From Clostridiales bacterium (GTDB taxonomy: Bacteria; Bacillota; Clostridia; Lachnospirales; Lachnospiraceae): a stretch of 47,718 nucleotides of DNA. Shown piece by piece: positions 1 through 47,718 of the stretch. The notes beneath the pieces are model-generated. The model was given only the letters and a program-made list of their open reading frames with translations, was not told where the DNA came from and made no database searches. The stretch spans positions 1-47,718 of the forward strand of contig JAAYSQ010000033.1 in assembly GCA_012523925.1 (NCBI GenBank), given 5' to 3'. How positions within the stretch are numbered: position 1 is the stretch's first letter; each line of letters starts with the position of its first letter. Position numbers and translations under genes: made by a program.

Positions 1-2
1 CT

Positions 3-344
3 CCGATTTTCAATGTATTCATTGGGATTTTTATTTTACTCATCATTATAGTTGTTGTCTTATGCTGCTTTTTAGGAATATTAATTTGTAAAGTTTTTGA
101 TCTTAAGCTTATAAAATACTTTAAATCTAAAAAGAAAAAACCGGATAACAAAAATGATGAATTTGATAAGCATACCAAAAAAGATGAATGTAAACCGGAT
201 TGCAAAAAAGATGAATGTAACAAGGATTGTGAAAATGATGAATATATATATGATCCTTGTTGGCATGCTAGACAAAAATATCATCATATGAAGCATTATG
301 AAAAAAATTATTATGAATATGATGATGAACATGATAATGAATAG
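3..344 (+). CDS. Partial CDS (5' end off window): hydrophobic segment followed by a Lys/Asp/Cys-rich tail (KKDECKPDCKKDECNKDCENDE)
   Basis: Open frame from base 3 to TAG at 342-344: PIFNVFIGIFILLIIIVVVLCCFLGILICKVFDLKLIKYFKSKKKKPDNKNDEF...; the listed minus ORF 81..332 is its antisense. Confidence 0.6.
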   Translation, partial: PIFNVFIGIFILLIIIVVVLCCFLGILICKVFDLKLIKYFKSKKKKPDNKNDEFDKHTKKDECKPDCKKDECNKDCENDEYIYDPCWHARQKYHHMKHYEKNYYEYDDEHDNE

Positions 345-469
345 ATAATATCAGCTGTAGCCCTATGGTAAAACTTCCATGAGGGTTGCAGTTTTTTTAT
401 CCTTAATATCTACTGACAACTTAGCATATAATGAATCGTCCAAAAATGATAAATTAGAGGAGGAAGGTT

Positions 470-1108
470 ATGGTATATTCAACTAATAACAATAATAGTA
501 GAGGCAATCGCATGATTCTAAATGGAAATGGGCAAGTTACTGCTATTCCAGATTTAGCCGTCTTGCGTATCGGAGTTCAAACAAGCGGAGATAATTTGGC
601 AAATGCACAGCAAGAGAATGCAAGACTTAGCCAATCCTTTCTAGAGGCCATTCAGCAGTTAGGCGTAACAGATATTAGAACCTTTCAATATACTATAGAT
701 CGTATCTATGATTTTGAAAATGGCACTCGTATTGACCGAGGTTATTCCGTTCGTAATATTTTCGAAATTCGAATGCATGATTTAGATATGGTTGGGACTG
801 TGATTGATACAGCAGTATCAAATGGAGCTAATGTAGTTGAATTCATTAACTTTGAGGTCTCAAATCTAGATATGTTTTATCAGCAGGCGCTTAATATGGC
901 TGTTCGTAATGCTATTCAAAAAGCGAAATCCATATCTTTAAGTTTAGGAACCAATATCAACCCAATACCTGTAAAGATTACCGAAAACAGTTTAACTCCG
1001 ATACCATTCTCGGATGTGCTCTCTAGTCGAGGAGAAATGTTTACTACACCAGTAGAACCAGGTGATAGGCAAATTAATGCATCGGTTACGGCAGAGTTTA
1101 TATATTAG
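470..1108 (+). CDS. SIMPL domain (DUF541) protein
   Basis: RBS aggaggaagg; N-term GNGQVTAIPDLAVLRIGVQTSGDNLANAQQEN typical of the SIMPL family. Confidence 0.85.
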   Translation: MVYSTNNNNSRGNRMILNGNGQVTAIPDLAVLRIGVQTSGDNLANAQQENARLSQSFLEAIQQLGVTDIRTFQYTIDRIYDFENGTRIDRGYSVRNIFEIRMHDLDMVGTVIDTAVSNGANVVEFINFEVSNLDMFYQQALNMAVRNAIQKAKSISLSLGTNINPIPVKITENSLTPIPFSDVLSSRGEMFTTPVEPGDRQINASVTAEFIY

Positions 1109-1109
1109 T

Positions 1110-1217
1110 TTAGCCCACTACTCTTCTTGATAAACCGCCCGAAGCAACTGTATTTCCTTTTGGTATCACTGCCTCATATCCTTTCGATACGGATAAATGG
1201 CAGCCTATATTTAACAT
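1110..1217 (-). pseudogene. Remnant of the endonuclease IV (nfo) 5' end
   Basis: Reads MLNIGCHLSVSKGYEAVIPKGNTVASGGLSRRVVG*; the first ~16 aa match the Nfo N-terminus (MLxIGCHLSxSKGFxA), then homology is lost. Confidence 0.5.
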
Positions 1218-1353
1218 CTTGGTACCTTGCCTTTCTGATTTAATCATTTGTATTTAATCATTTGAATTGTTGCTTAAAGTTAATTTAGTTTACGGCTGTT
1301 AATTTGCACATTTAAAACATTGATAAGGAGCTGTCACATATGATAATTTTGTG

Positions 1354-1515
1354 CAGCGCCTTTACTTGTTAGTGATGTTTATCACATAATAGGTTTTTGA
1401 AAATAGCGTATGATTTTTATCCAATGGCGACAAACGATCTACTTATGGATTAAAAATCATATGCTATTCTTTTAGGCTTTGATGTGATAAACATTGTAGT
1501 TTTATGAAGGCGCTG
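1354..1515. repeat. Dispersed palindromic intergenic element, copy 1 (short form)
   Basis: CAGCGCC...GGCGCTG ends; TGTTTATCACAT/ATGTGATAAACA; AATAGCGTATGATT/AATCATATGCTATT stems. Confidence 0.85.
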
Positions 1516-1601
1516 ATACCTATTATTATTGCCACAGCCCATGGATATAGCTTTGTTTGCGCATATTAACAAAGAAAAAGTTACAAGTACATTAGAAAAC
1601 A

Positions 1602-1871
1602 CTATAGTACATCTTTATATTCTTCATGCTTAGTCAGCACATCTCTCGCATAGGAACATTGGGGGATTATTGTCTTATTTTCACTTCGTGCATAATCCAC
1701 AACTTTCATAAGAAGTTGATGGGCGATGCCCTGCTTACGGTATTCTTCTTTTACAAAGGTATGATCAATTACAATTTGATCTTCACCTTTCGGCTGATAA
1801 GTAATTACAGCTATTGCGCTACCAATGCTATCACCAATGTAATATGCATTCTTTGATTCTTTTATTTCCAT
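1602..1871 (-). CDS. GNAT-family N-acetyltransferase (YjdJ-like, small)
   Basis: MEIKESKNAYYIGDSIGSAIAVITYQPKGEDQIVIDHTFVKEEYRKQGIAHQLL; start chosen after aaggagatcgac rather than the longer ORF start at 1901. Confidence 0.75.
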   Translation of the reverse strand: MEIKESKNAYYIGDSIGSAIAVITYQPKGEDQIVIDHTFVKEEYRKQGIAHQLLMKVVDYARSENKTIIPQCSYARDVLTKHEEYKDVL

Positions 1872-2131
1872 GTCGATCTCCTTACTATTTTGTACTGACA
1901 TATTAGTTTCCTCCTATCCAATATATACTATTATCAATTCCAAATGTTACTACCCGTTTACTAGGATTGGCAATTCTATTATAAATTATCATATTTAGTA
2001 TTCACAAGATAAAAAAGATTATGAATCTGGTTTTTCATATATTGCAAATGATAACTGCATTATAATTATAAACTTTTGGAAATAAAATTGGTTACTTTCT
2101 GGAAACATTGCAAAATTTTATGTAATTGTTA

Positions 2132-2159
2132 TTGACAATCATTCTCATTTGTGATAAGT
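2132..2159 (+). promoter_or_regulatory. Fur box overlapping a sigma-A type promoter of the iron ABC operon
   Basis: TGACAATcATTCTCA (2133-2147) matches the 7-1-7 Fur consensus TGATAATnATTATCA; TTGACA -35 at 2132-2137. Confidence 0.7.
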
Positions 2160-2219
2160 TTACTATGATTTTAACATAGACAAGTGCTATGTTCAAGAAC
2201 ATTCAGGAGGTGAACCTTA

Positions 2220-3200
2220 TTGAAATCCACCAGTTTCAATAAAATTTTAAGGCATCCTTGGTTTTGGCTATTGATCCTGGTATTGCTATCAAGCTATTCC
2301 ATAACCTTAGGCGTGAAGAATTTCAGTCTGGTCGGTATGCTATCAGGAAATCAGAACGATATCAATCTGGCAATCATTAGTAGGATCCCAAGATTAATTA
2401 GTATTATCATTACTGGCGCATCATTAAGTATCGCTGGACTCATAATGCAAACCATGACACAGAACCGGTTCGTATCCCCTTCCACAGCAGGGACAATGGA
2501 ATGGTGCCGATTGGGAATTATGTTTGCCATGCTTCTTTTCGCCAATGCCACTACCCTACATAAAATGGTGGTAGCATTTATAACATCTATTTTAGGAACA
2601 TTGTTCTTTATGAAAATTCTTAAGACGCTTAAGTTTAAAAATGCAGTCTTAGTCCCATTAGTCGGATTAATGCTAGGAAGTGTTGTAAGTGCCATAACCA
2701 GCTATTTTGCTTATCGTTTCGATATGGTTCAAAATATGTCCTCCTGGATGCAGGGTAATTTCTCTTTGGTTATGAAAGGCCGATATGAATTAATCTATAT
2801 CGGTATACCATTTTTAATCATCGCTTACTTCTATGCTAATAAGTTTACAATTGCAGGTATGGGTGAAAGTTTTGCTAAGAACCTTGGACTTAACCATAAG
2901 TGGGTCGTATCCCTTGGGCTAGTAATCGTTGCTATCATTACTTCTACAGTTGTAGTAACAATAGGCACCATACCCTTTATTGGATTAATTATTCCTAACT
3001 TAGTAGCGATGCGTAGAGGTGACAATCTAAGGAATAGTCTTCCTATTACCGCTATATTTGGTTCTTTATTTTTGCTACTATGTGATATCTTGGGTCGCGT
3101 GATTATCTTCCCATATGAAGTTCCTATCAGCGTTATCGTAAGTATCGTTGGAAGTGTCCTATTCTTAATAATTTTATACCGGAGGTCGAGACATGGATAA
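2220..3200 (+). CDS. Iron-siderophore ABC transporter permease (FecCD family, YclN-like)
   Basis: TTG start after aggaggtgaacc; FecCD-type permease sequence; gene order permease-permease-ATPase-SBP. Confidence 0.85.
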   Translation: MKSTSFNKILRHPWFWLLILVLLSSYSITLGVKNFSLVGMLSGNQNDINLAIISRIPRLISIIITGASLSIAGLIMQTMTQNRFVSPSTAGTMEWCRLGIMFAMLLFANATTLHKMVVAFITSILGTLFFMKILKTLKFKNAVLVPLVGLMLGSVVSAITSYFAYRFDMVQNMSSWMQGNFSLVMKGRYELIYIGIPFLIIAYFYANKFTIAGMGESFAKNLGLNHKWVVSLGLVIVAIITSTVVVTIGTIPFIGLIIPNLVAMRRGDNLRNSLPITAIFGSLFLLLCDILGRVIIFPYEVPISVIVSIVGSVLFLIILYRRSRHG

Positions 3201-4185
3201 GCAAATGAACACGAATAGGATTACTAAAAACAAGCATAGGAATACCAAAATATTCTTCTTCCTAACAGTACTATATCTTCTTGTAATCGGTATCTTTGTA
3301 CTTTGGGGATTAACGGCTAAAAATTTTGACTTCTTTTTTCCTAGAAGAATAAGCAAAATCTTGACGATGCTGTTTGTCAGTTATGCAATAGGGTATTCTT
3401 CCATAACCTTTCAGACTATAACAAATAATCAAATCCTTACCCCAAGCATCATGGGTTTAGATTCCTTATATCTATTTATACAAACCGTAGTTGTATTCTT
3501 CTTCGGTTCAGGACAGCTATCCCTGCTCACCGGTATACCAAACTTTACAATATCCATTTTAGGAATGCTTTTAGCAACCAGCATACTATATCTACTACTC
3601 TTCCGTGGAGAAAGTAAGAACATATATTTTCTGGTACTAACAGGAATGGTTCTTGGAAGCTTATTTAATGGAATGGCCACCTTTATGCAGGTTCTTTTAG
3701 ATCCAAACGAATTCTCAGTTCTAGAGGGGAAAATGTTTGCTAGTTTCAATAACATTAATACCGATCTTCTTGGTATCTGTATCTTTATCGTACTTGGAAT
3801 TGTATGGATTACCAGAAAAGATATTGCATATTTAAATGCTTTAACCCTTGGAACTGATTATGCCATTAACCTAGGCGTAGATTATAAACATCTTGTTTTA
3901 AAAACTTTGCTAATATCCGGTGTGCTTGTATCCATATCGACTGCTCTACTCGGTCCCATCACCTTTCTGGGAATTATTCTAGCCAGTCTATCAAGGCAGC
4001 TATTTCGTACTTACCGCCACAATGTACTTATTGTAGGAGCCACACTAATTGGAGGCTTATTCTTAACATTCGGCTTATTACTAACGGAAAGGGTACTGAA
4101 TTACCAAACGAATATTAGTGTAATTCTTAATTTCCTAGGAGGCACCTATTTTATCTATCTAATCATTAAGGAGGCAAAACGATGA
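3193..4185 (+). CDS. Iron-siderophore ABC transporter permease (FecCD family, YclO-like)
   Basis: Overlaps the upstream permease by 8 bp; hydrophobic FecCD-like sequence. Confidence 0.85.
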   Translation: MDKQMNTNRITKNKHRNTKIFFFLTVLYLLVIGIFVLWGLTAKNFDFFFPRRISKILTMLFVSYAIGYSSITFQTITNNQILTPSIMGLDSLYLFIQTVVVFFFGSGQLSLLTGIPNFTISILGMLLATSILYLLLFRGESKNIYFLVLTGMVLGSLFNGMATFMQVLLDPNEFSVLEGKMFASFNNINTDLLGICIFIVLGIVWITRKDIAYLNALTLGTDYAINLGVDYKHLVLKTLLISGVLVSISTALLGPITFLGIILASLSRQLFRTYRHNVLIVGATLIGGLFLTFGLLLTERVLNYQTNISVILNFLGGTYFIYLIIKEAKR

Positions 4186-4940
4186 TACAGTTGAAGCATT
4201 TAGTTAAAAAATATGGAGAAAAGAAGGTAGTCGATGATGTATCGATTGATCTTCCGAAAGAAAAAATAATTGCGTTCATCGGAAGTAATGGTGCTGGAAA
4301 AAGTACTGTTCTCTCTCTTGCTTCTCGACTCTTAAAGAGGGATGCGGGAGAAGTAAGAATTGATGGAACCAGGCTAAAGGATTGGAAAAGCGAGGAGCTA
4401 GCCAAGCGATTATCTATATTGAAGCAATCCAATCATCTTCATGTACGCTTGACGGTACGAGAACTTGTAAGCTTTGGTCGTTTCCCCTATTCGAAAGAAA
4501 AGTTAACAGACGAAGATATTAAACACATCGATCAAGCGATTGAATATATGGAGCTTACTGACTTAGAAAATCGTTATCTGGATGAACTTAGCGGAGGTCA
4601 AAGGCAAATGGCATATATCGCCATGGTAATCGCCCAGGATACCGAATACATCCTTCTAGACGAACCATTAAATAATCTTGATATGAAGCATTCCGTAAAG
4701 ATAATGAAAGTTTTGCGAAAACTCGTAGATGAACTTCATAAAACGATTATTGTAGTAATTCACGATATAAACTTTGTTTCCCACTATGCTGATTATGTCG
4801 TTGCTATGAAAGATGGTAAGTTAATAACCCATGGACCTACCAATGAAGTTATTAAATCAGACGTATTAAATGAAATCTATAATATGGATATATGTATAAA
4901 GAGAATTCAAGGGAAATGCGTCTGCCTATACTACGCATAA
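4182..4940 (+). CDS. Iron-siderophore ABC transporter ATP-binding protein (YclP-like)
   Basis: Walker A GSNGAGKST, signature LSGGQRQ, Walker B YILLDEP. Confidence 0.93.
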   Translation: MIQLKHLVKKYGEKKVVDDVSIDLPKEKIIAFIGSNGAGKSTVLSLASRLLKRDAGEVRIDGTRLKDWKSEELAKRLSILKQSNHLHVRLTVRELVSFGRFPYSKEKLTDEDIKHIDQAIEYMELTDLENRYLDELSGGQRQMAYIAMVIAQDTEYILLDEPLNNLDMKHSVKIMKVLRKLVDELHKTIIVVIHDINFVSHYADYVVAMKDGKLITHGPTNEVIKSDVLNEIYNMDICIKRIQGKCVCLYYA

Positions 4941-5006
4941 CCATAAATTAATAATGTTTTTTAAAAATTAAAATATAAAAAATAAGGCATAAAAAGGAGA
5001 ACAATT

Positions 5007-6002
5007 ATGATGAAAAAAATTATATTGACTATGGCAATCACTGCTCTTGCATTTTCAGTACTCTCTGGCTGCTCAAAAAAGCAAGAGGATATATCAAAGG
5101 AAACCACGAACAAGGAACAGTCGCATACCACTTCCGATGTAGATGGCGATAAAGCAACAGAAAATTCTGATATGGTTACAATAACACACGAAAAAGGATC
5201 CGTAGAAGTAACAAAGGATGTTAAAAAGGCAGTTGTTTTTGACTTTGGTGTATTAGATACCATCCAAACTCTAGATATCGATGTAGAACTGGCAGTACCG
5301 GTTGATAGCTTGCCAGAATATCTAGAAGGTTACAATAGTGTTATAAATGCTGGTGGAATTAAGGAGCCTAATTTGGAGGTCATCTTCGAATTTGAACCCG
5401 ATGTTATTTTCATCAGTGCAAGACAAGAATCCTATTATGATCAATTGTCTGAGATTGCTCCTACTATCTATGTTAATATCGATGCAAGGACATACATGGA
5501 AGACTTCACCCAAAGTATTACCAATATCGCAACACTATTCGGAAAAATTAGTGAAGCAAATCAATACTTAGATCAAATCAATACAAAAGTAGATGAAGTT
5601 AAACACCTTGCTGCACAAAGTGAAGAAAAAGCTCTAATCCTACTAACCAATGACGGTAGTCTAAGTGTATTTGGTCCAGGTTCACGTTTTGGAATTATCC
5701 ATGATCTATTAGAGGTAAAAACAGCGGACGATACTATAGAAACATCTACCCACGGTCAAGGAGTTGGTTTTGAATATGTTTCGGAAGTTAATCCTGATAT
5801 CCTATTTGTTGTAGACCGTACAGTTGCCGTTGGTGGAACAAATCTTGCTGCACAGACCTTAGATAACGAATTGGTTAACGGAACGAATGCTGCTAAGAAT
5901 AATAAGATTGTCTCCTTAAACCCTGATATCTGGTACTTATCCGGCGGTGGACTCACATCCGTAAGTTCTATGATTGATGATGTTAAAACTGCAATTAAGT
6001 AA
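5007..6002 (+). CDS. Siderophore ABC transporter substrate-binding lipoprotein (YclQ-like)
   Basis: Lipobox LSGCSKK; periplasmic-binding TroA/FecB fold sequence; last gene of the operon. Confidence 0.88.
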   Translation: MMKKIILTMAITALAFSVLSGCSKKQEDISKETTNKEQSHTTSDVDGDKATENSDMVTITHEKGSVEVTKDVKKAVVFDFGVLDTIQTLDIDVELAVPVDSLPEYLEGYNSVINAGGIKEPNLEVIFEFEPDVIFISARQESYYDQLSEIAPTIYVNIDARTYMEDFTQSITNIATLFGKISEANQYLDQINTKVDEVKHLAAQSEEKALILLTNDGSLSVFGPGSRFGIIHDLLEVKTADDTIETSTHGQGVGFEYVSEVNPDILFVVDRTVAVGGTNLAAQTLDNELVNGTNAAKNNKIVSLNPDIWYLSGGGLTSVSSMIDDVKTAIK

Positions 6003-6037
6003 AAACAATTGAGTTAACTAATAATAGATCCATTATA

Positions 6038-6071
6038 AAAAGGGTGTCGCTAAGTAGCGGCGCCCTTTTCA
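6038..6071 (+). terminator. Intrinsic terminator of the iron operon
   Basis: AAAGGGTGTCGC-taagta-GCGGCGCCCTTTT hairpin just after the stop codon at 6002. Confidence 0.65.
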
Positions 6072-6304
6072 CGTTACTAATGTTTATCACATTAATCATT
6101 TTTAAAGAGCGCGTGATATTATCCAACGTAGATACGTTCTCACTTGGTTGTCGCTCATAGCGGTACATAAGGTTGCGACAGATAGGTGTATCTGCCACAA
6201 CCTAAGTACCAATGGCGCCAAACGATATACTTATGGATAATAATCACACGCTCTTCTTTTTACTGTATTGATTTGATAAACATTCTACTTATATGTAGGC
6301 GCCG
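6058..6304. repeat. Dispersed palindromic intergenic element, copy 2 (long form)
   Basis: CGGCGCC...GGCGCCG ends; TGTTTATCACAT..TGATAAACA; AGAGCGCGTGAT/ATCACACGCTCT; internal GTACATAAGGTTG/CAACCTAAGTAC hairpin. Confidence 0.88.
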
Positions 6305-6314
6305 ATTTATTTTA

Positions 6315-7682
6315 CTAGTTGTTTTTTAATTCTATTAGAATTTTTTTAAACTGTGTAAAAAACATAATTGCGGTAACGGTTACTGCGATTACGTCGGCTA
6401 CCGGTTCTGCTAAGTAGACTGCAAACACCTTATTTTCAAGGAAAATAGGTAATATGTAGATAAGCGGTATTAAAAGAATTACCTTACGTAGTAGTGCTAA
6501 AAATATGGAAGCCTTTGCATTTCCTAAAGCAATAAATGTTTGCTGACAACTAATTTGTACGCCAAGTAATAAGCTGGCAGCCATATAGGTTCGCATAGCT
6601 GGTATGGTACTTTGGATTAGTTCTGCATCCGAAATGAATATGGCAGCGAATACTTGAGGTATCATCATTGCAGCAAGCCATAAAATCGTTGAATAGATAA
6701 TGCTAGACCGTAAAAGTAGTTGAAAGGATTTTTTAACACGATCTGAATTTCTAGCTCCATAATTATAGCTGGTAATTGGTTGTGCTCCCTGGGTAAGTCC
6801 TGTTAGAGGAAGCAAAGAAAATTGCATAACACTAGAGAGTATAGTCATAACACCAACAGCCAAATCACCACCATATTTTCTTAAAGAAGTATTGAAGGTA
6901 ATGGTTAGAATACTCTCCGTTGCTTGCATAATAAAAGGAGATAGTCCAAGTGCTACACAAGGAATAAAGATTTTAAGATCTATTTTAAGATATTTTTTAC
7001 GTATCTTTAAAAAGCTTTTCTTGCTTAATAAAAAGCGTACTACCCAAATCGTAGAAACAGCCTGTGATATGATTGTCGCCCATGCAGCACCAGCAACACC
7101 CATATCAAATCCAAACATCAAGATGGGGTCTAATACAATGTTAGTAATAGCTCCGATAGTTACAGTTGCCATACTTGTCTTTGCAAATCCCTGTGCAGTA
7201 ATGAATGCGTTTAGCCCTAATGTCAATTGCACAAAAATAGTACCAATAGCATAGATATTTATATATTCTAAGGCATATCCAATCGTATTCTCACTACCAC
7301 CGATAGCCATAAGGATTTCTTCTCCAAAAGCCAATACAAGAGCCGTAATTATCACAGATAAACCAATAAGTGCTGTAGTACAGCTACCTAGGATTTTTTC
7401 TGCGCTTTCATTATCCTTCTTGCCCATGGCAATAGATGCCCTAGAGGCACCACCCATACTAACTAAGGATGAAAATGCTGTAATTAACATAATTAATGGT
7501 AAGGTAACACCGACACCAGTAAGTGCATCACGTCCAATTTCCGGAAGATGGCCGATATACATTCTGTCAACCAAATTATAAAGAACATTAACAATCTGAG
7601 CAATGATTGCTGGAACTGCCATATCAAACAATAACTTTCCAATACTTTTTGTACCTAGTTCATTTTGCTTTATTTCTTCCAT
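6315..7682 (-). CDS. MATE family efflux transporter
   Basis: MATE-type protein, ~12 TM; start after aaggagacaaaaatagca (ORF track gives a longer start at 7736). Confidence 0.88.
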   Translation of the reverse strand: MEEIKQNELGTKSIGKLLFDMAVPAIIAQIVNVLYNLVDRMYIGHLPEIGRDALTGVGVTLPLIMLITAFSSLVSMGGASRASIAMGKKDNESAEKILGSCTTALIGLSVIITALVLAFGEEILMAIGGSENTIGYALEYINIYAIGTIFVQLTLGLNAFITAQGFAKTSMATVTIGAITNIVLDPILMFGFDMGVAGAAWATIISQAVSTIWVVRFLLSKKSFLKIRKKYLKIDLKIFIPCVALGLSPFIMQATESILTITFNTSLRKYGGDLAVGVMTILSSVMQFSLLPLTGLTQGAQPITSYNYGARNSDRVKKSFQLLLRSSIIYSTILWLAAMMIPQVFAAIFISDAELIQSTIPAMRTYMAASLLLGVQISCQQTFIALGNAKASIFLALLRKVILLIPLIYILPIFLENKVFAVYLAEPVADVIAVTVTAIMFFTQFKKILIELKNN

Positions 7683-7816
7683 TGCTATTTTTGTCTCCTT
7701 TATCTTGTCATAATGTTTATGTAATTTTTCTTGCAACTAAAGTTAAATTAAGAGTTGCAATTCTTTTCTTTTGTAATATTGAGTTAATAATTTTAATAGT
7801 ATAAGGCATTTTCTCT

Positions 7817-9151
7817 TTATTGCTTCCTAAGCAGTTTTACCTGTTTTATCAATTTAGGAACTTCAAAGATTAGCATGGCAACCCAACCTCCTAAGCATGC
7901 CAAGGCAATACCAGCAAATCCAAGATATGGAACAAGCGCATAGGCAAATAGAACGCGAAATAGCATCTGCACAAAGGTTGACTGCCAGGTTACATTCATC
8001 TGTCCCATACCACGAAAAAAGCCTTGGATTCCATTGGTATTGGCTGGCATAATATAAAAGAATGCCATATAGGTTAGATAAAGTGCTCCCAATACTATTG
8101 AATAACTCTCTTCTGCAGAAAGGAAAAGTGACATAATAGGTCTTGCCAAAATAAATATAATTGTTCCAATGATAACTCCATATATATTTTCTAATATCAA
8201 ACCAGTTCGTAATCCTTTAAGAATCCGTTTATTCTTACCAGCACCTCGGTTCTGTGCCACATATGTAGTAATTCCAGCACCAATGCTTTGTTCCGGAGTA
8301 AAAGCAAAATCGTCCACACGATTTACCGCATTGAATGCGGCAATACTCTCTATCCCTAATGGATTAACCGCTCCTTGAATAAAAACTTTACCCACATAAA
8401 GGGTCGTCTGCTGCATTGCAGATGCCCAGCTATAATTGATTGTTTTCATCAAAAGCCCGCGATCTATTATAATTTCCTGTCTCTTTAATTTAAGTATTGG
8501 GACCTTATGCCATACATAGATGATACAGCTGATTGCAGATACTGCTTCTGCAAAAATCGTTGTATAAGCAGCTACTACAACTCCCATCTTTAGATGACCA
8601 ATAAAATACAAATCTAAAAGGCCATTTAAGACAGAGGAAATCATCAAAAATATCAATGGCGTCTTCGTATCACCAACACTTCGAAGGCTGGCAGCATAAA
8701 TATTATAGATAAATGTAAAAATCAATCCAAGGAATATTATCTGAAGATAATGTACGGAATCTGTGAGAATTTCTTGAGGTGTACGTAGAAGTAATAGGAT
8801 TGGTTTTGCTAATATGATACAGATACCAGTCATAACAAGGGAAAAGATGATACCTGCAATCAAAGATGTGGAAAATTCCTTATGAAACTTCCCCTTATCC
8901 TCGGATCCATAAAACTCGCTAAGCAGTACGGATGCGCCATTACAGATGCCAATAATAAAGAAAATAACTATATTCATTACGGGATTTGCAGTACCTACAC
9001 TAGCCAAGGCATTTTCTCCTGCAAAACGCCCTAAGATAATCGAATCTACTGCATTATAGGTTAGTTGAAATAAGTTACCAAGTATCATTGGAAGGGCAAA
9101 GGATAATAAATGTTTCGTAATATTTCCTTCGGTCATATTTTTCGTAACCAT
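7817..9151 (-). CDS. MATE family efflux transporter
   Basis: MTEGNITKHLLSFALPMILGNLFQLTYNAVDSIILGRFAGENALASVG: MATE signature. Confidence 0.92.
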   Translation of the reverse strand: MVTKNMTEGNITKHLLSFALPMILGNLFQLTYNAVDSIILGRFAGENALASVGTANPVMNIVIFFIIGICNGASVLLSEFYGSEDKGKFHKEFSTSLIAGIIFSLVMTGICIILAKPILLLLRTPQEILTDSVHYLQIIFLGLIFTFIYNIYAASLRSVGDTKTPLIFLMISSVLNGLLDLYFIGHLKMGVVVAAYTTIFAEAVSAISCIIYVWHKVPILKLKRQEIIIDRGLLMKTINYSWASAMQQTTLYVGKVFIQGAVNPLGIESIAAFNAVNRVDDFAFTPEQSIGAGITTYVAQNRGAGKNKRILKGLRTGLILENIYGVIIGTIIFILARPIMSLFLSAEESYSIVLGALYLTYMAFFYIMPANTNGIQGFFRGMGQMNVTWQSTFVQMLFRVLFAYALVPYLGFAGIALACLGGWVAMLIFEVPKLIKQVKLLRKQ

Positions 9152-9166
9152 TATGTATTCTCCTTA

Positions 9167-9194
9167 AAAAAGCACCGCATTCGCAGTGCTTTTA
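9167..9194 (-). terminator. Intrinsic terminator of the GH9 gene; its U-tract abuts the RBS of the downstream MATE gene
   Basis: Minus strand AAAAGCACTGCGAATGCGGTGCTTTTTTAAGGAG. Confidence 0.7.
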
Positions 9195-9335
9195 TCAATG
9201 ATTATTTATGCATTAATCATAATGGCATTTTATCATATTTTAATAAAAAAAACAAATTAGTTACTTTCCTTATGTAGTGTAAGATTAAGTATTAGATAGA
9301 GTCTCTCTTCTTGCCTTGTATTATATAATAAGATT

Positions 9336-10973
9336 TTATCTATAACATAAATAGGCTCCAACATAAACTGCAGGAGAATTCCAATAGATTGTAATCTCAT
9401 TCGTTGCGTAGCTTTCAACATGGTCTATAAAGCATTTAGCGGGTGGCTGTCCTTGACAGTATTCTTTAGCTGCATCGTCTTGCAATCCAGCATTAGGTCC
9501 GCCGGATACCAAACCAGGAACCGGCTCCTTAACACCATCTGCAGCCGATGGTCGGTGATGAGGTGCCATAATTGCTTGTTCACCCAGGCCACTAACATAA
9601 GAGATATCCATCGGGTTCATTCCAAAAAGATAATCCCAGTTGCGTTCAATCACATAATCATATTCCTTGCTTTCTTTCAATCTATTGGCAATAATCAAAT
9701 GCATGCTCTGATTAAGTAATACCATGGTACTTCCCCAGATATAGTCATCCAAGGATAAGGTTATGCCGTAACCATCCTTACTACTTCTTTGCTTTAATAT
9801 CTCTGCATATGTGATCCAATCTATTTTTAAGGCTTCATATATTTTTGTATCCAATTCTTGCTCTGAAAGAAGATATGCAATCGAACCATATCCACCAACA
9901 TCAGACCATCCAAGCGTGAACTTATCCTCCACTTGTGCATAGTATTTTAAAAAGTCAGAATGATACTTTTCCTCTCCTGTGGTTCGATATAGTTCACCAG
10001 CAGCCCAGTATCGCTCATCGATATCCGATACATCCCCATATTCACCTGAATTCATATTTGGAGGATTCTTAAATAACATTGGTTCAGGATGCTTCTCCAA
10101 CCATTCATAGGCCTTAATGGAAGCATCAAGTAATCGATTTGCATAAGAAGCATCAAACTCCTTGTATACCCTTGCCGCCATCGCCATCGTTGCTGCAAAA
10201 TCTGCTGTAGCAGGACTGGACACATCAAAGATGAATAATGGATCTGTATCCTCCTCCGGCATAATCATTCCAGGAAAATATCTCGTAGTAACCTTTGAAT
10301 AGGCCGCGCCATCAGATTTTCGCTGCATTTTTAAGAGAAAATCAAGCTCCACTTTAACTTCATGCAATATATCTGCACCTGGTAGATTACTCTCTGGAAT
10401 ATCTAGATTGCTAGTAAAGGCTTCTTTATAATGCTCATAAGCTAATAATAAATCGGCAACAGCCTTCGCAGCTGCTACAGTGTATCTTCCATAATCACCA
10501 GCATCATGCCAGCCACCACTTGTATCGATTTTCTCCAAAGCTTGCGGATTATTCTTTAGCAGATCCTCTGCTTCTGGATGAAATAGATAGGAAGGCTGCA
10601 AATGGCAAACATCATGATGCCATTCTCCAGCATGCTCTTTTGATAGTTTTTCTCCACATCTTTGGTAATAAAATGCTTTAAGTAACGCATCGGTGCAAAC
10701 CTGCGGTTGCTTATCAGATATTGTGAAAATTGGAGATACTTCCTTACCAATACAAATACAATAATTCCCCGGTTCCTTTAAACTACTAAAATCTCCGGTA
10801 CAGACAATATCCTTGCTTGCTTCATCCACTCCATGTGTCTTTAAATCCCCTTCTAATACCAATTGATCCTTTTCAACATCAAAGATTAGAAAATTCGAAG
10901 CTTCACCTACGTAAACAACTTGCTTGGTACTGTCCGTTCGATAACCCATTTGATTGATCCTTATTGCTCCCAT
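9336..10973 (-). CDS. Glycoside hydrolase family 9 with N-terminal CelD-type Ig domain, no signal peptide
   Basis: N-term IRINQMGYRTDSTKQVVY; catalytic motif SGGWHDAGDYGRYT; C-term HHRPS and NEITIYWNSPAVY. Confidence 0.88.
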   Translation of the reverse strand: MGAIRINQMGYRTDSTKQVVYVGEASNFLIFDVEKDQLVLEGDLKTHGVDEASKDIVCTGDFSSLKEPGNYCICIGKEVSPIFTISDKQPQVCTDALLKAFYYQRCGEKLSKEHAGEWHHDVCHLQPSYLFHPEAEDLLKNNPQALEKIDTSGGWHDAGDYGRYTVAAAKAVADLLLAYEHYKEAFTSNLDIPESNLPGADILHEVKVELDFLLKMQRKSDGAAYSKVTTRYFPGMIMPEEDTDPLFIFDVSSPATADFAATMAMAARVYKEFDASYANRLLDASIKAYEWLEKHPEPMLFKNPPNMNSGEYGDVSDIDERYWAAGELYRTTGEEKYHSDFLKYYAQVEDKFTLGWSDVGGYGSIAYLLSEQELDTKIYEALKIDWITYAEILKQRSSKDGYGITLSLDDYIWGSTMVLLNQSMHLIIANRLKESKEYDYVIERNWDYLFGMNPMDISYVSGLGEQAIMAPHHRPSAADGVKEPVPGLVSGGPNAGLQDDAAKEYCQGQPPAKCFIDHVESYATNEITIYWNSPAVYVGAYLCYR

Positions 10974-11252
10974 ATTACCTCCTGAAATTTATGATTTTAT
11001 TTTATTAGATCCAATTTCAATTATATGCATGTATTATATAATAGAATTCATTACAAAAAAATGGATTATCCTTTAACTTATGTCTTTTATATGCAATATC
11101 TTATCCTTTAGATATTTATATTTATTTTGTACATTCTTACTATTATTTGGTTATTTTATACAATCTGTAAAAATTTAACGAGGTAATAATTGCACACTTT
11201 TACCAATTATGTTATATTACCATTAATAAATGTATTGAGAGGTGTGACATTA

Positions 11253-11367
11253 TGAAGTTCAAAATTCTTCTATTTCATTTAAGGCTAGTGAAGTAGTTAA
11301 GCAGTCTGAGGCAAATAAAGAAAGTGTAGAAAAGTTGAACCAAATGGTACAGTTCTTTAAAATATAG
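11253..11367 (+). pseudogene. Remnant of a methyl-accepting chemotaxis protein 3' end
   Basis: In-frame EVQNSSISFKASEVVKQSEANKESVEKLNQMVQFFKI* resembles an MCP C-terminus; a stop lies just upstream and there is no start. Confidence 0.5.
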
Positions 11368-11466
11368 TACGGCTTCTTTGTCTTTTCATAAGATTTTTTA
11401 TGCATCCTAATGTGAACTTCATATACATATGCGAAGCGTTTTTATGCAGAGCAATATTTTATATAT

Positions 11467-11497
11467 AGAGGGGAGATTATTCAACTCCCCTCTTTTT
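11467..11497 (+). terminator. Intrinsic terminator downstream of the MCP remnant
   Basis: AGAGGGGAG-attattcaa-CTCCCCTCTTTTT. Confidence 0.7.
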
Positions 11498-11580
11498 ACT
11501 TTATAAGCAGGCCTTGCCTCAGCTCGCAAGCATATGCTTTACCTTTAATTATTCTTCTCCTCTTAAATCTACATCCTCTT

Positions 11581-12459
11581 CTATAGATCTTCATTCTCTT
11601 CATAGGGCTCTATATGTGCAATAATCTGCACATTCTTATGAATACTCTCCCGAATTTTATCTTCTATATCATGGGTAAGTTCATGGGATTTCTCCACACT
11701 CATATCCGGTTCTGTCATAATATGCATATCAATATACAAGTCATTTTTCGTTCCACGACTTCGAATATTATGAATATCTTTCACCTGATCAAAGCTTAAT
11801 GCAATACTTTTAATCTCCTCTTTATCTACCATAGCTTTATCAAGAAGGATGCCACTATTATCCCTGAAAATTTCTATGGCAGCATGTAGGATAAATCCTC
11901 CAACTACAAAAGATGCTATAGGATCAATAATTGTTGGAAGCCCATAATAGATTCCTATTAATGTCACTAATACCCCAATGGATACATAGATGTCACTTCT
12001 AGTGTGCATAGAATCTGAAATTAAGATTTGGCTCCCTAGTTTCTTTCCTTGCCTATATTCATATAGGCAGACAAATATATTAATGCCAAGGCTAACTAGC
12101 AACAATAATACTTTATCCATTGATACCTCCGGTCGGACTGGCTGAACTAGTCGTAAGATTGCTTCAAATATTATTTTACCAAAGATAACAAAGAGCATAA
12201 GTGCTATAAATAATCCTGCTAACATCTCAAATTTCTTATGCCCATAGGGATGCTCTTCATCAATTGGTTTGGATGCGTATTGAATACCGATTAGACCGGC
12301 AATATTCGAAGAACCATCGGTTAATGAATGGAAGCCATCCGCAGTCATACTAGTGCTTTTAATCAGAATTCCCAAGCTTATTTTAAGGGCTGCAACAGCC
12401 AAATTTGCTAGCAAAATGATAGCTAATACCTGTTTAACCTTCCTATAATTCATATCCAA
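11581..12459 (-). CDS. Cation diffusion facilitator (CDF) family metal exporter
   Basis: SMTADGFHSLTDGSSNIAGLIG and HPYGHKKFE CDF motifs; preceded by a NiCo-type riboswitch. Confidence 0.92.
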   Translation of the reverse strand: MDMNYRKVKQVLAIILLANLAVAALKISLGILIKSTSMTADGFHSLTDGSSNIAGLIGIQYASKPIDEEHPYGHKKFEMLAGLFIALMLFVIFGKIIFEAILRLVQPVRPEVSMDKVLLLLVSLGINIFVCLYEYRQGKKLGSQILISDSMHTRSDIYVSIGVLVTLIGIYYGLPTIIDPIASFVVGGFILHAAIEIFRDNSGILLDKAMVDKEEIKSIALSFDQVKDIHNIRSRGTKNDLYIDMHIMTEPDMSVEKSHELTHDIEDKIRESIHKNVQIIAHIEPYEENEDL

Positions 12460-12551
12460 GATATCAACCTTCCCTTTTTTATATGATGTTTTATATGATG
12501 AGTTCTAATGTGGAGCCTTTTATTTAGTAGAACTTGCAGAGCAATTTAAAT

Positions 12552-12669
12552 AAAAAAACCTGTGAAACTATACGATACTATAGTCCCACAGGTTCTTAAT
12601 CCTGCTGCCCTACTAGAAGGCCCGGCCTAACGCAATTTGTGAAAGTGCGTATTGCCTGTTCTATTTTTG
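12552..12669 (-). ncRNA. NiCo (czcD) riboswitch with overlapping intrinsic terminator
   Basis: Minus strand AUAGAACAGGCAAUACGCA...UGCGUUAGGCCGGGCCU...GGGCAGCAGG...CCUGUGGGACUAU; matches the czcD-motif core (CAGGCAAU, CCGGG, GCAgCAG, CUGUGGGAC) then CCUGUGGGACUAUAguaucgUAUAGUUUCACAGGUUUUUUU. Confidence 0.88.
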
Positions 12670-12773
12670 CTATTTAATTATATTACCAATCTATTCAGCT
12701 CAACTTGTACTTGACAATAATTATTTGCAATTAGTAAGGACTCGTGCTTCTTATGCAACGAGTCCTTGCTAGA

Positions 12774-14591
12774 TTATTCTAATTCAATTGAACCAGTATT
12801 AAGAGCATAGTATCGTCCCTGCTGCTCCATTAAATCATCATGGTCGCCACGCTCAATAATTTCGCCTTGTTCTAATACCATAATCGCATTGGAATCACGA
12901 ACCGTTGAAAGACGGTGGGCGATTACGAAGGTTGTTCGTCCCTCCATCAACTTATCCATACCCTCTGCAATTAACTTCTCGGTTCTTGTATCAACCGAAG
13001 ATGTTGCTTCATCCAGGATAAGAATAGTTGGATTCGCAATTGCTGCTCTTGCAATAGATAGAAGCTGTCGCTCACCTTGGGATAAGTTTTCACCATCCAC
13101 AGAAAGCATAGTTTGGTATCCCTGTGGCAAATTCTTAATAAAATAGTGGGCATTGGCTAACTTTGCCGCTTCTTTTACTTCTTCATCGTTTGCATCAAGT
13201 CTCCCATAGCGGATATTATCAGCAATAGTTCCTTCAAATAGATGGACATCTTGTAATACAATACTCATAGTACTTCTTAAGTCAAATTTATTAATTCTTT
13301 TTATATCAATACCGTCATAATAGATTGTTCCATTTGTTATCTCGTAGAAACGATTAATCAGATTAGTAATCGTTGTCTTACCGGCACCAGTCGATCCTAC
13401 AAAGGCAATTTTCTGACCAGGTTTAGCATATAGATTAATGTTTTTTAAAACTTTTTGGCCAGGAAGGTAACCAAAATCAACATTTTCAAAGGTAATATCT
13501 CCTTTTAAAGGAACCAGATTGAAGGCTCCATTTTTTTCAGGAACTTTCCAATAAAGTTCCTCTTCTTCTTTCACTAAGGAGACATCTCCCCCGTCGACTT
13601 CAACTTGCTCATCTAGAATATTAAATATTCTTTCAGCTCCAGCTAGTGCAGCAAACAATGTGTTCAGCTGGTTGGAGACTGTAGTAATCGGTCTGGATAT
13701 GGTTCTTGTGTATTGTAGGAATGCTGCTATATTACCAACACTTAATCGATTTCTTAATACCATGATTGCACCAAGGATGGATATCAGTGCATATAGCACA
13801 TAGGAGAGGTTGCCCATGATCGGCATTATCATTACACCATAAGTAGCCGCTTGTGTTCCTGCTTTGCGAAGTTCTGTGTTTTTATCCGTAAATTTATTAA
13901 TAGCTCTATCCTCATAATTAAAGACTTTCACTACCTTTTGCCCGGACATCATTTCCTCAATATAACCATTCATATCTGCTAATGCCGCTTGTTGCCTACG
14001 GAAATTCTTGGTTGATCTTTTGCCTACGTATTTTGCAGAAAATAACATAACCGCTAGCAATACAATCACAGCAAGTGTTAAGATTGGACTAATTAGCAAC
14101 ATAACAGTAAAAGTTCCTACCATAGTTAATGCAGAAGTTATGATTTGGGATACACTTTGTTCTAGGGCTTGATTCAGCATATCCACATCATTTGTAAAGG
14201 TGGACATCAAATCGCCATGGGCATGAACATCAAAATAAGAGATCGGCAGTTTCTGCATATGGGAAAACATATCTTTTCGTATCCTAAAGATTGTCCCCTG
14301 TGCTAATTTTGCCATAAGTAAATTTCCTAAATATCTACCCATACTTATTAAAATAACTAGGAAAGCCATTAAAATTAAATATTTAACAAAAATTGTTTTC
14401 TCAAAATCCCCGACAAGGATATCGATAATTGGACTTAGTAATCCACTAACAGCAATTTCTGCGATCGAAGTTAGAATGATAAAAGTTATTCCTGTATAGA
14501 ATAGAGCCTTATTATATTTAAAATATCCAAATAATCTACCTAATGTTTTCTTTGGATCTCTTGGCTGCATTAGTCTTGTCTGTTTGCTCAT
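12774..14591 (-). CDS. ABC exporter subunit with canonical NBD (LmrD/BmrD-like)
   Basis: Walker A GSTGAGKTT, Walker B ILILDEATSSVD, H-loop AHRLST. Confidence 0.9.
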   Translation of the reverse strand: MSKQTRLMQPRDPKKTLGRLFGYFKYNKALFYTGITFIILTSIAEIAVSGLLSPIIDILVGDFEKTIFVKYLILMAFLVILISMGRYLGNLLMAKLAQGTIFRIRKDMFSHMQKLPISYFDVHAHGDLMSTFTNDVDMLNQALEQSVSQIITSALTMVGTFTVMLLISPILTLAVIVLLAVMLFSAKYVGKRSTKNFRRQQAALADMNGYIEEMMSGQKVVKVFNYEDRAINKFTDKNTELRKAGTQAATYGVMIMPIMGNLSYVLYALISILGAIMVLRNRLSVGNIAAFLQYTRTISRPITTVSNQLNTLFAALAGAERIFNILDEQVEVDGGDVSLVKEEEELYWKVPEKNGAFNLVPLKGDITFENVDFGYLPGQKVLKNINLYAKPGQKIAFVGSTGAGKTTITNLINRFYEITNGTIYYDGIDIKRINKFDLRSTMSIVLQDVHLFEGTIADNIRYGRLDANDEEVKEAAKLANAHYFIKNLPQGYQTMLSVDGENLSQGERQLLSIARAAIANPTILILDEATSSVDTRTEKLIAEGMDKLMEGRTTFVIAHRLSTVRDSNAIMVLEQGEIIERGDHDDLMEQQGRYYALNTGSIELE

Positions 14592-16312
14592 TCTCCCACC
14601 ACCCCTTTCTGCTGTGATACATATATCTCTCTATAAATCGGCGAATTCTCCATTAAAGTTTCATGGTCACCTAAGGACTCAATTTTGCCTTCATTCATTA
14701 CAATAATTCGATCTGCCTTTTGTATTGATGAAATTCTCTGCGCAATTATTATTGTTGTTATCTCTTTTAGTTCTTCTTTGAAAACCTGCTGGATTTTCGC
14801 ATCGGTCGTCATATCTACAGCACTAGTTGAGTCATCAAGAATAATAATCTTGGGTGATTTTAGTAAGGATCTAGCGATACTTAGCCTTTGCTTCTGACCG
14901 CCAGAGAAGTTATTACCTCCTTGCTCAACACGATGTTCTAAGCCGTCTTCTAGTTTAGAAACAAATTCCCAAGCCTGCGCTTGCTTTAATGCGTCAATTA
15001 TTTGCTCATCCGTTGCATTTTCATTGCCCCATTGCATATTTTCTCGAAGTGTACCCGAGAATAATATGTTTTTCTGTAATACGAATGCAACCTGATCACG
15101 AAGAACTTCCAAATTATAATTACGAACATCCTCACCACCAACCAGGACAGCACCTTCAGTTACATCATAAAGTCTCGGTAATAATTGTACCAATGTGGAT
15201 TTAGAAGAACCGGTGGATCCGATGATGCCAAGGGTTTCACCAGGTTTAATTTCAAAGTTAATGTTTTTTAAAGCATACTCCGGGCTTCCAGGGTAGCGAA
15301 AGTAAACATTGTCAAACCGTACTGAGCCGTCTCTTACTTCATTGATAGGGTTTTTTTCTTCATGAATCTCTGATTTCGTACGCATAACCTCTAAAACTCT
15401 ACCTACAGAAGCACTTCCTCTTAGTAATTGCATAAAGAAAAAGGAAATCATCATTAAGGACATTAGAATCTGTATATTATAGGTTATAAAGGAGATTAAC
15501 TCACCGCCACCCATTGTACCAACAACTACCTGACGGCCACCAAACCAAAGAACCGATATAGTGACAGAGTAAATAATAAGATTCGCAATCGGCATTAACA
15601 AGATAATCTTTGATACTGCACTTAATGCGGTATCTTTTAAATCCTTATTCCTTTCCTCGAATCTTACCTCCTCATGTTCCTGCCGATTAAATGATTTTAC
15701 AACCCGGATTCCAACTAAGTTTTCTTGAATGATAGCATTCACTCTATCCACACGGGTTTGCAATTTCTTAAATAAGGGTCTTGCCTTTGACAGTATGATA
15801 AAAATCGCAATTGCAGTTATCGGAATGGCAACTGCAAAGATCCTAGCCAAAGAAGCATTAATCGTAAACGCCATATACACGGCAAACAGCATTAAAAATG
15901 GCGCTCTCACCGCCATACGTAGACTCATCATAGTTACCTGGCCAATTGTATTGCAATCATTTGTAAGCCTTGTGATTAAAGATGACACAGAAAAATTATC
16001 CAGGTTTGCAAAGGAAAATTTCTGGACTTTTTGATAGGTCGCAAGCCGAATTTCAGCTGCAAATCCATAGCCCGCTTTAGCCCCGCAATGGGAACTTAGA
16101 ATACCAAAAAGCATTCCAAGAAGTGCCGAACCCGCCATAATAAGCCCAACCTTTACAATGTAGTCAATATCACGATTTGCAATACCAACGTCTACGATTC
16201 GAGACATAAGGTAAGGAATAACAATATCGGCTATCACTTCCAAAATCATAAGTATTGGACTGGCTATTGCGAAAAAGATATATTTTTTCATATAAGGTAG
16301 TAATTTTTTCAA
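14588..16312 (-). CDS. ABC exporter subunit with degenerate NBD (LmrC/BmrC-like)
   Basis: Overlaps the partner by 4 bp; Walker A GSTGSSKST, Walker B IIILDDSTSAVD, AQRISS in place of the H-loop; TTG start after aaggagagataac. Confidence 0.88.
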   Translation of the reverse strand: MKKLLPYMKKYIFFAIASPILMILEVIADIVIPYLMSRIVDVGIANRDIDYIVKVGLIMAGSALLGMLFGILSSHCGAKAGYGFAAEIRLATYQKVQKFSFANLDNFSVSSLITRLTNDCNTIGQVTMMSLRMAVRAPFLMLFAVYMAFTINASLARIFAVAIPITAIAIFIILSKARPLFKKLQTRVDRVNAIIQENLVGIRVVKSFNRQEHEEVRFEERNKDLKDTALSAVSKIILLMPIANLIIYSVTISVLWFGGRQVVVGTMGGGELISFITYNIQILMSLMMISFFFMQLLRGSASVGRVLEVMRTKSEIHEEKNPINEVRDGSVRFDNVYFRYPGSPEYALKNINFEIKPGETLGIIGSTGSSKSTLVQLLPRLYDVTEGAVLVGGEDVRNYNLEVLRDQVAFVLQKNILFSGTLRENMQWGNENATDEQIIDALKQAQAWEFVSKLEDGLEHRVEQGGNNFSGGQKQRLSIARSLLKSPKIIILDDSTSAVDMTTDAKIQQVFKEELKEITTIIIAQRISSIQKADRIIVMNEGKIESLGDHETLMENSPIYREIYVSQQKGVVGE

Positions 16313-16701
16313 GTTATCTCTCCTTCTAACTTTGTATTTTTGAATAAAAGATAAAAGAATGCAATTGCGAAACCTTAAGCACATTAATATTATAACTACT
16401 ATACTGTTTGCAATTAGTTATTGATTATATTCTCATTCATATTCTTTCATAAAAAATTCAAGGGGCTGAAAACGGCTCCAAAGTATTTAGTATAGCATAA
16501 TATTGCTATTAAAGTAAGAAAAGATTTATAAAAGATAATTAAAATAACATAAATTCATAATAAAGCTCTTAATAAAATAATCAGCAAAACCACGCATATA
16601 TAGTTTTGCTGATATCATCTTTTCTGTATATAGGATTAATCTTATATTAAAAACACTCATACTTTCTTGTTCTTGTATATCCTATTTTTGCTATTCATTA
16701 A

Positions 16702-18486
16702 TTATTCAACAACCTTTAAATAGCTCGTTACAGCATACAATATCCTACCATCATATTCCAACCTGGACCAACCATTATCTCCTATTCCAGTTCGAATTGC
16801 AATATCGCCATTTTTTAACACAACAGCAACGGTATCTTCTAACTCCGTGGTCGGAACAATCCGAAGATTAGTTATTTCTTTAGCTGTTACCTTCTCATTC
16901 ACTTTGGTAAAGGTAATGCCTGCTTCTGGATTATCTATGGTAGGTTTTATATTGTCCTGATAATCAAGATCGGTAGTCAGATAGCGACTAATAGCATATA
17001 ATGTTTGCCCATTATACTCAACTCGCGACCATCCATTAACTCCAATTCCAGTTCGAATCGCAATATCGCCGTAATACAGTACAGCCTCTATGGTTTCATC
17101 ACTTGCCGTGCTTGGTTCACTGCGGAGATTCGTTTTTTCCTTAGCAGTTACCTCTTCATTTACTTTTTGATACACAGGTCCGGTTTCTTCTGGAGTTGGT
17201 TTTGGTGCATTATATTCTAGATCAGTTGTCAAGTAACTACTTACCGCAAATAAAATTTCCCCTTTGTACTCCAATCTAGACCAGCCATTATCCCCAATTC
17301 CGATTCTTGTGGCTGTATCACCGTTTTTTAATATAGCAACAACCGAGTCAGGATTCTCTGTGGAGGGCACTTTTCTTAGATTTGTCTCAATTTTTGCAGT
17401 TACAGTCTCATTAACTTCCTTAAAGTTGATGAGTGCTGTAGGATCTGCAGACACCTCTTCCTGTGGTGTGTCAACCTTTGGCTTTGCTGTTTTCTCATAG
17501 CCAAAATATGCAATATTTAGATCCACCGGTTTATCAACTCCAGGAACTTTCCCCTTACTAGTATATTGCCACATAGCATGTTTCCCAGAATAGGAGGATT
17601 TCATATCTTTTGGAAGGCTATCCGGATAATGCGCTACCCATATTCGATATCTCCGGCTAAGCATATCCGTATTCCATTGAGCATTCTCTTCCAATTCATT
17701 CTTGGAAGCATAGAACATAGGTGTATATCCCTGTTCTTGCATATAATCTAAAAATGAAATAGCAACGTCGCTTCGATTATCCTTTGTCATCCCATACTGT
17801 CTATTATTTGGATCGGTAAATCCTTCACAGTTATATGCCACTGGATAAGTTATCGGATAAGGGGCAATGAAGTCAGCTACCCAGGCTGCCTCTTCTTTTG
17901 CTTCCGCTTTATTTAAAGCTGTTGAGAAAAAATATACGCCAATCTTCATGCCATTCTTACTTGCCTGTTGCAGATTGTATTTTGCATAAGGATCTTCCAC
18001 GATAATACCATTATCCAGCGTTCGATAACCGACACGAATCATAGCAAAATCGATACCTGCTTTTTTCACTTTCTTCCAGTCAACAACTCCCTGCCATTTT
18101 GCTATATCCACACCATAGGTAATCGTCTCCTCTACACTATCGCCTCTGTCTATATCCTGGATATTCATTTCTATTCCAGAAGTACCTTGTACCTGCGGAT
18201 CCTGGTCATCCTTTACGGTCTCTTCCACAATCTCAGGATCTTCAATATCATCGAAATTTTCTTCCTCCAACTCTATAGTTGGTGTGATTGTCGGGGCTTG
18301 GGTTGGTAATGGACTCACCCCTTCTGCAACAGTAGTACCTATATCGTTTTCACTCTTCATTCCAACAATTATGGAAACAAGATAAATGAAAGAAAAAGTA
18401 AGAAGGATAGCCGCAATACTATAAAACAGCACTAGTTTTCGATTATTCTTTATATAGTCGATTATTATATTAAAAATTTTACTCAT
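16702..18486 (-). CDS. Membrane-anchored GH25 (lysozyme-like) protein with three C-terminal SH3b-type repeats
   Basis: N-terminal TM; YGVDIAKWQGVVDWKKVKKAGIDFAMIRVGYR; three ~65-aa repeats (VTAKExTNLRxxPsT...GDIAIRTGIGxNGWSRLEYxG). Confidence 0.88.
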   Translation of the reverse strand: MSKIFNIIIDYIKNNRKLVLFYSIAAILLTFSFIYLVSIIVGMKSENDIGTTVAEGVSPLPTQAPTITPTIELEEENFDDIEDPEIVEETVKDDQDPQVQGTSGIEMNIQDIDRGDSVEETITYGVDIAKWQGVVDWKKVKKAGIDFAMIRVGYRTLDNGIIVEDPYAKYNLQQASKNGMKIGVYFFSTALNKAEAKEEAAWVADFIAPYPITYPVAYNCEGFTDPNNRQYGMTKDNRSDVAISFLDYMQEQGYTPMFYASKNELEENAQWNTDMLSRRYRIWVAHYPDSLPKDMKSSYSGKHAMWQYTSKGKVPGVDKPVDLNIAYFGYEKTAKPKVDTPQEEVSADPTALINFKEVNETVTAKIETNLRKVPSTENPDSVVAILKNGDTATRIGIGDNGWSRLEYKGEILFAVSSYLTTDLEYNAPKPTPEETGPVYQKVNEEVTAKEKTNLRSEPSTASDETIEAVLYYGDIAIRTGIGVNGWSRVEYNGQTLYAISRYLTTDLDYQDNIKPTIDNPEAGITFTKVNEKVTAKEITNLRIVPTTELEDTVAVVLKNGDIAIRTGIGDNGWSRLEYDGRILYAVTSYLKVVE

Positions 18487-18710
18487 TATTTTACCTCTCT
18501 TTCTGCGCTATATATTATATAATACGAGTTTGTATGAAAAGCACAGACACAAACTTGCAGATGAATTAATATTTACGCCATGAAAGAATTGTAATTTCTT
18601 TCATTATTAAACAATTCCAATTGTTTATATATAGGCTTACTATATTACTTACTATATTACATATACTTAGCTAATATAATAATCGAAGAAATAAAGATTG
18701 GCAATACCAA

Positions 18711-18766
18711 AAATCGCCATACCAATATCAGATCCCCCATCTCTCTGATATTGATTTGGCGATATT
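18711..18766 (-). terminator. Long-stem terminator downstream of beta-phosphoglucomutase
   Basis: ATCGCCAAATCAATATCAGA...TGATATTGGTATGGCGATTTTT on the minus strand. Confidence 0.65.
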
Positions 18767-18817
18767 AACATTATAATTTTAGATAAATACCATTCACTTT
18801 TTTCTATAAACCAACTT

Positions 18818-19474
18818 TTAAAAAACATTTATTAAATCTGAAAATTTATTTAATTGATAGGTAGTCAAAGGGTAATCTGCAGCTTCACCAATACCCGCAC
18901 TATCGAATCCTGCATTATGGGCTGCATCAACTCCAGCTTTTGCATCTTCTACCACCAGACATTCACTTACCCTTCTGCCAAGATAATCGGCTGCTTTTAG
19001 GAATACCTCCGGATTAGGTTTCGAATACCTTATATTATTTCCATCCGAGATTGCATCAAAATAATCTCCTAAGCCAATTTGCTTTAATATTAATCTGGCA
19101 TTTTTACTAGATGATCCAATTGCGAATTCTAATCCAAGATTTCTTAAGTAGCATAAGGTATCACTAACTTCCTTAGACAAATCCTCCGGTGACATTTTCA
19201 ATAAATATTTTTTGTATATATCATTCTTATAGGAAGCCAAGTTCTCTTTCTCGTCTTCCGATAAGGGCTTACCTTTATATCTTTCCAATATGATATTAAG
19301 GCTATCCATTCGGCTGACTCCCCTCAGCCGATGATTGATCTGTTCATCAAAATAGATACCAAGTTTATCTGCCAGCTGTTTCCATGCTAGATAATGATAT
19401 CTATCCGTATGGCAAATCACACCGTCCAAGTCAAAAATAATCGCTCTATATTTCATTTTACTACTCCCCATCAT
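18818..19474 (-). CDS. pgmB: Beta-phosphoglucomutase (HAD family)
   Basis: IIFDLDGVICHTDRYHYLAWKQLADKLGI; GSSSKNA; VVEDAKAGVDAA. Confidence 0.92.
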   Translation of the reverse strand: MMGSSKMKYRAIIFDLDGVICHTDRYHYLAWKQLADKLGIYFDEQINHRLRGVSRMDSLNIILERYKGKPLSEDEKENLASYKNDIYKKYLLKMSPEDLSKEVSDTLCYLRNLGLEFAIGSSSKNARLILKQIGLGDYFDAISDGNNIRYSKPNPEVFLKAADYLGRRVSECLVVEDAKAGVDAAHNAGFDSAGIGEAADYPLTTYQLNKFSDLINVF

Positions 19475-19498
19475 GCAAGACTACCTTAGCAGTATATT

Positions 19499-20402
19499 TT
19501 AAATATCATCCGCCGAGGCATTAATTACTAGATAATCTTTCAAATCGTATTGTTTATCATTAATATAAATTTGCTTTGGACTTCCTTTTAGTAAAGTAAA
19601 TATATATTCCCTATGATTGATATCAACCTTGATCTGACTGTCTTCATAATTTATCTTAAATCGATATTCCTTCCATTGCTTTGGTATAGAAGGCGCAAAA
19701 TACAAACCAGTTTCTTTAATCCGTAAACCAGCAAAACCATAGACGATGGCCATATAATTACCACCCATATTGGCAGTATGTATCCCATCCTTTGTATTCT
19801 TATGGGTATTGAATAAATCTAGTTTTGCCGAATCTCCAAAGTATTCGTAAGCTTTATCCTCCAGCCCCAGTTTGGATGCTACTATACTAAAGATACAGGT
19901 AGACAAGGAGGAATCATGGGTCGTTACTTTCTCATAAAATGCAAAGGAATTTCGTATCGTTTCCAATGACTGCGCATCCTCAAAGATAAAATGAGCCAGT
20001 ACCGTATCAGCTTGCTTACACACCTGATAACGGTATAAATGCAATGGATGATAATTCAGGAGAAGTGGAAACTCTTCCTCAGGCGTTTGTTCCAAATCCC
20101 AGGTTTTCTTTTGAAGAAAAGAATCATCTTGCGGATTTATCTTCAATTTCTCATCATAAGGAAGATACATACACTCTGCTGCATTCGCAAACTCTTTAAT
20201 CTCATCATCAGTCAGTTGAAGCTTATCTGCTATATTAGCTAACTTGTTCTGCTCTTTTAATTGATAATAAATCTTTACAGCCCAGGATAAATTATATTGC
20301 GCACAAACATTAGTATAGTAATTATTATTCACCATGCAGGTGTATTCATCCGGCCCGGTTACGCAGTTAATTCGGAAAGCTCCATCATGATAATTCCTTT
20401 AT
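19499..20402 (-). pseudogene. 3' portion of a GH65 disaccharide phosphorylase (N-terminal part missing)
   Basis: Homologous frame runs upstream of the ORF start: NYHDGAFRINCVTGPDEYTCMVNNNYYTN... and hits a stop at ~20403; only ~300 aa of the ~750 expected. Confidence 0.82.
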
Positions 20403-21150
20403 AGTTTGCTAACTTTTTTTCAAAGGATTTGGGTAGTTCCACGTCAAAATCCTTCTGTAGATAGCGCATCTCCGAACCAAGCTTAACTTCAATTTCAGTT
20501 ACCTCTTCTATAATTTCTTCTGGTACCACTGTTGGAGTCGGTTCTGGTGTAGGAGTCACATTCTCATTGTTGTTGTTTGTATTAGAGTTTGAATTGTTAT
20601 TGCTTGTATTATTGTTTGTATTATTATTGTTGGTATTATTATTGGTGCTATTATTCTTACCAGTAGTACTATTGTTTTCCTTAGCCGTTTCTCTGGTTAC
20701 AACAATATTATAGGTTGTTTTACTACCATCTTCCGCAGTTACAACGACTTTAACCGTATTTTTACCAACGCTTAATTTGTTATTTCCTGACACAGAAGTA
20801 ACCTCAGCCTTACTATCCTTTGGTGTTGCAGATACTGATAATTTCTTTGTTTCATTACCTACCGTTACACTATAATTCTTCGTTCCAGAAGAGAAACTTG
20901 GTGACAATTTCCCTGGTGAAACCGTTAAGGATTTTAGACTGCTATCATTGGAATAAGTCACAGGAGCTTTAACGGAGACACTTGTAGAACCACCGGATAA
21001 TTTAAACTCCTCCGCTTGTTTTTCTAAATATGATAATTCAATATTATCTCCTCGATGGATTCTCTTACCGATCTCTGGCTCCAGGGCGTATAGGGTTCCA
21101 CCTGCCATACTTTCCGCAGCGATTGCAGAGAAGTATATAGAAAACAACAT
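20359..21150 (-). pseudogene. Fragment of a surface protein with a cadherin-like beta-sandwich domain, Asn-rich linker and truncated C-terminus
   Basis: SLKSLTVSPGKLSPSFSSGTKNYSVTVGNETKKLSVSATPKDSKAEVTSVSGNNKLSVGKNTVKVVVTAEDGSKTTYNIVVTRE; Asn/Thr linker; ends after LPKSFEKKLANYKG inside the GH65 homology. Confidence 0.65.
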
Positions 21151-21181
21151 ACGAATTCAATTTGAATTTTGAAGTACAAAT

Positions 21182-21221
21182 ACAACAAGCCATTTGAGAA
21201 CAAAATCAAATGGCTTGTTGT
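21182..21221 (-). terminator. Perfect 16-bp inverted repeat, probable transcription terminator
   Basis: ACAACAAGCCATTTGA-gaacaaaa-TCAAATGGCTTGTTGT. Confidence 0.55.
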
Positions 21222-21228
21222 CTATAAA

Positions 21229-21399
21229 TTACATATGAACCGTAGTCTTATCGTTCTTCTTGTTTTGATAATTGTCACCCTGTAAGCCGAATACAGCGCG
21301 GGCACTTTCTGCTTGCGGATCATGTTTGATATGCTTTGAATGGAACTTTCCATCTTTCTTTTTATTGTTTTTCGTACTTTTCATTTTACTGTCGCCCAA
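21229..21399 (-). CDS. Small basic CPC_1213-type protein (56 aa), not in the supplied ORF track
   Basis: TTG start after aggaggcggaaaa; LGDSKMKSTKNNKKKDGKFHSKHIKHDPQAESARAVFGLQGDNYQNKKNDKTTVHM. Confidence 0.7.
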   Translation of the reverse strand: MGDSKMKSTKNNKKKDGKFHSKHIKHDPQAESARAVFGLQGDNYQNKKNDKTTVHM

Positions 21400-21675
21400 T
21401 TTTCCGCCTCCTAGAAATTTATCATTATTGTGTCATTACTAGTATCTCACATCTTATAAATAGTCATACAACATAATATTTTCTCAATTAGAAACAATTA
21501 TCAAATTTCATTGGTTGAATTTTTCTTATAATCCGATATAATATATTCTTGAAATGAATACAAGTAAATTCCAAAGTAATTTGTAATAACATTTCATTGT
21601 AGAAAGATTATGTTCTACATAGCTAAATAAATAACTATAAATTTTTTTATAAAATAAAGGAAGGCATGATTTATT

Positions 21676-21858
21676 ATGAAAGGTAAAGGTAAATGCGATT
21701 ATTGTCTCTATTACGATTATGACGAATACTTTAACTATTATGTATGCGAAATGAATCTTGACGAAGATGAAATGGCACGATTTATTACAGGAAACTATAG
21801 CGAGTGTCCCTACTTTCAATTTGATGACGAATATAAAATTGTAAGAAAGCAAATGTAA
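21676..21858 (+). CDS. DUF6472-type small acidic Cys protein (60 aa)
   Basis: CDYCLYYDYDEYFNYYVCEMNLDEDEMARFITGNYSECPYFQFDDEYKIVRKQM; the antisense ORF 21526..21852 is spurious. Confidence 0.8.
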   Translation: MKGKGKCDYCLYYDYDEYFNYYVCEMNLDEDEMARFITGNYSECPYFQFDDEYKIVRKQM

Positions 21859-21920
21859 ATGATAATCGTAATGAAATCATTATAGCCTAAGGGTTATTAA
21901 GTTGATAAAGCATCATTATA

Positions 21921-22640
21921 TTATAATAAAAGTAATCCATCCAAATCTAAGATTTCAATTTTTCTTTGCGGAAGCTGGCGGATATAACCCTTATCCTCCA
22001 TTTCTGCCAACTTTCTACTTATTGTTTCCGGTGTCGTTCCTAAATAGGAAGCCAAATCTTTCTTACTCATCGGCAACTTTATTTCCATCACTTGATTTTC
22101 ACCTTCTACGCATTCGGCGAGAAAAAGAGCTATTCTTGTTTCTACCGTTTCTGTTGCAAATCGTGTCGTTTGTTTTTCCGAAGTCTCCAATCTTTCTGAA
22201 AATTCGGATAAAATCTTTAATGCAATGGTTGGGTATTTCATTAGAAATTCTTGAAGTTCGGTTCGTGTTATCATACATACATTCGTATCCATCATAGCTT
22301 CTGCGTATGCCTCATGGATTCCTTCACGGAACAAGGCCAATTCTCCTGTAAACTCACCAGGATTAAGAATCCGTACCAACTGCTCCTTACCGGATTCCGA
22401 TAGCCTATAAATCCGAATTCTACCACTACTTACGATGTAAAGAGAATCCGATTTATCCCCTGCTCGATAGATAATTTCACCCCTACAGTAGGAAATGGAT
22501 CTAGTCGCTTTCATTATCTCATCCATCTGATCCGCTTCGAGATGGTTGAAAATTGGTACTAAAGAAACACAGGCCTTATGGGTTTTGACATCCTTAGCAT
22601 GTGATTTACTATGATGACATCTACTTTTCTGCATATTCAC
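21921..22640 (-). CDS. Crp/Fnr family transcriptional regulator
   Basis: cNMP-like domain GEIIYRAGDKSDSLYIVSSGRIRIYR plus HTH KKDLASYLGTTPETISRKLAEME. Confidence 0.93.
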   Translation of the reverse strand: MNMQKSRCHHSKSHAKDVKTHKACVSLVPIFNHLEADQMDEIMKATRSISYCRGEIIYRAGDKSDSLYIVSSGRIRIYRLSESGKEQLVRILNPGEFTGELALFREGIHEAYAEAMMDTNVCMITRTELQEFLMKYPTIALKILSEFSERLETSEKQTTRFATETVETRIALFLAECVEGENQVMEIKLPMSKKDLASYLGTTPETISRKLAEMEDKGYIRQLPQRKIEILDLDGLLLL

Positions 22641-22829
22641 CTCTCCTTTAATAGATTTTACATTCTAAGTATATGATAATAAAATCATCATATCTTTCCA
22701 TGATTATTATCAATTTTTTATAATTAATAGAGTAAATATATTTTATAAATAAAAAACGGTGTCTAAAAGTAACCATGCATATATTGCATAATATTATGAC
22801 TCCGCTTTTAATTATTCTATTAAATCAAT

Positions 22830-23567
22830 TCACATTAATGCTATTTGATTTCTCTCTAGCATTCCTTTTATAATGTTCTGCACATATTCTCCAGTATTTT
22901 TTCTTGTTTTTAAATCAAGATCCTTCGTATAGATAGGATATCCATATTCAATCGATACTTTTCTCTTCCTCACCCAGGGAAACTGTGTTTCAAATATTTT
23001 ATCCGCATTATTAATTGCGACCGGAATTATCGCACAACCAGTTTTCTTAGCTAGTTTAAAACTTCCTTCCTTAAAAGGTAACATATCGATTTCTCCGGTC
23101 AAGTTCCGCTTACCTTCTGGGGCAATAAATATGGAAAGTCCCCTTTTTATTAGTTGGACTCCAGCCTTAATAGTTACCAAACCTTGTCGCACATTTGTCC
23201 TATCAAGGAATAAGCATCCTAGATATTTCATCCATATATTTATAAATGGAACTCTTTGCATTGTCTTCATTGAGATAAAGCCAGCCATATTTGGAACAGT
23301 TGCATAGCAAATTACAGCATCGAAATAGCTTCGATGATTAAGAATATATACAACCGGCTTCCCCTTTGGAACCCTCTCAGTTCCTATTACTTTAAGATTT
23401 GTTCCACCAAGCCAAAGGATAATTTTAGCAACTTTTTTTATAATAAACTGAGCCAATTTAAATCTGGTTGAGATACTAAATAAGCCAATAATATACGCTA
23501 TCATTAAAATTGGAATACTGATCGCAAAAAATAAAAGGAAAAAAACAATTATAAGTAATGTTCTCAT
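22830..23567 (-). CDS. 1-acyl-sn-glycerol-3-phosphate acyltransferase (PlsC family)
   Basis: NHRSYFDA and FIAPEGKRN acyltransferase motifs. Confidence 0.92.
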   Translation of the reverse strand: MRTLLIIVFFLLFFAISIPILMIAYIIGLFSISTRFKLAQFIIKKVAKIILWLGGTNLKVIGTERVPKGKPVVYILNHRSYFDAVICYATVPNMAGFISMKTMQRVPFINIWMKYLGCLFLDRTNVRQGLVTIKAGVQLIKRGLSIFIAPEGKRNLTGEIDMLPFKEGSFKLAKKTGCAIIPVAINNADKIFETQFPWVRKRKVSIEYGYPIYTKDLDLKTRKNTGEYVQNIIKGMLERNQIALM

Positions 23568-23704
23568 GCATTAACCTCCATATTTGATGTAACCGTCCGA
23601 GCTTTCCTGTCTGAAGGCCAGTAGGTACAGCACAAGCTTATTCTACACCATTTTCTCTGGAAACGTAACCAGTTTATAAATTATTAATAAATAATACCTT
23701 TATT

Positions 23705-23848
23705 TTATTTTCTTCCTCCTATAACCGCTTCATATTTTTGAAAATAATCCTGATAATCGATCTTTTGACACAATTCACCAATCAAATCATAGGGAATATT
23801 TTTCTTAACTACTAATATAACCTCGCTTGCGAATTTTATTAAATTGGG
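23705..23848 (-). pseudogene. Possible remnant ORF, unknown family
   Basis: Stop-bounded frame with no start: PNLIKFASEVILVVKKNIPYDLIGELCQKIDYQDYFQKYEAVIGGRK*; protein-like composition. Confidence 0.3.
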
Positions 23849-23968
23849 CTATAGTAACATAAGAAAATCAACAAAATTATATCTGTTTACGGTGTTATAA
23901 GGTAGATTTTCCATTGAGATGAAATACATATGAACTTTGACATCTATTAAAGATAAGGTGAAATTACA

Positions 23969-24940
23969 ATGATAGATATGTCTGATAAATTAAAAAACAA
24001 ATTAAATAACATTCCTGCTTTGCCAGGTATTTATAAAATGCTCGATTCCCGCAGGAACATTATCTATGTCGGGAAAAGTAAATGTTTGAAGAAAAGAGTG
24101 AAATCTTACTTTGTTACCGATCATAAGTGGGAAAAGGTCAAAAAAATGGTTGCGCTCATCCGTGATATTGAGTATATCGTAACCGATACGCATCTGGAAG
24201 CTCGTTTGTTAGAATGCTCCTTGATAAAAACCATCAAGCCACCTTTCAATTCACAAATGAAAAATGATCGGCGATATGCTTATCTTCAGATAAAGGATTA
24301 CAATCCTTACAATTCACTGGCTGTAGTTCATGAAAGATCAGATTACACCTATGGACCACTTAGAAGCCAGCATATGCTAATTGAATTAATCGATTTACTA
24401 AAGAATCTCTACCCCATTCAGTTCACGGGTGATAAATATGAATTTGAATATCACCTGTTTCCAATAACAATGGATCAAATCACTTTTGAGAAGAATCAGC
24501 AAGTTCTAATTGATCTACTTTCGAACGAAGAAAAACTGAAGCTATTTATAGAGCAGTTAGAGGACAATATGAATAAGGCCGCTTCCACCTACCATTTTGA
24601 AAAGGCTTCTAAGTATCGTGATATCATCCGCGGTCTAGAATATGTGAAGCATGGAATCAATGGGTATCGGGACCTCTTTTCGAAAAGGTTAGTTCTTAAG
24701 CTTCCAACCCAGGAAGGGGTTAAATTATTCTATGTCAATAAAGGTAACATTCTATTAACTAAGAAATATAAGCGAATTTCCTCATTGGACAAGTACCTAA
24801 AGAACTTTATTGATAAGGGAAATGCAATCGAATGCAATGAAATAATGGAGATTGATGATAAAGCCACAATCGATTATCGTGATATATTATATTCTGAAAT
24901 TAATTCCCTACCAGAAGATATGATTATTTCAGCAGGATAA
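23969..24940 (+). CDS. GIY-YIG nuclease, stand-alone UvrC N-terminal-half homologue (Cho-like)
   Basis: IPALPGIYKMLDSRRNIIYVGKSKCLKKRVKSYF; UVR-like motif NKAASTYHFEKASKYRDII. Confidence 0.83.
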   Translation: MIDMSDKLKNKLNNIPALPGIYKMLDSRRNIIYVGKSKCLKKRVKSYFVTDHKWEKVKKMVALIRDIEYIVTDTHLEARLLECSLIKTIKPPFNSQMKNDRRYAYLQIKDYNPYNSLAVVHERSDYTYGPLRSQHMLIELIDLLKNLYPIQFTGDKYEFEYHLFPITMDQITFEKNQQVLIDLLSNEEKLKLFIEQLEDNMNKAASTYHFEKASKYRDIIRGLEYVKHGINGYRDLFSKRLVLKLPTQEGVKLFYVNKGNILLTKKYKRISSLDKYLKNFIDKGNAIECNEIMEIDDKATIDYRDILYSEINSLPEDMIISAG

Positions 24941-25041
24941 AAACCTTGCTCCATCCTATACAAATTTGATTTTAATCACAGAATTTTATCGTTCATTAAT
25001 TTATACTAATACTATCCAAATATAATTGAAGGAGGTAAGTT

Positions 25042-25797
25042 ATGGACGATAAAAAAGTGGAGCAATTGGCTAATTTACTTAACCGATTAAACCAAGGTAA
25101 TATTACCGATGAACTTAGACAAGAAGCATTACAAATAGTATCCAATATTGATCCCGTGGAATTATCTTTAGCAGAGCAAAAGCTAATTCAAGATGGAATG
25201 AATCCGGAGGATTTGCGTAATCTTTGTGACGTACATATGGAAGTTCTATCCGATGAATTGGATAAAGTGAAAAATAATATCGACGAAGGTCACGTAATAG
25301 ATACGCTTATAAATGAGCATGAAAAACTAAAGGAATTCTTAACCAACTTAGAGGATATTAATTCCGCTATACAATTAATGAAATCTAAAGAGGAAAATAC
25401 AGATATATTTAAGCGTTTAGTTGAAACCTCTACACTCATAATCGATGCAGAAAATCATCATTTGAGAGAAGAAAATGTACTATTCCCTGAATTAGAGAAA
25501 AGGGGAATTACTGGTCCAACAAGAATTATGAGAATGGAGCATGATGAATTAAGATTACGCAAAAAAACATTGAAAGATGCGGCGCTTAATGTTGAAACCA
25601 TGGATTTCAAGGAGTTTAAATCCGTCGTTGACGAAGCGGCCAAGTACATCATATTCAACCTACGTGACCATATATATAAAGAGAATCATATACTCTATCC
25701 GACTGCAATCGAACGTATTGAAGGTGCAGAAATATGGAAAGATATGAAGGAGAGATGTGATAAAGTTGGTTACTGTAGCTTTACACCAGGAATATGA
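25042..25797 (+). CDS. DUF438/hemerythrin domain protein
   Basis: H...E motifs LINEHEKLKEF, ENHHLREENVLFPELE, RMEHDELR, HIYKENHILYP. Confidence 0.88.
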   Translation: MDDKKVEQLANLLNRLNQGNITDELRQEALQIVSNIDPVELSLAEQKLIQDGMNPEDLRNLCDVHMEVLSDELDKVKNNIDEGHVIDTLINEHEKLKEFLTNLEDINSAIQLMKSKEENTDIFKRLVETSTLIIDAENHHLREENVLFPELEKRGITGPTRIMRMEHDELRLRKKTLKDAALNVETMDFKEFKSVVDEAAKYIIFNLRDHIYKENHILYPTAIERIEGAEIWKDMKERCDKVGYCSFTPGI

Positions 25798-25834
25798 AAA
25801 ATCTTACATGAATAATTATCTTATTATTTTCAAC

Positions 25835-25855
25835 TATAGTATTGAACACAAGTAC
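25835..25855 (+). promoter_or_regulatory. Shared upstream motif TATAGTATTGAACacaAGTAC, occurrence 1
   Basis: 13-nt identical core TATAGTATTGAAC also at 26254-26266. Confidence 0.45.
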
Positions 25856-25878
25856 ACAAACTTCAGGAGGAATTAACA

Positions 25879-26112
25879 ATGTCAAATTTTAACGCACAGG
25901 TAGATGCTCGTAAATATGAACCTAAAGACAAACATGCAGTGATTTTCCAAACATTTGAAAACCTAAAATCCGGTGAAAAAATGGAGTTAATCAACGACCA
26001 TGATCCCAAACCCCTTTATTATCAAATGCAAGCAGAATATACCGAACAGTTTGAATGGGAATACCTCGAGGAAGGCCCAGAAGTTTGGCGCGTTTCCATA
26101 GGTAAGAAATAA
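25879..26112 (+). CDS. DUF2249 domain protein (77 aa)
   Basis: DARKYEPKDKHAVIFQTFENLKSGEKMELINDHDPKPLYYQMQAEY...WEYLEEGPEVWRVSIGK. Confidence 0.88.
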   Translation: MSNFNAQVDARKYEPKDKHAVIFQTFENLKSGEKMELINDHDPKPLYYQMQAEYTEQFEWEYLEEGPEVWRVSIGKK

Positions 26113-26137
26113 AAAATAAAATAATATATTTTTCTAA

Positions 26138-26172
26138 AGGGTAGCTCACAAGAAGCTACTCTTATTTTTAAT
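26138..26172 (+). terminator. Intrinsic terminator after the DUF2249 gene
   Basis: AAGGGTAGCT-cacaag-AAGCTACTCTTATTTTTA. Confidence 0.6.
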
Positions 26173-26253
26173 AAATCTTGTTTGCAATTCCCATTAAATA
26201 AAAACTCCAACTATTCCTTTTGTTCTACTATTGCATTTAAGTCGTTTTCATTA

Positions 26254-26273
26254 TATAGTATTGAACTAAGTAC
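26254..26273 (+). promoter_or_regulatory. Shared upstream motif TATAGTATTGAACtAAGTAC, occurrence 2
   Basis: Same core as 25835-25855, upstream of the FAD oxidoreductase. Confidence 0.45.
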
Positions 26274-26355
26274 TTTTGAAAGTATTATGTGCTAACCACA
26301 AAAATTGTTCGTGATAGCATAGCAAATTATAAATAGCAATAACTGGAGGTTATAT

Positions 26356-27594
26356 ATGGATAGACTCAATATTGAAGCAAATAGTTGTTTGCTTTGTAAA
26401 AATCCACGTTGTACGAAGAATTGTCCGGTTAGTACACCGATACCCGAGATCATTCAATTATTCAAAGATAATCAGATTGAAAAAGCAGGAGAAATACTGT
26501 TTAATAATAACCCTTTATCCGCTATATGTGCTGTAGTTTGCGCTCATGAGAATCAATGCAGTGGTAATTGTATTAAAGGAATTAAGGGAGAACCTGTTGA
26601 GTTCTATGAAATCGAGAAATACATATCAAACAAGTATTTAGAAACTACACCATTTAAAAAGCCCCGCAAAATGCTTAATGATAGAATAGCAATTGTTGGC
26701 TCTGGTCCAGCAGGTATCACCATTGCCTTCATTCTAGCAATGAAAGGCTACAAAGTAACCATTTTCGAAAGCAAGGATAAAATCGGTGGTGTTTTACGAT
26801 ATGGAATACCAGAATTCCGTCTTCCAAAAGATATTCTGGATACTTTATATGACCGTCTGCTTGAGCTAGGTGTCAAAATTAGATTTAACACCTTAATCGG
26901 ACCTGTAATCACCATTGATAAACTATTTTATGATGGATACAAGGCAATTTTTCTGGGTACAGGCGTGTGGAATGCGAAACTTTTGAATATCAAAGGTGAA
27001 AGCTTAGGCAATGTCCACTTTGCTATCGATTATCTTAAGAAACCAGATCCCTTCCGTCTTGGTAATAAAGTATGTATCATTGGTGCTGGAAATGTAGCTA
27101 TGGATGCTGCCAGAACTGCAAAAGCCCATGGCGCTGAAGATGTATGCATCCTATACCGAAAAGGGTTTGAAGATATGTCTGCTACCAAAGCAGAAATAAA
27201 GGATACCATTAAAGATGGTATACATTTTGAACTATTCAAATCACCAATAGAATTATGTGAAGATGGTGTAAAATATATTGAAACCAATCGCATTGTAGAT
27301 GAGGAAGGTAATGTTAGAACGGTTCCAATCGATGGATCGGAAGGCTTCTATAAATGTGACTCTATCATTGTTGCCATTGGTCAAACACCAAGAAATAATA
27401 TCGTTGCAAATAATAAAGGCTTTGAAACCAGTATGAAAGGACTGCTGGTTGTCGATGACATAGGACACACTTCCGTAGATGGTGTATTTGCGTCCGGCGA
27501 TGTCGTAACCGGATCCAGAACCGTTGTGGAAGCTGTTAACTTTGCAAAGATTGTTGCAAAATCAATTGATGATTATTGCACTAGTAATCGTTAA
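26356..27594 (+). CDS. NAD(P)-dependent FAD oxidoreductase (GltD/NfnB-like) with N-terminal Fe-S Cys cluster
   Basis: CLLCKNPRCTKNCPVSTPIPEII; IVGSGPAGITIAFILAMKGYKVTIFE; IGAGNVAMDAARTA; GVFASGDVVTGSRTVVEAV. Confidence 0.9.
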   Translation: MDRLNIEANSCLLCKNPRCTKNCPVSTPIPEIIQLFKDNQIEKAGEILFNNNPLSAICAVVCAHENQCSGNCIKGIKGEPVEFYEIEKYISNKYLETTPFKKPRKMLNDRIAIVGSGPAGITIAFILAMKGYKVTIFESKDKIGGVLRYGIPEFRLPKDILDTLYDRLLELGVKIRFNTLIGPVITIDKLFYDGYKAIFLGTGVWNAKLLNIKGESLGNVHFAIDYLKKPDPFRLGNKVCIIGAGNVAMDAARTAKAHGAEDVCILYRKGFEDMSATKAEIKDTIKDGIHFELFKSPIELCEDGVKYIETNRIVDEEGNVRTVPIDGSEGFYKCDSIIVAIGQTPRNNIVANNKGFETSMKGLLVVDDIGHTSVDGVFASGDVVTGSRTVVEAVNFAKIVAKSIDDYCTSNR

Positions 27595-27664
27595 AGAATA
27601 TAGTCCAATATACATTCACAATATTATTCACAATATTAATTAATCAAGTTAATTATAAGTCAAA

Positions 27665-27702
27665 CAGGCATTTAAGCACTCTCTCTTAATGCCTGTTTTT
27701 CT
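27665..27702 (+). terminator. Intrinsic terminator
   Basis: CAGGCATTTAAG-cactctct-CTTAATGCCTGTTTTT. Confidence 0.75.
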
Positions 27703-27775
27703 GTATAACCTTCACTTTTAATGGATAAAATTATATATATTAATGTTGATTGATAACAAATTAGGAGTGAATATC

Positions 27776-28195
27776 ATGGGAATAGAAGTATATCTAAACT
27801 TTAACGGTAACTGCCGTGAGGCTGTCGAGTTCTATGCAGATGCATTTCAAACTGATATGCAACAAATCATGACTTTTAAAGACGCACCTCCGGATCCAGA
27901 TTTTCCAATTCCAGAAGAGGCCAAAAATCGTATCATGCATACTTATCTAAATATTTGCGGAAATAGGGTTATGTTTTCCGATACTCTTCCCGGAGCCCCC
28001 GTCACGATTGGAAATAATATTACCATAACCGTTATGAGTAACAATATTGATAATTTAAAATCATACTTTGAAAAATTAAAGCAAGGTGGCAAAGTTGGTA
28101 TGGAAATTCAGGAGACATTTTGGAGTAAATGTTATGGCTCATTGACCGATAAATTCGGTGTGGAATGGCAGCTTAGTCATGCAGACAAGGCTTAA
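27776..28195 (+). CDS. VOC (glyoxalase/PhnB-like) family protein
   Basis: EVYLNFNGNCREAVEFYADAF...; start after ttaggagtgaatatc (ORF track start at 27743 has no RBS). Confidence 0.88.
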   Translation: MGIEVYLNFNGNCREAVEFYADAFQTDMQQIMTFKDAPPDPDFPIPEEAKNRIMHTYLNICGNRVMFSDTLPGAPVTIGNNITITVMSNNIDNLKSYFEKLKQGGKVGMEIQETFWSKCYGSLTDKFGVEWQLSHADKA

Positions 28196-28216
28196 GAAAG
28201 ATAAATGTATAAACAA

Positions 28217-28275
28217 TGCTCCCCTTATGGCAAATATATGTATTACTATCTACCATATGGGGAGCATTTTCATTT
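28217..28275. terminator. Convergent hairpin terminator between the VOC gene and ric
   Basis: AATGCTCCCCTTATGG...CCATATGGGGAGCATTTT. Confidence 0.6.
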
Positions 28276-28289
28276 ATTTATAATCGATA

Positions 28290-29015
28290 TTAATTACTTG
28301 TCTTATATGACATACTCTCTTGTAAAGCGAACAATCTTGGGAATAGGATATTATTCTCTAGATGAATATGCTCGAATAAGTCCGACTCCATTTCCTGAAG
28401 TTTCTGATAGGTGTTAACGAAGGTTCCGCATACATCTTCCGGAATTTCATAATCATTTGTTACCGCTCTTAGATCTTTTAATATATTTCCTGCTTCTGTA
28501 TGCTCATCTTCTAACTCTTTGATAATTCTTACAGCTTCATCCAAATCCTCCTTGGATTTGCTTTCAATGAACTTACGAATTGCAGGATACTGTAAGGTTT
28601 CTTCCTTTGTCAAATGCCCTTCCAAGTCCATCTTAACCGTATGGAATAGCTTATGGACTTTTGATAATTCTGGATGGTGCAATCCATGAACCTTTAGAAT
28701 TAGTGTTGTCAATTGGCCAATCTCCGGCATTTCTTTCCAAAGATAGCCATGATGCTTATTAACAATATGATCAACGAACTCATCGAGATTCGCTTCACGC
28801 CAGTTGGTATCCATGGTATTGGCAAAGGTTTCATAAAGTTTATTAACCTTATCTAATACTTCTGTTTCATTTAAATTTTGCTTTTCTATAGCATCACTCA
28901 ATGGGCGATTGCCACCACAGCAGAAATCGATCTTGTATTCTTTAAATACCTCTCCTGCCTTCGGAAACTCCGCTACAATATCACCAATGTTTTGCTGACT
29001 ATTAAATTTGCTCAT
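28290..29015 (-). CDS. ric: Iron-sulfur cluster repair di-iron protein (ScdA/YtfE/Ric)
   Basis: N-term NIGDIVAEFPKAGEVFKEYKIDFCCGGNRPLSDA plus hemerythrin-like HLxxEE/HIHLENNILFPR. Confidence 0.93.
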   Translation of the reverse strand: MSKFNSQQNIGDIVAEFPKAGEVFKEYKIDFCCGGNRPLSDAIEKQNLNETEVLDKVNKLYETFANTMDTNWREANLDEFVDHIVNKHHGYLWKEMPEIGQLTTLILKVHGLHHPELSKVHKLFHTVKMDLEGHLTKEETLQYPAIRKFIESKSKEDLDEAVRIIKELEDEHTEAGNILKDLRAVTNDYEIPEDVCGTFVNTYQKLQEMESDLFEHIHLENNILFPRLFALQESMSYKTSN

Positions 29016-29166
29016 TGTTTTTCCTCCTATTATTATAAATCATTCAACTCATTCAACAATCTATCAATTTGTATTACTTAATATTATAAAAATAAATAAC
29101 TTAAGTTAAATCATGATCTTATTATAATAATAGGATGAGCTTAATTCCTTGATACAAATCAAATTT

Positions 29167-30615
29167 TTATAAACAATTAGGAAAATCCTTTTTAAATTTA
29201 TCTACTAACTTTTCCTGCCAGTCCGATACTGGAGCTAGCCTTCCAACAAAAAATCTTAAGGTTTTGGGCTCCTCGGTAAATGTTAAACCTTCAATCATAT
29301 CACGATTGTCCCATAGCCACGTTATTCGATCGATTGCATATTTCACCTGACTTAAGGTGAATACTCTTCTAGGCAAAGCACATCGAACTAATTCCATGGA
29401 AGCAATATGCTCGGATCCATCAGGATTACGATCTTCGCTTAAGGTACCACGTTCCATAGTCCGAATTCCACCTGCAAGATACAAGGCAGAACAAAGAGCT
29501 GCTGCCGGATATTGATCTCCAGGAATATTGGGAACAAATTTCATAGCATCAAGATGACATCCCAACCCTCCTGCTGGTTTCACCACAGGGATCCCTCGCT
29601 TATCTAGTTCATTAACCATATATTCAATAAATAATGGTCCTTGCGATATGATATCAAAATCCATCGTCTCTTCTAGGCCTACAGCTATCGCCCCCATTTC
29701 TTTGGTTGACATTCCACCATAGGTTAGGAACCCCTCATAAAGTGTAATAGCTTCCTTCATGGAATCCCAAAGTTCTTTCGTTCTAACGCAGATTCCACCA
29801 CCTCTTGCAAAACCAAGCTTACGAGCAGAGAAATAGATAATATCAAAATAAGATGCAACTTCTTTGGTGATTTCTCTAATCGACATGTTCTTGCATCGCT
29901 CTTCTCTTATTTTCATGAAATATAGATTATCCTGCAATAAACTAGCATCTAAAACAAGTGATATTCCATGAGCTTTGCATATTCTATGTATTTCTTCAAT
30001 ATTTCCAAGGGATATCGGCTGTCCACCAATTAAGTTCGTTCCTGCTTCCACACGAACGAATGGGATATGCTCTGCACCAACTTCATTGATTACATTTTCC
30101 AATTCGTCCAGATCAAAGTCTCCTTTAAAAGGATCCGTACTATCGGTAATCACGCTGCTCTTCTTTACCACTTCTACGACTCGTCCACCATTTTTAACTA
30201 TATGTGCTTTCGTGGTTGTAAAATGGTAGTTCATGGGGCAAACATCTCCCTCTTTAATGAGAGATTGCGCCAGAATGTTCTCACAAGCACGTCCCTGATG
30301 GGTAGGTAAAAAATGTTCCATGCCAAAGAGTTCCGTAAGCTTATCCTTTAATTCAAAAAAGGTGCGTGAGCCTGCGTAGGCATCATCGGCATTAATCATT
30401 GCTGATAACTGATTATCACTCATCGCGTTGACGCCACTATCTGTCAGCATGTCCAAAAATATATCGGTATTCTTTAGTAAATATAGGTTATTTCCAGCTT
30501 CTTTCAATGCTTTTAGTCGTTCTTCGACTTTTGGTAGATAAAGCTTTTGAACCACTCTTACCCTATGCGTTTCTAATGGTATTTTTTTGCCACTGTAAAA
30601 TTGTATTGTTTCCAT
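29167..30615 (-). CDS. tnaA: Tryptophanase/tyrosine phenol-lyase family (beta-eliminating lyase)
   Basis: PLP motif FSARKLGFARGGGICVR; AGTNLIGGQPISLGN; SALYLAGGIRTMERGTLSEDR. Confidence 0.85.
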   Translation of the reverse strand: METIQFYSGKKIPLETHRVRVVQKLYLPKVEERLKALKEAGNNLYLLKNTDIFLDMLTDSGVNAMSDNQLSAMINADDAYAGSRTFFELKDKLTELFGMEHFLPTHQGRACENILAQSLIKEGDVCPMNYHFTTTKAHIVKNGGRVVEVVKKSSVITDSTDPFKGDFDLDELENVINEVGAEHIPFVRVEAGTNLIGGQPISLGNIEEIHRICKAHGISLVLDASLLQDNLYFMKIREERCKNMSIREITKEVASYFDIIYFSARKLGFARGGGICVRTKELWDSMKEAITLYEGFLTYGGMSTKEMGAIAVGLEETMDFDIISQGPLFIEYMVNELDKRGIPVVKPAGGLGCHLDAMKFVPNIPGDQYPAAALCSALYLAGGIRTMERGTLSEDRNPDGSEHIASMELVRCALPRRVFTLSQVKYAIDRITWLWDNRDMIEGLTFTEEPKTLRFFVGRLAPVSDWQEKLVDKFKKDFPNCL

Positions 30616-30676
30616 GGTATATCCCCTTTATATATTTTTTTAAATTGAAATAAACTTCTATAAAAACACTATTCTA

Positions 30677-30705
30677 ATTATATCCAATATAAATCAGCTT
30701 GTCAA
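30677..30705 (-). promoter_or_regulatory. Perfect consensus sigma-A promoter of the tryptophanase gene
   Basis: Minus strand TTGACA-17 bp-TATAAT. Confidence 0.85.
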
Positions 30706-30709
30706 CGCT

Positions 30710-30728
30710 TTAAAGTTTTGAACTTTAA
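30710..30728. promoter_or_regulatory. Operator-like palindrome just upstream of the tryptophanase -35
   Basis: TTAAAGTT-ttg-AACTTTAA. Confidence 0.5.
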
Positions 30729-30754
30729 CGTACAAAAGTCCGCCTGCCAAAGAC

Positions 30755-30781
30755 AGCTACTAAGTAAAATACCTAGTAGCT
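30755..30781 (-). terminator. Hairpin downstream of the glutaredoxin-like gene
   Basis: AGCTACTAggtattttactTAGTAGCT. Confidence 0.55.
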
Positions 30782-30796
30782 AATCTTCTTAATATA

Positions 30797-31114
30797 TTAA
30801 CAATTTCCTTTTCCATCAATAGAACAGGCATTTATTTCTGAATCATTATCCGGCTTTTTTATCCCGGTAAGTTCATATATATCAAATGTTTTCCTTCCAT
30901 CCTCAAGAATAAAGAAAGGTATCCCGATTTTTCCTTCCTCCTTTATAGAAGTAAACATTGTCTCTTTATCCCGATAGGATAAGAATTCTTTTAGTATTGA
31001 AGTATTCTCCGTAATATTCCTATAATCTAGTTCAATGTCTTTCATTTTCCCTAGCTGTTCTTTGGCTATCACGCAATCAGAGCAAATTTCAGCACCATAC
31101 ATCACAATTTTCAT
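30797..31114 (-). CDS. Glutaredoxin-related protein with extra C-terminal cysteines
   Basis: MYGAEICSDCVIAKEQL (CxxC), GIPFF cis-Pro, C-tail NACSIDGKGNC. Confidence 0.82.
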   Translation of the reverse strand: MKIVMYGAEICSDCVIAKEQLGKMKDIELDYRNITENTSILKEFLSYRDKETMFTSIKEEGKIGIPFFILEDGRKTFDIYELTGIKKPDNDSEINACSIDGKGNC

Positions 31115-31285
31115 ATTTTCTCACCTCACTAATTCATAGTTAATAGCTTACTCTTTCCTGATAACATATATTCTTCTTATTACTAATTTGATTAATGATA
31201 TTACTTGCTATTTTATTAACCATAGCTATATTTCGATACCGTTATTCTCTAATATAGTTATCTTTTTGTAGTTCTCTTTTTATAG

Positions 31286-32572
31286 TTATCTTTTGGTTGT
31301 AAAATAAACTTCCATCAGTCGAAGCATACTTTCTATGTCCTTAGTACCCATTGTCTCCACTGCGGAATGCATTGCCAATAAAGGAACTCCGATATCCACG
31401 GTACGAACTGGTAATTGTGTCGATATTACTGGACCCATGGTGCTTCCAGCAGTCGCATCAGAACGATTTACAAACTTCTGATAAGGAATATCGTTTTCTT
31501 CGCATAATTGTTGGAGTATGGCAACTGCTCCTGTATCAAAGGCATATCTTTGTGCGGTATCAATTTTAAATGCGATACCTTTGTTTAGCTCCGCTACATT
31601 TGTAGGATCATATTTTGATGAAAAGTTTGGATGATATGCTTGTGCTACGTCAACGGATAATATATGGCTTCTTTGCATAACTTCAAATAAATTAATCCTA
31701 GTCCTTCCCAAGGAAGCAAATAGCTTCTCTAGTAGCATTGTAGTAAATTGTGATGCACTTCCCTGCTTGGTACGATTTCCAATCTCTTCGTTATCATATA
31801 GACAAACCATATGAATATCTTTATCGCAAACATCATGTAAAATACCTTGAATGAGAGCATATGCGGAGGATAAGTCATCCAACCTTGGTGAGCAAATGAA
31901 TTCCTGATTCATTCCAACCAAATTAGCTTTATCTAGGTTGTATAAAAATAAATCGTAATCCAATATGTCCTCTTCTGGAATCTGTAACTGTTCCGATAGT
32001 AATTTGGTAAAGTAATTATGTACCTTCTCATCGGACATTCCAAGTAGAGGAAGTACATCTTTCTGCTTATTAATTTCAACGCCTCGATTCACATCCCGGT
32101 TTAAATGTATTGCCAAATTCGGAATTACCATGAGTGGTTTCTTAAAATCCACCAAAACTTCCTTCGGATAGAAAGCTCTATCACTTTTTAAGGCAACCTT
32201 ACCTGAAATGGATAAGGCTCTGTCAAACCAACTGGATAGGATCATCCCTCCATAAACCTCTGTATTAAGACGCAGATATCCTCGCTCTCGCATTTCAGGA
32301 TTTGGTTTAATGCGAAATGCTGGGAAATCCGTATGGGCTGCTGCTAAACGAAGAATCATATCTTCCCCAATATCTTTTCCTATTTTAAAGGCAAAGATGG
32401 TTGTATCGTATAATTTCACATAATAAGCGCCACCCTTTTCGAGTTTCCAAGGTTCTTCAAAAGATAAATTTTGAAAACCTGCTGCATCTAATATCTCACT
32501 GCTATTTTTCACCACATAAAACGGTGATGTTGAATTATCTAAATATTCAAAAAATGTATCAATTTTGTGCAT
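31286..32572 (-). CDS. M18 family aminopeptidase
   Basis: AAHTDFPAFRIKPNP, DNEEIGNRTKQGSAS, STMGPVISTQLPVRTVDIGVPLLAMHS. Confidence 0.93.
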   Translation of the reverse strand: MHKIDTFFEYLDNSTSPFYVVKNSSEILDAAGFQNLSFEEPWKLEKGGAYYVKLYDTTIFAFKIGKDIGEDMILRLAAAHTDFPAFRIKPNPEMRERGYLRLNTEVYGGMILSSWFDRALSISGKVALKSDRAFYPKEVLVDFKKPLMVIPNLAIHLNRDVNRGVEINKQKDVLPLLGMSDEKVHNYFTKLLSEQLQIPEEDILDYDLFLYNLDKANLVGMNQEFICSPRLDDLSSAYALIQGILHDVCDKDIHMVCLYDNEEIGNRTKQGSASQFTTMLLEKLFASLGRTRINLFEVMQRSHILSVDVAQAYHPNFSSKYDPTNVAELNKGIAFKIDTAQRYAFDTGAVAILQQLCEENDIPYQKFVNRSDATAGSTMGPVISTQLPVRTVDIGVPLLAMHSAVETMGTKDIESMLRLMEVYFTTKR

Positions 32573-32835
32573 ATTTACCTCCTAATGCTATAAGCAATTG
32601 AATGATTCATCCACTCGAATAATTCAATTTAATATACATCTAGTATCATACCCTTTATATATTAATCTTTCAATAGCTATCCATCTCTTGCCCTTAATTA
32701 GTATATTTATGAAAATAGTAATTCTCCATTCACTATCATTATAATGATTAGACTTCTTAACTTTCGATCAGAAATGTATATCTAAGAAAAAAGGAGATAC
32801 AATATTTATATTAATAATAAAAAGGAAGTGTTTCA

Positions 32836-33024
32836 ATGAGTAAGCAGTCTGAACAAAGATATCGTAAAGAAATGGGACTAAATCACAAGGAGCGAGCAAA
32901 GGATTCTAATAATTCCAACAATCAGACATCTAATTCTGTGAAAAATATGCCTAGTAGAGAAGGTTACGGAGATGGGAATCCGGACGGTTCCAATAGTAGC
33001 AATTCCAATCGAAAAAATAAATAA
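32836..33024 (+). CDS. Small hydrophilic Asn/Ser-rich protein, unknown
   Basis: RBS aaggaagtg; MSKQSEQRYRKEMGLNHKERAKDSNN...; followed by a hairpin terminator. Confidence 0.6.
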   Translation: MSKQSEQRYRKEMGLNHKERAKDSNNSNNQTSNSVKNMPSREGYGDGNPDGSNSSNSNRKNK

Positions 33025-33057
33025 TAAATATCAAATCAATTTCTATTAACTCTATAG

Positions 33058-33101
33058 GTGTGTCGCATATCAAACTAAGTTTGAATGTGGCACATCTTTT
33101 T
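33058..33101 (+). terminator. Intrinsic terminator
   Basis: GTGTCGCATATCAAACtaaGTTTGAATGTGGCACATCTTTTTT. Confidence 0.75.
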
Positions 33102-33240
33102 TAATCTAAAATCTCCTTATAAACATTCGACAAATTTTACTCTTTTAAGTCATTATTCATCACATTTCATCATTTCATGAATAAGATATATTGGAAACTA
33201 AAATTAGAGTTTCCTAAGCAAAAATTATGGAGGTGAAAGA

Positions 33241-34053
33241 ATGGATAATTATAACGCTAGAGGTGCAACTGTTGTAAGTTCTGAAGCTTATGCAAGCAAA
33301 TGTGGAAAAGAGTGCGATGCAGCAGTTCTTAAAGCAGATACCCTAACAGGTGCTGAAAATTATTCATGGCCAGGTGGAGATATTAAAATTCCACGTGTAC
33401 TATCAGAATTCGTAGTTCAGATTGATTCCGAATCAAAAATCAGACTGAACGAACCTGCTTATGAGATAAAAAGAATTGAGAAGCAAATATTCTTAACACA
33501 ATGTAGATATATTCCGCCAACTAAAAAAGTATTTATTGAAGGATATATTAGAAAAAACATTGAATATGCTGCAAGGTCTTGTTCGAAATACAATGCTATT
33601 GCAGGAACAATTAAAGATACAACCGTTCATGTTCCATTTAAAGTATATACAAAAGTAGAATTCAAGGATGCAAAACCTTATATCGTACCAAATCCACCAT
33701 CTATGGTTGCTAGATACTTTGACGAAAAGAGAATGGGCAAGGATATCAGAGAAGCCGATCGTTCAAATGTTGAAATCTTTAATGAGCCGGTTTACTGCGA
33801 ACTTGAATGGTCTGCAGTATATGACGCGGACATTAATGAAAGAGGCAAGAAGATTGATGGTTTCCTCAACGAAGAAGAATTCCAAGAATTCACTGATAAA
33901 TCCGTTGTATATCTTTGCATAAAATTACTTCAGAAGCAACAAGTTTGCTGGCCATTTCCTCATATAAAAGAGGATCACAAGAAGAAACCATATCCGAAAA
34001 ACACATCTTGGGGAATGCCAGAATTCCCTGATAAAAAACCACCGGTATTATAA
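33241..34053 (+). CDS. Cys-containing coat-like protein, possibly SPOCS/DUF3794-related
   Basis: IKIPRVLSEFVVQIDSESKIRLNEPAYEIKRIEKQIFLTQCRYIP...VFIEGYIRKNIEYA...TTVHVPFKVYTKVEF. Confidence 0.55.
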   Translation: MDNYNARGATVVSSEAYASKCGKECDAAVLKADTLTGAENYSWPGGDIKIPRVLSEFVVQIDSESKIRLNEPAYEIKRIEKQIFLTQCRYIPPTKKVFIEGYIRKNIEYAARSCSKYNAIAGTIKDTTVHVPFKVYTKVEFKDAKPYIVPNPPSMVARYFDEKRMGKDIREADRSNVEIFNEPVYCELEWSAVYDADINERGKKIDGFLNEEEFQEFTDKSVVYLCIKLLQKQQVCWPFPHIKEDHKKKPYPKNTSWGMPEFPDKKPPVL

Positions 34054-34180
34054 AGCACTAAGGGTCTAAATATACACCGAATAATAATTCGTCAATAAGA
34101 TTTCCATTTACAACAAAGGATCTGACTCCGACACTGCGCGGGGTCGGATCCCCTACTTCTTAATAAACAACTCATTATAA

Positions 34181-34891
34181 TTACTTTTGGATTGGAGTAA
34201 CTTCGCAAACAGTTAATATCCTTTCCTCTACGGTAAAACGAATATTAAATCCTGCAAAAAATAGACCATAGATTCGAGACGGATTATTTTGATATGCAGG
34301 CCTCGGATCTTGTGCTAGCACTCCTAGGAGTGCCTCCCGTTGTTCCAAAGGAATGTTCATAAGCAATTGCTCAGGAAATTCCACTTGAAGCTCATAATCC
34401 GTATTGGAATCAGCAAATCCTTCAGTAGCATCCGGATGGCTATCTGTATATGAAAGATAGGGCTTAATATCAAAGATTGGAGTATTATCCATCAAATCAG
34501 CTCCCGAGATATGGAGAATTGGTCCCAGCTCTGTATCCAGCTCTATACCATCCAATTTGACAGAGGATAATCCGATTGGGTTCGGCCTAAATGGTGAACG
34601 AGTAGCAAATACACCCATACGCTTATTACCTCCAAGACGAGGAGGCTTTACCGTAGGAGACCATTTATCACTAACCGCTTTGGAAAATTCCCATATGAGC
34701 CAAATATGCGAAAACCCCTCTAGCCCCCGTAATGCATGGGGATTACGATATTCCGGTTCAAATACAATAACTCCCTTAAGGGCATCAACGATACCACTTT
34801 GCCGTGGAATGCCAAACTTCTCCGGAAAATCCGTCCGTATACGCGCAATTACTTTTAAAGAACGTTCCTCTATCTTATCATTGTAACTCAT
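34181..34891 (-). CDS. trmO: tRNA (t6A37) N6-methyltransferase TrmO (TsaA family)
   Basis: ARIRTDFPEKFGIPRQSGIVD; GVFATRSPFRPNPIGLSSVKL; DNTPIFDIKPYLSYTDS. Confidence 0.93.
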   Translation of the reverse strand: MSYNDKIEERSLKVIARIRTDFPEKFGIPRQSGIVDALKGVIVFEPEYRNPHALRGLEGFSHIWLIWEFSKAVSDKWSPTVKPPRLGGNKRMGVFATRSPFRPNPIGLSSVKLDGIELDTELGPILHISGADLMDNTPIFDIKPYLSYTDSHPDATEGFADSNTDYELQVEFPEQLLMNIPLEQREALLGVLAQDPRPAYQNNPSRIYGLFFAGFNIRFTVEERILTVCEVTPIQK

Positions 34892-35029
34892 GTAATATAC
34901 CTCCTTAACTAACTATTCTGTATTGAAGTCCATGCAATCATACAGATAGTATTCGAATAATTTAGTATGGGGTAGCCCCTGGCCAATTACAAACTGCTTA
35001 ATGAGCATTTTATACGCTTAGGGGCTTAC

Positions 35030-36424
35030 CTAATCACTTGCCTCCTCATAGCTAATCACAGGTACACCCGCTTCAATATTATCAAATATCTTTCTAGCCA
35101 AATGCAAAGGCGCGTTGACACATCCATGGGAACCCCTACTTTTATATATCTCTCCGCCAAAGGAATATCTCCAACTGGCATCATGAATTCCGATATCGCC
35201 AAAAAATGGCATCCAATAGGTGACATCTGCTTCATAACCAGGACCTACTAGAATAGCATCCTTTTGTTTATAATTTAGCATATAGGTACCGGTCACAGTT
35301 CCATAACCCCGATTCGGATTCCCAGTAACAACAGAACCTTGTGCAATCAATTCCCCATCCTTATAAAACCATAGATGTTGCCTTGTTATATTAATTTCCA
35401 CATAGGTATTTCCAATGTCATCATCACCTTGTTGTCTTGCTTTTTGACTATAAATCGGCTCCCTCTCGATTATCTCGCCGGACTTAATATTCTCCAATAA
35501 GGCTTTCGTCTCTTCCTCTTCATCAATCTTCCATCCATATAAGCCACCTTGAACTTCAAGGTCGATACCATTGGACGTCCTAAATTTTCTAGTCTTTCCG
35601 ACGGTATCATATTTTCTGCAAATCTTCCTTAGATAATTAGTAACAGCTGCTTCATTTATGATAACATCCAAATTCTCATCAACCTTTAACCATTTATGTA
35701 TCTCATTTCCATCCAACACTTCTGTTTGATCACCTATATCATAAATGATCTTAGTAGTAATAAGTTTATTAAGTAAGTTCTTTACTGTCTCTGTTTTACT
35801 AGAATTTATAGTATATTTTGGATTAAGATAACAATTCTTTTTATCCAAATATAAACTTGTATTTCCTTTTAATATACTGTTATTAACTTCATTAATAAAT
35901 CGATCCTTTATAATAGTATTTCCGTAGACTTCTTCAATAATTATATAGCTTCCTTTCACAAACTTAAAGCTCACATTCCTTGGTTCCACAAATTCTGCAT
36001 TAAAAACACTTAGATTATCAAGGACCTTTTCTAATAATTTCTCTTGATATTGATATAGATCCGTTACAAAATAACATTGTTCACTGAACAGGGGACTAAT
36101 CCATAGAAAGGATTTTTGCATATTATATATTTTAGGAATACTATTTTGCTCATTATAATGTAATCCTATGTCTCTACCTTTGATTACATCCGTAATACCA
36201 TCTCGTCCAATAATACGCAGTTCATAATTATCCACTTGCTCTTTGATGATCTGTTCCGCATCCTCATAAGATTTTCCACCGAGTTTCACACCATTAATTA
36301 CAGTGCAAAAAAAGAAATGTCTCGTAAAGTATAAAGAAACAAGTAAATATGCTAATGTAATTGTTCCAATGATAATTGCTAAATTACGAATTTGAATCCT
36401 ATTTACCTTCATACCTTCAACCAA
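35030..36424 (-). CDS. L,D-transpeptidase (YkuD) with peptidoglycan-binding_4 domain, membrane-anchored
   Basis: N-terminal TM; catalytic GIHDASWR...SRGSHGCVNAPLHLARKIF. Confidence 0.92.
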   Translation of the reverse strand: MVEGMKVNRIQIRNLAIIIGTITLAYLLVSLYFTRHFFFCTVINGVKLGGKSYEDAEQIIKEQVDNYELRIIGRDGITDVIKGRDIGLHYNEQNSIPKIYNMQKSFLWISPLFSEQCYFVTDLYQYQEKLLEKVLDNLSVFNAEFVEPRNVSFKFVKGSYIIIEEVYGNTIIKDRFINEVNNSILKGNTSLYLDKKNCYLNPKYTINSSKTETVKNLLNKLITTKIIYDIGDQTEVLDGNEIHKWLKVDENLDVIINEAAVTNYLRKICRKYDTVGKTRKFRTSNGIDLEVQGGLYGWKIDEEEETKALLENIKSGEIIEREPIYSQKARQQGDDDIGNTYVEINITRQHLWFYKDGELIAQGSVVTGNPNRGYGTVTGTYMLNYKQKDAILVGPGYEADVTYWMPFFGDIGIHDASWRYSFGGEIYKSRGSHGCVNAPLHLARKIFDNIEAGVPVISYEEASD

Positions 36425-36464
36425 TCAAAATACTTAAGTACTTGTAACTAATCTATGACAACAA

Positions 36465-37352
36465 TTATGATTTTAAGATTCCGAATCGCTTTCGATATCC
36501 GCATTTTCTGCAAAGTTCTTCAACTGCTTCCTTTCTAGAAAAACCTTGAACGATATTGTTCACCCGTTTACTTTCAAGGATTGACGCAAATTCTGTGGCA
36601 TGAATATTTCCAAGATTAATTACTCCCTCGCCATCTAAGCAGCAAGGGACCACTGTGCCATTAACTAATATTGCTATTTGACTACGGAGACCATAGCAAA
36701 ATCCATATCCATCGTCTTCCTTTTCCTTTAAATCCGGCCACTGGAATTCATAATCCTGATTCAAATAAACTCGGTCAGCAATTTTAATACCTCTTCCAGG
36801 AAGCACTTTTTCCTCAATCTTATATGGCAGATTAAATTCTTTTTCAATGATTTCTAGTAGTTCTCGATTTCTGTTCATCTTTATATTAATCTGGTTATCT
36901 TCATTTAGATTCCAAAGTCGTAAAGATATTATAATCTTTGACTTTTCCCTGGCTTCACGGACAAAGGAAAGAATATTCCTTATATATTCATGTTTATCTG
37001 TTAGCCCATCATTACCATCAAAGCTATGTAAGGAAAAATTAATCTGACGGAGTGATGGTTTATCAATAATTTTGTCTTTCACTTTGGAAATCAAAGTTCC
37101 ATTGGTCGTTATATTAACTTGAAATCCTTTTTTATAACTAATATCCAAGAACTTATCAATCCGAGGATGAATAAAAGGCTCCCCTTTTACATGAAAATAT
37201 ATATAATCAGTGAACGGTTTTATTTGATCCAATATCCTTTGAAAGGTTTCTATACTCATGAACTCCCCTTGCCGCTTCGTCTGTGGACAAAAGCTACACT
37301 GGAGATTGCATACATTGGTTATCTCAATATAAACCCTTTTGAACTTTTTCAT
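36465..37352 (-). CDS. Radical SAM/SPASM domain protein
   Basis: CNLQCSFCPQ (Cx3Cx2C); C-terminal Cys cluster PCCLDGEG...ELCRKCGYRKRFG. Confidence 0.92.
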   Translation of the reverse strand: MKKFKRVYIEITNVCNLQCSFCPQTKRQGEFMSIETFQRILDQIKPFTDYIYFHVKGEPFIHPRIDKFLDISYKKGFQVNITTNGTLISKVKDKIIDKPSLRQINFSLHSFDGNDGLTDKHEYIRNILSFVREAREKSKIIISLRLWNLNEDNQINIKMNRNRELLEIIEKEFNLPYKIEEKVLPGRGIKIADRVYLNQDYEFQWPDLKEKEDDGYGFCYGLRSQIAILVNGTVVPCCLDGEGVINLGNIHATEFASILESKRVNNIVQGFSRKEAVEELCRKCGYRKRFGILKS

Positions 37353-37508
37353 ATTTTTAACTCCTATCGTTCTACTTTAGACAGTACATACTATATTATA
37401 AATTAGACCTTTAAAATATAGCAAGTAAAAAACGTTTATTAATTTTTGATGCAGATTAGCATTTCCCATGCATATCTTTCATGCTGAACAAGTCAGTAAA
37501 TCAAAAAA

Positions 37509-37529
37509 CAGAGGCACATTCGCCTCTGC
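37509..37529 (-). terminator. Terminator of the SASP gene
   Basis: CAGAGGCgaatgtGCCTCTGTTTTTTG on the minus strand. Confidence 0.7.
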
Positions 37530-37538
37530 TCCACTTTA

Positions 37539-37724
37539 CTATTTTATGGTTTCAACTAAATGAGTTAAAGGAACTTCATGGCTATAATGGGGTTGATCTA
37601 GATAATGAATACTAGCGCGATCTTTAACAGGGTTAATTCCTTCAATGTAAACCTGTCTCCCATTATGGGTTACATTGGCCATTTCTAAAGAAGATATTAT
37701 TTCGCTTGCACGTTTTCTGTCCAT
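37539..37724 (-). CDS. sspH: H-type small acid-soluble spore protein
   Basis: MDRKRASEIISSLEMANVTHNGRQVYIEGINPVKDRASIHYLDQP; start after aaagggggattatt. Confidence 0.88.
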   Translation of the reverse strand: MDRKRASEIISSLEMANVTHNGRQVYIEGINPVKDRASIHYLDQPHYSHEVPLTHLVETIK

Positions 37725-37939
37725 AATAATCCCCCTTTGGAGCACTAAACAAAATGAATTGCTATTCATATTGTTTGTAGCTGGCCTATTTTTATACTAG
37801 CGGTTTCTTCTAGACAAAATTAAAATTATTTTGTAAGCGTGTATAATCAGATTATTACTTGGTTTATAAGGCGAAGTTTTGTATTTTTAAATAATAGATA
37901 TATATGTCATAAAATCACGTATTTTGCGAATAGCGGTAT

Positions 37940-37967
37940 TGACAAAAAAACAGAATATCGTATACTC
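37940..37967 (+). promoter_or_regulatory. Sigma-A type promoter of the MATE gene
   Basis: TTGACA-16 bp-TATACT. Confidence 0.7.
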
Positions 37968-38092
37968 TTAATGTTGCATATTGTTTTTTCTATATACTAT
38001 ATCTTGTAGAGTAATACATGAAAACAGGGCTAAAATTTGAAAAGAAAAAACATTTACATAATTACTGTCAGATAACTAGAAAGGATTACATT

Positions 38093-39454
38093 TTGAAAAA
38101 GACAAAAAATTTACTTCATGGAAATGAAACAAAGGCAATGTTAAGTTTCGCACTCCCTATGATAATAGGAAACATATTCCAGCAAATGTATAATGTTGCG
38201 GATACTGTTATTGTTGGTAAATATATAGGACCCAATGCACTTGCCGCAGTAGGCAGTTCATTTTCTATTATGGTTCTCTTAACTTCCATAATACTAGGGC
38301 TTTGTATGGGTAGTGGAGCGGTATTCTCGTATCTATATGGGGCAAATGAAATAGAGCGTCTTAAGAATAGTTTTTTTACTTCTTTCTGCTTTATTGGGAT
38401 TGTTTCATTAATAATAAACCTAGCCTCCTTCATTTTTATTGATGAAATTCTGCACTTTATCCGCATTCCCCAGGAAATATATAGTGATACCAAGATCTAT
38501 TTACTTGTTAATTTTTATGGAATACTTTTAACCTTTCTTTATAACTATTTTGCTTCCGTAATGCGAAGCTTGGGTGATTCTATGGTTCCTTTGATATTTC
38601 TAAGTATCGCTGCTGTCATTGATATTACATTGAATTATGTCTTTGTAGTTCCTATGAATATGGGAGTTGCTGGCGCTGCCTATGCTACCCTTGTTGCTCA
38701 AGTATTTTCAGCATTTGGGATTACAATTTATTGTATATTCAAGGTACCTTTAATCCGCCTGCAAAGAAAGCATATTTATTTTGATAAGAATATTGTTACC
38801 ATGATTGCAAACAACTCTGTTCTCACCAGTATTCAACAATCCATAATGAATTTTGGTATCTTAATGATACAGGGATTAGTAAATAGCTTTGGAGTAGCAG
38901 TTATGGCAGCCTTTACGGCAGTCGTTAAGATAGAAAGCTTTGCCTACTTGCCAGTGCAGGATTTTGGGAATGCATTTTCCACCTTCATTGCACAAAATGA
39001 TGGTGCAGGCAAGAAAGATCGTATTAAAAGCGGAATACGTTCCGCAGTCAAAATCATTACAATTTACTGTGCTATCATATCGGTATTGATCATTATATTT
39101 GCCAAGCCACTTATGTATATTTTTATTGACGCTGGAGAAACGGAGATATTAGGCATAGGCAAACAGTATCTACTTGTCGTTGCAAGTTTCTACTGCCTAA
39201 TCGGATACCTTTTTATGTTCTATGGTTTCTTTCGCGGGATTGGAAAGCCTCAAGTATCCATCATTCTTACAATAGCAAGCCTTGGTACTCGGGTTTTCCT
39301 AGCATATTTTCTCTCCTCGATTCCTTCCATCGGAATTGTTGGAATCTGGTGGTCTATCCCAATTGGATGGCTCCTGGCTGACATTATTGGAACCATTAAG
39401 GTTCGATCATTAATGCGCTCAAGAGAACAATTTCAGCTAAACCAAGAAACCTAG
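38093..39454 (+). CDS. MATE family efflux transporter
   Basis: NETKAMLSFALPMIIGNIFQQMYNVADTVIVGKYIGPNALAAVG; TTG start with RBS aaagga assumed (ORF track start 38018). Confidence 0.9.
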   Translation: MKKTKNLLHGNETKAMLSFALPMIIGNIFQQMYNVADTVIVGKYIGPNALAAVGSSFSIMVLLTSIILGLCMGSGAVFSYLYGANEIERLKNSFFTSFCFIGIVSLIINLASFIFIDEILHFIRIPQEIYSDTKIYLLVNFYGILLTFLYNYFASVMRSLGDSMVPLIFLSIAAVIDITLNYVFVVPMNMGVAGAAYATLVAQVFSAFGITIYCIFKVPLIRLQRKHIYFDKNIVTMIANNSVLTSIQQSIMNFGILMIQGLVNSFGVAVMAAFTAVVKIESFAYLPVQDFGNAFSTFIAQNDGAGKKDRIKSGIRSAVKIITIYCAIISVLIIIFAKPLMYIFIDAGETEILGIGKQYLLVVASFYCLIGYLFMFYGFFRGIGKPQVSIILTIASLGTRVFLAYFLSSIPSIGIVGIWWSIPIGWLLADIIGTIKVRSLMRSREQFQLNQET

Positions 39455-39501
39455 TGCCTAATATGTTAGCAAAGTCATTATACCTAGTAAGCCAATTCAC
39501 T

Positions 39502-39740
39502 CGGCGCTAGTAAGAACTAAAAGTTTATCACATCAAAACCGAAAAGAAGAGCGTATGATTATTATCCATCGGAGGACACGTTCTCACTCGGTTGTCGCTC
39601 ATAACAGTACATAAAGTTGTGACAGATAAGTGTATCTGCCACAACCTAAGTACTGATGGCGACAAACGGTCCCCTTATAGATAATAATCACACGCTCTTA
39701 ATTTATGATACTGATGTAAATCAATTAATAATTAAGCGCC
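39502..39740. repeat. Dispersed palindromic intergenic element, copy 3 (long form)
   Basis: CGGCGCT...AGCGCCG ends; AGAGCGTATGATTATTATC/GATAATAATCACACGCTCT; internal hairpin as in copy 2. Confidence 0.88.
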
Positions 39741-39844
39741 GTTTCTATTTACAACTCTTTTTAAATCTTTAACCAACAGCCCTTATTTTACAAATTTTAA
39801 ATATAATAAAACTATTGAAAGAAAAGGCATCACTCATATTTCTT

Positions 39845-41179
39845 TTATTCAAACATACTTATCTTACTCTTACAATATAACGCATACACCGCAACGATTG
39901 CTTCAGTTAATACAAAAGCAAACCATATACCTGTCATTTTCCATGCTCGACTTAGTAATAGGACCATAGGAACGATAATCACACATCCCCTGGCGATGGA
40001 AATAAGGAATGAATCCTTTGCACTTTCCGTAGCACTTAAATACATGGCAATTATTATATTAAGACCTGCAAAGAAAAATCCGATAAAATAGATTCTTAAA
40101 CCAGTTTTAGACAATCTTGCAATTTCTATGTTTTGCTCACTGTTAAAAATTTGAACAATCCCATCTGAATAGACAAAAGTGACTGTATAAATAAATGTGG
40201 CAAAAATAAGAGAAGTAATTATTGCCATCTTAAGTACTTTCTTTAAAAATACACTATCTCTTTGTCCATATCCTTTACTGACCAGTGGTTGGATTCCTTG
40301 AGCAATTCCGGTGAAAATAGCAACCCCGATAAGAGCTAAATTCGCTATGATACCATAGGATGCGACTCCTAAATTCCCCTCCAGAGACAATATTACCAGA
40401 TTAAAGGTAATTAAGGTTATCGCAGAAGAAATCTCATTAATAAATGCAGATAATCCTAAGGCAAGAATGTCAATAATTCTAGATAATTCCATTCTGCATC
40501 GGAGCAAACGCAAATTACTCTTTCCCTTGATAAAATGGATTGAAGTCACCCCAATACTGATAATCGGTGCCAGACAAGTGGCAAAAGCAGCACCAAACAT
40601 CCCCATACCTAGAGGGAAGATGAATATGTAATCCAATATAATATTGGAAATGCTTCCTGTTAGCATAGCAATCATAGCAAGCTTTGGATTATGATCGTTG
40701 CGGACAAAAGCAATGATAATATTATTCAGTATGAAAAATGGGGCAAAGCAAAGGATTGTCATTAAATAAGTTTTCGTCATCATGAAAATTGATGAATCTG
40801 CACCTAACAGGATTGCTAAATTATCAGAAGCAATCACTCCAATAATCAAAAATATTAGCCCTAATAGTAGTCCTAATTTAATACTTATTGAAAATACAAT
40901 ATTCGTTCTTTCTTTTTCTTCTTGCGAATGTAATATACTATATCTAGTTGCGCCACCAATCCCAATCATTAAGCCCGTACCACTTATAATACTAAATACC
41001 GATATAGAAAGATTAAGCGCTGCTATCCCCGCTGCCCCCAATGCCTTTGATATAAAAAAGGTATCAGCCAGAATATAGCATGAGAGCGCTATCATTCCAA
41101 GAACATTTAAGCTTACATACTTCATAAAGTCTTTTAAAACTGTGTCTTTCATTTCATTCCCCTTTTCTTGATCCATCAC
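39845..41179 (-). CDS. MATE family efflux transporter
   Basis: Multi-TM MATE-like; LGAAGIAALNLSISVFSIISGTGLMIGIGGATRYS. Confidence 0.9.
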   Translation of the reverse strand: MMDQEKGNEMKDTVLKDFMKYVSLNVLGMIALSCYILADTFFISKALGAAGIAALNLSISVFSIISGTGLMIGIGGATRYSILHSQEEKERTNIVFSISIKLGLLLGLIFLIIGVIASDNLAILLGADSSIFMMTKTYLMTILCFAPFFILNNIIIAFVRNDHNPKLAMIAMLTGSISNIILDYIFIFPLGMGMFGAAFATCLAPIISIGVTSIHFIKGKSNLRLLRCRMELSRIIDILALGLSAFINEISSAITLITFNLVILSLEGNLGVASYGIIANLALIGVAIFTGIAQGIQPLVSKGYGQRDSVFLKKVLKMAIITSLIFATFIYTVTFVYSDGIVQIFNSEQNIEIARLSKTGLRIYFIGFFFAGLNIIIAMYLSATESAKDSFLISIARGCVIIVPMVLLLSRAWKMTGIWFAFVLTEAIVAVYALYCKSKISMFE

Positions 41180-41262
41180 CTAATCTATCGACTAAAGTAG
41201 GTGGGTTTTATCATATTTAATAGTAGAAAAATTATAGCGAAATTTCATATTTAACAAAAAAA

Positions 41263-41308
41263 TGTTCTAAAACATTCCTTCTAAGACCTAACGGAATGTT
41301 TTAGAACA
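41263..41308 (-). terminator. Strong intrinsic terminator (16-bp perfect stem)
   Basis: TGTTCTAAAACATTCC-14 nt-GGAATGTTTTAGAACATTTTTTT on the minus strand. Confidence 0.8.
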
Positions 41309-41435
41309 CCATGAATTAACTTTACCCGGTGGCAAAATTATGGTTAAACGTATCAAAACGACATAATTATAAGATAGCTTTTGATGAATGTCAATAGCCT
41401 GAAAATCAATCGGATAACACTAATTTAAATATGTG

Positions 41436-41678
41436 TTATAAAGATGGGTCCAAAACTTTTCTTATAATAAATTTATTATTTACAAGAAGCCACATTTGTG
41501 GTAAGTAAAAAACTATATTCCAAACAGCAAAGCCATTAAAACTATATATTGGCACCAAATCCAGACGTACATTGATACTAGTTGCATCTTTAAAACGAAC
41601 AAAATATTCTTGGTCATGTTCCGTATATTGATAATATGCAGTTTCCGAGTTTTGGTCGTAGTGGATTGTTGCACCAAC
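41436..41678 (-). pseudogene. Duplicated C-terminal fragment of the adjacent LysM-GH18 gene
   Basis: VGATIHYDQNSETAYYQYTEHDQEYFVRFKDATSINVRLDLVPIYSFNGFAVWNIVFYLPQMWLLVNNKFIIRKVLDPSL* vs VGATIQFDEFSQTAFYQYVENVNEYFVRFKDSRSINVRLDLVPKYGFAGFGVWNIVFYFPQLWLLVNNKFGINKVLDPLF*; in-frame stop just upstream. Confidence 0.9.
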
Positions 41679-41745
41679 TATATGGGATGATTATCATATG
41701 TTTCACAAACTTTTTCAATTTACATGGCACGAAGCGTTTTAATAA

Positions 41746-43035
41746 CTAAAATAAAGGATCTAAGACTTTATTGATACCAAATTTATTATTAACCAAGAGC
41801 CATAACTGCGGAAAATAGAAAACTATATTCCATACACCAAAGCCAGCAAAGCCGTATTTTGGTACTAAATCTAGCCGAACATTAATACTTCTAGAGTCTT
41901 TAAAGCGAACAAAGTATTCATTTACATTTTCTACATATTGATAGAATGCAGTTTGTGAAAATTCATCAAACTGAATCGTAGCTCCAACTTGTTCTGCCAG
42001 TCGAATAGCAGATAAATAACTCATTGCAGCTGCCCTAGTTCCTTCGATATAGGGAATTCGCCATAGGTAACCCACACTAGGTATTCCTATGTATGTTTTA
42101 TTTGGTGGAATTTGCGTCACGGCATATTCTATTAAATCATTGATTAAGTCTAACGGCATTAGACTTATTGGTGGTCCGTATGTGAACCCCCATTCATACG
42201 ACAAAAGCATGGTTCCATCGGTTACCTGCCCAAGGCTTGCATAATCAAATCCTCTATATAGAAAGCCTGATTCTACTTCAAACGTACTTGGACTTAGCGT
42301 AATATTAACGATATAGCCTTCCGCATTTAACCTTTGTGTCATATTATCAACAAATGCAACATACCCCTCGCGGTCAGTAGGAGAAATGTAAGGGAAATCT
42401 ATAGTCAATCCATAGTATCCCTTACTACTCAAAATATCTAAAGCATTATTTATTAAACGATTTTGTATTTCTTCACTTGCTAATATATGGTTTATTACAT
42501 ATATATCATAGTAACCTTCTGCATCCCTTGTAGATATTAGCATTATAGGTGCAACCCCATATAGCTTAGCCGCTTCTATTATATCCCTATCATTAATGTC
42601 AATTAAATCGCCCTCGTAAGTAACCATATAATTAAATATCGTTAGATAAGTTAGATATGGTAATGTTTTTCTTAATGTATCGGAATCAATAAACGGATAA
42701 GTATAGCCATTCACGGAAGCATTCATAATTTTATTATCCATATAACTTATTACAAGTTCTTCTCCCGGAAAGATAAACTCTCTATTGGATAGATAAGGAT
42801 TATTCCTTATTAACTCTAGCACGCTTATATCGAATTCATTTGCAATACTGGATAAGGTATCACCTTCCCTAACCACATAAGTTTGTTTGGGAAACAAAAT
42901 CACCAAATCTTGCCCAGCAATCAAATTATCGGGATTGGGGATTTCATTCTCTAATATTAATCTATCAACAGAAACTTCGTAAAAATCTGCAATTGATTGG
43001 ATGGTTTCCCCTTGCTTTACAACATGTATTATCAT
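41746..43035 (-). CDS. LysM(x2)-GH18-like protein (YaaH/SleL architecture) with degenerate catalytic motif
   Basis: Two LysM motifs (VKQGETIQSIADFYEVSVDRL, VREGDTLSSIANEFDISVLEL); GH18 region YYGLTIDFPYISP. Confidence 0.88.
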   Translation of the reverse strand: MIIHVVKQGETIQSIADFYEVSVDRLILENEIPNPDNLIAGQDLVILFPKQTYVVREGDTLSSIANEFDISVLELIRNNPYLSNREFIFPGEELVISYMDNKIMNASVNGYTYPFIDSDTLRKTLPYLTYLTIFNYMVTYEGDLIDINDRDIIEAAKLYGVAPIMLISTRDAEGYYDIYVINHILASEEIQNRLINNALDILSSKGYYGLTIDFPYISPTDREGYVAFVDNMTQRLNAEGYIVNITLSPSTFEVESGFLYRGFDYASLGQVTDGTMLLSYEWGFTYGPPISLMPLDLINDLIEYAVTQIPPNKTYIGIPSVGYLWRIPYIEGTRAAAMSYLSAIRLAEQVGATIQFDEFSQTAFYQYVENVNEYFVRFKDSRSINVRLDLVPKYGFAGFGVWNIVFYFPQLWLLVNNKFGINKVLDPLF

Positions 43036-43119
43036 CTATAATCCCACATTACTCATTTACTCACTAACATTATATGGAGTAACTAATATTTGTATCACCG
43101 AGAAATATCTTTAAGTTCT

Positions 43120-45855
43120 CTATTTCAAGATATCCCATATATCTGCATTGAACTTATCACCCAAATAAGCACGGCCGATTTGAGGTTTATCAAGATAATC
43201 CCTACGGATCTGCTCACGAATTCGATAAATTTCATCTTTTAGTTCGCTAGCTGAAAGCCTCGTCGCTCCATGGCCCAAGATGATTAATTGTTCAGTCGCA
43301 TCGGAGGTTGCAACAACCACACGGTGTATTCGTGAAATTTCCCGAGTTACTTTTTCTATATACTGATCCGCAGTCTCAGCTTCCTTAGTATATACTACGT
43401 GGATATTATTGTATTCCTGTACTTCTCCTATACCGCCTTTTACTTTATAGGCATCAAAGACTAGAATTACATTACATTTCGTAAAGCCTTGATAGTTACA
43501 TAGGATGTCCATGAGTTTATATCTAGCGGAATCCATATTTTCCTTAGCAAGTTCATTTAATTCCTCCCAAGAAAATATAATATTATAGCCATCTACCAAA
43601 AGATATTCTTCCACTACTTGTTTTTCACTTGAATCCGCTGGGTGGTTTAACTGGACCTTTCTAATTCTTTCTTTTTTCTCATATCCGAACCTGCCATGCG
43701 AATAATTAATTTTCTGTTTAATTGGTCCAAAGGTACGAACAAAGATATCTTCTAACTCTTTATCTTCCTGTAATGAATTGCTAATCGTTGTTCTGGGCTT
43801 AGCAGCAACCTGCTTTCTATTTTTCTCTTGAGGCTTCTTGGTCTCATTGGTTTCTTCTGTTACAGGTGGTTGCCAACCACTTTCCAAATGCATATAATCT
43901 TCAACTTTATCCCATTCTACAACGAAGCCAGCTCCATGGGCACAAAACACGGAACCGGTTGGATTACCGATATCTCTTTCACTATCATAACCAATCAATT
44001 CAATTACTTCATCCGCATTGTGGCAAGGAAAATATCCTTTAAGTGTACAGTACATTCTTCCCCTGCCCTTAGTGTAAGCTATTACTTCCGTATGATAACC
44101 TCGCATGGAAGCAACGGGAGCACTCCCAATTAAGATTGACATATCTCCAGCTATCTCTGGAGGGTTAAATTCCCCATTCATCCGTCCAATATCGTTCATG
44201 GCTCTACCTACCATTTCCGATGGAACTTCTAATTTGAAATTATAATATGGTTCCAAAAGAACACTCTTTGCCTTCTTTAATCCCTGCCGTACAGCCCGAT
44301 AAGTCGCCTGTCGGAAATCGCCTCCTTCGGTATGTTTCTGATGAGCACGACCAGCAATTAGGGTAATCTTCATATCGGTAATTGGAGATCCTGTTAAAAC
44401 TCCCACATGCTCTTTTTCCTCCAAATGAGTTAGAATCAGCCTCTGCCAGCTTCTATCTAAGACATCCTCACTGCAACTGCTGTCATATACTAGTCCACTT
44501 CCTGGTTCGCCAGGTTCTAAAGCCAAATGGACTTCTGCATAATGCCTTAATGGTTCAAAATGCCCCACACCTACTACAGGCTCTGCAATTGTTTCTTTAT
44601 AAACAATATTTCCAGGCCCAAATTCCACATCAACTCCAAAACGTTCCAGGATTAAACTTTTTAAAATTTCTGTTTGTACCTCTCCCATCAACTGGACATG
44701 AATTTCTTTGAGAGGTTCAGACCAAACAATATGCAACTGAGGGTCTTCTTCCTCCAACTGACGAAATTTAGAGAGCATACTATAAGCATTATACTCCGGA
44801 GGCAATAAAATTTGATAGTTCAGTACTGGTTGTAGAATAGGCATGTCCGCACCAGCTTCAATACCAAGTCCTTCCCCAGGATAAGTATTGCCAAGTCCAG
44901 TAACCGCACAAATGGTACCGGCATCTGCTTGATCTACAGTTTCATACTTTGTTCCGGAATATATTCGGATTTGATCGACTTTCTCTTCCCATATCTCATC
45001 AATATTTTCTTCAACTTCCTTGCCAACCGCTTTTTCTTTACTTTCACCTTTGCGATTGGTTAGCAACATTTTTACCGATATATTTCCTCCCGTAATTCGC
45101 ATATGAGTCAAGCGGTTGCCCTGATCATCTCTAGAAATCTTAAAAATCTTTGCTCCAAAGCTTTCTGGATAATCTGCCATTCTTGTAAATTGCTTCAATC
45201 CATCTAAGAATTCTTGCACTCCGTCCAACTTTAAAGCTGATCCAAAATAACAAGGAAAGACCTTCCTTTTTGCAATTACAGAAATAATATCTTCTGTAGT
45301 AATCGTATCATTTTCAATATATCTCTCCAGCAACACCTCATCCGACATAGCGATATCTTCCATAAATTCACTGGAGCTAAGGTCCATGTTAAAATCCATA
45401 CATCCTTCACTCAAGAGCTTTCTTAACTCTTCCATGAGTGCATGACGATCGTTCCCTTCCACATCCATCTTGTTTATAAATAAAAAGGTAGGGATTCGAT
45501 ACCTAGCAAGCAGGCTCCATAATGTCTCTGTATGTCCTTGAACACCATCACTACCATTAATCACCAATATTGCATAGTCAAGAACCTGTAATGTCCGTTC
45601 CATCTCTGCAGAAAAATCCACATGTCCTGGCGTATCTAGCAAGGTTACTTCCATATCTTGATATCCAAAAACCGCTTGTTTTGAAAATATAGTAATTCCT
45701 CTTGCTCGCTCCAGCGCATTCGTATCTAGAAAGGCATCTTTATGATCCACCCGACCTAATTTACGGATACTACCTGTCAGATACAACATACTTTCAGCAA
45801 GCGTTGTTTTCCCTGCATCCACATGAGCTAGAATGCCAATTGCTAACTTCTTCAT
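43120..45855 (-). CDS. TetM/EF-G-like translational GTPase fused to C-terminal NYN (YacP/Rae1-like) nuclease domain
   Basis: AHVDAGKTT, DTPGHVDF, NKMD; EF-G domains III-V; linker; EYLLVDGYNIIFSW...VILVFDAY...EAETADQYIEKV...VVATSDATEQ. Confidence 0.92.
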   Translation of the reverse strand: MKKLAIGILAHVDAGKTTLAESMLYLTGSIRKLGRVDHKDAFLDTNALERARGITIFSKQAVFGYQDMEVTLLDTPGHVDFSAEMERTLQVLDYAILVINGSDGVQGHTETLWSLLARYRIPTFLFINKMDVEGNDRHALMEELRKLLSEGCMDFNMDLSSSEFMEDIAMSDEVLLERYIENDTITTEDIISVIAKRKVFPCYFGSALKLDGVQEFLDGLKQFTRMADYPESFGAKIFKISRDDQGNRLTHMRITGGNISVKMLLTNRKGESKEKAVGKEVEENIDEIWEEKVDQIRIYSGTKYETVDQADAGTICAVTGLGNTYPGEGLGIEAGADMPILQPVLNYQILLPPEYNAYSMLSKFRQLEEEDPQLHIVWSEPLKEIHVQLMGEVQTEILKSLILERFGVDVEFGPGNIVYKETIAEPVVGVGHFEPLRHYAEVHLALEPGEPGSGLVYDSSCSEDVLDRSWQRLILTHLEEKEHVGVLTGSPITDMKITLIAGRAHQKHTEGGDFRQATYRAVRQGLKKAKSVLLEPYYNFKLEVPSEMVGRAMNDIGRMNGEFNPPEIAGDMSILIGSAPVASMRGYHTEVIAYTKGRGRMYCTLKGYFPCHNADEVIELIGYDSERDIGNPTGSVFCAHGAGFVVEWDKVEDYMHLESGWQPPVTEETNETKKPQEKNRKQVAAKPRTTISNSLQEDKELEDIFVRTFGPIKQKINYSHGRFGYEKKERIRKVQLNHPADSSEKQVVEEYLLVDGYNIIFSWEELNELAKENMDSARYKLMDILCNYQGFTKCNVILVFDAYKVKGGIGEVQEYNNIHVVYTKEAETADQYIEKVTREISRIHRVVVATSDATEQLIILGHGATRLSASELKDEIYRIREQIRRDYLDKPQIGRAYLGDKFNADIWDILK

Positions 45856-46844
45856 TATATAATTGACCTTCTAATCTCTTCTTCGGTTTTGCTAGAAAGG
45901 TATGCTGGAGCAATATCAACGACCGTTTTAGCTCCAGATATGCCCTCCTGATTCAACCGATAAGCAGCTCTTGCATAGGCAATAATTACATTTGCCGTAA
46001 AATCAGGGTTTGATTTTAATGATAATTTATATTCTATGGTATGACTATTCTCCTCCTGTAATCCAGTTTTACCAGAACGGATTACCAATCCACCATGGGG
46101 CAGTCCACTATGCTTCTCTTGCAACTCCTGTTCGCTAACGAAGTGAACTTCTGTGTCATAGTCAGCAAAATAATTTGGCATAGATATTATTTCTTGCTTA
46201 ATTCGGGCTTTATCAGCACCCTCTTTGGCAACAACAAAGCACTCTCTTCGATGCTTCTCTCTTGTTGTAAATTCAGGCATTTCTCCCTTTTTCACAGATT
46301 CAATTGCACTCTCAATAGGGATGGTATACTGTTTTGCATCCTGAACACCTTCAACTCTACGTATCGCATCTGAATGCCCTTGACTAATTCCTTTCCCCCA
46401 GAAAGTATAGGTGCTTCCCTCTGGTAAGATAGCTTCCGCATATAAACGATTGATGGAAAACATACCCGGATCCCATCCACTGGAAATAACACATACTTTT
46501 TCTGATTCTTTTGCAATTTTATTAATTTCATTAAAGTAATCCGCTATTTTGGCATGGTTATCATAGGCATCCACGGTATTGAACATGCTAGCAAAGAGCG
46601 GACCTTGCTCCGGTATATCGGATGCACTTCCACCACATAGTATCATTACATCAATTTGGTCTGTCATCTTCTTTGCATCATCAATATGATAAACCACTGC
46701 ACCTTCAGTCACTGTTATTATTGACGTTGGATCACGCCTTGTAAATATACCAACAAGCTCCATATCTTTATTTTGTCTAATTCCCAATTCTACACTTTTT
46801 CCTAGATTTCCGTATCCTACAATTCCTATTTTAATTTTTCTCAT
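45855..46844 (-). CDS. ddh: meso-Diaminopimelate D-dehydrogenase
   Basis: KIGIVGYGNLGKSVELGI; ILCGGSASDIPEQGP; SSGWDPGMFSINR; WGKGISQGHSDAIRR. Confidence 0.93.
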   Translation of the reverse strand: MRKIKIGIVGYGNLGKSVELGIRQNKDMELVGIFTRRDPTSIITVTEGAVVYHIDDAKKMTDQIDVMILCGGSASDIPEQGPLFASMFNTVDAYDNHAKIADYFNEINKIAKESEKVCVISSGWDPGMFSINRLYAEAILPEGSTYTFWGKGISQGHSDAIRRVEGVQDAKQYTIPIESAIESVKKGEMPEFTTREKHRRECFVVAKEGADKARIKQEIISMPNYFADYDTEVHFVSEQELQEKHSGLPHGGLVIRSGKTGLQEENSHTIEYKLSLKSNPDFTANVIIAYARAAYRLNQEGISGAKTVVDIAPAYLSSKTEEEIRRSII

Positions 46845-46959
46845 AGTATCTCTCCTTTATTTCCTTGAGTGCTTACTAAGCAAAAGTAAAATCATTTGAA
46901 AAGCTCTTAAATAGATACTATATCAAATTTTACCTTGTTGCAATAACAAATCATGTAAT

Positions 46960-47075
46960 TATCACATCGCATAGTTGCAAGATAGCCTTGTTTAAAAATA
47001 GCGTATGATTATTCATCCTGGCAGATAAAAATCATACGCTATTGTAATTATGAAAATGAGATAAGCATTCTAGTT
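46960..47075. repeat. Dispersed palindromic intergenic element, copy 4 (short, divergent outer arms)
   Basis: Core AATAGCGTATGATT...AATCATACGCTATT (46997-47010/47030-47043), identical 5' arm to copy 1. Confidence 0.75.
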
Positions 47076-47085
47076 AATCTTTTGC

Positions 47086-47718
47086 CTATTGCATTTTGAA
47101 TTCTGAATAGATGTGGTCATATTCTTCTAAAACTTCTGCTACATTAATATAAAAGTCTGTATTTGCAATTACTTCATCAGACATATTTAGCATTGGATTG
47201 TTTTTAAAGTCTTCAGGTAAATATTCTTCCGCTGCTTTATTGGCAGTTGAAAAGTTTGTTATATCTGCAATCTTTGCAGCAATTTCAGGTTGTAATAAAA
47301 AGTTTAAGAAGGCATATGCATTATCCTTATTAGGCGCTTCTTTCGACATAACAAAGGAATCGATATATATTGGCATTCCTTCTTCCGGGAATACAGGTTG
47401 AAGCTTTTCGTTAGCCGCCTGCCCCTTCACCGCTTGATTAGAATACATAAATCCAACAACAGCTTCTCCACTGATTAGGGAGTCCTCTGGGGTATTTGTT
47501 TCAAAACGCATAATATTATCACTAAGTTCAAATAGTTTCTCTTTTGCTTCCGCAATCTTTGCAGGATCTGTTTCATTATACTCATAACCTAATGATTTCA
47601 AAACCAGTCCAATAATTTCAACTGACCAGTCAATTACAACGATGTTGTCTTTTAATTCTTCCTGCCATAGATCTTTATAACTGGTAATTGGATCCGCACC
47701 TAGTTCTGCAACCGCTTC
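47086..47718 (-). CDS. potD: Spermidine/putrescine ABC transporter substrate-binding protein (PotD-like), 5' end off window
   Basis: Frame continues upstream of the ORF-track start: EAVAELGADPITSYKDLWQEELKDNIVVIDWSVEIIGLVLKSLGYEYNETDPAKI...; SGEAVVGFMYSN. Confidence 0.85.
   Translation of the reverse strand, partial: EAVAELGADPITSYKDLWQEELKDNIVVIDWSVEIIGLVLKSLGYEYNETDPAKIAEAKEKLFELSDNIMRFETNTPEDSLISGEAVVGFMYSNQAVKGQAANEKLQPVFPEEGMPIYIDSFVMSKEAPNKDNAYAFLNFLLQPEIAAKIADITNFSTANKAAEEYLPEDFKNNPMLNMSDEVIANTDFYINVAEVLEEYDHIYSEFKMQ

Follow-up and report, generated by a model that had tools for sequence, protein, structure and literature searches.

A gene on the minus strand of the window (the whole stretch of 47,718 nucleotides analysed here), at positions 43120..45855, encodes a single protein of 911 aa in which a translational GTPase is fused to a Rae1-type ribonuclease. 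The gene starts with ATG at 45855 and stops at 43122-43120. The original prediction had the position and the length of the product right and left the strand unstated, the plus-strand translation being filled with stops. A chance reading frame or a chimeric assembly is ruled out, because 80 homologous loci with 56-72% identity are present in other genomes, nearly all of them full length.

Factors of the EF-G/TetM type reach the ribosomal A site. To our knowledge, ribosome-bound mRNA is the substrate of few bacterial nucleases, Rae1 among them; SmrB/MutS2 (Smr) nucleases also cleave mRNA on ribosomes. In B. subtilis, Rae1 acts as an endonuclease on mRNA positioned in the A site of the ribosome (PMC6613710, PMC10100781, PMC12320835), and mRNA cleavage on ribosomes is described for both RelE and Rae1 (PMC12320835).

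The architecture of the fusion is already known. Atkinson 2015 (BMC Genomics 16:78, PMC4342817) describes Tet proteins with a YacP-like NYN RNase domain in ten Clostridiales species, and proposes for them either an rRNA RNase activity or an RNase-based resistance mechanism. The layout is the same as that of the window protein, namely an EF-G/Tet-like GTPase followed by a YacP-like NYN domain, in Clostridia. The paper predates the characterisation of Rae1, and neither the replacement of rae1 nor a non-Tet GTPase clade appears in the text consulted. The earlier statement that the function is undescribed holds for experiments, of which our literature search found none in any organism, but not for the idea, since the fusion had been published together with an RNase suggestion. 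What is added here is the replacement of rae1, a GTPase clade apart from Tet, an altered loop III and a relaxed C-terminal tail. The window protein is a widespread and conserved member of the reported family, and probably acts as a GTPase-delivered Rae1.

Domain layout of the fusion protein

The EF-G/TetM-type translational GTPase spans residues 1-613 and the NYN_YacP (Rae1) domain residues 752-910. The G domain (residues 1-223; 45187..45855, minus strand) matches Pfam GTP_EFTU at 4-223 (E 4e-50) and contains the AHVDAGKT, RGIT, DTPGH, NKMD and GSA motifs, whose residues are each kept in 114 or more of the 119 fused homologues, and nearly all of them in 119/119. It is followed by EF-G/Tet-like domains II-V (residues 234-613; 44017..45156, minus strand), which are recognized by Foldseek matches to EF-G and by the Pfam profiles EFG_III (343-413), EFG_IV (416-530), EFG_C (532-613) and, weakly, EF-G_D2, the domain II profile that scores below its cut-off. 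The protein thus has what defines a GTPase of the EF-G/EF2 type, namely motifs G1-G5, including the histidine of DTPGH, together with domains III, IV and V; both the Pfam matches and the motif alignment bear out the predicted complete G motifs and domains III-V. The closest solved chains of this N-terminal part are TetM, TetO and EF-G. The best NCBIfam family is that of the Tet protection proteins, at 423.8 bits against a cut-off of 775 for the tet_protect equivalog, which is not reached. The earlier naming of the protein as TetM/EF-G-type is therefore correct at the level of the superfamily, but not as a Tet equivalog (424 vs. 775 bits).

The GTPase has a C-terminal extension (residues 601-660; 43876..44055, minus strand) with the conserved residues C611, C638 and H656, which are jointly present in 116/119 fused homologues. 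The extension is common to short relatives of the GTPase that have no NYN domain; the three residues are absent from Tet proteins. The extension is a possible metal site.

The linker that follows (residues 661-747; 43615..43875, minus strand) is predicted to be disordered, with pLDDT values below 50 at 665-696 and 710-745. Its length ranges from 54 to 180 residues among homologues, with a median of 76 and about 88 in the window protein. Within it lies a short helix (residues 697-713, EDKELEDIFVRTFGPIK; 43717..43767, minus strand), modelled as helix 694-709. The helix, KELEDIFVRTFGP, has the consensus KELExIFxRTYG, with E700 conserved in 116/119, I704 in 114/119 and T708 in 112/119 fused proteins, and its docking partner could be either the ribosome or the GTPase. 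The median pairwise identity among fusions is 66% for the NYN core, 64% for the GTPase and 23% for the linker. In a full-length AlphaFold2 model (mean pLDDT 77.6, pTM 0.57), the GTPase and the NYN domain are well ordered and the linker is disordered, which leaves the placement of the two domains relative to each other undefined. One fused protein, L129 (G130), has a frame of 1095 aa in which the NYN domain is matched in two pieces, which suggests an insertion inside the nuclease domain.

The NYN_YacP/Rae1-type ribonuclease domain itself (residues 752-910; 43126..43602, minus strand) matches its Pfam profile with an E of 7e-52 and a score of 176 bits, well over the cut-off (24.6). In a sequence search, the closest solved chains are those of Rae1/YacP, 5mq8 and 5mq9 (E 2e-27). 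When modelled alone with AF2, the domain has a pLDDT of 83, and Foldseek placed this model on the B. subtilis Rae1 structures 5mq8/5mq9, at E 1e-10 and 41-43% identity, with no other match below 0.001 (the next at 3e-3). Profile, sequence and predicted fold all agree with the Rae1/YacP-like domain that had been named at the outset for the C-terminal part.

Four catalytic-type aspartates of Rae1 are retained, all encoded on the minus strand: D755 (Rae1 D7; 43591..43593) in the VDGYN motif; D801 (Rae1 D53; 43453..43455) in VFDAY; D830 (Rae1 D81; 43366..43368) in ETADQYIE; and D852 (Rae1 D104; 43300..43302) in ATSD. Each of them, and all four together, are found in 119/119 fused homologues. In an alignment of NYN domains, the positions of Rae1 D7, D53, D81 and D104 are acidic in 120/120 fused and 18/18 free proteins. 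The acidic motifs read from the sequence at the outset are thus confirmed, with no loss in the 119 homologues.

By profile score, active-site acidic residues and fold, the domain belongs with Rae1/YacP; its gene location and C-terminal tail do not follow that family. With B. subtilis Rae1 it shares a 41-43% identical NYN core, the four aspartates and the same predicted fold. However, the B. subtilis protein is a free polypeptide of 170 aa with a fixed tail, encoded in the rlmB-sigH operon, whereas in the fusion the domain sits at the C-terminus of a GTPase and its tail is divergent. Free Rae1 proteins have a tail of 36-40 residues in 18/18 cases, ending in an LExxR-type motif, while the tails of the fusions fall outside this range in 92/120 (in range in 28/120) and are shorter than 30 residues in 23. 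One tail residue is mutated in solved Rae1, 5mq9 being the W164L variant. Another tail mutation, R166P, is a suppressor of efp of the loss-of-function class in B. subtilis (PMC6613710). The tail may be a ribosome-targeting element that becomes dispensable upon fusion to the GTPase; its divergence in the fusions would be expected if ribosome targeting had passed to the GTPase.

The GTPase clade and its domain IV tip

The relationships of the GTPase were analysed in a tree inferred from 96 sequences by a quick search, with a root that serves the drawing alone. The 61 fused proteins form one group (support 96), and their sisters are 13 NYN-less GTPases (support 99) from Clostridia and Paenibacillus, about 650-674 aa long. 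The fused and short proteins together have a support of 100. Tet(M/O/S) and an OtrA-like protein form a separate group (support 99), and EF-G lies outside. A tree of the NYN domains does not recover a single fused clade unaided (3 changes), the AU test giving p 0.24 for one clade.

In domain IV, the loop III at the tip (residues 502-515, GRAHQKHTEGGDFR; 44311..44352, minus strand) replaces the SPVSTPADF of Tet(M/O/S). The tip reads KHTEGGDFR in the window protein, and most residues of the stretch are invariant (alignment A1). KHTxGGD is found in 117/119 fused proteins and [KE]HTxGGD in 13/13 short GTPases, compared to 0/6 Tet and no EF-G references.

The NYN-less short GTPases are close relatives of the fused GTPase, with which they share 45-50% identity, loop III and the C611/C638/H656 residues. 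They differ from the fusion in having no NYN domain, and free Rae1 is encoded elsewhere in many of their genomes. The databases label these short GTPases (L083-L094, L172, L206; also those on Ligilactobacillus salivarius megaplasmids) as Tet despite their differing loop III.

Replacement of free rae1 and proposed delivery of the nuclease

The window genome (85% complete) has one NYN_YacP match, namely the fused copy. A survey of domain co-occurrence, which the original prediction had proposed, found the fusion to be usual in the window's family and common in Clostridia (150 and 224 genomes, respectively). Of the 150 family genomes, about 123 have the fused form, 8 have a free copy, 4 are unclear and 15 lack the domain, as tallied by hand from the reading frames of an NYN_YacP family search; in none of these 150 do intact fused and free copies occur together. 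In the class sample, the 224 genomes with a readable frame divide into 122 with the fusion, 97 with a free copy and 5 that are unclear, with G477 as the sole clear fused-plus-free genome. The fusion thus nearly always replaces free Rae1.

The GTPase, in turn, seldom occurs on its own. In complete genomes of the class, GTPases at least 52% identical to the query belong to reading frames about 790-1045 aa long. There are a few exceptions; these lie at contig ends or frame breaks, and their NYN frame is found close by or at the end of a different contig. In the phylum sample, every GTPase at least 54% identical to the query is of fused length. A GTPase of the fused clade thus almost always carries an NYN domain.

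The replacement can also be followed at the rae1 locus. The gene lies in the rlmB-sigH operon in B. subtilis, C. difficile, G024, G099, G054, G029, G007 and G309, the operons of G029 and G007 being visible up to rlmB-rae1 only. In six genomes with the fusion (G102, G144, G085, G138, G035, G104), rlmB is directly followed by sigH in the cysS-mrnC-rlmB-rae1-sigH operon, and rae1 is absent from it. In the window genome, cysS-mrnC is followed by neither rlmB nor rae1, and the fused gene is located elsewhere. In two genomes, free Rae1 genes lie outside the rlmB-sigH operon (L112 in G059 and L118 in G391) and their sequences are close to fused NYN domains; they may have been released from a fusion, or may have moved.

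Since the fused form stands in for the free-standing gene, these patterns suggest that the GTPase took over bringing the Rae1 nuclease to ribosomes. On balance, we favour the view that the fusion is a Rae1-type ribosome-dependent endoribonuclease permanently joined to its own ribosome-delivery factor. The delivery of the nuclease to the A site by the GTPase fits the comparative evidence, because free rae1 is lost where the fusion is present and the tail of free Rae1 is relaxed. Ribosome binding by the GTPase, delivery, the order of events, the substrate and cleavage are what we infer from these comparisons. On a ribosome that is slow or has stalled and whose A site is free, the EF-G/TetM-like GTPase would bind at the factor site, with the tip of its domain IV reaching into the decoding centre. 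Through the flexibility of the linker (about 88 residues), the NYN domain would then be able to cleave the mRNA within the A site or beside it, either while the GTPase is bound or shortly after it leaves, and GTP hydrolysis would release the factor. Trans-translation and decay would take over the truncated mRNA; the window genome encodes SmpB. A Smr-domain protein of MutS2 size is encoded separately, as are further GTPases, two EF-G-like frames among them. The Smr nucleases SmrB/MutS2 and the A-site toxins of the RelE type have folds unrelated to that of the fusion and have no translational GTPase.

Several points speak against delivery. If the GTPase binds and the NYN domain enters at one and the same A site, the two could get in each other's way. 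Rae1 acts alone in B. subtilis, and so the GTPase is not strictly needed; the fusion could be a mere tether. The NYN tree, in which no single fused clade is recovered, and the undefined placement of the two domains in the model also count against it. The corresponding alternative, to which we give a minor share of probability, is that the GTPase is a general EF-G-like translation factor, with Rae1 simply tethered to it, retained near ribosomes or co-expressed, and without GTP gating. A long and variable linker is compatible with such loose tethering. The NYN-less sister GTPases of 650-674 aa stand alone, free Rae1 being encoded at another site of the genome: short GTPases are present in 5 of the 8 family genomes with a free NYN (G059, G024, G099, G054, G029), and the class genomes with a short GTPase comprise 13 with free Rae1, 4 without NYN_YacP and 0 with the fusion (raw counts in both cases, ignoring kinship). 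However, the scarcity, in complete genomes, of fused-clade GTPases without the NYN domain argues against independent roles, the conserved short helix in the linker suggests a defined coupling, and family genomes without NYN_YacP were also without a GTPase of this group (0/11 tested).

A stricter form of GTPase-mediated delivery is an appealing but more tentative proposal, which we hold somewhat short of even. Here, the GTPase would be an obligate, GTP-gated mRNase carrier, whose KHTEGGDFR tip would inspect the A site before the same molecule cuts the mRNA of the stalled ribosome, making the fusion a class of rescue factor apart from both Tet and free Rae1. If this is true, no-go decay in many gut Clostridia would be a one-protein, GTP-dependent step. 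The widespread fusion, together with the loss of the free gene, also offers a direct experimental handle, since mutants of the GTPase can separate recruitment from cutting.

Possible roles in antibiotic protection or RNA processing, and the gene neighbourhood

The original prediction also named antibiotic-bound ribosomes as a possible site of action, and a protein protecting ribosomes from tetracycline or another antibiotic, with an added RNase activity, has to be considered. The GTPase is homologous to Tet(M/O), with the same five-domain EF-G-like plan, a C-terminal extension and about 30% identity. The extension of TetM is important for its function (PMC4750697), and RNase-based resistance is among the proposals of Atkinson 2015 (PMC4342817). 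Furthermore, some records carry the name 'TetM/TetW/TetO/TetS family', as had been anticipated for such fusions.

Nonetheless, the fusion differs from Tet(M)/Tet(O) in its separate clade, in having KHTEGGDFR for SPVSTP, in its extra nuclease and in not being mobile. SPV in loop III is found in 0/119 fused proteins, compared to SPVS/APSS in 6/6 Tet references, and Pro509 of this loop in TetM sits in the tetracycline site (PMC8161019). With the drug-contacting loop replaced, classical tetracycline protection by the fusion appears doubtful. TetM tolerates some substitutions in loop III (PMC4750697), so that the difference weakens drug protection and does not exclude it. In addition, the gene is chromosomal, nearly universal in the family and, at the window locus, translationally coupled to a biosynthetic gene. 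Resistance predictors leave the Agathobacter and Monoglobus copies of the fusion unflagged while flagging tet(M). Among 72,556 plasmid records, two match more than 80% of the protein, one of them being either the Monoglobus fusion or the Paenibacillus GTPase that has no NYN domain and lies on a record of 2.7 Mb. Antibiotic resistance is thus a weak reading of the fusion and quite improbable, and the role proposed at antibiotic-bound ribosomes found no support.

A mobile resistance gene was rejected: the plasmid matches that are fused are on records of 518 kb (Monoglobus) and 252 kb (Agathobacter), and the rest are Tet or other GTPases. Two matches named 'Bacteriophage sp.' come from unverified scaffolds of faecal origin; their fused ORFs are full length, and the DNA is probably that of a host. 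Twelve C. difficile 'plasmid' matches look like chromosome fragments; the one that was opened, L205 (NZ_CP149721.1), contains a cysS-rlmB-rae1-sigH-nusG region with a normal rlmB-rae1-sigH operon.

The label 'tetracycline resistance ribosomal protection protein' on many copies from gut Clostridia is misleading, given the differing drug-contacting loop, and could for the same reason inflate resistome counts based on names of this kind.

A role in rRNA/tRNA processing or ribosome quality, in which the GTPase would bind ribosomes or their precursors and the NYN domain would cut rRNA or tRNA, is in keeping with the first proposal for NYN domains (rRNA/tRNA maturation; Anantharaman and Aravind 2006, as quoted in PMC4342817) and with the RNA genes mrnC and rlmB next to the ancestral rae1. 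It is quite improbable, because the characterised protein nearest to the domain in both sequence and fold is Rae1, whose described targets are mRNAs in translation.

The upstream neighbour at the window locus encodes diaminopimelate dehydrogenase (45855..46844, minus strand). Its TAA stop shares one base with the ATG of the fusion (TAATG), and the two are therefore probably co-translated. No conserved operon partner of the fusion gene was found among the 80 loci, and the adjacency of diaminopimelate dehydrogenase is not conserved elsewhere. The downstream neighbour (41746-43035, minus strand) encodes a protein with LysM repeats and a GH18 domain that resembles spore-coat/cortex glycosidases. 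Further along lie two genes for MATE-type exporters on opposite strands, at 38018-39454 (plus strand, 478 aa) and 39845-41179 (minus strand, 444 aa). MATE genes are found within the flanks of 19/81 fusion loci, and are common anyway.
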